From assembly GCA_902571425.1 (NCBI GenBank), contig CACGBZ010000006.1, positions 1-64,000 of the forward strand: 64,000 bases of DNA, read 5' to 3'. The translations under genes and the position numbers were made by a program. Positions 1 through 64,000 of this stretch are shown one piece after another. Under the pieces are notes generated by a model. That model was not told where the DNA came from. It saw only the letters and a program-made list of their open reading frames with translations, and ran no database searches. Position 1 is the stretch's first letter. Every line of letters starts with the position of its first letter. This DNA is from an uncultured Pelagibacteraceae bacterium (lineage in GTDB: Bacteria; Pseudomonadota; Alphaproteobacteria; Pelagibacterales; Pelagibacteraceae).

Positions 1-944
1 CCACCACCATAAAGATAATTATAATCAAAAAAATAAGCACAAACCAAAAAAATAGTTGAAGAGTAAATTAAATTACTAAATGTAATTATTTTTTCTAAAT
101 TTATTATTTTTAAAAATAAAAATGGAAAAATATAAAAAAATAAAAAAGAAAAAGTAATAATAAAATCGTTAAATATGTTATTAAAAATAATGTTTTCTTT
201 TTCATCCCAATTAATTTCTGCAACAGCTGATTTCAAAAAAAAATTGATCTCTAAAATAAAAACATAATAAATTGCTGGGATAGATAAAATTAAATTAGTA
301 ATTATTATTAATAAAGTAGGTTTTGAAAAAAAATTATAATACAATGTATATTTTAAAAAAAAGAATAATGAAAAAATAGAAAAATTTGGGCTTATATATG
401 CACTTAAAGCTACCAGAAAAACATTTTTAATTGCAAAATTAATTTTTTTTTCTCTTTCAAATTTTAAGAAATAAAAAATTCCAATTGTAAAAAGGGTTAA
501 TCCCAAAATTCTACTATCTGGCCAAATTGATAAACTTCTAAAAGTAGGAGAAAAAAATATTAAACCAGTTAAAATAAATAATATTTTTTTATCAATAAAT
601 TTAAATTTAAATCTAAGGCATTTATAAAAGTAAAAAGGTAAAATCAAACATAAATGCAAATGTATAAATCTGATTATTAAATCACTAAAACTTAATTTTT
701 CTAAAATAGCTAAAAAAATTATTAATACAGGAGAGTGCCTTGTAGAAAATTTATCATAATTTAATAGGCTTTCAAAAAAATTATTTGAAAATGAATTTAC
801 AATCGCTTTCTGTCTTGCGTAATCAGTAAAGGCTCCACCAGTTGAGTTTTCTCCTAAAAAAAAACTTATAAGTAGTGTTAAATATAAAAAAAATAATATA
901 ACTATCTCTTTATTAAAAAAATTGTTATTTAAATTTTTAAACAT
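1..944 (-). CDS. Partial multi-pass membrane protein, glycosyltransferase-like; 3' end beyond window
   Basis: Reverse strand open from ATG at 944 to the window edge: MFKNLNNNFFNKEIVILFFLYLTLLISFFLGENSTGGAFTDYARQKAIVNSF...; hydrophobic. Absent from the ORF track because it is truncated. Confidence 0.7.
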   Translation of the reverse strand, partial: MFKNLNNNFFNKEIVILFFLYLTLLISFFLGENSTGGAFTDYARQKAIVNSFSNNFFESLLNYDKFSTRHSPVLIIFLAILEKLSFSDLIIRFIHLHLCLILPFYFYKCLRFKFKFIDKKILFILTGLIFFSPTFRSLSIWPDSRILGLTLFTIGIFYFLKFEREKKINFAIKNVFLVALSAYISPNFSIFSLFFFLKYTLYYNFFSKPTLLIIITNLILSIPAIYYVFILEINFFLKSAVAEINWDEKENIIFNNIFNDFIITFSFLFFYIFPFLFLKIINLEKIITFSNLIYSSTIFLVCAYFFDYNYLYGG

Positions 945-967
945 AAAAATGAAATTTATACTCTAAA

Positions 968-2665
968 GTGATTGACCACATAACATTAATTATTTTTATC
1001 ATAATTTTTCTTTTTTCGAACATAGGTTATGGTTTTATTTTTTCTAGGGTTATTAACAAAGAATACTTGTCATTAAACATTGGTTATCAAGGACTTATTG
1101 GATTCTTTTTCTTGAGCGTTATATCCATGTTTACCTCATTTTTTTTTGCCCATAGCTTTTTATTTAATACCTCTGTACATTTAATTGGAATTTTAGGTTT
1201 TATAGTTTTTATAAAACTACACCCAAAATTTTCTGAATTAAAACTTTTGGCTTTATTGGTTTTTTTATTTTGGATTGGTGTTTATGTTTATAAAAACCAT
1301 GATGATTTTGCTTATTATCATTTGACCTATAGCTTAAATTTGTCTGAAAATAGTTTTATAGTGGGTACTGGTAATTTTAGCCACGGATTTAGAACATTTT
1401 CGAGTTTATTTTATTATCATTCTTTACTGTACTTGCCGCTCATAAAGTTTTATTTATTTTATATAGGTCCTTTTTTTGTATTAATATTTTCAAATTTCAT
1501 TTTACTTTCTGAAATTAAAAATAAATTTGAAATAAATAAAATAAACTTTACTTTTTTTTTCTTATTACTTTCTTTTTTATTTATCAATATTGTATTCTAT
1601 AGAATCGGTGAGCACGGTACAGATAGATCTGCTCAAATTTTATTATTATTAATTTTCTATTTATTTTTTGATTTATTTTATTTTGAAAAAAATGAGAAAA
1701 AGATTTTTTTAAAATTAAATGTTTTACTAATCTTAATTTTTTTTGCGTCAAGCATGAAAGCAATTTATTATCTTTATTTAATTTTAATTCCTTTTATATT
1801 TGTAAAAAAAAGATTTATTAAAAAGTTTTTAATTATCAAAAATATTTTTTTAATTATATTTTTATCTTCAAGTTTATTTTTAAATCTAATTACTAATTAT
1901 CTAAACACAGGATGTTTTTTGTATCCCGCAGAAAAGACATGTTTGGTCAAACAGCAATGGTCAATACCCAAGTCAGAGGTTAAGATTATGGCCACACATT
2001 ATGAATGGTGGGCAAAAGCTGGTGGTGGGCCAGGATACAAGCATGAGTTAGAAAAAGACGAGTATATAAAAAATTTTCAGTGGTTAGATAATTGGATTAA
2101 GAGACACTTTTTTAATAAAGTTTCAGATACTTTAGTTGGAATTATTATGATGTGCATCGTTGTATATTCTATGTTTAGCCTATCAGGGAAAAAAAATAAT
2201 GTAATTAATAAAAATAAATATTTATTATCATATATTTTACCTCTAATTTTTTTAGTAGAATGGTTCTTAAATCACCCAGCTATGCGTTATGGAGGATATG
2301 TTTTATTCGCAATTCCCTTATTTGTTTTTGTTTCTAACTTTTTAGAAGAATTTCATTTTAGCAAAAATAAAATATATTTAAATTCAATGATTTTAATTTT
2401 TCTTACAATATTAATTTTTAATGGAAGAAATTTGATAAGAATAAATAAAGAAATAAATGTTTATAAATACGATATAATTAAGAGTCCTTATTTCTTTATA
2501 GATAATGTAGAACCAGAGCTTGTTCACAAAAACGATAAATTTATTTTATATTCTACTAAGAATAAAAAAATGTGTTGGGCCTCAAAAACACCTTGCTCTT
2601 ATGACAAAAATTTAAAATCAGATAAATTTTTGTGGATGAATATGGTTTTTAGAAATGAACAATAA
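968..2665 (+). CDS. Multi-pass membrane protein, probable surface polysaccharide/glycosyltransferase function
   Basis: 565 aa ORF, GTG start, many hydrophobic segments, sits in a polysaccharide cluster. Confidence 0.65.
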   Translation: MIDHITLIIFIIIFLFSNIGYGFIFSRVINKEYLSLNIGYQGLIGFFFLSVISMFTSFFFAHSFLFNTSVHLIGILGFIVFIKLHPKFSELKLLALLVFLFWIGVYVYKNHDDFAYYHLTYSLNLSENSFIVGTGNFSHGFRTFSSLFYYHSLLYLPLIKFYLFYIGPFFVLIFSNFILLSEIKNKFEINKINFTFFFLLLSFLFINIVFYRIGEHGTDRSAQILLLLIFYLFFDLFYFEKNEKKIFLKLNVLLILIFFASSMKAIYYLYLILIPFIFVKKRFIKKFLIIKNIFLIIFLSSSLFLNLITNYLNTGCFLYPAEKTCLVKQQWSIPKSEVKIMATHYEWWAKAGGGPGYKHELEKDEYIKNFQWLDNWIKRHFFNKVSDTLVGIIMMCIVVYSMFSLSGKKNNVINKNKYLLSYILPLIFLVEWFLNHPAMRYGGYVLFAIPLFVFVSNFLEEFHFSKNKIYLNSMILIFLTILIFNGRNLIRINKEINVYKYDIIKSPYFFIDNVEPELVHKNDKFILYSTKNKKMCWASKTPCSYDKNLKSDKFLWMNMVFRNEQ

Positions 2666-3392
2666 TAAAATTTTAATTAATTTTTTTTCATTATTGATTA
2701 GCATCATTGATTATAAAAATAAAAAAAAAATCATTTCATTTTTTAAAAGTAGATTTAAAAATCAAATTTTAAACATAATTGATGTTGGAGCGCACAAAGG
2801 TGAAACAATAGATCTTATGATTAAAAATTTTAAAATAGATAAAATTTATTCATTTGAACCCAATAAAACACTTTTTTTATTATTAAAAAAAAAGTTTAAG
2901 TATAAAACTAAAAATATAATACTATTTAATAAAGCACTAGGAGATAAAAAAGAGGTTACGAAATTAAACGTAATGGTTGACAGCTCTTCTTCAACTATCA
3001 ATAATATTGATGAAGGTAGCAAGTATTTTAAAAGAAAACAAAAAATATTCTCATTTTTTTTTAAAAGTAAAAAAATAATCCAAGAGCAGCAGAATATTAA
3101 AGTTGAGAGATTGTCAAATATTATTAAATCTCAAAAAATAAATCATATAAATTTACTAAAAATTGATACAGAGGGCTATGAATTAAATGTTTTAAACGGA
3201 ATCGATGGTGAGGATTATAAAAAAATAAATTTTATTTATTTTGAGCATCATTACGATTTGATGATTAAAAAAAAATATAAATTCTCAGATATAAATCTTT
3301 TTCTAAATGAGAGGAATTTTTTATTGAAATACAAATTAAAAATGAATCTTAGGAAATCTTTTGAGTACATTTATGAAAACACAAAAAAATAA
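2655..3392 (+). CDS. FkbM family methyltransferase
   Basis: IIDVGAHKGETIDLM...YSFEPN...LLKIDTEGYELNVLNGI motifs. Confidence 0.88.
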   Translation: MNNNKILINFFSLLISIIDYKNKKKIISFFKSRFKNQILNIIDVGAHKGETIDLMIKNFKIDKIYSFEPNKTLFLLLKKKFKYKTKNIILFNKALGDKKEVTKLNVMVDSSSSTINNIDEGSKYFKRKQKIFSFFFKSKKIIQEQQNIKVERLSNIIKSQKINHINLLKIDTEGYELNVLNGIDGEDYKKINFIYFEHHYDLMIKKKYKFSDINLFLNERNFLLKYKLKMNLRKSFEYIYENTKK

Positions 3393-4170
3393 ACTTGCCA
3401 GTATAATTATAGTCAACTTTAATAATGCCAAGTTATTGAATGACAGTATTAATTCAGCCTTGAATCAGTCATATAAATATAAAGAAGTTATTGTGGTTGA
3501 TGATCTTTCAACTGACAATTCTTTGCAAGTCTTAAAAAAATTTAAAAAAAAAATTAAAATAATTCTAAATAAAAAAAAAACTTCTTACGGTAGTTATAAT
3601 CAAATTAATTCTTATTATCTTGGATTTAAAAAATCTAAAGGAGATTATATTTTTTTTCTAGACAGTGATGATTATTACAATAAAAATAAACTGTCAGAAA
3701 TAATAAAAGAATTTAATTTAATTGATAATTTAAAAATTATTTTTGATTTGCCAATCTTAAAATACTCAACAAAACTAAAAAAAAAAAAATTTAATCAAAA
3801 AAAATTTATAATATCTAATTGGCCTAGATTTACATCTCAAAGCTGCATATCGCTCAAGAAAGAATATGCTAAAGAAATGTTTTTAAAATTAAATTTAAAA
3901 AAATTTGAAACATTATGGTTTGATTTTAGAATTGCCAGCTATACTTTTCTTAAATATGGGGATATTTATATATACAAAAAGTATCTTACCTATTATAGAC
4001 AATTAGATAATTCAGCATCGAAAGAATTCAAAACTTTTTCAAAAAAGTGGTGGTTAAGAAGGAAACAAGCTCATGACTTTATAGATTCTTTTTCAAAAAA
4101 GCTTCAAGTTACTAATAAAAATACTTTAGATAAAGTAATTACACTTATAATAAATAAATTACTAAATTAA
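3373..4170 (+). CDS. Glycosyltransferase family 2
   Basis: LASIIIVNFNNAKLLNDSINSALNQSYKYKEVIVVDDLSTDNS...FFLDSDD; ATG at 3373 preferred over the track's TTG at 3361. Confidence 0.88.
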   Translation: MKTQKNKLASIIIVNFNNAKLLNDSINSALNQSYKYKEVIVVDDLSTDNSLQVLKKFKKKIKIILNKKKTSYGSYNQINSYYLGFKKSKGDYIFFLDSDDYYNKNKLSEIIKEFNLIDNLKIIFDLPILKYSTKLKKKKFNQKKFIISNWPRFTSQSCISLKKEYAKEMFLKLNLKKFETLWFDFRIASYTFLKYGDIYIYKKYLTYYRQLDNSASKEFKTFSKKWWLRRKQAHDFIDSFSKKLQVTNKNTLDKVITLIINKLLN

Positions 4171-4179
4171 CATTGGAAA

Positions 4180-4968
4180 ATGTATAAAATATTAATAATT
4201 GGAAAGAGAAGTTTTATAGGTTCAAATTTAAAAAAGTATCTTTCAAGATACTATAGTGTTGACATTTTAGATTTTGATTATGTTTATAAAAAAAAAAATT
4301 ATTTTTTTTTAAACTACACACACATCATCAATACATCAATTCATAAGTATTATGTTAAAAAAAAGTATATAAAAAATTATGACTTTGATAGAAAATTTAT
4401 TTCAAAATTTAGTAAAATAAACTTTAAGTATATTTTTTTAAATACAAGAAAAATTTATTTGTTAAATGAAAATATTACCGAAAACTCTATTTTAAAACCA
4501 ACTGAACCTTATTCAAAAAATAAACTTAAAACTGAAAAATATTTAAAATCAAAAATAAAAAAAAATTTGATTTCTTTAAGAATTTCCAATGTTATTGGAA
4601 AGAGAATTTTTAATAATTATAGAAAAACGCATAATCTTTTTTTTGATAATTTTTTGACTTATAGAAAGAAAAAAAAAATAAAAGTTGAAAATACATTTAA
4701 AGATTTTCTATCTATAGATCAATTTTGTAAAATTTTATATTTGATAATTAAATCAAATATCACGGGCATATATAATTTGTCCCTCTCCAAAAGAGTTTTT
4801 TTATCAGAACTGATATTTTGGATTGACAAAGATTTTTATAAAAAAATAGAATTTATCCCATCCAGAAAAGGGTCATTTACTCTTTCAAATAAAAAATTAT
4901 TAAAAAAAATAAAATTTATACCAACAAAAAAACAATTAAGATTATTTTGTGAAAAATTATTTAAATAA
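4180..4968 (+). CDS. NAD-dependent epimerase/dehydratase (RmlD-like, divergent)
   Basis: N-terminal ILIIGKRSFIGSNLKKYL Rossmann motif; EPYSKNKLKTEKYL. Confidence 0.65.
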   Translation: MYKILIIGKRSFIGSNLKKYLSRYYSVDILDFDYVYKKKNYFFLNYTHIINTSIHKYYVKKKYIKNYDFDRKFISKFSKINFKYIFLNTRKIYLLNENITENSILKPTEPYSKNKLKTEKYLKSKIKKNLISLRISNVIGKRIFNNYRKTHNLFFDNFLTYRKKKKIKVENTFKDFLSIDQFCKILYLIIKSNITGIYNLSLSKRVFLSELIFWIDKDFYKKIEFIPSRKGSFTLSNKKLLKKIKFIPTKKQLRLFCEKLFK

Positions 4969-5018
4969 TCAATGTTATTGTTCCTTTACGAGTTTAAACA
5001 AATAGTTTATTAGAAGTT

Positions 5019-6068
5019 ATGGCAAAAAAAAAAGTTGCGCTTATCTTTGGTATCACAGGTCAGGACGGATCTTATCTTGCTGAGATCTTATTAAAAAAAA
5101 ACTATCAAGTTAATGGGGTTAAAAGAAGATCTTCAAGCATCAACACTTTTAGAGTTGATCATATTTATCAAGATCCACATGAAAAAAATTACAAATTTAG
5201 ATTACATTATGGAGATATTACGGACTCTTCATCCGTTTCAGCATTAATTAAAAAAACTAGACCAGATGAAATATACAATTTAGCTGCACAATCTCACGTT
5301 GCAGTATCTTTTGAAGTTCCAGAGTATACAGCAAATGCTGATGCTTTAGGTGCTTTGAGAATACTGGAGGCAATTAAATTTCATAAACTAGAAAAAAAAA
5401 CAAAATTTTATCAAGCGGGCACATCTGAAATGTACGGAAAAGTTCAGACAATTCCTCAAAATGAAAAAACCCAATTTTATCCTCTAAGTCCATATGGTGT
5501 CGCAAAATTATATGCACATTGGATTACAAAAAATTATAGAGAAGCGTACAATATATTTGCTTGTAATGGGATATTATTTAATCACGAAAGTCCAAGAAGA
5601 GGCGAAACCTTTGTAACGAAAAAAATAATATCAGCTTTATGTAAAATTAAAATTGGTAAACAAAAAAAATTATTTCTAGGTAACTTAAACGCAAAACGAG
5701 ATTGGGGGCATGCTAGAGATTACTGTTTAGCAATGTGGAAAATTCTTCAGCAAAGACAACCAGATGACTATGTTATTGCAACTGGAGTTCAGTATTCAAT
5801 TAAACAGTTTGTTAATTTAACAGCAAAGAAATTAAAAATGAAAATTATCTGGAAAGGAAAAGGGTTAAAAGAGAAAGCTTATGATGCCAAAGGAAATATT
5901 ATAATTGAATGTGATAAGAATTATTTTAGACCATTAGATGTTAATACTTTGCTTGGTGATGCTAGAAAAGCAAGAAGAAAATTAAAATGGAAACCAGTAG
6001 AGGATATCAATTCTCTTATAGATGATATGATTCAGTCAGAATATCAATATTTAAATGCAACTAAGTAA
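5019..6068 (+). CDS. gmd: GDP-mannose 4,6-dehydratase
   Basis: [19 protein letters not shown]...[16 protein letters not shown]...[14 protein letters not shown]...[16 protein letters not shown]. Confidence 0.96.
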
Positions 6069-6990
6069 AAATAGTAAAATTTTTTTAGCTGGACATAATG
6101 GCATGGTTGGATCTTCTATATTAAAAATTTTAAAAAAAAAAAATTATAAAAAAATCATTACTCAAAATAAAAATAAACTTGATCTTACTAATCAAAAAAA
6201 AACTGAAGATTATTTAAAAAAAATTAAACCTGATTTAGTAATTATTGCAGCTGCGAAAGTGGGAGGTATTTGGGCAAATAATACTTATAAGGCTGATTTT
6301 ATATATACAAACTTAATGATTCAAACAAATTTAATTCACGCAGCTTTTTTAGCTGGTGTTAAAAAGCTAATTTTTTTAGGCTCAAGTTGTATTTATCCAA
6401 AATATGCAAAACAACCAATTAAAGAGGAATACTTATTATCTGGTGGATTAGAAGCAACAAATGACGCTTATGCTGTTGCTAAAATAGCTGGTATAAAAAT
6501 GTGTGAGGCTTACAATGAACAATATAATTTAGATTACTTGTCGTTAATGCCAACAAATTTATATGGACCAGGAGACAATTATGATCTTAAAAATTCACAC
6601 TTTTTTCCAGCATTAATTTCAAAAATTCATAGCGCTAAAATTAAAAAACAAAAAAAAGTAGAAATTTGGGGAAATGGAAAAGCTAAAAGAGAATTAATGT
6701 ATGTTGATGATTTAGCTGAAGCTTGCGAATTTTTTATGAGAAAAAAAACCAAACATTCTTTAATAAATATAGGTTCGGGAGAAGAAAAAACAATTAAAGA
6801 TTTTGCTAAATTTATTATGAAAAAAATAGGTGTTAAATTGGATATTAAATTAAATTTAAACAAACCCTCAGGAACACCTAGAAAGATCTTAAGCACCAAA
6901 TTAGTAAACAGTTATGGCTGGAAATCTAAAACTGATTTAGGCCAAGGCTTCGAAACCACTTATATGGATTTCTTGAAACAAAATAGATAG
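6055..6990 (+). CDS. fcl: GDP-L-fucose synthase
   Basis: [14 protein letters not shown]...[18 protein letters not shown]...[23 protein letters not shown]. Confidence 0.95.
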
Positions 6991-6993
6991 TTT

Positions 6994-7881
6994 ATGAATA
7001 AATATATAATAGTAACTGGTGGCGCAGGTTTTGTGGGTTCAAATTTAATTGAGCATTTAATTAAAAAAACACAATTTAGAATAATTAGTTTAGATGATTA
7101 CTCTTCTGGATCAAAAAAAAATCATATTAAAAACAAAAGAATAAAATATATTAAAGGTCATACTAAAGACATTAGTAAATATTTAAACAGTTATAAGTTA
7201 AGAATAAATTCGATTTTTCATTTTGGAGAATTTTCTAGAATTTATCATAGTTTTCTAGAAATGAATAAATGTATCAATAGCAACACAATTGGATCAAATG
7301 CAGTTTTTGATTTTTGTTTAAAAAATAAAATTAAGTTAATCTATTCAGCTACCTCAGCTTCACTAGGAAACAAAGGGAAAGATAAAAATTTATCTCCGTA
7401 TGCATTTACCAAATCAAAAAATCTAGAGTTTTTAGAAAATTTGAAAAAATGGTTTAATTTTAAATATGAAGTAATTTTTTTTTACAATGTTTATGGGCCA
7501 AGACAAATTTGTACTGGAAAAATGGCTACGGTAATCGGAATTTTTGAGGACTGCTATATAAAAAACAAACCTCTTCCTGTTGTCAGACCTGGTAGTCAAG
7601 AGAGACGTTTTACACATATAAATGATACTATTTCTATTTGTTTTGATGCATGGAAAAAAAATAAATGTAAATATTACAGCATTTCAAACAAAAAAAGTTT
7701 TTCAATTTTAGAGGTTGCAAAATTATTTGGTTCAAAAATAAATTTTTTACCACCCAGAAAAGGAGAAAGATTTGCTTCTGCTTTATCAAATATGAGTCTT
7801 TCTAACAAAGTGCATAAAAACTTTGGAAAGATTAATTTAAAAGATTATGTAGACGAATTTGTCAAAAATAGCCTTAAATAA
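6994..7881 (+). CDS. NAD-dependent epimerase/dehydratase (nucleotide-sugar epimerase)
   Basis: YIIVTGGAGFVGSNLIEHLI; extended-SDR architecture; VYGPRQ motif. Confidence 0.85.
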   Translation: MNKYIIVTGGAGFVGSNLIEHLIKKTQFRIISLDDYSSGSKKNHIKNKRIKYIKGHTKDISKYLNSYKLRINSIFHFGEFSRIYHSFLEMNKCINSNTIGSNAVFDFCLKNKIKLIYSATSASLGNKGKDKNLSPYAFTKSKNLEFLENLKKWFNFKYEVIFFYNVYGPRQICTGKMATVIGIFEDCYIKNKPLPVVRPGSQERRFTHINDTISICFDAWKKNKCKYYSISNKKSFSILEVAKLFGSKINFLPPRKGERFASALSNMSLSNKVHKNFGKINLKDYVDEFVKNSLK

Positions 7882-7938
7882 TACTTTTTTTATGTAAAAG
7901 ACAGTTTACATTAATTTTTATTTATGTATAAAACAATC

Positions 7939-8052
7939 GCCGGTGATTATTGCGAAAGTGTTATACCCGATCCCATTCCGAACTCGGAAGTCAAGCCTTT
8001 CAGCGCTGATGGTACTTTGTCTTAAGACACGGAAGAGTAAGTCGTTGCCGGC
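7939..8052 (+). rRNA. rrf: 5S ribosomal RNA
   Basis: GCCGG...CCGGC terminal pairing; core CCCGATCCCATTCCGAACTCGGAAGTCAAGC...GGTACT; ends approximate. Confidence 0.93.
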
Positions 8053-8068
8053 ATTAACAATTTAGATT

Positions 8069-8194
8069 ATGAAAATTAAAAGTTCACTTAAGTCTATAAA
8101 AAAAAGAGACCTAAATTCTAAGCTTGTAAGAAGAAGAGGTAGAGTTTACGTGATAAATAAAACAAATCCAAAATTTAAAGCAAGACAAAAATAG
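8069..8194 (+). CDS. rpmJ: 50S ribosomal protein L36 (cysteine-free form)
   Basis: [41 protein letters not shown] (41 aa); below the ORF track length cutoff. Confidence 0.92.
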
Positions 8195-8198
8195 TTTT

Positions 8199-8309
8199 AT
8201 GGATCACGAGAACCATAAAAATACCTGGAATAATTTTACTAAATTTGTTCTTTGGGGAACTGTCGCAGTTATATGTGTTTTAGTTTTAATGGCAATATTC
8301 TTGTTATAA
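8199..8309 (+). CDS. aa3-type cytochrome c oxidase subunit IV-like small membrane protein
   Basis: 36 aa MDHENHKNTWNNFTKFVLWGTVAVICVLVLMAIFLL; short soluble N-term plus one TM helix; immediately upstream of pntAA. Confidence 0.72.
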   Translation: MDHENHKNTWNNFTKFVLWGTVAVICVLVLMAIFLL

Positions 8310-8318
8310 ACTCCAGCT

Positions 8319-9407
8319 ATGAGAATTGGTTCTATTTTAGAAAATAAAAACTTTGAAAAAAGAATTGCAATAACACCGGAAATTGTAAAAAAATATACTT
8401 CACTAGGTTTAGAAATATCATTAACACAAAATTATGGATCTCATTTAGGTATAGTCGATAAAGAGTACTCAGATCTTGGTGTCAAAATTTTAAAGAATGA
8501 CAATGAGGTTTTAACTAGCTCAGATATTATTGTTCAATTAGGAATGCTATCAGATGATAAAAATTCTTTGATTAAAGAAAACCAAACCTTAATTGGAGTT
8601 TTAAATCCTTACAACAATAAAGAAAAGCTTCAGAATTTAGTAAAAAAAAAAATCAATATTTTTTCTTTAGAGTTGTTACCAAGAATTACACGAGCTCAAT
8701 CTATGGATATATTATCTTCTCAAGCAAATCTTGCAGGATATAAAGCAGTTATAGAGGCATTCGCGAATTTTGAAAAAGCAATACCAATGATGATGACAGC
8801 AGCAGGCACAATTCCAGCAGCAAAAGTTTTAGTTGTTGGAGCAGGAGTCGCTGGGCTTCAAGCTGTAGCAACAGCTAAAAGAATGGGAGCTATTGTTTTC
8901 GCCACTGATGTAAGGATGGCATCAAAAGAACAAGTTGAAAGTTTAGGAGGTAAATTCATTACTGTAGAAGGGTCGGAGAACCTTGAAACAGAAGGTGGCT
9001 ACGCAAGAGAAACTTCAGATGACTTTAAAAAAAAACAAGAGAATTTATTAAATGAAACATTAAAAAAAATTGATATAGTAATATGTACAGCACTAATTCC
9101 TGGGAAGAAAGCACCAATAATAATCAAAGAAGATATGTTAAAAAACTTGCAAACCGGATCTGTAATATATGATTTAGCAGCTATACAGGGCGGAAATACC
9201 GCATATACAGAGGTTGATAAAATTGTTGAAAAAAACGGTGTTAAAATAATGGGTGAAAGCAATATTTTAAATAAATTGCCAGTTTCTGCATCCAGTTTAT
9301 ACGCAAAGAATATGTTTAATTTTGTTCAAAATCTATTTGATAAAGAAAATAACAAAATAAATATTAACTTAGAAGATGAAATAATTAACAAGACAATAAT
9401 TAAATAA
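8319..9407 (+). CDS. pntAA: NAD(P) transhydrogenase subunit alpha part 1
   Basis: MRIGSILENKNFEKRIAITPEIVKKY...RITRAQSMDILSSQANLAGYKAV...VVGAGVAGLQA. Confidence 0.95.
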   Translation: MRIGSILENKNFEKRIAITPEIVKKYTSLGLEISLTQNYGSHLGIVDKEYSDLGVKILKNDNEVLTSSDIIVQLGMLSDDKNSLIKENQTLIGVLNPYNNKEKLQNLVKKKINIFSLELLPRITRAQSMDILSSQANLAGYKAVIEAFANFEKAIPMMMTAAGTIPAAKVLVVGAGVAGLQAVATAKRMGAIVFATDVRMASKEQVESLGGKFITVEGSENLETEGGYARETSDDFKKKQENLLNETLKKIDIVICTALIPGKKAPIIIKEDMLKNLQTGSVIYDLAAIQGGNTAYTEVDKIVEKNGVKIMGESNILNKLPVSASSLYAKNMFNFVQNLFDKENNKININLEDEIINKTIIK

Positions 9408-9410
9408 ATT

Positions 9411-9722
9411 ATGGAAATTGATCCTTTAATATTCAGATTAAGTATATTTATTCTATCAATATTTGTTGGATATTATGTTGTGTGGAGTGTAACACCATCT
9501 TTACATACCCCGTTGATGTCAGTAACTAATGCAATTTCATCAGTAATAATTGTTGGAGCTATAATAGCAGGATTAGCTGGAAATTCTCAAAATATATTTA
9601 ATACTTCAAGTATTTTTGGGTTTTTAGCAATAGCCTTAGCAGCAATAAATATTTTTGGTGGCTTTCTCGTTACACAAAGAATGTTAGCGATGTATAAAAA
9701 AAAGAAAAAGGATAAAAAATGA
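9411..9722 (+). CDS. pntAB: NAD(P) transhydrogenase subunit alpha part 2
   Basis: GYYVVWSVTPSLHTPLMSVTNAISSVIIVGA. Confidence 0.95.
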   Translation: MEIDPLIFRLSIFILSIFVGYYVVWSVTPSLHTPLMSVTNAISSVIIVGAIIAGLAGNSQNIFNTSSIFGFLAIALAAINIFGGFLVTQRMLAMYKKKKKDKK

Positions 9723-11116
9723 TATCAGCAAATTTATCTGCAATTTTTTACCTAGTTTCTGGTGTTCTGTTCATTCTTGCTTTAAGAGGTTTATCTTCAC
9801 CCGAAACATCACGACAAGGAAATTTGTTTGGTATTTTGGGAATGATTATTGCAGTTACAGTTACTTTCTTGTCAGTAGGTAACTTTTCAAGTGGTTTCAT
9901 TTTTGTTTTAATTTTCATATTAATTGGTGGTTTGATAGGCGCTTTCATTGCATACAAAATACCCATGACAGCAATGCCAGAGTTAGTTGCTGGATTTCAT
10001 AGTTTAGTAGGATTAGCGGCAGTTTTTGTAGCGATTTCTGCTTTTGTAAATCCAGAGGCTTTTAATCTTGGAGTGCCAGGAAAAATTAAATTAGGAAGTT
10101 TAATTGAAATGTCTATTGGAGCTGCTGTTGGGGCGATAACGTTTTCTGGATCTGTAATAGCTTTTTTAAAATTACAAGGCATTATGTCCGGTTCCCCAAT
10201 TACATTTAAAGGCCAGCATCCTTTAAATGCTATAATTTTAATTTCAATAGTTGTTTTGATTTATTTGCTTTGCTCAACACAATCATCAAATTTATTTTGG
10301 TTATTATTGACTGTTTCTTTTTTGATTGGCTTTCTTTTAATTATTCCAATAGGTGGAGCAGATATGCCAGTAGTGATTTCAATGCTTAACTCTTACTCAG
10401 GTTGGGCGGCTGCAGGGATTGGATTTACTTTAGAAAATACTGCTTTAATTATTACTGGTGCGTTAGTTGGATCATCAGGTGCAATTTTATCTTACATAAT
10501 GTGTAAAGGTATGAATCGTTCGTTCTTCAATGTAATATTAGGTGGATTTGGAGCAACAGAAGATGCTTCATCCACTAAATCAAAAGAGCAAAGACCTGTT
10601 AAAAGTGGAAATGCTGATGATGCTGCTTTTCTTATGAAAAATGCTTCATCGGTTATTATTGTGCCAGGTTATGGTATGGCAGTTGCACAAGCACAGCATG
10701 CCCTTAGAGAGATGGTGGACACTTTAAAAAAAAATGATATTAAAGTTTCATATGCAATTCATCCTGTTGCAGGAAGAATGCCAGGGCATATGAACGTTTT
10801 ATTAGCGGAAGCAAACGTTCCTTATGATGAAGTATTTGAATTAGAAGAAATCAATAATGATTTTTCAAATGCCGATGTTGCTTTTGTAATAGGAGCAAAC
10901 GATGTGACTAATCCAGTTGCAAAAACAGACCCTCAAAGTCCCATCTATGGTATGCCTGTTCTAGATGTTGAAAAATGTAAATCAGTTTTATTCGTAAAAA
11001 GAAGTTTATCACCTGGATATGCAGGTATTGATAACGATTTATTTTATAAAGAAAACACACTAATGTTGTTTGCAGATGCAAAAAAAATGACTGAAGAAAT
11101 AACAAAAAATCTTTAA
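9719..11116 (+). CDS. pntB: NAD(P) transhydrogenase subunit beta
   Basis: GGADMPVVISMLNSYSGWAAAGIGF...PGYGMAVAQAQHALREM...HPVAGRMPGHMNVLLAEANVPYD. Confidence 0.96.
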   Translation: MISANLSAIFYLVSGVLFILALRGLSSPETSRQGNLFGILGMIIAVTVTFLSVGNFSSGFIFVLIFILIGGLIGAFIAYKIPMTAMPELVAGFHSLVGLAAVFVAISAFVNPEAFNLGVPGKIKLGSLIEMSIGAAVGAITFSGSVIAFLKLQGIMSGSPITFKGQHPLNAIILISIVVLIYLLCSTQSSNLFWLLLTVSFLIGFLLIIPIGGADMPVVISMLNSYSGWAAAGIGFTLENTALIITGALVGSSGAILSYIMCKGMNRSFFNVILGGFGATEDASSTKSKEQRPVKSGNADDAAFLMKNASSVIIVPGYGMAVAQAQHALREMVDTLKKNDIKVSYAIHPVAGRMPGHMNVLLAEANVPYDEVFELEEINNDFSNADVAFVIGANDVTNPVAKTDPQSPIYGMPVLDVEKCKSVLFVKRSLSPGYAGIDNDLFYKENTLMLFADAKKMTEEITKNL

Positions 11117-11121
11117 AATTT

Positions 11122-11820
11122 ATGAAAACTAAAATTTTTTGCGATATAGCAGAGATTAATCTTATTAAAAAATATAATAAAAAAAAAATAGTAAAAGGTT
11201 TTACAACAAATCCTAGTCTGATGAGAAAGGCAGGGGCAAAAAATTATGAGTTATATGCAAAAAGTATATTAAATATTTCAAAAAATAAACCAGTTTCATT
11301 TGAAGTATTTGGTGACGATTATAAATCAATGATGGAGCAGGCTTTAAAAATAAATAGTTGGGGAAGAAATATTTTTGTTAAGATACCAGTGGTTAATTCT
11401 AAAGGTCAATTTACAGGAAAAATAATTAGAGATTTAAACCAAAAAAAAATTAAATTAAATATAACAGCAGTTTATTCATCTATTCAAACAAAAAAAATAT
11501 TAAAAATTATTGATAAAAAAACTAAAGTTATTATTTCAATTTTTGCTGGAAGAGCAGCAGACTCAGGTAAAGATCCAATACCTGAATTTAAAAAAAGTAT
11601 TTTAAGTGCAAAAAAATTTAAAAATGTTGAAATACTTTGGGCGAGTGTAAGAGAACCATATAACTTCACACAAGCAAAGAAAATTGGATGCCATATAATA
11701 ACGACACCCCCTAAAATTATTGATCAAATTGAAAGATTCGGAAAATCATTAAAGTCTTTAACGATTGAAACTGTTAAAGGATTTTTAGTCGATAGTAAAA
11801 AGTCAAAGTTTAAAATTTAA
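11122..11820 (+). CDS. Transaldolase family protein
   Basis: KIFCDIAEINLIKKYN...VKGFTTNPSLM...NITAVYS...SIFAGRAADSGKDP. Confidence 0.88.
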   Translation: MKTKIFCDIAEINLIKKYNKKKIVKGFTTNPSLMRKAGAKNYELYAKSILNISKNKPVSFEVFGDDYKSMMEQALKINSWGRNIFVKIPVVNSKGQFTGKIIRDLNQKKIKLNITAVYSSIQTKKILKIIDKKTKVIISIFAGRAADSGKDPIPEFKKSILSAKKFKNVEILWASVREPYNFTQAKKIGCHIITTPPKIIDQIERFGKSLKSLTIETVKGFLVDSKKSKFKI

Positions 11821-13062
11821 CTAAGTTTTTCTGATATAACCAATCATTATTGCATAGTGAAGCCAAAATAAACCAGCTGAATAAGTCGTAAAAAAACTTC
11901 CAGACGGTATAAGAGGCAGTAAGTTAACTAAAATGTATAATATAGAGGATAATTGAAAAAGATTTTTGTTTTTAATATAATTTTTTAAGGAAAAAATTAT
12001 TGATACAAGTATAAAAATCATAAAGCATGCATACCCGATTAGACCAGTTTCAGATAAAAATTCTAGATGTATTTGATGTGGATGTGTATTGCCTCTCCTT
12101 TCAGGATAAGAATGATTTAAATTGTCATATTTTTCACTGAAGCTTTCAACTCTAAAATTTTTTATACCAACTCCAAAATATGGATTGTCTTTAAAAATTT
12201 CATAAGCAACTTTGTAGTGTGCACCATAAAGTGAATAATTTATATAATGATTTAAACCATTATTAAACAGCATTCCTGTAAACTGATTGTAATACCTCTC
12301 TTTGTAGTTTTCATTTAAGCTTAAAGTTAAAGAAACAATTGCTGTTATAATTACAATTATTAAAAATTTGTATTTTAGTTTTATTTCATAAGCAAAAAAA
12401 CTAAAAAAGACGATTATTATAAAAGTTTTTATAAAATTAGATCTTTCGCCAATTAAAAAAGATATTAAAATAAAAAAAATAGACAGCAAAGAAGTTAGAT
12501 ATATATTCTTAAAATTAGTATGAACAAAATTTATAAAAATCAAACAAAATGCTAAGAAGAAATGACCAATATTCATTTCATCATTGCTAAAACTAACAAC
12601 TCTACCTGGTATTATTGAAGAAAATCCAAAAATATTAAATTTAAAAATTAATTCAAAAATAATATCAAATAATACAATTCCAAATAAAATTGACCAAAAT
12701 TTATAAATTTTGATGAAAATTTTTTTTCTGTAATTAATTATTGTATGGCTAAAACATAATATAGAGCCAATGATTAAAATAAATTTTAACACTCTAGGTA
12801 AAGTTAAATAAAAATTATTTGAAAAAATTAGATTTATTATTAAAGAGAAAAAAAAAAATAAAAGTAGGTATAATGAAAATTTATTTTGATTTTGAAATTT
12901 AAATTTTTTTAAAAATAAACCAGAAACGAAGATAATACTAAACAATAATAGAAAAAAATTAATAAATAAATTTCCAATGAGAAAAGCAAGTGGAAATAAA
13001 GCAAATGAATAAATTAGTAAATTTTCAAATTCAAATTTTTTTATAAGATTTTCTTTAGTCAC
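11821..13062 (-). CDS. O-antigen ligase/polymerase-like membrane protein
   Basis: Polytopic; Wzy/WaaL-like GRVVSFSNDEMNIGHFF...HPHQIHLEFLSETGLIGY; GTG start. Confidence 0.82.
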   Translation of the reverse strand: MTKENLIKKFEFENLLIYSFALFPLAFLIGNLFINFFLLLFSIIFVSGLFLKKFKFQNQNKFSLYLLLFFFFSLIINLIFSNNFYLTLPRVLKFILIIGSILCFSHTIINYRKKIFIKIYKFWSILFGIVLFDIIFELIFKFNIFGFSSIIPGRVVSFSNDEMNIGHFFLAFCLIFINFVHTNFKNIYLTSLLSIFFILISFLIGERSNFIKTFIIIVFFSFFAYEIKLKYKFLIIVIITAIVSLTLSLNENYKERYYNQFTGMLFNNGLNHYINYSLYGAHYKVAYEIFKDNPYFGVGIKNFRVESFSEKYDNLNHSYPERRGNTHPHQIHLEFLSETGLIGYACFMIFILVSIIFSLKNYIKNKNLFQLSSILYILVNLLPLIPSGSFFTTYSAGLFWLHYAIMIGYIRKT

Positions 13063-13072
13063 AATTTAAAAT

Positions 13073-13149
<77 letters not shown>

Positions 13150-13155
13150 ATATTC

Positions 13156-13350
13156 TTAAATTCTATTCTTAAGTTTACTTAATTTTTTAACTCTTTTAAT
13201 ATTTTCTTGTAGAATTCTTTTCTTCTTTTCTGAGGGTTTTTCATAAGTATTCTTTAACTTTATAATTTTAAAGAAACCGTCTCTCTGAAGCTTTCTTTTT
13301 AAAACTCTTAAAGCTTGCTCTATATTATTATCTTTAACTTCTATTTTAAT
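13156..13350 (-). CDS. rpsU: 30S ribosomal protein S21, apparent ATT start codon
   Basis: Reverse strand reads (I/M)KIEVKDNNIEQALRVLKRKLQRDGFFKIIKLKNTYEKPSEKKKRILQENIKRVKKLSKLKNRI*; AGGAGG at 13356-13361; in-frame TAG just upstream, no ATG/GTG/TTG. Missed by the ORF track. Confidence 0.9.
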   Translation of the reverse strand: MKIEVKDNNIEQALRVLKRKLQRDGFFKIIKLKNTYEKPSEKKKRILQENIKRVKKLSKLKNRI

Positions 13351-13355
13351 AACTA

Positions 13356-13361
13356 CCTCCT
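13356..13361 (-). promoter_or_regulatory. Shine-Dalgarno AGGAGG of rpsU
   Basis: Reverse complement AGGAGG-TAGTT-ATT. Confidence 0.85.
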
Positions 13362-13414
13362 AAAAAAGTGGTTAGTTAGCACTTTTATAATTTTATGTCT
13401 ATTATTATTATTCA

Positions 13415-13996
13415 TTATTGCGCAGTTTGATTAATTTGTTTTTGCTTTTCTTTCTCTTTTTTTTCTCTTTTGATTCTTCTTTCTGCTTTTTCTATAGCAT
13501 TAATTAAATCTTTTTGAGAAAATAGATTTAATGCGACAGGGTCTTTTGGGTTTAAATTATTGTAGTTCCAATAACTTTTATTTCTTATGGATGTTACAGA
13601 ATTTTTAGTTATGCCTACCAACTTTGCAATTTGAGAATCTTTTAAAATATTATGTTGTTTTAGCAGCCATAGAGCAGAATCAGGTTTATCTTGCCTCTTA
13701 GATAGAGGAACATATTTTTTAACTTTTTTTTCTGTGTTAGATATTTCAACATCGCTATTTTTGATTTGCAAAGGTCTATTTTTATCTTCCGAAGATAGTG
13801 ATATTTCTTCTCTTGAAAGTTGCCCTGAAATTATCGGATTATAAGGTTTTATTCCTTTCGCAACTTCTCCATCTGCAATACCTTGAATTTCAATTTCATG
13901 TAATTTACAAAAATCAGCAATTTGCTTGAATGTTAAAGTAGTATTTTCTACTAACCAAAGAGCAGTAGCCATTGGCATTAAAGGAGCGTTTGACAT
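13415..13996 (-). CDS. trcR: DUF1013 family / TrcR-type cell-cycle transcriptional regulator
   Basis: MPMATALWLVENTTLTFKQIADFCKLHEIEIQGIADGEVAKGIKPYNPI...IAKLVGITKNSVTSIRNKSYWN. Confidence 0.85.
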   Translation of the reverse strand: MSNAPLMPMATALWLVENTTLTFKQIADFCKLHEIEIQGIADGEVAKGIKPYNPIISGQLSREEISLSSEDKNRPLQIKNSDVEISNTEKKVKKYVPLSKRQDKPDSALWLLKQHNILKDSQIAKLVGITKNSVTSIRNKSYWNYNNLNPKDPVALNLFSQKDLINAIEKAERRIKREKKEKEKQKQINQTAQ

Positions 13997-14227
13997 TTAA
14001 ATGTTCTTTTCTGATTTGAAATTCTGAAATTTTTTATTAAACTTACTTATTCTTCCTTTATCCATTAATTTTTGTTTTCCACCTGTCCAAGCTGAATGAG
14101 ATTTAGGATCAATTTCCAATTTCAATGTATCTCCCTCTGCTCCCCAAGTTGATTTTGTTTCAAATTGAGTTCCATCAGTCATCTCCACTTTTATAACATG
14201 GTAATTAGGGTGAATGTCTTTTTTCAT
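13997..14227 (-). CDS. rpmE: 50S ribosomal protein L31 (cysteine-free form)
   Basis: [67 protein letters not shown]. Confidence 0.95.
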
Positions 14228-14262
14228 AACGAGACTTATAGCAAAAGAATATTAGAACACAA

Positions 14263-15003
14263 TTAAAAGTTATTTAGATTTTCAAGCATTTTTGAGTTAA
14301 TTGCTGCACTTGAGGCTCTTATATTAATATTATTTGTATCAAATTTATTAATGTCGTTAACCATACCTCCAGCCTCTTTTACCATTAAAGATCCTGCAGC
14401 AACATCCCATATTTTAATTTTATTTTGAAAAAAGCCATCTAATCTTCCAGAAGCTACATATGCCAAATCTAATGCTGCAGATCCACTATTTCTTGTATTT
14501 AAATTAATAAACTTTACACCTCCTTGATTGCTTGAAAAAAGACAGTCATTAATTGAATTTTTGTTAGATACTCTTAATCTTTGATTGTTTAAAAAAGCAC
14601 CTTTATCTTTTTCAGCAAAGAACATTTCATCTTTTATTGGGTCAAAAATAAGTCCAGTTATAATTTCATCTTTTGATTTAAGTGCAATGCATATTGCAAA
14701 GTGAGGAATTCCATGAAGGAAATTTGTCGTTCCATCTATAGGGTCAATAATCCATACATTTTCTTTATCTTTATTATTAATTTTTCCACTCTCTTCAGTA
14801 ATAAATGAAAAATTTTTTTTTGATCTTGAAAGTTCTTCAATTAAAATTTTTTCAACTTTCTTATCAGTTTTTGTTACAAAATCATGGGGTCCTTTTTTTG
14901 CTACTTGTAATTTTTCTACTTCTCCAAAATCTCTTATTAAGTATTTTGAGGCTTTTTCAGTTGCCTTTATCATTAAGTTAAGGTTAGATGATATAGAGAT
15001 CAT
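14263..15003 (-). CDS. suhB: Inositol monophosphatase family protein
   Basis: VWIIDPIDGTTNFLHGIPHFAICIAL...IWDVAAGSLMVKEAGG. Confidence 0.93.
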   Translation of the reverse strand: MISISSNLNLMIKATEKASKYLIRDFGEVEKLQVAKKGPHDFVTKTDKKVEKILIEELSRSKKNFSFITEESGKINNKDKENVWIIDPIDGTTNFLHGIPHFAICIALKSKDEIITGLIFDPIKDEMFFAEKDKGAFLNNQRLRVSNKNSINDCLFSSNQGGVKFINLNTRNSGSAALDLAYVASGRLDGFFQNKIKIWDVAAGSLMVKEAGGMVNDINKFDTNNINIRASSAAINSKMLENLNNF

Positions 15004-15566
15004 TACTTTAATTTTTTTATGTATTCTAAGTTTCTTGTATCTACTATAACTTCATCACCAGCCTCAATAAATGGAGGAACTTGAATATTCAAACCATTAT
15101 CAAGCTTTGCTGGTTTATAAGATGATGATACAGTTTGTCCTTTAAGGGCGACATCAGTAGTTTCAATTTTACACTGTACTTGATTAGGTAATTCAATTGA
15201 TATTGGGTTTTCATTATAAAAACTTACAGAAACTTTAAGGTTTTCAGTTAAAAGTTTACCCTTATCGCCTACAGTTTCTTTTTTTAATTCTATTTGTTCA
15301 AATGTTTTTGGATCCATAAAAAAATAATTAGCTTCATCACTATAAAGATAATTGAAATTAGTTTCCTCCAAGGACGCTTTTTCTACTGTTTCACTTGATC
15401 TAAATCTTTCATTTAACTTTGTATTTTTGTTCAGGCTTTTCATTTCAACTTGAGCAAACGCACCGCCTTTTCCTGGTTTTACATGTTGTGTTTTTAAAAC
15501 TTGCCATAAATCATTTTTATATTCTAAAAGCATTCCAACTCTAATTTCTCCAGCATTAATTTTCAT
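15003..15566 (-). CDS. efp: Elongation factor P
   Basis: MKINAGEIRVGMLLEYKNDLWQVLKTQHVKPGKGGAFAQVEMKSL. Confidence 0.97.
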   Translation of the reverse strand: MKINAGEIRVGMLLEYKNDLWQVLKTQHVKPGKGGAFAQVEMKSLNKNTKLNERFRSSETVEKASLEETNFNYLYSDEANYFFMDPKTFEQIELKKETVGDKGKLLTENLKVSVSFYNENPISIELPNQVQCKIETTDVALKGQTVSSSYKPAKLDNGLNIQVPPFIEAGDEVIVDTRNLEYIKKLK

Positions 15567-16177
15567 TTTAATCTTTCTATAGCTTGTAATGGTTTATATT
15601 TTTTATTTTTCCAAATGTAGCCTGAAATAGCTAAAAAATTGGCATTATTCAATAATAGATTTTTATAATTAAAAGCATTAATTCCACCAATTGCTACTAT
15701 TGGAGTTTTGGTAAATTTTTTAACTTTATTTAAAATCTTTACAGAAGCTACATACTTTGTTTTTTTAGTTTTAGATTGATTAAAAGCACCAAATGCAATG
15801 TAATCAGCTTTAGCTTTAATTGCTTTTTTTGCTAAATTCATAGAATTATGACAAGTAATTCCTATGATTTTTTTACCAAGTATTTTTTTTGCTATCTTAA
15901 TGTTCATATCTTTTTGACCTAGATGACAACCATCTGCGTCTAATTTTAAAGTAAGCAAAGGGTCATCATTAATTATAAATTTTACTTTATTTTTTTTACA
16001 AATATTTTTAATTTTTTTTCCAACTGTAATTTTCTTATCCAAAGAGTAACTTTTAAGTCTGAGCTGAAAAAAACTTATTTTTCCAGTTTTTAAAACTAAA
16101 CTTAGATTTTTATAGAAAGAATTATGTATTTTGTTAGGAGAAATAAGATAAATAAATTTTTTTTTACTTATTTTCAA
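15563..16177 (-). CDS. thiE: Thiamine-phosphate synthase
   Basis: FQLRLK...KFIINDDPLLTLKLDADGCHLGQKDM...IIGITCHN...KADYIAFGAFNQSKTK...VAIGGIN. Confidence 0.9.
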   Translation of the reverse strand: MKISKKKFIYLISPNKIHNSFYKNLSLVLKTGKISFFQLRLKSYSLDKKITVGKKIKNICKKNKVKFIINDDPLLTLKLDADGCHLGQKDMNIKIAKKILGKKIIGITCHNSMNLAKKAIKAKADYIAFGAFNQSKTKKTKYVASVKILNKVKKFTKTPIVAIGGINAFNYKNLLLNNANFLAISGYIWKNKKYKPLQAIERLK

Positions 16178-17174
16178 GTTCTCTCGACCATTTTCCTTGA
16201 GCAGCTAATGTACACATTTTAGCTCTATGATTAAAGATAGTTTGAGTTGCTTCTACATTTTTTTTGTCATTAGACCAAACTTTTAAAGCACTTTGCTGAA
16301 GAGCTCTTCCATATGAATAGGTCATTATAAAATTTGTGTTATTATTTTTATTAATTAAATTTAAATTTTCTGTAGCTTCAATTTCAGATTGCCCTCCAGA
16401 TAAAAAAGCTATGCCTGGAACTTCATTGGGTACAGAATTTTTAAGGCATTCTAATGTTCTGATGGAAACTTCTTCACTAGAAATTTTATTTTTTGATAGG
16501 CTGCCAGATAAAATCATATTTGGTTTTAATATTATTCCTGAGAGATCTACTTTGTGTAAAATTAGTTCTTCAAAACACTTTTTAATTACCTCTGATGTTT
16601 TATTAAAACAATCTACGGCAGAATGATTTCCATCCATCAATACCTCAGGTTCTACTACTGGAACCATTCCACTTTCTTGAACTAGTGCAGAGTACCTTGC
16701 GAGTGCATGAGCATTACAACTAATTGCCAGTTTGCTTGGATATTTTTCGCTAATTGAATAGACACCTCTCCATTTTGTAAACCTTGCTCCAAGAGCATAA
16801 TATTTTTTTAATCTATCTCTAAGGCCATCTAATCCTTCTGTAATTTTTTCTTTAGGGGAATTTGCTAAATCTTTTGCACCAGTATCAACTTTAATCCCAG
16901 GAACTGCACCTAAACTAGATATTAAATCTGGTATTGATTTTCCTGTGTTCGAAATTTGATTTATTGTTTCATCGTAAAGAATAACACCACCTATACAGTC
17001 TTTCATTCCATCTGATGAAAAAAGAATTTCTCTGAAAGCAAGCCTATTTTCTTGATTTGATTTTACATTTACTGCTTCAAGTCTTTTTGTCATTGTTCCA
17101 TTGCTTTCATCAGCCGCAAGAATACCCTTGCCATTTGAAATTATTTTAAATGCAATTTTATTTAATTCAGACAT
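16164..17174 (-). CDS. Fructose-bisphosphate aldolase class I
   Basis: GKGILAADESNGTMTKRL...YALGARFTKWRGVYSI...VPVVEPEVLMDG...YSYGRALQQSALKVW. Confidence 0.94.
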   Translation of the reverse strand: MSELNKIAFKIISNGKGILAADESNGTMTKRLEAVNVKSNQENRLAFREILFSSDGMKDCIGGVILYDETINQISNTGKSIPDLISSLGAVPGIKVDTGAKDLANSPKEKITEGLDGLRDRLKKYYALGARFTKWRGVYSISEKYPSKLAISCNAHALARYSALVQESGMVPVVEPEVLMDGNHSAVDCFNKTSEVIKKCFEELILHKVDLSGIILKPNMILSGSLSKNKISSEEVSIRTLECLKNSVPNEVPGIAFLSGGQSEIEATENLNLINKNNNTNFIMTYSYGRALQQSALKVWSNDKKNVEATQTIFNHRAKMCTLAAQGKWSRELENK

Positions 17175-17175
17175 T

Positions 17176-18354
17176 TTAATTCAATGCGGTTATACCAGGA
17201 AGGTTTTTACCTTCAAGATATTCTAAAAAAGCTCCACCTGCAGTTGAAACAAAATTAAATTCATCAACAGCGTTTAAATTGTTTAATAAAAAAACTGTGT
17301 CCCCACCACCAGCAACTGAAAAAATTTTATTTGCTTTATTATTTTCAATTATTTTTTTTGCTATTTCAATACTTCCATAAGCAAAATTTGGATTTTCAAA
17401 ATATCCTGCGGGTCCATTCCAAAGTATAGTTTTACTGTTATCAATAATTTTTGTTATTTTATCAATAGTTTTTGGACCAATATCTAATATCATTTCATCT
17501 GAAAATATTTCGTTTAATTCTTTCTTTTCAGGAGATCCATTTAAATCATTAGATACAATTACATCTTCTGGATAGATTATTTTACATTTTTCTTTTTTTG
17601 AAATAGAAATAATTTCTTCAACTATTTTATCACAATTTTTTTCTTTAATGGATTTTCCAATGCTATTTCCAAAATATTCTATAAAATTATTAGCCATACC
17701 ACCAACAATTATAATATTGTCAAATTTAGAAATTAAATTTTTAATAACATTAATTTTTGTTGAAATTTTAGATCCCCCAATAATACAAGTAATTGGTCTG
17801 GTAATGTCAGAAGTTATTTTATTAAGCGCATTAACTTCTAGGTCTAACTGTAATCCAGAAAAAGAGGGTAAAAATTTTGGAATCTCATTAATTGATGCAT
17901 GAGCTCTATGTGAACAAGAGAAAGCGTCGTTGACATAAATATCTCCAAGATTTGATATCATTTCAGCAAACTTATTGTCATTTTGTTCTTCTTCAGAATA
18001 AAATCTAATATTTTCTAAAATGAAAATATCTTCATTATAGTCACTGAAAAAATTTTTACTTTTTATTTCTTTAATATTCTCACTAATAAGTTTTACTTTT
18101 TTTTTCAATTTATTTTGCAATTCTTCACAAATTGGTTTTAGGGAGAGTTCTTTTACAATTTTACCTTTTGGTCGTCCAACATGAGATAAAATTATAATTT
18201 TAGCTTTTTCTTTAATTAAAAAATCTAATGTAGGAAGAATTTTATCAATTCTTGTTGTGTCTGTTATCTTGTCTCTTTCTAGAGGTACATTTAAATCTAG
18301 TCTTAATAATATTTTTTTATTGTTTAGATTTTTTTCGTTTATAATACTTCTCAT
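17176..18354 (-). CDS. pgk: Phosphoglycerate kinase
   Basis: RLDLNVPL...ILSHVGRPKGK...FILENIRFYSEE...YVNDAFSCSHRAHAS...VAGGGDTV. Confidence 0.97.
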   Translation of the reverse strand: MRSIINEKNLNNKKILLRLDLNVPLERDKITDTTRIDKILPTLDFLIKEKAKIIILSHVGRPKGKIVKELSLKPICEELQNKLKKKVKLISENIKEIKSKNFFSDYNEDIFILENIRFYSEEEQNDNKFAEMISNLGDIYVNDAFSCSHRAHASINEIPKFLPSFSGLQLDLEVNALNKITSDITRPITCIIGGSKISTKINVIKNLISKFDNIIIVGGMANNFIEYFGNSIGKSIKEKNCDKIVEEIISISKKEKCKIIYPEDVIVSNDLNGSPEKKELNEIFSDEMILDIGPKTIDKITKIIDNSKTILWNGPAGYFENPNFAYGSIEIAKKIIENNKANKIFSVAGGGDTVFLLNNLNAVDEFNFVSTAGGAFLEYLEGKNLPGITALN

Positions 18355-19361
18355 TAAGAGATTTTATGCAAAGTTTCAGCGATATCACACATTCTATTAG
18401 AAAAGCCCCATTCATTATCATACCAGGCTGATATTTTACCCATATTACTTCCAACTACATTTGTTAAAGAAGCATCTACTATTGCAGAAGCAGGATGGTG
18501 GTTAAAATCAATAGACACTAATTTTTCATGAGTAACTTCTAAGATATTTTTTAATTTATTTTTTGACGCTTGCTCAAATGCATCATTAATTTTTTTTATA
18601 TTAATTTTTTTTTTTGTACAAAAAACTAATTCAATAAGAGAAACATTAGGAGTAGGCACTCTCATTGCAACACCTTCTAGTTTTCCTACGAGGTTTGGTA
18701 TTATTTCTCCTATTGCTTTCGAAGCTCCTGTTGAGGTAGGTACTATTGATTGACTAGCTGATCTTGCTCTTCTTGGATCTTTGTGAGAATTATCTAAAAT
18801 TTTCTGATCGCTAGTAAACGCATGAATTGTAGTCATAAAACCTTTTTCAATTTCAAAATTTTCATCAAGAACGCTGGTTACTGGTGCTAGACAATTGGTA
18901 GTACATGACGCTGCAGATATTATTTTATCATCTTTAGTAATTATATTTTCATTAACACCAAATACTATTGTTTTATCAGCATTTTTACATGGAGCAGAAA
19001 CGATCACTTTTTTTGCACCATTTTCTATATGAGCAAGAAGTTTTTCTTTTGAATTAAATTTTCCAGTACATTCAAAAACATAATCAACATCATGTTTTTT
19101 CCAATCAATGTCGTTAATTTTTGTTTCTTGAGAAAATTTAATTTTATTTTTATTAATTATTAAATGTTTCGGATCAAAATTTAAATCAACATTTAATTTG
19201 CCATGAATAGAATCGTATTTGATTAAGTTAGATGTAGTTTCTGAATTTGACCTATTATTTATAAGATTAATTTTTAAATTTTTATTTTTACCTTCGATAA
19301 TTGATCTAACAACCATACGACCAATACGTCCCATCCCGTTAATTCCAATTTTAATTGTCAT
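18354..19361 (-). CDS. gap: Glyceraldehyde-3-phosphate dehydrogenase
   Basis: IGINGMGRIGRMVVR...SAASCTTNCLAPV...WYDNEWGFSNRM. Confidence 0.97.
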   Translation of the reverse strand: MTIKIGINGMGRIGRMVVRSIIEGKNKNLKINLINNRSNSETTSNLIKYDSIHGKLNVDLNFDPKHLIINKNKIKFSQETKINDIDWKKHDVDYVFECTGKFNSKEKLLAHIENGAKKVIVSAPCKNADKTIVFGVNENIITKDDKIISAASCTTNCLAPVTSVLDENFEIEKGFMTTIHAFTSDQKILDNSHKDPRRARSASQSIVPTSTGASKAIGEIIPNLVGKLEGVAMRVPTPNVSLIELVFCTKKKINIKKINDAFEQASKNKLKNILEVTHEKLVSIDFNHHPASAIVDASLTNVVGSNMGKISAWYDNEWGFSNRMCDIAETLHKIS

Positions 19362-19362
19362 T

Positions 19363-21321
19363 TTATTTTTTTACTAATTTTTTAGTAATATTTTTAATAT
19401 TCGTGCTTTCTAGTCCAAAATATTTATAAATATCTTTATAAGGTGCACTTTTGCCGAATTCATCAATTCCAAAAGCAATACCTTTATCACCTACATATTT
19501 TTTCCAACAATCAATTGATCCAGCTTCAATTGATATTTTAAATTTTGTTTCTTTTAAAATTTTATTTTTATAAGATTTTGATTGTAATTCGAAAAGTTCC
19601 ATACAAGGCATTGATATCACCTTAGAATATATTTTATCTTTGGCTAATTTATGGCCAACTTCTATTGCTAGATTAACTTCAGATCCACTCGCTAATATTG
19701 TTAGATTAATTTTTTTATTTGTTCTTAAAACCTCGTAAGCACCTAATGAACATAAGTTTTTATTTGTGTATGTTTTTCTTACTGGGTTTAAATTTTGTCT
19801 TGTTAAAGATAGCACACTAGGTGTTTTTGAGCTTTTTAAGGCATGCTCCCAACATTCGATAGTTTCAATTCTATCTGAAGGTCTAAATATATTTAAGTTA
19901 GGTATAGCACGTAATCCCAAAAGCTGTTCAATAGGTTGATGAGTAGGGCCGTCTTCTCCTAGGCCAATAGAATCATGAGTCATTACATAAATAACTCTTT
20001 TTTTCATTAATGCTGACAATCTAATCGAAGGTTTACAATAATCAGAAAATATTAAAAAAGTACCTCCATAAGGAATTAGATTACTATGAAGTGCAATACC
20101 ATTCATAATTCCACTCATAGCGTGTTCTCTCACCCCGTAGTGAATGTAATTTCCAGTAAAATCTCCAGGTTTAATTATTTTATGGTTTTTAGTCTTTGTA
20201 TTATTTGATCCTGCTAAATCAGCAGAGCCACCAATTAAATTATTTTTTTCTTTTGTTAATACACTCAACGTCATTTCCGAACATTTTCTAGTAGCTAAAC
20301 TTTTTGGCTGCTTTATTGCATTTTGTTTTTCTTTTTTAAGCACTGTCGTAAAGTTATTTTTTAAAGTTTGATTAAATTTTATTTTTTTTTCTTTACATTT
20401 CTTGTTCCATTTTTTTTCTAAAATTTCACCTTTTTGACCAAATTTTCTCCAATCTTTTAAAATTTGATTTGGGACATGAAAAGGTTTACTTTTCCAATTT
20501 AAGGCTTTTCTTACAAGCTTGATTTCATCTGCTCCCAATGGACTTCCATGGGACGATGCCTTTCCAGATTTATTAGGTGAACCATATCCAATTTTCGTTT
20601 TACATGAAATCACAGTAGGTTTTTTAGCTTTCTGAGCTTTTTTTAGTGCTTTAAAAATTTCTTTTTCATTATGACCGTTGATAGAAATATAATCCCAACC
20701 ATATCCTTCAAATCTTTTTTTAAAATTATCTGAAACTGCAAGATTTGTTGGACCATCAATTGAAATTGAATTGTTATCAAATAGCATAACTAAATTTTTA
20801 AGTTTCAAATGTCCCGCTAAACTCATAGCTTCATGACTTATTCCTTCCATTAAGCATCCATCTCCAGCTAAAACATAAGTTTTGTGATTAATTAGATCTT
20901 TACCTAATTTATTTTTTAATATTTCTTCAGCTATTGCAAAACCAACTGCATTAGATATACCTTGTCCAAGTGGACCTGTTGTAGTTTCTATACCTGTTTT
21001 CGGATGATATTCAGGATGTCCAGCACAAATAGAATTTAGCTGCCTAAATTTTTTGATATTATTAATTGATATGCTTTTATATCCAGTTAGGTAAAGCAAA
21101 GAATATAAAAGCATAGAACCATGACCAGCAGACAAAACAAATCTATCTCTGTTTAACCAATCTGGATTCTTTGGATTAAATCTTAAAAAATTTTTGAATA
21201 AAACTGTTGCAACATCTGCCATACCCATTGGCATTCCTGGGTGACCTGAATTTGCTTTTTGAACAGCATCAATTGATAAAAATCTGATGCAATTAGCTAA
21301 ATCATTGTGTAGTTTGCTCAA
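19363..21321 (-). CDS. tkt: Transketolase
   Basis: SGHPGMPMGMADVATVLF...GDGCLMEGISHEAMSLAGHL...THDSIGLGEDGPTHQPIEQL. Confidence 0.97.
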   Translation of the reverse strand: MSKLHNDLANCIRFLSIDAVQKANSGHPGMPMGMADVATVLFKNFLRFNPKNPDWLNRDRFVLSAGHGSMLLYSLLYLTGYKSISINNIKKFRQLNSICAGHPEYHPKTGIETTTGPLGQGISNAVGFAIAEEILKNKLGKDLINHKTYVLAGDGCLMEGISHEAMSLAGHLKLKNLVMLFDNNSISIDGPTNLAVSDNFKKRFEGYGWDYISINGHNEKEIFKALKKAQKAKKPTVISCKTKIGYGSPNKSGKASSHGSPLGADEIKLVRKALNWKSKPFHVPNQILKDWRKFGQKGEILEKKWNKKCKEKKIKFNQTLKNNFTTVLKKEKQNAIKQPKSLATRKCSEMTLSVLTKEKNNLIGGSADLAGSNNTKTKNHKIIKPGDFTGNYIHYGVREHAMSGIMNGIALHSNLIPYGGTFLIFSDYCKPSIRLSALMKKRVIYVMTHDSIGLGEDGPTHQPIEQLLGLRAIPNLNIFRPSDRIETIECWEHALKSSKTPSVLSLTRQNLNPVRKTYTNKNLCSLGAYEVLRTNKKINLTILASGSEVNLAIEVGHKLAKDKIYSKVISMPCMELFELQSKSYKNKILKETKFKISIEAGSIDCWKKYVGDKGIAFGIDEFGKSAPYKDIYKYFGLESTNIKNITKKLVKK

Positions 21322-21374
21322 AATTATCCTGACTAGACTAAGAAGAATCTATTTAATAATATAAACATATATAT

Positions 21375-21698
21375 ATGAATTCTATAAACGAAAAAGAAAA
21401 AAAATTAAATATTGCATTAGAGGAATTAAAAAATTTAGATCTAACAAATCCTGAATTACAAAAAAATATCGAAAATTTAAGCACAAAACAAAATCAATTA
21501 GAAATTGAAAAAACACAGATTGAAGAAAAATATAAAACGTTACTCGAGGAACATGAAAATCTATCAAAAAAACTTGATGATTTAAAAAATAAAGAAAAGT
21601 TGGAAGAAAGAAAACAAATTGAATTTTCTGAAAAAATTGACGAACTTAATCAAGAAACTGACACACTATTGGATGAAATAGATAAATGGCAAATGTAA
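21375..21698 (+). CDS. Hypothetical coiled-coil protein upstream of zapA
   Basis: 107 aa, Glu/Lys-rich heptad-like; overlaps zapA start. Confidence 0.65.
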   Translation: MNSINEKEKKLNIALEELKNLDLTNPELQKNIENLSTKQNQLEIEKTQIEEKYKTLLEEHENLSKKLDDLKNKEKLEERKQIEFSEKIDELNQETDTLLDEIDKWQM

Positions 21699-22132
21699 GT
21701 ATAAAATTTAACAATAAAGAGTTTTTGCTCGCTTGCGAAGATGGACAAGAGGAGCACTTAGAAGAATTGTTAATTCAGATTAACAAAAAGTTTAATAGTT
21801 TGAAAAATGATTTGGGAAATCTAGGTGAAAATAAATTATTATTAATTACAGCTGTAAAAATAATGGATGAATATTACGAAACTAAGAAAAAAGTAGATCA
21901 AAAAAAAGAAGAATTAAATGATCTATCAAAAAAATTTAAAGAACTAAAATCTCTAATTTACGATTATAGAGACACAAAAGAATCTGAAATTGAAAAACTA
22001 AAACTTGATCATGAAAATTTAAAACAAGAAATTGACGATAATCAAAAAAAATACGAAAATTTAATTGATGAAGCTGCTGATCAAATATCAAATTTTGTAA
22101 AAAAAGCAAAATTAGAAAACATTTCAAAGTAG
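21686..22132 (+). CDS. zapA: Cell division protein ZapA-like
   Basis: VSIKFNNKEFLLACEDGQEEHLEELLIQINKKF...LLLITAVKIMDEYYE. Confidence 0.85.
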   Translation: MANVSIKFNNKEFLLACEDGQEEHLEELLIQINKKFNSLKNDLGNLGENKLLLITAVKIMDEYYETKKKVDQKKEELNDLSKKFKELKSLIYDYRDTKESEIEKLKLDHENLKQEIDDNQKKYENLIDEAADQISNFVKKAKLENISK

Positions 22133-22136
22133 GTCT

Positions 22137-22682
22137 GTGAGTAAATCTAAGCTAAGAAGTAAAATTTTAAATCTTAGAAAAAAAAATTTGAATAAAAAAT
22201 TTGGTCTCAATCCTGACAGAATTTATCGATTTTTAAAAAAAAATAAAATTAATTTCAAAAATGTAGGAGGGTATTACCCTTGTAATCATGAGATTGATGA
22301 TTTGGATATGCTTTATTTTTTAAGAAACAAAAGGGCAAATATTTCCTTACCAATAATTAAAGAAAATAACCAAATGGATTTTTTTGAATGGACAAATAAA
22401 GATCCTTTAAAAATTAATAAGTATGGAATTGCTGAGCCAACTTTAAGAAAGAAAATTTATCCAGATATAATATTTGTTCCTTTAGTAGCTTATGATGATG
22501 ACTTGAATAGATTAGGCTATGGTGGAGGATTTTATGATCGTTATTTGGAAAAAGTATCCAAAATTAAAAAAATATTTAAAATTGGATTAGGGTTTTCATA
22601 CCAAGAGATAAAAAAAATACCTATCAACAAGTATGATAAGAAACTTGATTTAATAATAACCGAGAAAAAAATTATAAAATGA
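22137..22682 (+). CDS. 5-formyltetrahydrofolate cyclo-ligase
   Basis: VGGYYPCNHEID...ISLPIIKEN...IFVPLVAYDDDLNRLGYGGGFYDRYL; GTG start. Confidence 0.9.
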   Translation: MSKSKLRSKILNLRKKNLNKKFGLNPDRIYRFLKKNKINFKNVGGYYPCNHEIDDLDMLYFLRNKRANISLPIIKENNQMDFFEWTNKDPLKINKYGIAEPTLRKKIYPDIIFVPLVAYDDDLNRLGYGGGFYDRYLEKVSKIKKIFKIGLGFSYQEIKKIPINKYDKKLDLIITEKKIIK

Positions 22683-23482
22683 GAATCTTATTTTTAGGAG
22701 ATGTTGTTGGAATTTCAGGATGTTCTAAATTAACAAGTAATTTATTAAATGAAATTAATAAAAACAAAATCGATTTTGTAATAGTAAACGGTGAAAATGC
22801 AGCAGCTCAAGGTGTGGGGCTAACTAAAGAAATATGTAAGGATTTTTTTAATTGTGGAGTTGATGTTATCACAACCGGCAATCATGTTTGGGATCAAAAA
22901 GAAATTATGGAATTTATTGATAAAGACGAAAGATTATTAAGACCTAAAAATTTATTTGAACCTGCACCAGGAAAAGGTTTTCAGATTTACAAAACAAAGA
23001 ACGATATAAAAATTGGAGTTCTTAATTTGATGGGCAACGTTTTTATGAAAAAGTGTGAAGATGTTTTTGAAGCTTCTCAAAAATTTTTAAAAGAAAATGA
23101 AATGAAAAAGGATTTTGATTTACTTGTAGTTGATTTCCATGGTGAAATTACTAGCGAAAAAAATGCTATAGGACATCTATTTGATGGAAAGGCAACTCTC
23201 GTGGTAGGAACCCATACTCATATTCCAACAAATGATGCCAGAATACTTAATAATGGCACTGGATATCAAACCGATGCAGGCATGTGTGGGGATTATGATT
23301 CAGTGATTGGAATGAATAAAGAAAATTCCTTGAATAGATTTTTAAAAAAGAATTCAGTGAAACACTTTCCTGCTACTGGAGATGCTACTTTGTGTGGTGT
23401 TATAGTAGATTGTGATATAAAAACAGGTTTAGCAATAGACATCAAAAGCTATATATACGGAGATCAACTAAAAAATATTTAA
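22679..23482 (+). CDS. YmdB-family metallophosphoesterase
   Basis: MRILFLGDVVGISG...VIVNGENAAAQGVGLTKE...TTGNHVWDQKEI...VGTHTHIPTNDARIL. Confidence 0.92.
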   Translation: MRILFLGDVVGISGCSKLTSNLLNEINKNKIDFVIVNGENAAAQGVGLTKEICKDFFNCGVDVITTGNHVWDQKEIMEFIDKDERLLRPKNLFEPAPGKGFQIYKTKNDIKIGVLNLMGNVFMKKCEDVFEASQKFLKENEMKKDFDLLVVDFHGEITSEKNAIGHLFDGKATLVVGTHTHIPTNDARILNNGTGYQTDAGMCGDYDSVIGMNKENSLNRFLKKNSVKHFPATGDATLCGVIVDCDIKTGLAIDIKSYIYGDQLKNI

Positions 23483-23487
23483 AGATC

Positions 23488-24213
23488 ATGGCAGGACATT
23501 CACATTGGGCAGGAATAAAACATAAAAAAGGTAAGGCTGATAAGCAAAGATCGAAGATATTTTCAAAATTATCTAAAGAGATTACTGTTGCGGCAAAACT
23601 TGGTGACAAAGATCCATCAATGAACCCTAGACTAAGATCTGCAGTACAGGCTGCTAGATCTGCAAATATGCCTAAAGATAATATTGAAAGAGCAATAGAT
23701 AAATCTTCCGCAGCTACAGGGGCAAATTTTGAAAATTTAAGATACGAGGGGTTTGGACCAGAAAAGATTGCTGTTATAGTTGAAACTTTAACAGACAACA
23801 AAAATAGGACCGCTTCAAATATTAGAACTATTTTTCAAAAGAGTGGAGGGAGCTTAGGAACCCAAGGTTCTGCCTCTCATAATTTTCAACAATTGGGCAT
23901 AATCAAAATTGATAAAAAAGAGATATCTGATGAAAAAATTTTAGATTTAGCGATTGAATCAGGAGCTGACGAATGTTTGTCTTATGAGGATTATCATGAG
24001 GTCCAGTGTCAAATGAGCGAAATATATAATGTGAAAAAAAATCTTGAGAAAATTATTGTAAATTTTATTTCCACAGAAATTGAATGGGTCCCGTTAAATA
24101 ATGTTGAAGTAAATAAAGATAGTAAAGATGGTGTTGTAGATTTTTTAGAAACTCTCGAGGAAGATGACGATGTTCAAAACGTTTATTCAAACGTTAATTT
24201 AGGTGGTATTTAA
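23488..24213 (+). CDS. yebC: YebC/PmpR family transcriptional regulator
   Basis: MAGHSHWAGIKHKKGKADKQRSKIFSKLSKEITVAAKLG. Confidence 0.96.
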   Translation: MAGHSHWAGIKHKKGKADKQRSKIFSKLSKEITVAAKLGDKDPSMNPRLRSAVQAARSANMPKDNIERAIDKSSAATGANFENLRYEGFGPEKIAVIVETLTDNKNRTASNIRTIFQKSGGSLGTQGSASHNFQQLGIIKIDKKEISDEKILDLAIESGADECLSYEDYHEVQCQMSEIYNVKKNLEKIIVNFISTEIEWVPLNNVEVNKDSKDGVVDFLETLEEDDDVQNVYSNVNLGGI

Positions 24214-24707
24214 TGATGATTATTGGAATTGATCCAGGTATCTCAGGTTCAATCTGTTTTTTTCAGAACGGCATTATAAAAGACGTGATTGAAATGCCAA
24301 CCATGACAGATGGTAAGAAGAATAAAAGACAAGTAAATGGTGCTCAAATATTTAATGAAATTAGTGAAAGGATAAACAAATTTGATAAAAAAAATATAAA
24401 AGTTGTAATTGAACAAGTTTCTGCAATGCCTGGACAAGGCGTTACTAGTATGTTTAATTTTGGTCAATCTTTTGGTATTTTAAAAGGAATATGTAGCGCA
24501 ATGCATTTACCTGTTTATTATGTTAGGCCTGCTAAGTGGAAAAAATATTTTAATCTTATTAATTCAGAAAAAGATGCGAGCAGAACAAGAGCTATTGAAA
24601 TTTTTCCATACTTTTCATCACAATTGTCAAAAAAAAAAGATAATAACAAGGCAGATGCTATTCTAATAGCTAGTTTTTTCTACGAAACTTATCAAAAAGA
24701 GGAATAA
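24213..24707 (+). CDS. RuvC-like Holliday junction resolvase, phage-type family
   Basis: IIGIDPGISGSICFF...VVIEQVSAMPGQGVTSMFNFGQSFGILKGI...RPAKWKKYF...KKKDNNKADAILIASFF. Confidence 0.85.
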   Translation: MMIIGIDPGISGSICFFQNGIIKDVIEMPTMTDGKKNKRQVNGAQIFNEISERINKFDKKNIKVVIEQVSAMPGQGVTSMFNFGQSFGILKGICSAMHLPVYYVRPAKWKKYFNLINSEKDASRTRAIEIFPYFSSQLSKKKDNNKADAILIASFFYETYQKEE

Positions 24708-24760
24708 TCAATTTAAATTAATAGACAAAATCATGACACATTTACGTGTGATGAGTAAGC

Positions 24761-25435
24761 ATGGAAGCAGATATAGCAGCAAAAGCAGTTGAATTAGGAA
24801 CAAATACTGATTTTTCATTATTCAGTTTATTTTTTAGAGCTGACATAATTGTTAAGTCTGTAATGATTATATTAATATTGTGCTCAATATATTCTTGGGC
24901 TGTAATTATTGAAAAATTTCGTTTATTTAAAAAAATAGCTAAATCTTCAGAGGAATTTGAGGAAAAATTCTGGAATTCTAAATCTGCTGAAACTTTCTAT
25001 AATAGTTTACCTAGTAAACTTGAGGATCCAATGTCACTTGTGTTTCAAGATGCAATGGAGGGATTACTTAAAAAAAAATCAAGAACCAATATTAGTGAGA
25101 GAATGAGTGCATCTTTAGAAGCTGGAATTGAAAAACAAATGACAAAAATTGAAAAAGGTTTTACTTTTTTGGCAACAGTAGGTTCAACAGCACCATTTAT
25201 TGGATTGTTTGGAACTGTTTGGGGAATTATGAATTCTTTTCAATCTATAGCTATTTCGAGAAATACAAGTCTTGCGATAGTTGCGCCGGGAATAGCCGAA
25301 GCTTTATTTGCAACTGCACTTGGTCTATTGGCTGCAATACCAGCAGTAGTGGCATACAACAAATTCAATAATGATGCCAAAAAATATTCAGAAAAATTAG
25401 AAAATTTTTCAAAAAGATTTTTAACAATTATTTAA
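24761..25435 (+). CDS. tolQ: Tol-Pal system protein TolQ
   Basis: FLATVGSTAPFIGLFGTVWGIMNSFQSIA...IAPGIAEALFATALGLLAAIPAV-type core; followed by tolR. Confidence 0.96.
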   Translation: MEADIAAKAVELGTNTDFSLFSLFFRADIIVKSVMIILILCSIYSWAVIIEKFRLFKKIAKSSEEFEEKFWNSKSAETFYNSLPSKLEDPMSLVFQDAMEGLLKKKSRTNISERMSASLEAGIEKQMTKIEKGFTFLATVGSTAPFIGLFGTVWGIMNSFQSIAISRNTSLAIVAPGIAEALFATALGLLAAIPAVVAYNKFNNDAKKYSEKLENFSKRFLTII

Positions 25436-25852
25436 ATGGCATTTAAATTAAATCGTTCTTCTAAAGAACCAATGAGTGAAATAAATGTTACACCTTTTGT
25501 GGATGTAATGCTTGTTTTGTTAATAATTTTTATGGTTACAGCACCATTGTTAACTGTTGGTGTTCAAGTTGATTTACCAGAAAGTTCAGCAGACTCTTTG
25601 CCAGAGGAGACAGAACCTTTAACACTTTCAATTAATGCAAAAGGTGAAATTTTTATTCAAGAAGCAAAGGTTGAATACGATAATATTATTGCAAAAGTTT
25701 TAGCAGTTTCAAAAAATAGAACTGATACCAGAATTTATGTTAGAGGTGATAAAACTATAAATTATGGAAGAGTTTTGGAAATAATGGGATTACTATCAGG
25801 ATCTGGTTTTACTAAAGTAGCATTGATTTCAGAACCATATAAACAAAGGTAA
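25436..25852 (+). CDS. tolR: TolR
   Basis: MSEINVTPFVDVMLVLLIIFMVTAPLLTVGVQVDLPES. Confidence 0.96.
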   Translation: MAFKLNRSSKEPMSEINVTPFVDVMLVLLIIFMVTAPLLTVGVQVDLPESSADSLPEETEPLTLSINAKGEIFIQEAKVEYDNIIAKVLAVSKNRTDTRIYVRGDKTINYGRVLEIMGLLSGSGFTKVALISEPYKQR

Positions 25853-25857
25853 TTAAA

Positions 25858-26721
25858 GTGAATAGAAGTTTAATTATTTCTTCTGTTTTACATGTTTTGT
25901 TAATTTTCATTACAGCTATGAGCTTACCTTTTTTGGCAAAGAAACCACTTGATATTCCACCAATTGTATCAGTTGAGTTAATTCAAATTGCAGAAAAAAC
26001 TAATATTCCATTTGCACCTAAGGCTAAAAAAATAATTGAGAAAGTAAAAGAGAAAGAAAAAAAACTTGTTTCAGAACAAGCTCCACCAAAAAAAGTAGAA
26101 AAAACGAAAACAAAAACTGTTCTGGCTCCTGATCAAAATAATAAAAAAATAGATAATGAAACACCTGAAGCAATTCCACTTCCAGATAAAAATCTTAAAA
26201 AGGTTGAAACAAAAGAGGAAAAAAAACAAAATCCTGAAAAAGTAGATGATGAAGTTAAACAGGTATCAGAATTTGAAAAAAAAGATTTATTTGATCCAAA
26301 TAATATTGCGGCTCTAATTGACAAATCAAAAGAAGAGAGTGCAGAAGTTTTAAAAACAAATGACGATATTACTCAAGATCAAGAAAGAAATGTAGAAAAT
26401 GCAGGTCTTACACTAAGCGAAGAGGATGCTCTTAAAGCACAAATATTTGGGTGTTGGAGTATTCCATTAGGATTACCATACAATGAAAATTTATTGGTAA
26501 GAATAAAGTTAAAATTAAAACCTGATGGAACAGTATCAAAAACAGAAATTTTAGACCATGCAAGAATGAATAAACCAGGCCAAGCTTTTTATAAGGTTTT
26601 AGCAGAAAGCGCTTTGAGAGCTGTCAAGTTATGCCAACCATTAAGAGTTCCAACGACTGGATATGAAAGATGGAAAGAATTACAGTTAAATTTTGATGCA
26701 AGAGAGATGTTAGAAGGGTAG
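25858..26721 (+). CDS. tolA: TolA-like periplasmic-spanning protein
   Basis: N-terminal TM, Lys/Glu-rich linker, C-terminal CWSIPLGLPYNENLLVRIKLKLKPDG. Confidence 0.9.
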   Translation: MNRSLIISSVLHVLLIFITAMSLPFLAKKPLDIPPIVSVELIQIAEKTNIPFAPKAKKIIEKVKEKEKKLVSEQAPPKKVEKTKTKTVLAPDQNNKKIDNETPEAIPLPDKNLKKVETKEEKKQNPEKVDDEVKQVSEFEKKDLFDPNNIAALIDKSKEESAEVLKTNDDITQDQERNVENAGLTLSEEDALKAQIFGCWSIPLGLPYNENLLVRIKLKLKPDGTVSKTEILDHARMNKPGQAFYKVLAESALRAVKLCQPLRVPTTGYERWKELQLNFDAREMLEG

Positions 26722-26730
26722 TATATTTAT

Positions 26731-28071
26731 ATGACAAAAAAAATTTTAATTTTATTGTTTATATTGATACCTATTAATGCAAATGCTTTAATAGAAGTTG
26801 ATATAACTAGGGGAAATTTAAATCCACTTCCATTAGCAGTTTCCCCCCTATCAATTGATGAAGAGTCTAGAAAAGGTTTTGAAAAAATACTTAAAAAAGA
26901 AAATATTGGTTCTGAAATATCAAATATTGTTGAGAACAATTTGAGGACCTCAGGATTATTTAACCCTCTTGATAAAAAGGCTTTTTTACAAGATCCCGAT
27001 ATTGCAAATTTAAAACCAAGATTTGAAGATTGGAATTTAATTAAAGCTCAAGCACTAATTACTGGCAAAGTAAATTATGTTGATGATAAATTAAGAGTTG
27101 AGTTTCGATTATGGGACGTTTTAGCTGCTAAAGAAATGATGGCTTTAGCTTTTACCACAGTCCCTAACAATTGGAGAAGAGTAGGGCATATTATTTCTGA
27201 TAAAGTTTACGAAAGGCTGACGGGAGAAAAAGGTTATTTTGATACAAGAATAATTTATGTCTCTGAAGAAGGACCAAAAACACAAAGAATAAAAAAATTA
27301 GCAATCATGGATCAAGACGGAGCTAATAATAAATTTTTGACATTAGGGAATGAGTTAGTTTTAACACCACGATTTAACCCAGCAAGTCAAATGGTAACAT
27401 ATTTGTCTTACTTTAAAAATATGCCAAGGGTTTATTTACTAGATATAGAAACCGGTACACAAGAAGTAGTTGGAGATTTTCCTGGAATGACATTCGCACC
27501 ACGTTTTTCACCTGACGGGAAAAAAATAATTATGAGTTTTGCTAAAGACGGAAAGTCAGATATTTACACTATGGATTTAGAAAATAGAATTGTTGAAAAA
27601 ATTACCAATCATCCATCAATTGACACATCCCCATCTTATTCTCCTGATGGAAAATATATTACATTTAATTCCGACAGAAGTGGTTATCAGCAAATTTATG
27701 TAATGAAGAATGATGGAAGTGATGTAAAAAGAATTTCTTTTGGTAATGGTTTATATGGAACACCTGTATGGTCTCCGAGAGGAGATTTAATTGCATTTAC
27801 AAAATTACATAAAGGAAAATTTTATATAGGCGTAATGAGAACCGATGGTAGTGGTGAAAGGTTGTTAACTGAAAATTATTATCAAGAAGCACCATCTTGG
27901 TCTCCAAATGGAAGGGTATTAATATTTTATAGAGAGACAAAAACTAACTCTAAAGGAGAGGGCTTTTCAGCAAAATTGTGGTCTATAGATTTAACAGGTT
28001 ATAATGAGAGGCAAATAAAGACACCAACAGATGCTTCAGACCCATCATGGTCATCTTTATTAAGCAATTAA
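26731..28071 (+). CDS. tolB: Tol-Pal system beta-propeller TolB
   Basis: [17 protein letters not shown]...[13 protein letters not shown]...[18 protein letters not shown] repeats. Confidence 0.96.
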
Positions 28072-28169
28072 GAGATTAATTTTTGCAAATTTCTTGATTT
28101 TTATACTTGAAACCTCTATTTAGTTGTGAAAAAGTTAAGAAATTGAAATTAGCAGCAAGGAGCAATTTA

Positions 28170-28661
28170 ATGAGATTAAACAAAATTTTTAAAAACACAC
28201 TTTTAGTATTAGCAGCTTGCCTAGTGCTATCTGCATGTGCAACTAAAAAAGAAGTGGCAACAGACATTCAAGGTCAAATGCAAGGTGATGTTTACACAGG
28301 AACAGACACAGTTGAATATTTAGCTGATGGTGTTCCAGACAGAGTTTTCTTTGCAACAAATGAGTCAATATTAACTACTGCATCAAGAGAAACTTTAAGA
28401 GCCCAAGCAGCTTGGTTAAGAAAGAATCCAAACATAAATGTTGTGCTTGAAGGTCATGCTGACGAAAGAGGAACAAGAGAATATAACTTGGCTCTTGGTG
28501 AAAGAAGAGCAAATGCAGCTAAAGACTATTTAATGACTTACGGAATATCTTCTGACAGAATTACGGTGTTAAGTTATGGTAAGGAGAGACCGGTTGACTC
28601 TGGTTCAAACCCATTAGCTTGGTCAAAAAACAGAAGATCAGTAACTGTTAAAGCAAATTAA
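28170..28661 (+). CDS. pal: Peptidoglycan-associated lipoprotein Pal
   Basis: Lipobox LSAC; OmpA-like NVVLEGHADERGTREYNLALGERRANAAKDYL; ATG at 28170 with SD aaggag preferred over the track's 28107 start. Confidence 0.95.
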   Translation: MRLNKIFKNTLLVLAACLVLSACATKKEVATDIQGQMQGDVYTGTDTVEYLADGVPDRVFFATNESILTTASRETLRAQAAWLRKNPNINVVLEGHADERGTREYNLALGERRANAAKDYLMTYGISSDRITVLSYGKERPVDSGSNPLAWSKNRRSVTVKAN

Positions 28662-28676
28662 TTATTTAAAATTTAA

Positions 28677-28714
28677 GACCCTAAAACCTTTATTGGATTT
28701 AGGGTCTTTTTTTT
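28677..28714 (+). terminator. Rho-independent terminator after pal
   Basis: GACCCTAAA ... TTTAGGGTC followed by TTTTTTTT. Confidence 0.9.
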
Positions 28715-28744
28715 GCCATTTTTATAATCATAAATCTAATTTAA

Positions 28745-29752
28745 ATGATGCTCATATTTAAATTAGTAATTTTAAAATTATTTTTAATCTTAAATTTGGT
28801 TTTTAATAATATTTCTTTTGCGGATAATCATAATATTTATGAAACATTAGAAATAATAAAAAATGATCTTAAAACTCTTGAAAGAGCAGTTTATTCTGGA
28901 TCTATAGAAGTGAAAGCTATCACAAATGATAGTTCAGTTTCAGATTTGGATCAAAATTCAGAAGATGTTTTAACTAGACACTTACTAAAATTAACTGAGG
29001 TTGAGGATCAGTTTAGAGAACTCACTAATAAATTTGAAGAAATAAATTTTAAGCTGGATAAATTATCTACCCGTGTTTCAAAAATTCAAGCAGATAACCA
29101 AATAAGATTTCAAGACATAGAAAATAATATTAGTTCTGGAAATATTGGTAATACAGAAAACCAATTAAGTTTAAAACCAAAGACTGACGAACAAAATGTT
29201 TTACCTGGTAGTTCGCAGCCCCAAGATTTAGGAACAATTTCATATAAAGATACAGAGACAAACGAAACTTCACAACAAATTCAATCTGTTGATACTACAG
29301 CTTCAATTGTTACAGAAACATTTCAATCTGAAGAAAAAATACTTCCTCAAGATTTAAATCCTGTGGAGCAATATGAATTTGCAACGAGTTTTTTAAAAGT
29401 TGGAGACTACAGTACAGCGGAAAGAGCTTTTAGAGAATTTGTTATATCTAACCCTGATCATGAGTTAGCGGGTAGCGCACAATACTGGTATGCAGAAACA
29501 TTCAGAATTAGACAATTATATACTGATGCAGCTTCTGCTTATTTAGAGGGCTACCAAAAATATCCTAAAGGAAAAAAAGCTCCAATTAATCTATTAAAAC
29601 TTGGAGTATCAATGGTTCAAATTGGTGAAAAAGACCAAGGATGTAAAATGATAAATGGTGTAGAACTACAATATCCTAATGCAAATCAGTCTGTAATACA
29701 AAAAGCTAAATATGAGTCCAAAAAATTTGAATGCATCAAACAAGACTCATAA
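28745..29752 (+). CDS. cpoB: Tol-Pal coordination protein CpoB/YbgF
   Basis: N-terminal coiled coil, C-terminal TPR: YEFATSFLKVGDYSTAERAFREFVISNPDHELAGSAQYWYAE. Confidence 0.9.
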   Translation: MMLIFKLVILKLFLILNLVFNNISFADNHNIYETLEIIKNDLKTLERAVYSGSIEVKAITNDSSVSDLDQNSEDVLTRHLLKLTEVEDQFRELTNKFEEINFKLDKLSTRVSKIQADNQIRFQDIENNISSGNIGNTENQLSLKPKTDEQNVLPGSSQPQDLGTISYKDTETNETSQQIQSVDTTASIVTETFQSEEKILPQDLNPVEQYEFATSFLKVGDYSTAERAFREFVISNPDHELAGSAQYWYAETFRIRQLYTDAASAYLEGYQKYPKGKKAPINLLKLGVSMVQIGEKDQGCKMINGVELQYPNANQSVIQKAKYESKKFECIKQDS

Positions 29753-30740
29753 GTTTTTATTAAATCAATTAAAAGATAAACAAACTTCTAAAATTTATAG
29801 AAAATTTGAAAAAAATCTTAAATTAAACGAGAATTTTATAGTTGCGGTCTCTGGTGGACCAGACAGTCTAGCTTTATGTTTTTTATCAAAAATTTATTCG
29901 ATAAAAAAACATCTAAAAGTAAAATATTTTCATGTTGATCATAAACTTAGAAATAATTCAACAAAAGAGGCAAAATTTGTAAAATTGCTACTAAAAAAAT
30001 TGTCTACTAATCTTGAGATTTTAACCTGGGTTGGAAAAAAACCAAAAAGCAACATCCAATCTATTGCAAGAGATAAAAGATATGCACTGATGATAAACAA
30101 GGCAAAAAAATTAAAAATAAATAATATTTTATTAGGTCATCATAAGGATGATTTAATAGAGAATTTTTTTATTAGAATTTTAAGAGGCAGTGGTTTAAAT
30201 GGTATGGTGTCATTTGATCAAAGAACCAACCTACAAAATATTAATTTGATAAGACCTTTATTAAAATTCTCTAAAAAAAATTTAGAACATATTACAAAAA
30301 AAGTTTTTAAAAATTATATTGAAGATCCCTCGAATAAAAATGATAAATTTAAAAGAGTAAAAATTAGAAATTTTATAAAAAACTTGGAATTAGAGGGATT
30401 GGATAATGATAAATTTAATCTAACGATTAAGAATTTAAAATTTGCTAATGAATCAATTAAATACTTTGTAGAAAAAAATTTGAAAGACAATTCAACAATT
30501 TCAAACATTAATAAGTTTATTATTTTGAATAAAAATTTTTTTCGTCAGCCAGAAGAAGTAGTTTTTAGGTCTCTCACAGAAGTGCTAAAAGGTGTTGGTA
30601 AAAAATACTACCCAGTAAGAGGAAAAAAAATTGATAACTTAATTTATCAAATTAAAAATGATACCTTTTTTAAGACCACTTTAGGAAACTGTCTAATAAA
30701 GAAGGTAAATAACTCAGTTATAGTATCAAAAGAGCGTTAA
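29712..30740 (+). CDS. tilS: tRNA(Ile)-lysidine synthase
   Basis: FIVAVSGGPDSLALCFLS...HVDHKLRNNSTKEA...GHHKDDLIENFFIRILRGSGLNG. Confidence 0.95.
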   Translation: MSPKNLNASNKTHKFLLNQLKDKQTSKIYRKFEKNLKLNENFIVAVSGGPDSLALCFLSKIYSIKKHLKVKYFHVDHKLRNNSTKEAKFVKLLLKKLSTNLEILTWVGKKPKSNIQSIARDKRYALMINKAKKLKINNILLGHHKDDLIENFFIRILRGSGLNGMVSFDQRTNLQNINLIRPLLKFSKKNLEHITKKVFKNYIEDPSNKNDKFKRVKIRNFIKNLELEGLDNDKFNLTIKNLKFANESIKYFVEKNLKDNSTISNINKFIILNKNFFRQPEEVVFRSLTEVLKGVGKKYYPVRGKKIDNLIYQIKNDTFFKTTLGNCLIKKVNNSVIVSKER

Positions 30741-30803
30741 AGTTGATGAAATAACTGATATTTTGTCACTTGTTAATTTAATAATAATTCTTATTTTAAA
30801 CTT

Positions 30804-32711
30804 ATGAATTTAAAAAATCTTGCAATGTGGGGAATAATAGTTTTCTTAACCATTGGTCTTTATAACATGTTTAAAAATCCACAGTCTAATGTTAGAGGTG
30901 GAAATCAAATAATATTTTCAGATTTTTTAAATTCAGTAGATGACGGTGAAGTTCTAAAAGTTGAGATTCAGGGAAATAACATCAAAGGTACTTATTCTAA
31001 TGGAAACTCTTTTTCAACTTATGCTCCTAATGATCCAAATCTTATAGAAAAATTATCAGAGAAAGGTGTGAGTATTTCAGCAGCACCTTTAGATGAAAAA
31101 ATGCCTTCATTGTTTGGCGTCCTTCTTTCATGGTTTCCTATGTTATTACTTATTGCAGTATGGATTTTCTTCATGAGACAAATGCAGGGTGGCAAAGGTG
31201 GAGCAATGGGATTTGGAAAATCAAAAGCTAAAATGATGAATGAACTAAAAGGAAAGGTTACTTTTAATGATGTTGCTGGTGTAGAGGAAGCTAAAGAAGA
31301 AGTAGAAGAAATGGTAGAATTTTTAAAAGATCCTAAAAAATTTAGTAGGTTGGGTGGTAAAATTCCAAGAGGAGCTTTACTTGTTGGTCCTCCAGGGACT
31401 GGTAAAACATTATTAGCAAGGGCAATTGCGGGTGAAGCAGGTGTTCCGTTTTTCACTATCTCAGGTTCTGATTTTGTTGAGATGTTCGTTGGAGTAGGAG
31501 CATCTAGAGTAAGAGACATGTTTGAACAAGGTAAAAAAAATTCTCCATGTATTATTTTTATAGATGAGATAGATGCTGTTGGAAGAAGTAGAGGGGCAGG
31601 TCTAGGAGGTGGAAATGATGAGAGAGAACAAACCTTAAACCAGTTATTAGTTGAAATGGATGGTTTTGATACAAATGAAGGTGTCATAATTATAGCTGCA
31701 ACAAACAGACCAGATGTGCTCGATCCAGCTTTATTAAGACCAGGAAGGTTTGATAGACAGGTAGTGGTTTCAAACCCAGATATTATTGGAAGAGAAAAAA
31801 TTTTAAAAGTTCATGTAAAAAAAATAAAAATGGCGCCAGACGTTAATCTAAGAACAATTGCAAGAGGCACGCCAGGATTTTCAGGAGCTGATCTTGCAAA
31901 TATAGTTAACGAAGCGGCTTTGTTAGCTGCGAGAAAAAATAAGAGAATAGTCACATTACTAGAATTTGAGGAAGCAAAAGATAAAGTTATGATGGGTGCT
32001 GAAAGACGTTCAATGGTCATGACAGAAGATGAGAAAAAACTAACTGCATACCATGAGGGTGGACATGCTCTAGTGTCGTTTAATATGCCAAGTTATGATC
32101 CTATTCATAAAGCTACTATTATACCAAGAGGCAGAGCTCTTGGAATGGTAATGAACTTACCTGAAAGAGACAAACACGGTTACTCAATAAAATATCTAAA
32201 AGCGAGACTAGCTGTTTGTTTTGGAGGAAGAGTGGCTGAAGAATTAATTTTTGGAAAAGATAATATATCTACAGGAGCAGGTGGAGGAAATGGTTCTGAC
32301 ATTAACCAGGCTACACAGTTAGCAAGAGCAATGGTAACAAAATATGGAATGAGTGAAGAAATGGGTCCAGTTGAATATGGAGAAAACCAAGAAGAAGTGT
32401 TTTTAGGAAGATCAGTTACTCAAACTCAATCGGTATCAGAGGAAGTTGCTCAGAAAATTGATAAAGAAATAAGAAAACTTGTGGATGAAGGATATAATAA
32501 AGCTAAGGAAATTTTAACAGAAAAAATAGATGATCTACACAAAATTGCAAAAGCTTTAATAACTTATGAGACTTTAACTGGTGAAGAAATAGAGAATATA
32601 ATTAATAAAAATTTATATCCTAAAGATAAAATTTTAGATAATCCAGAAACAAAAGATGATCAAGATTCAGCTTTGGGTGCGATGGGTTTGAAACCAAAAA
32701 TTGTTCATTAA
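30804..32711 (+). CDS. ftsH: ATP-dependent zinc metalloprotease FtsH
   Basis: [24 protein letters not shown]...[23 protein letters not shown]...[10 protein letters not shown]. Confidence 0.98.
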
Positions 32712-32717
32712 TAAATA

Positions 32718-33770
32718 ATGCCAAGATATTACACAAGAGCGTGTAATTTCTACTTTGGAAAACAATCAAAAATTTTAGTAAAGAAAAAACAATCTATCCC
32801 TTTACATCAGATTAAAGAAATATCTTTTGACCATGTTGAAATAATTACAAGAAAAAAAATTAGAAAAATTTCAATAAATAAAATTAGAAATTTACCAAAA
32901 AAACTAAAAACAAAAATAAATTCAGATTTAAAAAAAATTACGTTAAAAAAATCAAATTTTTCAAATTTAAATTTTAAAAAAATTCCAAATATATTGGGTG
33001 TTTTAAATCTAACTCCTGATAGTTTTTCTGATGGAGGAAAATATAACAAAAAAAATAAAGGCGTCAGTCATGCTATCAATTTATATAAAACTGGTGCTTC
33101 GTTAGTAGATGTTGGTGGAGAGTCTACAAGACCAGGATCAAAGGAAGTAAATAAAAATCGAGAATGGTATAGAATTAATAAGACATTAAAATTAATTGTA
33201 AAAAAAATACCAACATCTTTAGACACAAGAAAATCTGCAATTATGGAAAACGGCATTAGAATGGGGGTTAAACTTATTAATGATGTTTCGGGATTAAGCC
33301 ATGATCCTAAAACAATAAATGTTTTAAAAAAGTATAAAACTCCATTTGTAATACAGCATTCAGTTGGGACACCAGAAAATATGCAAAAGAATCTAATATA
33401 TAAAAATGAATTATTAGATATATATGATTATTTTGAAGATAAGATTAAGTTAATAAGGTCTAAAGGTATTAAACATAATAATATAATTTTAGATCCTGGA
33501 ATTGGATTTGGAAAAAATTTGAAACATAATATGAATCTTATAAGAGGTGTTTCTATTTTTCATTCATTAGGTTTTCCTATACTAGTAGGAAATTCAAGAA
33601 AAAGATTTATTAAAGATATATCAAAAAAGAATGATAGCGAAACAAGGATCGGTGGAACTATGGCTTCTTCAATTTATTTAATGATGCAAGGAATTCAGAT
33701 TTTAAGAATTCATGATGTTAATGAAGTTATTCAAGGTATTAAAGTTTTTAATCAGATAATCAAAAATTAA
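32718..33770 (+). CDS. folP: Dihydropteroate synthase with N-terminal extension
   Basis: NILGVLNLTPDSFSDGGKYN...DVGGESTRPGS...ILDPGIGFGKNLKHN; about 95 residues precede the core. Confidence 0.93.
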   Translation: MPRYYTRACNFYFGKQSKILVKKKQSIPLHQIKEISFDHVEIITRKKIRKISINKIRNLPKKLKTKINSDLKKITLKKSNFSNLNFKKIPNILGVLNLTPDSFSDGGKYNKKNKGVSHAINLYKTGASLVDVGGESTRPGSKEVNKNREWYRINKTLKLIVKKIPTSLDTRKSAIMENGIRMGVKLINDVSGLSHDPKTINVLKKYKTPFVIQHSVGTPENMQKNLIYKNELLDIYDYFEDKIKLIRSKGIKHNNIILDPGIGFGKNLKHNMNLIRGVSIFHSLGFPILVGNSRKRFIKDISKKNDSETRIGGTMASSIYLMMQGIQILRIHDVNEVIQGIKVFNQIIKN

Positions 33771-35101
33771 TGGCAAAAAAATATTTTGGAACAGATGGAA
33801 TAAGAGGTGCAGTTAACAGCAAATATATAAATGGAGATATGTTCTTTAAATTTGGACTTGCTAGTGGAACATACTTTAAATCTCAAAAAAAAAGAAAACA
33901 AACGGCAATAATTGCAAAAGATACGAGATTGTCTGGATATACACTTGAACCGGCTCTTGTCTCAGGTTTGGCTTCAGCTGGTATGCATGTTTATACCCTA
34001 GGACCCTTACCAACTAATGCGTTGGCTATGTTAACAAAAGAGATGAAGGCGAATATGGGTATAATGATTACCGCTTCTCATAATCCACATTTTGACAATG
34101 GTTTGAAATTGTTTGGTCCTGATGGAATGAAATTATCAGATAAAATAGAAAAAAAAATTGAAAGTCTCATTGATAAGAAAATTTCAAAAAATCTCTCGCA
34201 TTCTGAAAAATTAGGAAGAGTTAAAAGATTAGAAACAGGCACCAAAAACTATATTAAAATATTAAAAAAAAATTTCACAAAAGAGTTCAATTTAAGAGGA
34301 CTAAGAATAGTAATCGACTGTGCAAACGGCGCTGGTTATAAGGCAGGTCCTGAATTATTGAAATCATTAGGAGCTAAAGTGATAGCAATAGGTGTCAAAC
34401 CAAATGGTTTAAATATTAATAAAAAATGTGGATCAACTTTTCCAAGAAACATTAGATCTGCTGTAAAAAAATATAAAGCACATATCGGAATATCTTTAGA
34501 TGGAGATGCTGACAGAATTATAATGTGTGATGAGAAAAGCAATATAATAGATGGAGATCAAATTATAGCTGCTTTAGCAACAAGATGGAAAAATAAAAAA
34601 ATGTTAAAAGGGGGAGTTGTTGGAACATTAATGTCAAATTATGGTTTAGAAAAATATTTTAAATCTAAAGGAATAAAATTTTTGAGGGCAAATGTTGGAG
34701 ATAGATATGTTAAAGAAAAAATGCAAAAATATAAATTTAATTTAGGTGGTGAACAATCGGGACATATTATTTTAGGAAAATTTGCAACTACAGGAGATGG
34801 TTTGTTAGTAGCTTTAGAAGCTCTTTTTGCTTTAAGAAAAGGAAAAAAGGCAAGTGAATTTTTTGAACAATTTAAGAAAACACCTCAACTTTTAGAAAAT
34901 ATCGAAGTAAAAGATAAAAATATTATTAACAAACCAGAAATAAAAAAAATTATAAAAAATGCAGATAAGTTAATTAAAGGTAATGGAAGAATTTTAGTAA
35001 GAAAATCAGGTACAGAGTCTAAAATAAGAGTAATGGGAGAAAGTGAAAACAAAGCTCTTCTATATAAATGTGTGAACATGATTACGAAAAAAATAAAATA
35101 A
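33770..35101 (+). CDS. glmM: Phosphoglucosamine mutase
   Basis: YFGTDGIRGAVNS...MITASHNPHFDNGLKLFGPDG...ISLDGDADRIIMCD. Confidence 0.96.
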   Translation: MAKKYFGTDGIRGAVNSKYINGDMFFKFGLASGTYFKSQKKRKQTAIIAKDTRLSGYTLEPALVSGLASAGMHVYTLGPLPTNALAMLTKEMKANMGIMITASHNPHFDNGLKLFGPDGMKLSDKIEKKIESLIDKKISKNLSHSEKLGRVKRLETGTKNYIKILKKNFTKEFNLRGLRIVIDCANGAGYKAGPELLKSLGAKVIAIGVKPNGLNINKKCGSTFPRNIRSAVKKYKAHIGISLDGDADRIIMCDEKSNIIDGDQIIAALATRWKNKKMLKGGVVGTLMSNYGLEKYFKSKGIKFLRANVGDRYVKEKMQKYKFNLGGEQSGHIILGKFATTGDGLLVALEALFALRKGKKASEFFEQFKKTPQLLENIEVKDKNIINKPEIKKIIKNADKLIKGNGRILVRKSGTESKIRVMGESENKALLYKCVNMITKKIK

Positions 35102-35102
35102 A

Positions 35103-35915
35103 TTGAAACCTAATTCTAAAATTTTAATTATTGCAGGATCTGACTCATCTGGTGGAGCAGGTATTCAAGCTGATATAAAAACTATCACTGCTCTTGGTTC
35201 TTATGCAATGACAGCAGTAACTGCAATTACATCACAAAATACCACAGGTGTAAAATCAATTGTTGGGATAAATCCAAAAGAAATTTTTAATCAAATTATT
35301 TATAGTTGTAAAGATATAAGACCTGATGCAATAAAAATTGGTATGCTACATTCTTCAGAGGTTATTAGAATGGTACTAAAAGCTTTGGATGTAATTAAAG
35401 TTAAAAAAATCGTGTTAGACCCAGTAATGGTTGCTAAAGGAGGGGCTAAACTGATAGATAGTAAAGCTATTCAATTTTTAAAATTAAAACTAATTAAAAA
35501 AGTATCACTTATAACTCCAAATATTCCTGAGGCAGAAATTTTAACTAAGACAAAAATTATAACAAAAGAGGATATGATTTTTGCCGCTAATAAACTTATA
35601 GGTTTAGGAGCTAAAAATGTACTTATAAAAGGTGGTCATTTAAAACATAAAAATGTGTTAGATATTTTAATAAACACAAAAGATCTAAAGATCTTCAAAA
35701 GCGAGCGTCACAAAACTAAGAATACTCATGGTACAGGTTGTACTTTATCTAGCTCTATTACAACTTTTTTATCATGTGGAAAAACAGTAAAGAAATCTTG
35801 TGAGCTTGGAATTAAGTATGTAAATTCTGCAATAAAATCAAACCCCAAATATGGAAAAGGTAATGGCCCAATTAACCATCTCACTTCCTTAAAAGTAAAC
35901 AGAAAATTTAAATAA
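35103..35915 (+). CDS. thiD: Hydroxymethylpyrimidine/phosphomethylpyrimidine kinase
   Basis: [41 protein letters not shown]...[13 protein letters not shown] start. Confidence 0.95.
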
Positions 35916-37207
35916 TGAAAAATATAGTCGTTGTTGGATCTCAATGGGGTGACGAAGGCAAAGGAAAAATTGTTGATTGGTTATCTGAACAGGCTGATGT
36001 AGTAATAAGATTCCAAGGAGGTCACAATGCTGGTCATACTTTAGTAATTGATGGTGTTACATATAAATTGAGACTACTGCCATCTGGAATAGTTAGAAAA
36101 GGCAAAATATCAATTATTGGCAATGGAGTTGTAGTAGATCCATGGGCTTTATTAGTGGAAATAGAAGAAATAAAATCTAAAGGCGTAGAAGTAAATGTAA
36201 ATAATTTTATTATTTCTGAGTCTGCAAATTTAATTTTGCCTTTTCATAGAGAAATGGATGAGATTAGAGAGGATGCAGCAGGAAAAAGCAAAATAGGAAC
36301 TACAAGACGTGGAATTGGCCCTGCATACGAAGATAAAGTTGGAAGAAGATCTATAAGAATTATGGATCTAAGATCTGAAAAAAATTTAGATCAAAGACTC
36401 GACTCCGTGTTAGTTCATCATAATGCGATTAGAAAAGGTCTAGGAAAAAAAATTTTTGAAAAAGATCAACTTAAATCTGATTTGCTTAAAATAGCACCCA
36501 AAATATTAGAATTTTCTCAGCCAGTTTGGCTAAAGATTGATCAATTTAAAAAACAAAAAAAGAGAATTTTATTCGAAGGAGCCCAGGGTATTTTACTTGA
36601 TGTAGATCATGGAACTTATCCTTTTGTAACTTCATCTAATACTGTTGCCTCAAGCGCAGCTACAGGAAGTGGTTGTGGCCCTAACTCGATTAATTATGTT
36701 CTTGGAATTACAAAAGCTTATACAACAAGAGTTGGAGAAGGTCCATTTCCTACAGAGTTAAAAGATGATGTTGGTGAACTTTTAGGAACACGCGGTAAAG
36801 AATTCGGAACTGTTACAAGCAGAAAAAGAAGATGTGGATGGTTTGATGGTGTTTTAGTTAGGCAAACTATTAAAGTTTCAGGAATTGATGGTATCGCTTT
36901 AACGAAATTAGATGTACTCGATGAATTAGATGAAATCAAAATTTGTGTTGCTTATGAGCTTGATGGTAAAAGATTAGATTATTTACCTGCTGCTGTAGAA
37001 GATCAAATAAAAATAAAACCAATTTATGAAACTTTTCCAGGTTGGAAAGCTTCTACAAGTGGAGTTAAAAATCTAGACTCATTACCCGAAAATGCAAAAA
37101 AATATATTTTTGCAGTAGAAGATTTTATTGGTGCAAAAGTATCAAGTATCTCAACTAGTCCAGAAAGAGATGATACTATTTTAATTGAAAACCCTTTTGA
37201 AGTTTAG
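35915..37207 (+). CDS. purA: Adenylosuccinate synthetase
   Basis: [40 protein letters not shown]. Confidence 0.98.
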
Positions 37208-38097
37208 TTTGCGGGTAAAAGATTTTTTGATTTAGCTAATAGAAGCATGTGCTTTTGGAGTTTTTCAAATGCTTTATTTTCAATTTGTCTAACTCTTTCT
37301 CTGCTAATTTTATATTTTTTACTTAAATCCTCTAGTGTAATTGGGTCATCATTCAGTCTTCTAGAGTGTAAAATTTCTCTTTCTCTTTCGTTAAGAACTT
37401 TAATAGAGTCTTTTAATAAATCTTTTCTTTGCTCCATTTCCTCGTGGTGAGCAAATTTTAAATCATGATCAAGTTCTTTATCAACCAACCAGTCTTGCCA
37501 TTCATCGCCATCTTCTCCAACTTGAGCATTTAGCGAGAACTCCTTTCCAGAAAGTCTTCTATTCATTGAAACGACTTCTTCTTTACTTACATCGAGCTTA
37601 TTAGCTATATGATCAACGTGTTCATCTCTTAAGTCACCTTCAGTTTCTGGAGAAATTTGATTTTTAATTTTCTTTAAATTAAAGAATAATTTTTTTTGAG
37701 CAGTAGTAGTTCCAATTTTGACAAGACTCCAAGATCTTAAAATGTATTCTTGAATAGAAGCCTTAATCCACCACATTGCATAAGTTGCCAATCTAAAACC
37801 TTTTTCTGGTTCAAATTTCTTAACAGCTTGCATAAGACCTACATTTCCCTCTGAAATCATTTCATTAATAGGCAAACCATATCCTTTGTAGCCCATAGCA
37901 ATCTTTGCAACTAATCTTAAGTGACTAGTGACTAGTTTTTCTGCAGCTTTAATATTACCAGTTGTTTTCCAGTTTTTTGCTAGCATATATTCCTCTTCTG
38001 CAGCTAACATCGGAAATTTTTTAATCTGATCTAAATATGCAGATAGCCCACCTTCATTAGAAAGGGTTGGCAGATTGTTACTCATTGTTGTACTCAT
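37204..38097 (-). CDS. rpoH: RNA polymerase sigma-32 factor
   Basis: [16 protein letters not shown]...[54 protein letters not shown]. Confidence 0.96.
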
Positions 38098-38138
38098 AGA
38101 AGTGTTTATTTAATTTATTATAGCTAATTTTCAATAAT

Positions 38139-39119
38139 TTATTCTTCAGTATTTCTAAGCATTTTTAGAATATTATTTAGATCTTGTGGCAAAAGTGAGG
38201 AAAAAATCATCTCTTTCTTAGTACGTGGATGCATAAATCCTAAAGTTTTTGCATGCAGGAATTGTCTATTTAATTTAGTAATTAAATTTTGGATGTCTAA
38301 ATCAATATTTTTTAATTTTTTATATTTTTTTTTATATTTATCATCTCCAACTAGGCTATTACCTTTGTAATTCATATGGACTCTTATTTGATGTGTTCTT
38401 CCTGTTTTTAATTTACATTCAACTAAACTTAATGTCGGTGTTTTCTGATTTTCAAAAATTTCAAGTGTTTTATAATTTGTTATAGCTTTCTTACCTTTAG
38501 AACTACTAACTTCCATAAGTTGTCTATTTTTTGAACTGCGAGTTATAAATGTTTCAATCCTTCCTGAAGATGGTCTTAATTTTCCCCATATTAAAAGTTG
38601 GTACTCTCTTATAATTGTATGATCACTAAATTGTTTTGATAAATTTTCATGAGTTTCATTATTTTTTGCAATTACAACTAAACCAGATGTGTTTTTATCA
38701 ATTCTATGAACAATACCAGGTCTTAACTCGTCACCTATATTTGATAAAGAATCCTTATCATAATGCATCAATGCATTAACAATTGTTTTATCATAATTTC
38801 CAGCCCCTGGATGCATGATTATTCCAGCAGGTTTATTAATTACTAATAGATCGTCATCTTCGTATATTATTTCTAATTTAAACTTGTAAGGTTTAAGGGA
38901 TGCTATTTCAGGCTCTGGAATCTTAAGATTTATAGCATCACCAATTGAGACTTTTTTTGACGGACTTTTAATTATTTCATTATTTAATGTTAATTTTTCT
39001 TTTAAAATTAAATTTTTAATTCTAGTTCTACTAATTAATTCTTCTCTTTTGTTAATTAAAACATCAACCCTCAAGTTCTTCTCATCCTCTTTGACTATAA
39101 AATTAATGTTTTTTTCCAT
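38139..39119 (-). CDS. rluD: Pseudouridine synthase, RluA/RluD family
   Basis: VINKPAGIIMHPGAGNYDKTIVNALMHY...PGIVHRIDKNTSGLVVIAKN. Confidence 0.92.
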   Translation of the reverse strand: MEKNINFIVKEDEKNLRVDVLINKREELISRTRIKNLILKEKLTLNNEIIKSPSKKVSIGDAINLKIPEPEIASLKPYKFKLEIIYEDDDLLVINKPAGIIMHPGAGNYDKTIVNALMHYDKDSLSNIGDELRPGIVHRIDKNTSGLVVIAKNNETHENLSKQFSDHTIIREYQLLIWGKLRPSSGRIETFITRSSKNRQLMEVSSSKGKKAITNYKTLEIFENQKTPTLSLVECKLKTGRTHQIRVHMNYKGNSLVGDDKYKKKYKKLKNIDLDIQNLITKLNRQFLHAKTLGFMHPRTKKEMIFSSLLPQDLNNILKMLRNTEE

Positions 39120-39142
39120 AAAATATAATATTAATACTATAT

Positions 39143-39219
39143 GCGCTTGTAGCTCAACTGGATAGAGCGCCTGACTTCGGATCAGGAGGTTCTGGGTTCG
39201 ACTCCTAGCAGGCGCACCA
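39143..39219 (+). tRNA. tRNA-Arg (TCG)
   Basis: GCGCTTGTAGCTCAACTGGATAGAGCGCCTGACTTCGGATCAGGAGGTTCTGGGTTCGACTCCTAGCAGGCGCACCA; cloverleaf, CCA encoded. Confidence 0.95.
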
Positions 39220-39221
39220 GT

Positions 39222-40013
39222 TTATTCACCTATATTTATTAAAGTTCCTTTATCTCTTGCTTTATCGAAAGAGTAATAAAATACAAATATTGACAAAATT
39301 AAATAAAACCCGTTTAGATAGATTGCATTAATGATATTTTCATAATTTACCATTCCATTGACTAAGATATTTCTAGTCTCCTCAAAAATATAAACTAACG
39401 GAAGTGCGAAAGCGATTGTTTGGAAGATACCTGGTAGTGTTTCAACTGGATAGTAAATACATCCAAATGGTGCTAATAAAAACATGGTAGACCATGCAAT
39501 ATTCTCAAACGATGGTCCAAATCTTAATAATCCTGCTGAAACAAATAGACCAAGTGTAATTCCAAATAAATACAGACTTAAGAAAAGAAATGCCAAGGGA
39601 AGACCTAGTTTTAGCAAAGATATACCAAATAATGGAGAGGTTAATAGTATAGCCGGAATTAAACCAATTAATGCTCTTATTAAAGCAGTAAAAACTAGAG
39701 AGATAATAATCTCACTAATTTTCATTGGTGCAATAAATAGGTTTGTAAAATTTCTGCTCCAAATCTCCTCCAAAAATAACATATTAAAGCCTATACTGGT
39801 TCTAAATAAAAAATCATATAGAATTGCACATGAAAGAATAACTCCAACCGCACCACTATAATAAGTGCTATGAGCTGCAAAAAAATTAGAAATAAATCCC
39901 CAAAGAGTAATTTGAATTGATGGCCAATAAATTAAATCTAATATTCTTGGAAATGATCTAGTTATCAAATAAAAGTGTCTTAAAAAAAGACCGTAAATTC
40001 TAATTAAATTCAT
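39222..40013 (-). CDS. ABC-2 type transporter permease
   Basis: Polytopic, ABC-2 family pattern; adjacent ATPase. Confidence 0.85.
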   Translation of the reverse strand: MNLIRIYGLFLRHFYLITRSFPRILDLIYWPSIQITLWGFISNFFAAHSTYYSGAVGVILSCAILYDFLFRTSIGFNMLFLEEIWSRNFTNLFIAPMKISEIIISLVFTALIRALIGLIPAILLTSPLFGISLLKLGLPLAFLFLSLYLFGITLGLFVSAGLLRFGPSFENIAWSTMFLLAPFGCIYYPVETLPGIFQTIAFALPLVYIFEETRNILVNGMVNYENIINAIYLNGFYLILSIFVFYYSFDKARDKGTLINIGE

Positions 40014-40015
40014 TT

Positions 40016-40738
40016 TTATTTTCTTGCAATTTCTAAAAATACTTCCTCTAAATTTCTTCTTCCATATTTTGTTATCAACTCTTCAGGAGTTCCTCTATCT
40101 ACTATTAAACCATCTTTCATCATTAAAACAGAACTACATAATCTTTTTACTTCTTCCATATTATGGGAGGCAAGTAAAACTGATATTTTTTTTTCTTTTT
40201 TGTAATCTTCTAAAAACGATCTTACAAAATCACCAGTTTCAGGGTCTAATGAAGCAGTGGGTTCATCCAACAAAAGTACCGTTGGATCATTAATTAAAGC
40301 TTTAGCAAGACTTACCCTGTTTTTTTGTCCAGAAGAAAGTTCTCCAGTAATTTTGTTTAAAAGGTCTTTTAGTCTAAGTTTATTTGCAAGGTGATCTATT
40401 CGGTCATTTAAATTTTGAATGTTATATAATTTTCCATAAACAATTAAATTTTGTTTAACTTTAAGTTTTTTTGGCAATTCAATATATGGTGAAATAAAAT
40501 TCATTTTATGAAGAAGTGAGATTTTATTTTTTTCAATATTCACTCCGTTGATTAAAACCTCACCACTACTTGGTTTTAATAAGCCTAAAATCATTCCAAT
40601 AGTTGTAGTTTTTCCACATCCATTAGGTCCCAATAAACCAACCATTTCATTTTCATTAATTTTAAAATTTATATTAGCCACCGCTTCTTTATCTTTATAT
40701 TTTTTTGATAGATTGATTACTTCAATAGAATTTGTCAT
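40016..40738 (-). CDS. ABC transporter ATP-binding protein
   Basis: GLLGPNGCGKTTTIGMI...LSSGQKNRVSLAKALINDPTVLLLDEPTASLDP. Confidence 0.95.
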   Translation of the reverse strand: MTNSIEVINLSKKYKDKEAVANINFKINENEMVGLLGPNGCGKTTTIGMILGLLKPSSGEVLINGVNIEKNKISLLHKMNFISPYIELPKKLKVKQNLIVYGKLYNIQNLNDRIDHLANKLRLKDLLNKITGELSSGQKNRVSLAKALINDPTVLLLDEPTASLDPETGDFVRSFLEDYKKEKKISVLLASHNMEEVKRLCSSVLMMKDGLIVDRGTPEELITKYGRRNLEEVFLEIARK

Positions 40739-41670
40739 TAATATTTAGATGCTCTTTTTAATCTATCGTTAATTGTTTTGCCAAGACCTTTGTTTGGAAT
40801 CGTCTCAACTGCAATTTTTTTAAAACCATCGTTTTTAATATTTCTTAAAGTTGAATATAAATTCTTTGCAGCTTCCTTTATATTTTTCACTTTGGATAAA
40901 TAATAATAGTTTTTTAATTTTGATTTTCTTTTTTTAATTAATAAATAAGCCTCGTCTTTTTTTGGTTTTTTAACATTGATTCTTAAAGGTATCCCAGGTG
41001 AGTAATGTAACGGAAATAAACCAGGTGATAATTTCTTTTTTGAATTTGTATTAATTAATAATTTTTTTTTTAAAACATTTTCGATTTTTTTAGTATCTAG
41101 GCCTCCGTATCTTAAAAGTGAAGGTTTTTCTAAAAGATTTAGTATTGTGGACTCAACTCCAATTTTACTTTTTCCTCCATTTAAAATATATTTTATGTTT
41201 GAACCAAATTCTTCTTTTACATCAGATGGTTTAACTGAACTTAATCTTGAGGATATATTTGCACTAGGTGCCGCTAATGGATAATCTAAATTTTTTAATA
41301 AATTTCTTAACAATTTATGTTTAGGAAAACGTATGGCAATACTTTTTTTATTATTAGTGACAAATTTTGATATTTTTGAGTTATTTTTTAATTTCAGAAC
41401 ATAAGTTATCGGACCTGGAGAAAATTTTTTGTAAAGTTTTACTAAATTATCATTTATATCACAGTCTTCCTTGAGTCTTTGAATATTGTAATAATGGACA
41501 ATTAGAGGATTGTTGAATGGTCTTTTTTTAAGACTAAATATTTTCTTAACCGCACTATTTGAGTAAGCGTTTGCAGCTAATCCATAAACAGTTTCTGTTG
41601 GTACCGCAACACAATGATTATTATCTAAATATTTTTTTGCTTTTTTGATATTTGATTGAATAGATTTCAT
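40738..41670 (-). CDS. L-threonylcarbamoyladenylate synthase (TsaC/Sua5)
   Basis: CVAVPTETVYGLAANAYSNSAVKKIFSLKKRPFNNPLIVHY...AAPSANISSRLS; C-terminal Sua5 extension. Confidence 0.93.
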   Translation of the reverse strand: MKSIQSNIKKAKKYLDNNHCVAVPTETVYGLAANAYSNSAVKKIFSLKKRPFNNPLIVHYYNIQRLKEDCDINDNLVKLYKKFSPGPITYVLKLKNNSKISKFVTNNKKSIAIRFPKHKLLRNLLKNLDYPLAAPSANISSRLSSVKPSDVKEEFGSNIKYILNGGKSKIGVESTILNLLEKPSLLRYGGLDTKKIENVLKKKLLINTNSKKKLSPGLFPLHYSPGIPLRINVKKPKKDEAYLLIKKRKSKLKNYYYLSKVKNIKEAAKNLYSTLRNIKNDGFKKIAVETIPNKGLGKTINDRLKRASKY

Positions 41671-41687
41671 GTATTAATAATTATTAT

Positions 41688-41936
41688 ATGAAAGATAAAA
41701 TATTACCACTTGATTATGATCAGTATTCAGTTGAGGAGCTTACAGAAAAAGCAAATAAGATTGTAGAGTCCCTTGAGAAGGAAAATGATTTAAAAAATTC
41801 AGTTGACAGTTATCAAGAACTTCTAAAATTAAATAATATTATTGAAAAGAAATTTCATAAAAATTTTAAATCTATTGGGGAAGAGACAAATAAAAAGATT
41901 AAAGAGATAACTAAAAAAAATGAAAAAACAGCTTAA
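41688..41936 (+). CDS. xseB: Exodeoxyribonuclease VII small subunit
   Basis: YSVEELTEKANKIVESLEKENDLKNSVDSYQELLKL; upstream of ispA. Confidence 0.82.
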   Translation: MKDKILPLDYDQYSVEELTEKANKIVESLEKENDLKNSVDSYQELLKLNNIIEKKFHKNFKSIGEETNKKIKEITKKNEKTA

Positions 41937-42792
41937 TAAAATAGCTAAGGATACAAATATATTTCTTAAAAAATATATTAATTCACAGAAGTATTCTCAG
42001 CTAATGTCACCCATGAAGTATGGTTTGTTTCCAGGTGGAAAAAAAATAAGATCTAAAATCTTAATCGACTTAGGGTCATTATTTTCAATAGATTATAAAA
42101 CATTGATAATAGTTGGGTCGGCCGTTGAATGTATTCATGCTTACTCTCTTATTCATGATGATCTACCCTGTATGGATGATGATGATATAAGAAGAGGAAA
42201 ACCTTCAGCTCACATTAAATTTGGTGAGTCTACAGCAGTTCTAGCAGGAAATTCATTACTGACTTTAGCTTTTGAAATTTTATCAAGTCCTAAATTGAAA
42301 TTAAATGAAAAGATAAAGATAAACCTAATCAAAAAATTATCAGAATGTTCAGGACATTTAGGAATAGCTGGTGGGCAATATTTAGATTTAAGTTATGAGA
42401 AAAAGAAAATATCAAGGAATAAAATATTAGAAATGGAAATAAAAAAAACTGGAATGTTATTTAGTTTTTGTTGCGCAGCTCCAGCAATAATTAAGAAAAA
42501 AACAATCCAAGAAATTAAATTTTTTGAAAATATTGGATCAAAAATTGGTCTATTATTCCAAATAGCTGATGATTTAATTGATCTAAAAAGTAATTCTAAG
42601 GAAGCTGGAAAAAAAACAGGAAAAGATCAAAAAAAAGGTAAGGCAACACTTATAAATTTAATAGGCTATGATGACTCACTTAAGTATTGTGATAAGATAA
42701 TAAAAGATATTAATAAGAATTTAAGAAAATATGGTTCAAGATCTGAAAAAATAAATGAAACATTAGGCTATATATTGAATAGAAAAAAATGA
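41920..42792 (+). CDS. ispA: Polyprenyl synthetase, geranyl/farnesyl type
   Basis: [10 protein letters not shown]...[31 protein letters not shown]...QIADDLIDL. Confidence 0.94.
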
Positions 42793-44705
42793 AAAAAAAT
42801 TATCAATTTTTAAATAATATCAATTTTCCATCTGATTTAAGAAAAGTTTCTGAAGATAATTTACAAAAAGTAGCAGATGAGGTGAGGGAGGAAATGATAA
42901 GTGCTGTTTCAGAAACCGGAGGTCACCTTGGTGCTGGTTTGGGAGTGGTTGAATTGACAGTTGCACTTCATTATGTTTTTGATACCCCAAATGATAAATT
43001 AATATGGGATGTTGGCCATCAATCTTACCCTCATAAAATTTTAACTGGAAGAAAAGATAAAATTAGAACTTTACGACAGGGTGATGGTTTATCAGGTTTT
43101 ACAAAAAGATCTGAAAGTGAGTATGACCCATTTGGAGCAGCCCATAGTTCAACATCTATTTCATCAGCATTAGGAATTGCAGAGGCAAATAAATTAGAAA
43201 ATAAGTCTTCTAATGTAATAGCTGTTATAGGTGATGGAGCAATTAGTGCAGGTATGGCTTATGAAGCCATGAATAATGCTGGAGCATCTAAAACAAAAAT
43301 GATTGTTATTTTAAATGATAACGACATGTCAATTGCAAAACCAGTTGGAGCAATGAGAACTTACTTGGCAAAATTATTTACTGGTAAAATATATTTTAGT
43401 CTTAGAGAAACCTTAAAGTTAATCACATCCGCATTTTCAAAAAGATTTAGTGCTAAAGCAGGAAAAGCAGAGGATTTTTTCCGTTCAGCAGTTACTGGAG
43501 GTACATTGTTTAGTTCACTTGGTTTTTATTATGCAGGTCCTATAGATGGTCATGATTTATCGAGCCTAGTTCCAATTTTAAAAAACGCAAAAGAATCAAG
43601 ATACGAGGGTCCCATAATGATTCATATAAAAACTCAAAAAGGAAAAGGTTATTCTTATGCTGAAAAAGCAAATGATCATTATCATGGAGTGTCAAAATTT
43701 AATGTTGAGACTGGAGAACAATTAAAGAGCAAATCAAACCTTCCAGCTTATACAAAAGTATTTGCAAACACGTTAGTTAAACATGCCAAAAAAGATAGCA
43801 AAATAGTAGGAATAACAGCAGCGATGCCTGGAGGGACTGGTATGGATATTTTTGGAAATGAATTTCCAAATAGAATGTTTGATGTAGGAATAGCAGAACA
43901 ACATGCTGTAACTTTTGCAGCCGGTCTCGCAACCGAGGGATACAAACCATATGCTGCAATTTATTCTACATTTTTACAGAGAGCATATGATCAAGTTGTC
44001 CACGATGTTGCCATTCAAAGTTTACCAGTTAGATTTGCGATAGATAGAGCAGGATTAGTTGGTGCTGATGGATCAACACATGCTGGCTCGTTTGATATAA
44101 CTTACTTATCAACTTTACCTAATTTTGTAGTAATGGCAGCAAGTGATGAAGCTGAACTTGTTAAAATGATTAATACTTCAGTAGATATAAATGACAGACC
44201 TTCTGCAATTAGATATCCAAGAGGTACCGGAGTAGGTGTTGACCTTCCATCAATAGACGAAAAAATTGAAATTGGTAAAGGGAGAGTCGTTCAACAAGGT
44301 ACACAAGTTTGTATTTTAAACCTTGGCACTCGACTTGAGGAGTGCAAGTTAGCTGTAGATGAATTAAAAGCAAAAGGAGTTTCAACAACTTTGATAGACG
44401 CCAGATTTGCTAAGCCTTTAGACGAAGAACTTATACTAAAATCTGCTAAGGGACATGAGCTTATGATAACTATTGAAGAGGGATCAATAGGTGGTTTCGG
44501 TTCTCATGTTAAAAATTTATTAGCTGAAAGAGGAGTATTTGATAAAGGTTTAAAATTTAGATCACTGACTTTACCAGATGAATTCATTGAACAAGATGAT
44601 CCAAAAAAAATGTACGATAAAGCTGGATTAAACAGTTCTCAAATTTCTAAGAAAATTGCTAATATTTTGTTTCAAAAGGAAACAATAAGAGTTGTGAAAA
44701 ATTAA
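42789..44705 (+). CDS. dxs: 1-deoxy-D-xylulose-5-phosphate synthase
   Basis: [47 protein letters not shown]...[18 protein letters not shown]. Confidence 0.97.
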
Positions 44706-44711
44706 TTTAAG

Positions 44712-45794
44712 CTAACTACATTGGGCTTTATTCATTAAGTAGTGGTCAAGTAAAACACAGTTCATCATAGCTTCACCAATTGGTACAGCTCTAATTCCTA
44801 CACAAGGATCATGTCTACCTTTAACAGATATTGAAGTATTTTTCCCAAATTTATTTATAGTTTTTCTACTAGTTAAAATTGACGATGTTGGTTTGACAGC
44901 AAAAGATGCAATAATTTCTTGGCCCGTAGAAATTCCACCAAGAATTCCACCCGCTTTATTTGAATTGAATTTTAATTTATTTCCTTTTGAAGAAATTTCA
45001 TCTGAATTCTGTTCTCCACTTAATTGTGCTGAGTTCATTCCTGCTCCAATATTTACACCTTTAACTGCATTAATACTCATTAGACCCGAAGCTATGTCAG
45101 TATCCAATTTTGAATAAATTGGAGCACCTAAACCAACTGGGATACCTCTTGCTCTTATTTCAATCACTGCTCCACATGAGGATCCTGATTTTCTTACACC
45201 AAACAAATATTTTTCCCATAATTTAATCATTGATTTATCTGGACAAAAAAATGGATTTTTTGAAATTACTTTATCGTTCCATTGATTTGTATCACATCCA
45301 AGAATTCCTAGCTGAGTTACTGCACCAATTACTTTAAATTTTTTACCTAGTTTTTTTTGAAGTACAACTTTTGCTATTGCACCGGCCGCAACTCTTGCTG
45401 CAGTTTCTCTAGCAGAGGATCTGCCACCACCTCTATAGTCTCTAATTCCATATTTTTTAAAATAAGTAAAATCTGCATGACCTGGTCTGAACTTATCTTT
45501 AATATTACTATAATCTTTGGATCTCATATCTTTGTTGTAGATTATTAGAGAAATAGGTGTTCCTGTAGTTTTACCCTCAAATACTCCTGACAATATTTGA
45601 ACTTTATCATCCTCTTTTCTTTGAGTTGTAAATTTAGATTGTCCTGGTTTTCTTTTGTCTAATTCTATTTGAATATCTTGCTCTTTAAGATTTATGTTTG
45701 GAGGGCAACCATCAACAATACAACCAATTGCAGGTCCATGAGATTCTCCCCAAGTTGTGAAACGAAATAGCTTTCCAAAAGTATTAAATGACAT
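44712..45794 (-). CDS. aroC: Chorismate synthase
   Basis: [27 protein letters not shown]...[39 protein letters not shown]. Confidence 0.97.
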
Positions 45795-45827
45795 TATTTA
45801 TATTATATAGATTATTTTGTTTAAATT

Positions 45828-46454
45828 ATGAATCAAAAAAACTCTTTAGGTCTTAATAGTTGCTTTCTTGATATAGATGATCCAATTCATTTGTTTCATG
45901 AATGGATGGAGGAAGCAAAGAAAACTGAGCCAAATGATCCAAACGCTGTTGCTTTGGCCACATCAGATAAAAACAACATTCCTTCAGTTAGAATGGTTTT
46001 ACTTAAAGATTTCAACAAAGGTGGATTTGTATTTTATACAAATTTAAATAGTCAAAAGGGAAATGAATTAAAAGAAAATCCGTATGTTGCGATGTGTTTC
46101 CATTGGAAAAGTCTCTTAAGACAAATAAGAATTAATGGAAAGGTTTCATTAGTTTCCGATCAGGTTGCAGATGAATATTATTCATCTAGAGCGTATGAAA
46201 GTCGGATAGGAGCATGGGCTTCTAAGCAAAGTGAAGAATTAAATTCGCGAGAACAATTGTTAAAATCTATACAAGATTACAAAAAAAAATATAGCAACAA
46301 GTCAGATGTACCAAGACCAAGTCACTGGTCTGGATGGATTTTATCTCCAGATAGTATTGAATTTTGGCTAGATGGTGAGAACAGAATACACGAGAGATTA
46401 AAATATAATAAAGATAACTCGGGGAAGTGGAAAAAGTCTTTATTAAGTCCTTAA
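45828..46454 (+). CDS. pdxH: Pyridoxamine 5'-phosphate oxidase
   Basis: DPNAVALATSDKNNIPSVRMVLLKDFNKGGFVFYTNLNSQKGNELKENP. Confidence 0.95.
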   Translation: MNQKNSLGLNSCFLDIDDPIHLFHEWMEEAKKTEPNDPNAVALATSDKNNIPSVRMVLLKDFNKGGFVFYTNLNSQKGNELKENPYVAMCFHWKSLLRQIRINGKVSLVSDQVADEYYSSRAYESRIGAWASKQSEELNSREQLLKSIQDYKKKYSNKSDVPRPSHWSGWILSPDSIEFWLDGENRIHERLKYNKDNSGKWKKSLLSP

Positions 46455-47464
46455 AAATTTCTTGATAAACTAAATGATGTTAATCTTTTAAGAATATTTT
46501 TTTCTTCAGAATCTTTAAATACACTTAGAGAATTTGAAGCTAAATTTATATAGTGCTGTGCTTTTTGATAGCATTCCTGAATTATTTTATACTTATTTAT
46601 AAGAGCAATAATTTCATTAAAGTCATCTTTAGTTCTTAACTCTTTTTTAAACATATTTGATAAAATTTTTTTTTCATCATTTCCTAATTTTTGAAAAAGT
46701 AAAATTATTGGTAAGGTAATTTTTCCTTCAAAAAAATCTTGACCAATTTTTTTACCAAATAGTTTGAGTTCAGCATTATAGTCTAGTGTGTCGTCTGCTA
46801 TTTGAAAAGTTAATCCCAAGTTTCTTCCATAAAATTCTAAAGCATCTTTTTCTTTATTTTCTGCATCAGATAAAATTGCACCAACTTTAGTTGCTGCTGC
46901 AAATAACTCAGCAGTTTTAGCTGAGATTATTTTTAAATATGTTTCTTCCAGCATATCAACTTCACCTTTGTGTTGAAGTTGTAGAACTTCTCCTTGAGCA
47001 ATTTTAGATGAAGTGGACGATAATAATTTTAAAACTTCTAGGTTTCCGTCTTCTACCATCATTTCAAAACATCTACTCAATAGATAATCTCCTATTAAAA
47101 CTGAGGAATGATTATCCCAAACTTTATTTAGAGTTTCTTTACCTCTCCTAACAGTGCCTTCATCAATTACGTCATCATGCATCAACGTCGCGCTGTGAAT
47201 TAATTCAACACACGCAGCTAAATTTATATCTCTAGAGCCTTTAGAGTAACCGCATAACTTTGCACTACCCAGTGTTAGTAAAGCTCTTAATCTTTTTCCT
47301 CCAGTTTCTATGTGATAATCTGTCATTTTTTGAACCAGCTGTACGTCACTAGATAATTTTGATTTTATTTTTTCTTCAGTTAAAACTAGTTTTTCTTCAA
47401 CCGAGTCTTTAAGCTGGAAATATGAATCATTTATCTGATTTTTAAGCTGTACAACTGTTCCCAT
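46451..47464 (-). CDS. ispB: Polyprenyl synthetase, octaprenyl-type
   Basis: GGKRLRALLTLGSAKLCGY...LIHSATLMHDDVIDEGTVRRGKETLNKVW...QIADDTLDY. Confidence 0.92.
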   Translation of the reverse strand: MGTVVQLKNQINDSYFQLKDSVEEKLVLTEEKIKSKLSSDVQLVQKMTDYHIETGGKRLRALLTLGSAKLCGYSKGSRDINLAACVELIHSATLMHDDVIDEGTVRRGKETLNKVWDNHSSVLIGDYLLSRCFEMMVEDGNLEVLKLLSSTSSKIAQGEVLQLQHKGEVDMLEETYLKIISAKTAELFAAATKVGAILSDAENKEKDALEFYGRNLGLTFQIADDTLDYNAELKLFGKKIGQDFFEGKITLPIILLFQKLGNDEKKILSNMFKKELRTKDDFNEIIALINKYKIIQECYQKAQHYINLASNSLSVFKDSEEKNILKRLTSFSLSRNF

Positions 47465-47578
47465 AACATTTTTAAATTAGTATAATTTGTTCATATATAT
47501 TACTTATCAATTGACGCACCAGTTTCTTCAATTATAAGTAGTCTTTATATTCAATAAATAATTCTATAAGACTTAATT

Positions 47579-48385
47579 ATGTTCTCTTTTTTTAAAAAGA
47601 AAAAAATTGTTGCTCACTTAAAATTAAGTGGGGTTATTGGTAATGCAGGAAAATTTAAACAAGGTATTGATTTTGCAGGTCAAGAAGAACTAATTAAAAA
47701 GGCTTTTTCTCTGAAAAAAGCGGCATGTATTGCTATATCAATCAATTCTCCAGGAGGATCACCAGTCCAATCTCATTTAATCTACAGTTTTATTAGACAA
47801 CAAGCAAAAAAACACAAAAAAAAAGTTATTGTATTCGCTGAAGACGTAGCAGCTTCTGGAGGTTATTTGATTTCTTGTGCCGGGGACGAAATTTATGCAA
47901 ATTCAAGTTCAATAATTGGATCTATAGGAGTGATATATTCTTCTTTTGGATTTACAGAGTTGATAAAAAAAATTGGGGTTGAAAGAAGAGTTCATACTGC
48001 TGGTAAAAACAAAAGCACACTTGATCCATTTTTAGAAGAAAAAAACGAGGATATTGAAAGATTAAAAAATATTCAATTGGATCTTCATAAAGACTTTATA
48101 GATGTTGTTGAAAAAAGTAGAGGATCAAAATTAAAGAAATCTGATGTAGAACTTTTTTCAGGTGAGTTTTGGTCAGGGAGTAAAGCAAAAAATTTAGGAT
48201 TAATTGACGGAATAGGTAACGCACATGAAATATTAAAGGATAAATTTGGTGAAGATGTAATAATTAAAAAATTCGAAAAATCAAAAGGATGGTTAAGTCA
48301 AAAACTTTCTTCATCCAGCAATCAAGTAGATCAAATAGCAAGTATTTTAGATGAAAGATCAATTTGGCAAAGATATGGTTTCTAA
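47579..48385 (+). CDS. S49 family (SppA/SohB-like) peptidase, short form
   Basis: [16 protein letters not shown]...[34 protein letters not shown]. Confidence 0.9.
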
Positions 48386-49256
48386 AGCAAAAAAAGAAAA
48401 TAAAAAAATTCAAACATTCCAAGATACAATTTTAAATCTTCAGAAATTTTGGAGTAAAAAAGGATGCATTATTTTGCAGCCTTATGATATGGAGGTTGGT
48501 GCAGGAACTTTTCATCCAGCTACTACACTAAGATCACTTGGAAATAAACCATGGAAAGCAGCTTACGTACAACCATCAAGAAGACCTACAGACGGAAGAT
48601 ATGGAGATAATCCAAACAGGTTGCAACACTATTATCAATTCCAAGTTTTAATTAAACCTTCTCCTGAAAATATAAAAAAACTTTATCTAAATAGTTTATC
48701 TACCATAGGAATAGATCATAATGATCATGATATAAGGTTTGTTGAAGATGATTGGGAAAGTCCAACATTAGGTGCCTCAGGATTGGGATGGGAAGTATGG
48801 TGTGATGGAATGGAAATTACTCAATTCACCTATTTTCAACAAATGGCTGGATTTGATTGTAAACCTGTATCAGTTGAAATCACCTATGGATTAGAAAGAA
48901 TTTGTATGTTCACTCAAAAAGAAAAAAATGTTTATGATTTATTGTGGAATGATGAAGGTGTAAAATACCACGAAGTATTTCATCAAGCTGAAAAAGAATT
49001 TTCAGCATATAATTTTGAACACGCGAATGTAGAGACACTTTTGAAAATGTTTGAAATGCATGAGTCTGAGGCAAAAGATTTGGTAGAAAAAAAAATTTCT
49101 TTACCAGCATATGATCAATGTTTAAAAGCCAGTCATGTATTTAATATTTTAGATGCAAGAGGTGCAATCAGTGTTGCACAAAGAGCAGGTTATATTGCTA
49201 GAATAAGAGATATTACAAAATCTGCAGCAGGCGTTTGGTTAGATAGTCAAAAATAA
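48375..49256 (+). CDS. glyQ: Glycine--tRNA ligase alpha subunit
   Basis: [64 protein letters not shown] at 48375 or 48351. Confidence 0.96.
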
Positions 49257-51322
49257 TGTCAGAGTTTTTTTTAGAATTATTTAGTGAAGAAATACCCTCA
49301 AACCTTCAACAAAATTTAAGGGAAGACTTACTTAAAAGTTTTAATGATTTTTTTTTAGAAAAATCAATTTTATTTAAAAAAAGCTCATCATACTCAACAC
49401 CAAACAGACTAGTGGTATTGTTTGAAGGTGTTCAAAAAAATGTTGTACTAAAATCTGAGGAGATTAAAGGTCCAAATATCAACTCACCAGAGGTAGCACT
49501 AGAGGGGTTTGTTAGGTCAAATAAAATCGTAAAAAAGGATCTCTACCTAAAGCAAACTGACAAAGGAGAATTTTATTTTTTCAATACAAAATCGAAAAAA
49601 TTGCACACACATGAATTGCTAGAGGAATTTATCCCAATATTGTTAAGTAAAATTCAATGGAAAAAATCAATGTATTGGGGAACTTTTGACATAAATTGGG
49701 GGAGACCGTTAAAATCAATTCTAGCTGTATTTGATAAAAAAAAATTAAATTTTAATTTTCATCATCTAACATCTTCTAACTCAACTTTTATTGATAAGGA
49801 ATTTGAGGAAAATAAAAAGTCATTCTTAGAATTTAAAAATTATAAAAGTTTTTTTAAAAAAATTGACATTATCGTTGATCACAACGAAAGAAAAAAGTTA
49901 ATAGAAAAAAAATTCAACAATATATTAAAAAATAAAAATATTAAGATTCAATATAATCCTAGATTACTTAATGAGGTTGTAGATTTAACAGATCAACCAA
50001 ATATACTCCTTTGTGAATTTGATAAGAAATTTTTGAATATTCCAAAAGAAATATTAATTATTACCATGCAATACCATCAAAAATATTTCCCTATATTTGA
50101 TAATAAGGAAAATATTACTAATGAGTTTTTAGTGGTTGCAAACAAAAAAGATAAAAAGGGATTAATTAAATTAGGAAATGAAAGAGTGGTTGAAGCAAGA
50201 TTAAATGATGCAGAATTTTTTTGGAAAAAAGATAAATCACAAAATATGGTTAAAAAAGTTACTGATTTAAAATCAATGAATTATTTTAAAGGATTAGGAA
50301 GTTATTTTGATAAAGCCCAAAGAATGAGAAAATTGGGTGGAATGATATCAGATGAACTTTTAATCAGTAAAGAAAAAGTTGAATTATCAGCATCAATTTG
50401 TAAAGTTGATTTATTATCAGAACTAGTGGGTGAATTTCCAGAACTCCAAGGTGTAATGGGAGGTTACTTTGCTATTGCACAAGGTTTTGATAAAGATTTG
50501 GCTTTGGCCATAAGTGAGCAATATTTACCTACAGGTTCTGGCTCAAGAGTCCCCCGGAAACCATTTAGTATAGCCCTTTCTTTGGCTGATAAGATAGATA
50601 CTTTGGTTGGTTTTTTTGGTTTAAATCAAAAACCAACAAGTTCTAAAGATCCATATGCTCTAAGAAGATTAGCATTAGGAGTAATAAGAATAATAGTTGA
50701 AAATAAAACAGATTTTAAAATAAAAGATTTAATTAATTACTCTTCAAGCTTGTATTTAGATCAAGGTTTTGAAATTTACAACCAATCTTTACAAAACGAA
50801 TTATTAGATTTTTTAATGGATAGATTAAAATATCACATGAAGGAGGAAAATATTAGAAATGATATAATTCAAGCATCAACCAATTCTTTTAACTTAGATC
50901 AATCTGTTATTATTTTTAATAAAGCTAAACATTTAAATAAAATTATTAACAAACAAGATGGTTTAGATATTATTGCAAGCTATAAAAGAGCATCAAATAT
51001 TTTAGAGGGTGAATTAAAAAATGATAAAATAGAATTATCAAATACAACTGATCCTGGTATTTTTAAAACTGAGTTAGAAAAAAACTTATTTAAAAAAATT
51101 AGTGAATTAAGGAAATATTTTTCAAGCATTAATAAAGATGAAAATTATGTTCAAACATTGGACAATTTAGCTAGTGTTAAAAGAGAGGTTTTCGAATTTT
51201 TCGACAATGTAATTGTGAACGAAGATGATCCGGCTATAAAGAAGAATAGGCTGGAACTAATTCAAATGATGTGTAAAACGTTCAACAATTATGTTAATTT
51301 TTCTCTAATCGACTCCCATTAA
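49256..51322 (+). CDS. glyS: Glycine--tRNA ligase beta subunit
   Basis: FFLELFSEEIPSNLQQNL...VVEARLNDAEFFWKKD...LPTGSGSRVPRKPFSIALSLADKIDTLVGFF. Confidence 0.95.
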   Translation: MSEFFLELFSEEIPSNLQQNLREDLLKSFNDFFLEKSILFKKSSSYSTPNRLVVLFEGVQKNVVLKSEEIKGPNINSPEVALEGFVRSNKIVKKDLYLKQTDKGEFYFFNTKSKKLHTHELLEEFIPILLSKIQWKKSMYWGTFDINWGRPLKSILAVFDKKKLNFNFHHLTSSNSTFIDKEFEENKKSFLEFKNYKSFFKKIDIIVDHNERKKLIEKKFNNILKNKNIKIQYNPRLLNEVVDLTDQPNILLCEFDKKFLNIPKEILIITMQYHQKYFPIFDNKENITNEFLVVANKKDKKGLIKLGNERVVEARLNDAEFFWKKDKSQNMVKKVTDLKSMNYFKGLGSYFDKAQRMRKLGGMISDELLISKEKVELSASICKVDLLSELVGEFPELQGVMGGYFAIAQGFDKDLALAISEQYLPTGSGSRVPRKPFSIALSLADKIDTLVGFFGLNQKPTSSKDPYALRRLALGVIRIIVENKTDFKIKDLINYSSSLYLDQGFEIYNQSLQNELLDFLMDRLKYHMKEENIRNDIIQASTNSFNLDQSVIIFNKAKHLNKIINKQDGLDIIASYKRASNILEGELKNDKIELSNTTDPGIFKTELEKNLFKKISELRKYFSSINKDENYVQTLDNLASVKREVFEFFDNVIVNEDDPAIKKNRLELIQMMCKTFNNYVNFSLIDSH

Positions 51323-53982
51323 TGAAAAAACTTATATTAAACTTTAATTCTAAGGATAGTAAAAAAATTAAAAATCCTAAAAACTTTTTAGGTGGAAAAG
51401 GTGCTAATCTTTCTGAAATGGGAAGAATGGGTCTTCCAGTGCCTCCTGGTTTTACAATATCTACAAAAGTTTGTGAAATTTTTTATAAGGATAAAAAAAA
51501 ATTAAATAAAAATTTAATTTCTCAAATTAAAAAAGAATTAAAATTAATTGAAAAAGATGTTTCTAAAAAATTTGGGGACTTAAAAAATCCACTTTTGTTG
51601 TCTGTGCGGTCTGGTGCAAGAGTATCAATGCCAGGTATGATGGATACTATTTTAAATCTAGGTTTGAACGACAAAACAGTCAAAGCTTTAGCAATTAACA
51701 CTTCAAATGGAAGATTTGCTAAAGACAGTTATAGAAGATTCATTCAAATGTACGGTAATGTTGTAATGGGTGTAGAAGGTTATCATTTTGAGGAATTAAT
51801 TGAAAATTATAAACTTACTAAAGGTGTTTTGTTAGATACAGATTTAGATGAAAGTGATTGGGATGGATTAATTAAGGATTTTAAAAGAACAGTAAGAGAA
51901 AAGGCAAAAAAAGATTTTCCTCAAGATGTTCATGAACAACTGCTAGGAGCAATAAGTGCAGTATTTTTATCGTGGGAAAGTAATAGAGCAAAAGTTTATA
52001 GAAAACTAAATCAAATCCCAGCTGAGTGGGGAACTGCTGTAAATGTTCAATCAATGGTTTTTGGAAATATGGGCGATGATTGTGCAACAGGAGTTGTGTT
52101 TACAAGAAATCCATCAGACGGATCAAATGAAATATATGGTGAGTATTTAATTAATGCTCAAGGCGAAGATGTTGTAGCGGGTACAAGGACTCCTCAATAC
52201 ATAACAAAAAAAGCTAGGAGAGATGCCAAAGTAAAAGAATTATCAATGGAAGAGTCAATGCCTAAAGTATTTAAAGAACTTCAAAAAATTTTGAAAAAAT
52301 TAGAGATGCATTATAAAGATATGCAAGACGTAGAGTTTACAGTTGAAAATAGTAAACTATGGATGCTTCAAACAAGATCAGGAAAAAGAACAGCAAAATC
52401 AGCAGTGAAGATCGCAGTTGATATGGTTAAAGAAAAATTAATTTCTAAAAAGGAAGCTGTATTAAGAATTGACCCAAATTCTTTAGACACACTTTTGCAC
52501 CCTACTTTGGATGAAAAAAGTTCAATTAATGTAATAGCAAATGGATTGCCAGCATCACCAGGTGCAGCCAGTGGTAAAGTTGTATTTACGTCAGAAGAGG
52601 CTGAAAGATTAACCGCAATGATGCAAGATACAATTTTGGTTAGAGTAGAGACCTCTCCAGAAGATATACAAGGAATGCATGCTGCTAAAGGAATTTTAAC
52701 TGCCAGAGGAGGAATGACAAGTCATGCAGCTGTTGTTGCGAGAGGTATGGGTAGACCATGTGTATCAGGATCAAGTGAAATTGATATAAACTATGAAAAT
52801 AAATCTTTTAAAACCTCTTCAATGGAGATTAAAGAAGGAGACATAATCACTATTGATGGCTCAACTGGAAGAATTATTGCTGGAAGTGTTTCAACAGTCA
52901 AGCCTGAAATATCTGGTGATTTTTCCAAGTTAATGTCTTGGGCAGATAGTTTTAGGAAATTAAAAGTAAGAACAAATTCTGAAACTCCAAAAGATACCAA
53001 AACAGCAAAAGATTTTGGTGCAGAGGGTATTGGGCTATGCAGAACTGAACATATGTTTTTTGATGAAGAACGAATTTTGTCTGTTAGAGAAATGATATTA
53101 TCTAAAACAAAAGAAGACAGAGCAATAGCATTACAAAAACTTTTACCGCATCAAAGAAAAGATTTTATAGATATTTTTAAAATCATGAATGGATTACCAG
53201 TAACAGTTAGGTTGTTGGACCCACCATTACATGAATTTTTACCACGCACAGAAAAAGAAATTTATGAGGTTGCTAATATAGTTAATATTCCAGTTAAAGA
53301 GGTTGAGTCAAGAATTCAAGAACTCCATGAGCAAAATCCTATGCTTGGTCATAGAGGGTGTCGTTTGGGAATATCTTTTCCTGAAATTTATGAAATGCAA
53401 TGCAAAGCAATATTTGAGGCTTTGGTTTACCTTAAAAAAAATAAAATTAAATCTGCATTTCCTGAAATAATGATACCTTTAGTATCTACAGAGGCTGAAA
53501 TAAAAATTATGAAAGATTTAGTAATTAGAACTGCCAGTATAGTTCAACAAGAAAATAAATTAAAAATAGAATTTTTAGTTGGAACGATGATTGAATTACC
53601 TAGAGCGGCAATAAAAGCAAAGGAGATCGCTAAGCACGCAGAATTCTTTAGTTTTGGAACAAATGATTTAACTCAGACTACTTTTGGGATCAGTAGAGAT
53701 GATAGTGGTAAATTTTTAAATGATTATTTAGAAAACAAAATATTTTCTGTTGATCCTTTTATTTCAATAGATGAGGGAGTTTCAGATTTAATTGAAATAG
53801 CAGTAGAAAAAGGACGAAAACAAAATAAAAATCTTAAGCTAGGTATCTGTGGAGAGCATGGAGGAGACCCGGATAGTATATCTTTTTGTTCTAAAGCAGG
53901 ATTGAATTATGTTTCTTGTTCACCATATAGAGTTCCAGTTGCCAGGTTATCTGCTGCACAGGCTGAAATTAAAAAAAATTAA
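51322..53982 (+). CDS. ppdK: Pyruvate, phosphate dikinase
   Basis: LGGKGANLSEMGRMGLPVPPGFTISTKVC...GILTARGGMTSHAAVVARGMGRPCVSG...GTNDLTQTTFGISRDD. Confidence 0.97.
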   Translation: MKKLILNFNSKDSKKIKNPKNFLGGKGANLSEMGRMGLPVPPGFTISTKVCEIFYKDKKKLNKNLISQIKKELKLIEKDVSKKFGDLKNPLLLSVRSGARVSMPGMMDTILNLGLNDKTVKALAINTSNGRFAKDSYRRFIQMYGNVVMGVEGYHFEELIENYKLTKGVLLDTDLDESDWDGLIKDFKRTVREKAKKDFPQDVHEQLLGAISAVFLSWESNRAKVYRKLNQIPAEWGTAVNVQSMVFGNMGDDCATGVVFTRNPSDGSNEIYGEYLINAQGEDVVAGTRTPQYITKKARRDAKVKELSMEESMPKVFKELQKILKKLEMHYKDMQDVEFTVENSKLWMLQTRSGKRTAKSAVKIAVDMVKEKLISKKEAVLRIDPNSLDTLLHPTLDEKSSINVIANGLPASPGAASGKVVFTSEEAERLTAMMQDTILVRVETSPEDIQGMHAAKGILTARGGMTSHAAVVARGMGRPCVSGSSEIDINYENKSFKTSSMEIKEGDIITIDGSTGRIIAGSVSTVKPEISGDFSKLMSWADSFRKLKVRTNSETPKDTKTAKDFGAEGIGLCRTEHMFFDEERILSVREMILSKTKEDRAIALQKLLPHQRKDFIDIFKIMNGLPVTVRLLDPPLHEFLPRTEKEIYEVANIVNIPVKEVESRIQELHEQNPMLGHRGCRLGISFPEIYEMQCKAIFEALVYLKKNKIKSAFPEIMIPLVSTEAEIKIMKDLVIRTASIVQQENKLKIEFLVGTMIELPRAAIKAKEIAKHAEFFSFGTNDLTQTTFGISRDDSGKFLNDYLENKIFSVDPFISIDEGVSDLIEIAVEKGRKQNKNLKLGICGEHGGDPDSISFCSKAGLNYVSCSPYRVPVARLSAAQAEIKKN

Positions 53983-53989
53983 CTTAGTA

Positions 53990-54240
53990 GGGGCGTTCTG
54001 TTGCCAGGTGCCCCAAACCCCGTTTGCTTAATTAACTAAGTTAATTATGCAGCAAGTGCGTAACTTTCGTTAGCAATTATAAATTAGCCCGTTACGGTGG
54101 AACAATACCGAACGAAAGAATAGCTTTTAGTCACCCGTCGAATCTAGTTCACCCCCATTAATATTTAGCATGGTGGAGGTGGTGGGTACTGCCCCCACGT
54201 CCGAAATGGTTATTACGAAATTCGTTTATCGTCGTAGTCA
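53990..54240 (-). ncRNA. ssrA: tmRNA, circularly permuted two-piece type
   Basis: Reverse complement: ...TTTCGGACGTGGGGGCAGTACCCACCACCTCCACCA | TGCTAAATATTAAT | GGGGGTGAACTAGATTCGACGGGTGAC...GCTAACGAAAGTTACGCACTTGCTGCATAA...; outer ends approximate. Confidence 0.9.
54045..54074 (-). other. tmRNA proteolysis-tag reading frame ANESYALAA-stop
   Basis: GCT AAC GAA AGT TAC GCA CTT GCT GCA TAA on the reverse strand; typical ALAA terminus. Confidence 0.85.
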
Positions 54241-54349
54241 AAAAAGACAATTTAATATAACTTTTTAGTAAGTTTTTAACAAGTCATTTCAAGATGTAAT
54301 TAAATTAATAATATTATATAGAAGATAAATTCATAATTAAATTAATTAT

Positions 54350-54496
54350 ATGAATAAAAAAAAAAGATACTCTCTGAAATATATTTTGGGTTCTTTTCTC
54401 TTATTTTCTTTTCCAAGTTTAGAGTTTCATTTAAAGAAAATTTTAAAAACAAAGAAATTTTCTAAAGTTTGGATAATAAACAAATATGATATTTAA
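54350..54496 (+). CDS. Small ORF (48 aa), N-terminal hydrophobic, overlapping the GMC oxidoreductase start
   Basis: MNKKKRYSLKYILGSFLLFSFPSLEFHLKKILKTKKFSKVWIINKYDI; 11-nt overlap with the downstream ATG. Confidence 0.5.
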   Translation: MNKKKRYSLKYILGSFLLFSFPSLEFHLKKILKTKKFSKVWIINKYDI

Positions 54497-55910
54497 TAAT
54501 TTAAATCAGACAGATAATAAAGATTTTTTTGCTATAATCGTTGGTAGTGGACCTGCAGGAATTTCTATAGCATTAGAATTAGAAAAAAAAAAAATTTATT
54601 CGTTAATAATCGAATCTGGTGAATTAGAAAATAATTCAATTTCAGAGAAATATCTTAAATCTGAATCAATTGGTGACCATGATGGTGATTATGCTTCAAA
54701 TAGAATGAGAATGTTTGGAGGAACCACCTCTGTTTGGGGAGGTAATTGTAATCCAATGAATAAATCAGATTTTTATGATTGGCCAATTGAAAAATATGAA
54801 CTTGATAAATACACCAGAAGAGCAAGTGAAATATTAAATTTAAAAAAAAAATTTGTTTCACAAAAATTTAATGAAAATTTAAATATGTATAACTTAGTAT
54901 GGTCGAATATACGAATTAATGAAGATTATTTGGATCATATCAAAGTTTCAAAATATATTTCTTTATCTTTGAGCACATCTTTTTTTAATTTAAATTATAC
55001 AAATAAAAAAATTAGTTCTATTGAATGTATTAGCAAAAATAAAAAATATACTTTAAGGTCTGATTTTTATATTTTGGCATGTGGTGGTATTGAAAATTCA
55101 AGATTATTATTGTGGCTAAAATCAAAAAACAAAGAATTATTTAATTCAGAGATTCCAATTGGTAAATATTATATGCATCATCCTTACCATAAAGTTGGTA
55201 ATGGTATAATTAATTATAAAAAATTAAAAAATTATTTTTCTAAAAATAATAATACTTACATTCCACTAGTTACTTGTGATAGCAATATTTATCTAGAAGC
55301 AAACGATGATTTTATTTCTTCAAATAATATTTTAAACTCTGGCATGTATTTAAGTTTTAATAATATTAATATTAAAAACGATTTATTTAAACAACTCAGA
55401 TGCGTAGCACCAAAATTTATTAAAAATATATACGATGATGTTAAAACAGGAAAAATGTATGAAATTTCTATAAACACTCTTCAAGAACAAGAACCAATTA
55501 TAGAAAATAAAATAATACTTGGAGATAAATTAGATCCTTTAGGTATTCCATTGACAAAAATATTTTGGAAAAAAATTTCTTCAGAAAAAAAAAGTGCAAG
55601 AATAATTTTAGAAGAAATTGCAAAATTACTAATAAATGAAGAAATTGGTAGGTTAGCAGTAGAGGATTATTTATATAATGAGAATACAAATTATGAAGTT
55701 GTCTCTGGTAATCACCAAATGGGTGGTACAAGAATGGGATTAAGTGTCAAAGATTCTGTTGTTGATAAGGATTTAAAAGTCCATGATATTGAAAACTTAT
55801 ATATTGCGGGCAGTTCAGTTTTTAGGACTTCGGGCCATTGTCATCCAACATTTACAATTGTTCAATTATCAATAAGACTTGCAGAACATATAATTAGTAT
55901 TAAAAGTTAA
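54486..55910 (+). CDS. GMC family FAD-dependent oxidoreductase
   Basis: FAIIVGSGPAGISIALELEKK...MRMFGGTTSVWGGNCNPM...ENLYIAGSSVFRTSGHCHPTFTIVQLSIRLAEHI. Confidence 0.9.
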   Translation: MIFNNLNQTDNKDFFAIIVGSGPAGISIALELEKKKIYSLIIESGELENNSISEKYLKSESIGDHDGDYASNRMRMFGGTTSVWGGNCNPMNKSDFYDWPIEKYELDKYTRRASEILNLKKKFVSQKFNENLNMYNLVWSNIRINEDYLDHIKVSKYISLSLSTSFFNLNYTNKKISSIECISKNKKYTLRSDFYILACGGIENSRLLLWLKSKNKELFNSEIPIGKYYMHHPYHKVGNGIINYKKLKNYFSKNNNTYIPLVTCDSNIYLEANDDFISSNNILNSGMYLSFNNINIKNDLFKQLRCVAPKFIKNIYDDVKTGKMYEISINTLQEQEPIIENKIILGDKLDPLGIPLTKIFWKKISSEKKSARIILEEIAKLLINEEIGRLAVEDYLYNENTNYEVVSGNHQMGGTRMGLSVKDSVVDKDLKVHDIENLYIAGSSVFRTSGHCHPTFTIVQLSIRLAEHIISIKS

Positions 55911-55918
55911 AATTAATT

Positions 55919-57166
55919 ATGATTTCCAAACAAGATAAAAAATTTTTAGAAAAACTTATTAAAAAGTTTGATTTGAACAAAAAAGAAGATGAAAGAAATT
56001 ATCCACTTCTAGAAAAAGGATTTACAAATTCAGATATAATGAGGGGGATTGAAGTTTTGCTAAGTAGAAAAATCACAATGTCTAATTTAACCAAAAAGTT
56101 TGAATTTGAATTTGCAAAGTTTGTAGGCTCAAAGTATGCTTTGATGGTAAATTCTGGCTCATCAGCAAATCTTTTAGCTTCATTTGCTTTAATAAATCCC
56201 AAAAAAAAAAATCATTTAAAAACTGGCCAAAGCTTTATTATCCCAACAACTTGTTGGTCAACATCTTTGTGGCCATTAGTTCAGTGTGGTTTGAAGCCAA
56301 AATTTATTGACATAAATATAAATACATTTTGTTTGGACGAAAAATTGTTAGCTAACAAAGAATTTAAAGACTCAAAAGCAATCATGAACATTCACATTCT
56401 TGGAAATTCACCAGATATTAAAAAAATATCACAATTTGCAAAAAAAAATAATATGTTCTTAATTGAAGATACATGTGAAGCATTAGGGTCTAAATTTAAA
56501 TCTAAATATCTCGGAACTTACGGAGATTTTGGTACTTTTTCTTTTTATTATTCACACCAAATAACATCAGGTGAAGGGGGGATGGTAGTATGCAAAACAA
56601 AAGAAGATTATGAAATACTTCACACTTTACGCGCTCATGGTTGGGACAGAGGATTGAAAACAAATATTAAAAAAAATAATTTTAATTTTATTAATTCAGG
56701 TTTTAATTTACGTCCACTTGATTTAACAGCTTCAATTGGATTAAGTCAGCTCAAAAGATTAAAAAATATGATGAAAATTAGAAAGCAAAACAGAGACATA
56801 ATAATTAATAGAATTAAATCATCATACAAATGGAAAAATCAATTTTCATTTTTTGAACCAAACGAAGGTCTTAAACCAAGTTGGTTTGGTTTACCAATAA
56901 TTATTAATCCAGAATATAAAAAATACAAAGATAAATTTATGAGATATTTAAATTCTAAAGGAATTGAGACGAGACCTATTTTAAGTGGAAATTTTTTAAA
57001 TCAGCCCTCCGCAAAGCTTTATAATTTTCATTTAAATAAAGAAAAATATAGAATTTCACAAGATATAGAGGATAGAGGTTTTTTTATAGGTTTGCCAACT
57101 CTGGCAATTTCAAAAACTACTATGCTTTTTTTAGTAGAGAATTTATTAAATATCGAAAATTGTTAA
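55919..57166 (+). CDS. DegT/DnrJ/EryC1-fold PLP/PMP enzyme, ColD/RfbH-like (His at the lysine position)
   Basis: YALMVNSGSSANLLASFAL...TTCWSTSLWPLVQCGLKPKFIDI...LIEDTCEALGSKF...FGTFSFYYSHQITSGEGGMVVC. Confidence 0.87.
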   Translation: MISKQDKKFLEKLIKKFDLNKKEDERNYPLLEKGFTNSDIMRGIEVLLSRKITMSNLTKKFEFEFAKFVGSKYALMVNSGSSANLLASFALINPKKKNHLKTGQSFIIPTTCWSTSLWPLVQCGLKPKFIDININTFCLDEKLLANKEFKDSKAIMNIHILGNSPDIKKISQFAKKNNMFLIEDTCEALGSKFKSKYLGTYGDFGTFSFYYSHQITSGEGGMVVCKTKEDYEILHTLRAHGWDRGLKTNIKKNNFNFINSGFNLRPLDLTASIGLSQLKRLKNMMKIRKQNRDIIINRIKSSYKWKNQFSFFEPNEGLKPSWFGLPIIINPEYKKYKDKFMRYLNSKGIETRPILSGNFLNQPSAKLYNFHLNKEKYRISQDIEDRGFFIGLPTLAISKTTMLFLVENLLNIENC

Positions 57167-57987
57167 TGTTAAAATGTGGCATTACAGGTTCAAAAGGCAA
57201 TTTAGGAAAAACATTTACAAAAAATAATAAAATATTTAGACTTATTCCATTTAAAGGCGACATAACAAAAAAAAAGGATATTGATAAATGGATTCAAGCA
57301 AATCAATTTGATTTAATAATTCATTTTGCAGCTTTAGTGCCCATTAAAAAAGTTACTAAAAACTATAAAAAAGCTTTCAAAACAAATTATATTGGAACAA
57401 CACACCTTGTAAATTCAATATTAAAATATAATAAAAAATTAAATTGGTTTTTCTTTGCATCGACATCACATGTTTATCCTTTTAAAAATACTCAATCAAA
57501 AGAAAGTTACTCACTCAAGCCGATTTCAAAATATGGTAAAACAAAATTATTAGCAGAAAAATATATTATTAAAAAATTCAAAAAAACAAAAATTGTGTAT
57601 TGTATAGGAAGAATTTTTAGTATTTTTGATAATAGAGGTAAAGATTTTTTCTTAAAGAGTCTAGTGAATAAAATAAATACAAAAGAAGACACAATAACTC
57701 TAACAAACATGAATCATTACAGGGATTTTTTGACCACTAAACAAATTTCCAGCGTTATAATTGAATTATTCAAAAAGAGATATAAAGGAACGATTAATAT
57801 AGGTAGTGGAAAAAAAACCGATCTAAAAAAAATAGCCAGAGTAGTAGCAGACAGATTTAAAAAGAAATTATTATTTAAAAATAATAAAGTAACATGTTCA
57901 GTATCATCAAATATAAAATTAAATAAAATGGGTATAAAGTTAAAAAAATTAAATATTTCAAAAGAACTAAATTTTTTAGGTTTATAG
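57160..57987 (+). CDS. NAD-dependent epimerase/dehydratase
   Basis: CGITGSKGNLGKTF...LIIHFAALVPIKKV...FFASTSHVYP...SKYGKTKLLAEKYI. Confidence 0.85.
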   Translation: MLMLKCGITGSKGNLGKTFTKNNKIFRLIPFKGDITKKKDIDKWIQANQFDLIIHFAALVPIKKVTKNYKKAFKTNYIGTTHLVNSILKYNKKLNWFFFASTSHVYPFKNTQSKESYSLKPISKYGKTKLLAEKYIIKKFKKTKIVYCIGRIFSIFDNRGKDFFLKSLVNKINTKEDTITLTNMNHYRDFLTTKQISSVIIELFKKRYKGTINIGSGKKTDLKKIARVVADRFKKKLLFKNNKVTCSVSSNIKLNKMGIKLKKLNISKELNFLGL

Positions 57988-58002
57988 AATTTTTAAATTA
58001 TT

Positions 58003-59865
58003 TTAGTCACAATATTTATTTAAAAAAAACAATTCGAAGTAATCTCCACTATAAGTTTTACAGTAAGCATTTAAGTCTATGATAGATTTATTTATTATAT
58101 TTTTTTTCAATTCTAATATTATTATATCAGGTGCATAGTTATTATTTCTTTTAGTGCTAACAAACTTTTTAATCAGTCTTTTTTGTTCAAATCTAGGAAT
58201 TGCAAATTGATGAGAATAGAAAGGGGAGGATTTTTCCACGAAATCTTTTACGTTTTTATCGAAATCGTTGGAATTTTTAAATGTAAAAAGTGAATTTGCT
58301 TGATATTTTTGCCAAAATATTTGCCTAGCATTTTCATTTAAATATCTATAGCCAACTTTTTTATTTGAAATAAAATTTTCAAAATCATTTTTGTTTAATT
58401 TTAAAAATTTTAAAGACTCAATTAAATCAATTTCAGTCAAAGCATCGTCTTTTGCTGAAAAAGTTCCGTCAATAATTTTTAAATCTTTAACGTCATTTAG
58501 TATTGACCATATTAATACTAAGTTGTTAAAAGTAAGAATATTTGTATCTTCGATTTTTAAATTTTTATTGTATTTAATTTTTAAAATTATCTCATTAATT
58601 TCTTTTCTACTTTCGTTTTGTTTAATTTCATTTAAAGTTTTTAAACTTAAATCGAAGTTATAAAACACAATAAGAACCAATATTCCAATTATAGAAAAAT
58701 TTTTCTTAATATTTATTATTTTTATCTTTGAATTTAAATAAGTGAAAAAAGAAATAACAAAAATAATTAAATATAAAAATGAAGATATCACTACCATGTT
58801 ATTAAAATGATATAAAAAAGAAATTTTGTTAGAAATTAATATAAAAATAATTGGAGATAGCAACGAAACAATAAATATTATTAAAAAGATTTTGATGATA
58901 TCATGATTGTTTTTTATAAACTTTGAGTGAAAATAAAAAAGAAAAAAAATAATAGCGTAAAAAAATAAAATTTTTAATCTCGTTAATTTTTCAATATAAT
59001 GCTTTACTAAAAATAATTTATCCTCAAAATTTATTGAAAAAATACCCATTCTAGAACTGTAAGCTTCACTTGTTCCAATTAGAAAAGTGAGAAAGGGAGT
59101 TATAAGAATTACGAACGCAAATAGACTTATAACAATATTTTTATAGTTTTTGATTATTTCTTTAAAAAAATTTTTTTTGTATTTGATTAATAATAAAAAA
59201 ATATATGAAAATAACTGTATAAAAAAAATGAAAAAAAATGAACTTAATGTTAGGCTCATTATTAAACTCAAAGATAAAAGATATTTTAATTTAAACATTT
59301 CATCTCTAAAAGAAATTATGCTAATAAAAATAAAAATAAAAAAATATAATTGTGAGATTAAAGGTCTAGGAAATCTTAAATTATAAAAATTCTGTGTAAA
59401 CGTATTTACCTCAACTATCCCTAAAAAATTTAGTTGCTCAATTATAATCGGCAAAACAAACATAGTTGAGGCAAAAAAAATTGAATTTATGTTTGAAATT
59501 TTAAATTGTCTAAAGATTAAATAAAAAATAAATAAAAAAATAAATATTGATATAAGTTCTAAAATTATAAAGCTTGTAATCCCAATAAATTTGTAAAGTA
59601 TACTGTGAAAAATTATAGAACCAATTGGGTACAATAATAATTCATTTTGACCAATTGAGGAATTAAAATTCTCGTTAAAATTAAAATCTGCGAATGATTT
59701 TACATAATGAAAATACATTGAACTATCTTGGTGGCTAACATTTATTACTTTAAGAACTAAGTCCTCTTGAATAAAATAAATAAATGAAATCAGCCATTTT
59801 CCGAGAAAAAATGTGAAAGAAATTAAAATCAAAATTAAAATATTTTTTTCAATTATCTTACTCAT
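58003..59865 (-). CDS. Large multi-pass membrane protein, glycosyltransferase-like
   Basis: 620 aa, many TM segments, soluble C-terminal part; next to sugar-modification genes. Confidence 0.6.
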   Translation of the reverse strand: MSKIIEKNILILILISFTFFLGKWLISFIYFIQEDLVLKVINVSHQDSSMYFHYVKSFADFNFNENFNSSIGQNELLLYPIGSIIFHSILYKFIGITSFIILELISIFIFLFIFYLIFRQFKISNINSIFFASTMFVLPIIIEQLNFLGIVEVNTFTQNFYNLRFPRPLISQLYFFIFIFISIISFRDEMFKLKYLLSLSLIMSLTLSSFFFIFFIQLFSYIFLLLIKYKKNFFKEIIKNYKNIVISLFAFVILITPFLTFLIGTSEAYSSRMGIFSINFEDKLFLVKHYIEKLTRLKILFFYAIIFFLFYFHSKFIKNNHDIIKIFLIIFIVSLLSPIIFILISNKISFLYHFNNMVVISSFLYLIIFVISFFTYLNSKIKIINIKKNFSIIGILVLIVFYNFDLSLKTLNEIKQNESRKEINEIILKIKYNKNLKIEDTNILTFNNLVLIWSILNDVKDLKIIDGTFSAKDDALTEIDLIESLKFLKLNKNDFENFISNKKVGYRYLNENARQIFWQKYQANSLFTFKNSNDFDKNVKDFVEKSSPFYSHQFAIPRFEQKRLIKKFVSTKRNNNYAPDIIILELKKNIINKSIIDLNAYCKTYSGDYFELFFLNKYCD

Positions 59866-60019
59866 GTGTTTAAATAATATTCAGCATAAAAAAATTTATT
59901 CTCAAGTATTTTTAAATTAATTTTAGCTTACTCTTATAAGTTGTATATTATATTTTTTCCTTAGTTGGAAATCAGATACTATTACTATAAAAACTACTAT
60001 TACGACTCAATTAAAATCA

Positions 60020-60966
60020 TGAAATTAACTAAAGAACAAATAGAAGAAATTAAAAATCAGCAAACTCAAAGTAGCACAACAAAAAGAGTTACTGCTCCTG
60101 AGCTAGAAAAAATTTTATATGAAGCAATTCCAGCTTTAGATCATGGTTTTGTAAGAGTTGTTGATTATATGGGTGATGACACTTCCATAGTTCAATCAGC
60201 TAGAGTGTCATATGGAAAAGGAACAAAGCAGGTTTCAACTGACAAAGGTTTAATTAAATATTTGATGAGGCATTGGCACAGCACTCCATTTGAAATGTGC
60301 GAAATTAAATACCACATTAAGCTTCCAATATTTATTGCCAGACAATGGATTAGACACAGAACTGCAAATGTTAATGAATATTCTGCAAGGTATTCAATTC
60401 TGGATAAAGAATTTTATTTGCCATCACAAGAAAATTTAGCTGCTCAATCAACTAGTAATAGACAGGGTAGAGGAGATGTATTGGAAGGAAAACAGGCAAA
60501 GGAAGTTTTAGAACTTTTAAAAAGTGATGCGGAGAGAACTTATGATAATTATGAGACTATGCTTAATGAAAGATTTGACGGATCAACTATTGACGAAAAT
60601 AAAAAAGGTTTAGCTAGAGAACTTGCAAGAATGAATTTAACATTAAATACTTATACTCAATGGTATTGGAAAACTGACTTATTAAATTTGATGAATTTTT
60701 TAAGATTAAGAGCTGATAGTCATGCTCAATATGAAATTAGAGTTTATGCTGATATAATGTTAGACACAGTAAAAAAATGGGTCCCTACAACTTACGATGC
60801 TTTTATGGATTATAGAGTTGGTGGTACCGAGGTTTCTGCAAAAGGAAAATTAATTATTCAAAAATTTATCAAAGGTGAAAATGTGGATGTTGAAAGTTCT
60901 GGGCTATCTAAAAGAGAGTGGAATGAATTAATGACTGCTTTTGATCTTAAAGATAAGTTGATTTAA
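60020..60966 (+). CDS. thyX: FAD-dependent thymidylate synthase ThyX
   Basis: ThyX motif [18 protein letters not shown] at 60020 more plausible than the track's TTG at 59965. Confidence 0.96.
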
Positions 60967-61822
60967 TTTTTTCAGCAAAAATTAAATATATTTTAGAAAT
61001 TTCATGTTCAGGGCTAGCCTCTACAATTGGCTTTCCCTCGTCTCCTGTTTTACCAACTTCAGGATTAATTGGAATTTCACCCAAAAATTCTTTTTGAAAT
61101 TCCTCTGCAGTTTTTTTTACTCCGCCTTCTCCAAAAATTTTATATTTTTTTCCATCATCACCAATAAAGAAACTCATGTTATCAACTAAACCTAAAATTT
61201 TAACTCCAAGTTTGTCAAACATTCTAATTCCTCTCTTAACATCTAAAAGAGCTACTTCTTGAGGAGTACTTACAATTATTGCACCATCCATTTTTATTTC
61301 TTGAGAAAAAGTAAGTTGAGTATCACCAGTTCCTGGAGGCATATCAACTATAATAAAATCTAAATCTTTCCAATTTACTTTCTGGGTAAAAGTTTTAATT
61401 GCACTTGTTACCATTGGACCACGCCATATCATAGGAGTTTGTTGATCAGCTAAAAAACCAATCGACATACATTGAATGTCATATTTTGTAATTGGATCTA
61501 ATTTTTGGCCATCACTTTTTGGTTTTTCATTAATATCAAACATTTTAGGAATTGATGGACCATAAATATCTGCATCTAAAAGACCAACTTTGCACCCAAT
61601 TTTTTTCAAAGCCAAAGCAAGATTCGTTGCAAATGTAGATTTTCCAACACCACCCTTTGCACTAGAGATTGCAATTGTAAACTTAGTTCCAAGAATAGGA
61701 TTTTTAGTGAATTTTTTAGGCTCTAGCTTACTTTTCATTGCGGCACTAAGTTCAGGTTTTTTATCAGTCATAAAAGTATCATTACTTGTTTTTTGCAATA
61801 AAGACACTATATACTTTGGCAT
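60947..61822 (-). CDS. Mrp/ApbC/NBP35 family P-loop ATPase
   Basis: [25 protein letters not shown]...[16 protein letters not shown]...[15 protein letters not shown]; start may instead be the internal ATG near 61771. Confidence 0.94.
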
Positions 61823-62923
61823 ATGTCAGACGATTTTAAAGGTCAAAGTCCTTGGGGAGCACCTCCTGGTGGAGGTGGGGGAGGTAATGGATCAGGAAGA
61901 GGTCCTACACCACCAAATGTCGACGAATTAATTAGAGATCTTCAAGATAAAATTAAAAAGTTTTTACCTGGAGGAAAAACTTCGGGAGGAAAATCAATAA
62001 GTCTAATTTTATTAGTTTTAGTTTTTGTATGGTTAGCGAGCGGACTTTATAGAGTATTACCTGATGAACAAGGTGTTGTATTAAGATTTGGTAAATTTGT
62101 AAAAACTACACAGCCTGGTTTAAACTATCATATACCTTTTCCTGTTGAAAATGTTCAAACACCAAAAGTAACTAAAGTTAATAGAATGGATATAGGATTT
62201 AGATCTGAAAGAGACAGTGGCTTCTCTACAGGTGGTGGTGTTGCCGATGTTCCACAAGAAAGCTTAATGTTAACTGGAGATGAAAATATTGTAAATATAG
62301 ACTTCTCAGTATTTTGGGTGATTAAAGATGCTGGTAATTTTTTATTCAAAATTCAAGACCCAGAAGGCACAGTTAAAGCAGCTGCTGAAACTGCAATGAG
62401 AGAGGTAATAGCTAAAAGTGATATTCAACCGATCTTAACAGAGGGAAGATCTAAAATTGAGCTTGAAACTCAAGAAATTATTCAAACTATTTTAGATGAT
62501 TACGAAAGCGGGATTCAAATTACACAAGTTCAAACACAAAAAGCTGACCCACCAGATCAAGTAATTGATGCATTTAGAGATGTACAAGCCGCAAGAGCAG
62601 ATATGGAAAGATCTAAAAATGAAGCTGAAGCTTATGCAAACGATGTTATTCCAAGAGCCCGAGGGGAAGCACAAAAGATTTTACAAGCAGCAGAAGCATA
62701 TAAAAAAGAAGTTGTTGCTAAAGCCGAAGGTGAAGCAAGTAGATTTATAGCTATATATAATGAATATAAAAACGCAAAAGCAGTTACTCAAGAAAGAATG
62801 TATTTAGAGACTATGGAAAAAGTTTTAGCAGATATTGATAAAGTAATTATAGAAAAAAATGCAGGTTCAGGTGTAGTACCGTACTTACCTTTGCCAGAGT
62901 TAAAGAAGAAAGCGACAAATTAG
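61823..62923 (+). CDS. hflK: FtsH protease modulator HflK
   Basis: Gly-rich N-term, TM, SPFH domain; QGVVLRFGKFVKTTQPGLNYHIPFPVE; followed by hflC. Confidence 0.96.
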   Translation: MSDDFKGQSPWGAPPGGGGGGNGSGRGPTPPNVDELIRDLQDKIKKFLPGGKTSGGKSISLILLVLVFVWLASGLYRVLPDEQGVVLRFGKFVKTTQPGLNYHIPFPVENVQTPKVTKVNRMDIGFRSERDSGFSTGGGVADVPQESLMLTGDENIVNIDFSVFWVIKDAGNFLFKIQDPEGTVKAAAETAMREVIAKSDIQPILTEGRSKIELETQEIIQTILDDYESGIQITQVQTQKADPPDQVIDAFRDVQAARADMERSKNEAEAYANDVIPRARGEAQKILQAAEAYKKEVVAKAEGEASRFIAIYNEYKNAKAVTQERMYLETMEKVLADIDKVIIEKNAGSGVVPYLPLPELKKKATN

Positions 62924-62924
62924 A

Positions 62925-63797
62925 ATGAAAACTGGAAAAATATTAGTTGGATTATTAGTTGCAATTGGAGTTGTAGCTTTTTTATCAGTAATTATAGTTA
63001 AAGAAGTTAACCAAGCAATTATTCTTCAGTTTGGTGATCCAAAAAGAATTATAATGAAACCAGGTTTAAACTTTAAAATTCCATTTATTCAGAACGTTGT
63101 TTATTTAGATAAAAGAATTCTAAACTTAGATGCTCCGCCAGAAGAGGTTATTGCATCAGACCAGAAAAGATTGATTGTTGATGCATTTGCAAGATTTCAA
63201 ATTGTAGACCCGCTTAAATTTTATATTTCAGTTGGAAACGAAAGAGTTGCAAGATCAAGACTATCAACAATTATTAATTCAAGAATTAGAAATGTATTAG
63301 GTCAAGAGGAATTACAAACATTATTATCCAAAGATAGATCTAAGCAAATGGCTTTAATTAAAGAAGGTGTAAACAATGAAGCACAAAATTTTGGTATAAA
63401 TATTGTAGATGTAAGAATTAAAAGAGCGGACCTACCTCAGGCAAACAGTGATGCAATTTATAGAAGAATGCAGACTGAAAGGGAGAGAGAAGCAAAAGAA
63501 TTCAGAGCAAAAGGTGCGGAGATGGCTGTCACTATTACATCAACTGCAGATAAAGAAGTTACTGTGATCTTAGCAGATGCCCAAAAGCAATCTGAGATTA
63601 TGAAAGGAGAAGGTGATGGAGAAAGAAATAAAATATTTGCTGACGCCTTTGGTCAAGATCCAGAGTTTTTTGCTTTCTATAGAGCTATGCAAGCATATGA
63701 AAAAGCTCTAATTGGTGGTGAAACTTCTTTAATTTTATCACCTGATAGTGAATTTTTTAAATTTTTTGGAAATATAAAACCCGAAATCCAACAATAA
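62925..63797 (+). CDS. hflC: Protease modulator HflC
   Basis: VNQAIILQFGDPKRIIMKPGLNFKIPFIQNVVYLDKRIL...GRN-like SPFH C-term. Confidence 0.96.
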   Translation: MKTGKILVGLLVAIGVVAFLSVIIVKEVNQAIILQFGDPKRIIMKPGLNFKIPFIQNVVYLDKRILNLDAPPEEVIASDQKRLIVDAFARFQIVDPLKFYISVGNERVARSRLSTIINSRIRNVLGQEELQTLLSKDRSKQMALIKEGVNNEAQNFGINIVDVRIKRADLPQANSDAIYRRMQTEREREAKEFRAKGAEMAVTITSTADKEVTVILADAQKQSEIMKGEGDGERNKIFADAFGQDPEFFAFYRAMQAYEKALIGGETSLILSPDSEFFKFFGNIKPEIQQ

Positions 63798-63804
63798 TTC
63801 TTAA

Positions 63805-63999
63805 ATGCGTGAGCTAGTTATAGCTTTTGGTCTTTTCTTATTTATTGAGGGAATTTTGTACGCCTTATTTCCAGCAAAAATGAAAAGTATGTTGAAAAAA
63901 TTAGAACTTGTTAAAGATAGTCAGCTTAGATCAAGTGGACTTATATTTGCATTAATAGGTTTTATAATTGTTTATTTTATCAAGAGCCAATATGAATAA
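63805..63999 (+). CDS. DUF2065 family (YjeT-like) small membrane protein
   Basis: 64 aa MRELVIAFGLFLFIEGILYALFPAKMKSMLKKLELVKDSQLRSSGLIFALIGFIIVYFI, downstream of hflC. Confidence 0.88.
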   Translation: MRELVIAFGLFLFIEGILYALFPAKMKSMLKKLELVKDSQLRSSGLIFALIGFIIVYFIKSQYE

Positions 64000-64000
64000 G

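Follow-up and report, generated by a model that had tools for sequence, protein, structure and literature searches.

Non-AUG start codon behind a strong Shine-Dalgarno sequence at rpsU of SAR11 bacteria, a candidate for feedback control of ribosomal protein bS21

IF3 discriminates against the start codons AUU, AUA, AUC and CUG, and its own gene, infC, is autoregulated via an AUU, AUA or AUC start codon. A further case has been described in Streptomyces, where the GTC start codon of sigR is repressed by IF3 (PMC5472188). In Flavobacterium johnsoniae, rpsU is the only gene with a strong Shine-Dalgarno sequence (SD) and is translated by those ribosomes that lack bS21, which amounts to autoregulation (PMC9976891). 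The residues on which the pocket hiding the anti-SD in Flavobacterium depends are reportedly specific to Bacteroidia.

The rpsU gene considered here lies on the minus strand of the window, i.e. the whole stretch of 64,000 nucleotides that was analysed. Named records that match the window closely belong to Pelagibacteraceae and are for the most part single-cell assemblies, which assigns the window to SAR11. Its 5' end reads TTTTTTAGGAGGTAGTT ATT AAA ATA GAA GTT AAA GAT AAT AAT on the reverse strand, and the segment from 13361 to 13156 comprises AGGAGG TAGTT ATT AAA ATA GAA GTT, the further codons of S21 and a final TAA. The following features were assigned to the locus:

13156 to 13350, minus strand: rpsU, ribosomal protein bS21, 64 aa (MKIEVKDNNIEQALRVLKRKLQRDGFFKI...), from Pfam PF01165 and the sequence
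13158 to 13156, minus strand: stop codon TAA of rpsU, from the sequence
13348 to 13350, minus strand: almost certain initiation codon ATT (AUU) of rpsU, ATT in 137 of 143 loci of the same family and ATA or ATC in the sister family
13356 to 13361, minus strand: SD AGGAGG, 5 nt from ATT, pairing energy -11.5 kcal/mol with a gene median near 0
13360 to 13362, minus strand: in-frame TAG closing the frame upstream of ATT, TTG at this place in most relatives
13362 to 13367, minus strand: U-run just 5' of the rpsU SD, conserved in the genus according to an alignment of 123 loci
13073 to 13149, minus strand: tRNA-Met(CAU) detected by ARAGORN, with the 5' C and the acceptor CGCGGGG as features of an initiator tRNA

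Within the window no ATG, GTG or TTG was found between the in-frame TAG and the conserved IEVKDNN of rpsU, and translation from ATT yields MKIEVKDNN and a product that fits the length of the S21 family. The protein matches the PF01165 profile with an E-value of 1.2e-15 and 57.8 bits against a cut-off of 27 (profile positions 2 to 54 of 55), and S21 is single-copy, with one Pfam match in the whole 1.31 Mb genome. The earlier note had described an rpsU without canonical start, with ATT 5 nt after AGGAGG and a TAG upstream, and both the coordinates and the sequence agree with this description. A scan of 264 kb (the window and 200 kb of the same genome) for GG[A/G]GG followed after 4 to 9 nt by ATH that opens a frame of 50 codons or more and has no canonical start upstream, returned four sites including rpsU; the arrangement of ATH and SD is therefore not readily supplied by chance. 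One other of these sites seems to have arisen by chance in the antisense strand of a transporter gene, and another overlaps a transaldolase-like ORF (11122 to 11820) on the opposite strand.

The conservation of ATT among relatives, which the earlier note had named as a check, was examined in 143 rpsU loci of the same family, including the window's own (L001) and a few duplicates and leaving out one broken copy. The first codon proved to be ATT in 137 loci, ATC in one and ATG in five. GG[A/G]GG precedes the start in all 138 ATT or ATC loci (GGGGG replacing GGAGG in three) and in none of the five ATG loci, for example ACTTTAAAAAAATAT ATG. The distance between SD and start is 5 nt in 129 of the 138 non-ATG loci and otherwise amounts to 4, 6 or 9 nt, and in the ATG members of the family ATG falls exactly at the ATT codon of the window. 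Near-invariance within the genus extends to the two bases 5' of ATT and to the codon after it, and in the U-run upstream of the SD T occupies the positions -15 to -11 in 93-100% of the 123 aligned loci. ATT and SD are also kept at rpsU in other genera of the family (L197 to L211). A pattern scan of 399 genomes of the genus matched in 287; among the matches listed, at least eight, counted by eye, carry ATG, all of them without GGAGG, one carries ATC, and those without ATG carry GG[A/G]GG. The SD and the non-AUG codon of SAR11 rpsU are kept or lost together.

A consensus error at ATT is excluded because ATT recurs in 137 of the 143 loci from many independent assemblies, a non-AUG codon being present in 138. 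AUU initiation, as proposed before, is strongly supported by the conserved codon, the conserved spacing and the upstream stops and indels in relatives, and on these sequence grounds translation of rpsU in SAR11 starts almost certainly at AUU. Gene finders that allow only ATG, GTG and TTG probably misplace the N-terminus of S21. SAR11, to which this ribosomal protein gene with its AUU start belongs, ranks among the most abundant groups of marine bacteria.

The rpsU loci with ATG and without SD form a minority in the genus (L102, L219, L223, L226, L233). In a tree calculated from the gene upstream of rpsU these five loci did not group into a single clade, although this marker is short and the tree not conclusive. 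The anti-SD is intact in two of the ATG genomes (G155, G004), so that its loss is not the general cause of the switch from ATT to ATG; the 16S ends of G385, G408, G082 and G400 were searched for and not found.

In the sister family rpsU reads AAGGAGGGCAGAACA ATA GTT GAA GTA AGT GTA AAA GAT AAT AAC, which translates to MVEVSVKDNN. The start is ATA in 36 and ATC in one of the 37 loci, 34 of which have no in-frame ATG, GTG or TTG before the upstream stop, and the SD, AAGGAGG, reaches about -11.5 kcal/mol. The conserved property is a strong SD combined with a start that differs from AUG at the third base, and not the letters ATT. The SD of the sister family sits in a short hairpin, GCUCUU AAG GAGGGC (L112 to L141, L212 to L218), in which one pair of L216 is changed on both sides from C-G to U-A; the mean fold z of the leader is only -0.72.

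SD energies were calculated for 222 called genes of the window and 200 kb of the same genome, whose starts were called mechanically, so that the percentages are rough: the median for first starts is -0.3 kcal/mol and 1.4% of the genes reach -9, compared to 0.8% of random positions. With -11.5 kcal/mol the SD of rpsU is among the strongest 1% of these genes. The genome is SD-poor despite an intact anti-SD (window; loci L452 to L461), the 16S end being GGATTACCTCCTTT with CCTCC intact according to a full-length 16S match. Since the genome is SD-poor, the strong SD of rpsU is as exceptional as its codon. Taking the intact anti-SD, the few SDs and rpsU as the exception together, SAR11 therefore resembles Bacteroidota.

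No conserved leader structure was detected in the window's family (mean fold z -0.10 for 143 loci; window 0.27), and a candidate stem AAAAGTG/CACTTTT in the rpsU leader was rejected for its lack of conservation in other genera. A conserved motif is shared by most loci of the family, RTGNTANYTA about 31 nt before ATT (about 13375 to 13385 in the window) following a TATAAA-like box; these elements possibly represent a promoter -10 and the transcription start. The tRNA-Met(CAU) gene begins 6 nt 3' of rpsU in the window, and this tRNA directly follows rpsU in 129 of 129 loci of the genus, usually after a gap of 3-8 nt; rpsU and the tRNA are probably co-transcribed. Based on its sequence features it is presumed to be the initiator tRNA. 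Initiator tRNAs usually have three G-C pairs in the anticodon stem, as in E. coli; the stem found here is CAGG-CCTG (CAAGG-CCTTG in 41 loci), and one of the three pairs appears to be replaced by A-U. The linkage to this tRNA does not explain the codon of rpsU because the tRNA is also present behind the ATG loci and was not found in the sister family. ARAGORN furthermore predicted a tmRNA with the tag ANESYALAA, flagged with an asterisk, on the minus strand of the window (53954 to 54266).

The class was surveyed with one rpsU locus from each of 100 alphaproteobacterial families. The starts were GTG in 44, ATG in 21, TTG in 14, ATC in eight, ATA in seven, CTG in three and ATT in two families and unclear in one, the CTG starts having been read from the flanks of loci that the script had left open. 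The 17 ATH codons share one position in the gene, exemplified by IVQVVVRDNN. As controls, S15 of the same class starts with ATG in 30 of 30 genomes, and S21 of other Proteobacteria with ATG in 21 and TTG in one of 22 loci; the use of ATG by rpsU differs from that by S15 with 4e-16 and from that by S21 outside the class with 5e-11 (Fisher test, species not being independent). Avoidance of AUG by rpsU is class-wide in Alphaproteobacteria, comprising about four fifths of the sampled families. Outside SAR11, the SDs of alphaproteobacterial rpsU are no stronger with GTG or ATH starts than with ATG, so that over the class as a whole the choice of start codon does not depend on how strong the SD is. 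A search of the open-licence literature, which did not cover subscription journals, found no prior report of an rpsU with AUU or another non-AUG start.

We consider it somewhat more probable than all other explanations together that the synthesis of S21 is controlled by a feedback gated by start codon and SD. In SAR11 most mRNAs are initiated at AUG with no SD, and this default route would be closed to rpsU, which would instead need SD pairing together with relaxed start codon selection. Two known principles are combined in this reading: where SDs are rare, a strong one selects ribosomes with a free anti-SD, and an AUU, AUA or AUC start disfavours ordinary initiation proofread by IF3. 30S subunits short of bS21 may expose the anti-SD, proofread the start less strictly or both, and would therefore initiate on rpsU and restore bS21, while replete ribosomes would initiate on it much less. 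AUG with an SD would over-express S21 and AUU without an SD would be nearly silent; if either feature alone were indeed harmful or useless, the joint loss of AUU and SD would be expected. The gate would presumably be opened and closed by bS21-deficient ribosomes and IF3. Because of the SD-poor genome, the coupling of codon and SD and the class-wide non-AUG starts, three points absent from the earlier note, control by ribosomes lacking bS21 seems no less likely than control by the level of IF3 alone. Against such a gate, start codon and SD strength are not coupled in the rest of the class, the Flavobacterium pocket reportedly requires residues specific to Bacteroidia, and a few SAR11 genomes manage rpsU with AUG and no SD; these genomes provide natural counter-examples for comparison. 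More tentatively, and with the odds rather against it, the non-AUG start of rpsU may serve throughout Alphaproteobacteria as a sensor of bS21-deficient 30S subunits with laxer start selection, in SAR11 also of an exposed anti-SD, forming a second fidelity loop beside infC. If true, initiation fidelity would serve as a control signal beyond infC.

The main rival to gated feedback, to which we assign about one chance in four, is a static setting of the expression level, in which a weak codon combined with a strong SD gives the needed expression without regulation, AUG without SD is equivalent and lineages drift between both states by compensatory change. The coupled swap from ATT with SD to ATG without SD inside one genus is what compensation predicts, and GTG and TTG, which are only modestly weaker starts, dominate the rpsU genes of the class. 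However, ATT and SD are held with exact spacing in nearly all sampled genomes although evolution could readily arrive at an AUG in a mediocre context, the strength of the SD shows no dependence on that of the start codon in the class, and S15, the gene of another small ribosomal protein, always starts with ATG. Furthermore, SAR11 and about one fifth of the families of the class use codons that IF3 senses.

IF3-dependent control of rpsU, the suggestion of the earlier note, is plausible as such; in its pure form, in which rpsU is repressed by IF3 like infC and the supply of S21 is matched to IF3 activity without any sensing of bS21, we regard it as rather improbable. The start codons AUU, AUA, AUC and CUG of rpsU all belong to the class discriminated by IF3, sigR provides the precedent outside infC (PMC5472188), and ATA or ATC is likewise the start of infC, both in the sister family and for most of the Alphaproteobacteria sampled (L422 to L451, L238 to L245, L250 to L252, L255). 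In the window's own genus, however, infC starts with GTG directly after a TAA, and IF3 alone would not account for so strong an SD where SDs are otherwise few.

Re-initiation after translation of a leader ORF (GTG CTA ACT AAC CAC TTT TTT AGG AGG TAG, stop 2 nt before ATT) is very unlikely: the frame exists in the window and would stop in several relatives at a TAA overlapping ATTAAA, but the upstream GTG or ATG lies 31, 32 or 33 nt from ATT depending on the locus and the frame is not conserved, for which reason leader-peptide coupling was rejected. Initiation at the TTG four codons upstream (TTG GAG GTA GTT ATT), which is in frame in 99 of the 138 ATT or ATC loci and would probably be picked by a gene finder, has the slightest chance of all and was rejected as well, since this codon, frequent as a by-product of the conserved TTTTTTGGAGG, is TAG in the window, CTG, TCG or GGG elsewhere and shifted to another frame in L020 by an indel, since 24 loci are devoid of any canonical start in frame and since a TTG abutting the SD cannot use it.

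Comparison with known systems places the gated feedback proposed here between several precedents. The homologous S21 of phages (Pelagibacter phage HTVC008M, a virus of the same host group, and IMG/VR contigs) starts in the copies checked mostly with ATG or TTG located one or two codons earlier (ATG TCA ATA in HTVC008M), so the S21 protein itself needs no AUU start. SigR of Streptomyces shares with rpsU a conserved non-canonical start outside infC that was missed by gene finders, but encodes a stress sigma factor and differs in codon and purpose. As in infC, an AUU/AUA/AUC-class start stands behind a good SD in SAR11 rpsU; both are genes of the translation apparatus with a start discriminated by IF3, whereas the product of infC is the discriminating factor itself and that of rpsU a ribosomal protein. 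The closest worked-out system is rpsU of Flavobacterium, with which SAR11 shares the gene, the SD-poor genome, the intact anti-SD and the exceptional SD of rpsU (about -11 kcal/mol as a simple duplex score in SAR11 and below -13 in Flavobacterium, the methods being different). Flavobacterium belongs to another phylum, while the SAR11 start is AUU or AUA and varies together with the SD. The platform pocket of bS21, bS18 and bS6 that sequesters the anti-SD, for example by Y54 of bS21, is a feature of Flavobacterium, and SAR11 S21 aligns with chain 7jil_z of F. johnsoniae up to residue 51 and thus short of this key residue. If the proposed feedback is true, SAR11 would independently exemplify, within Proteobacteria, the control of rpsU by a strong SD where SDs are otherwise few.
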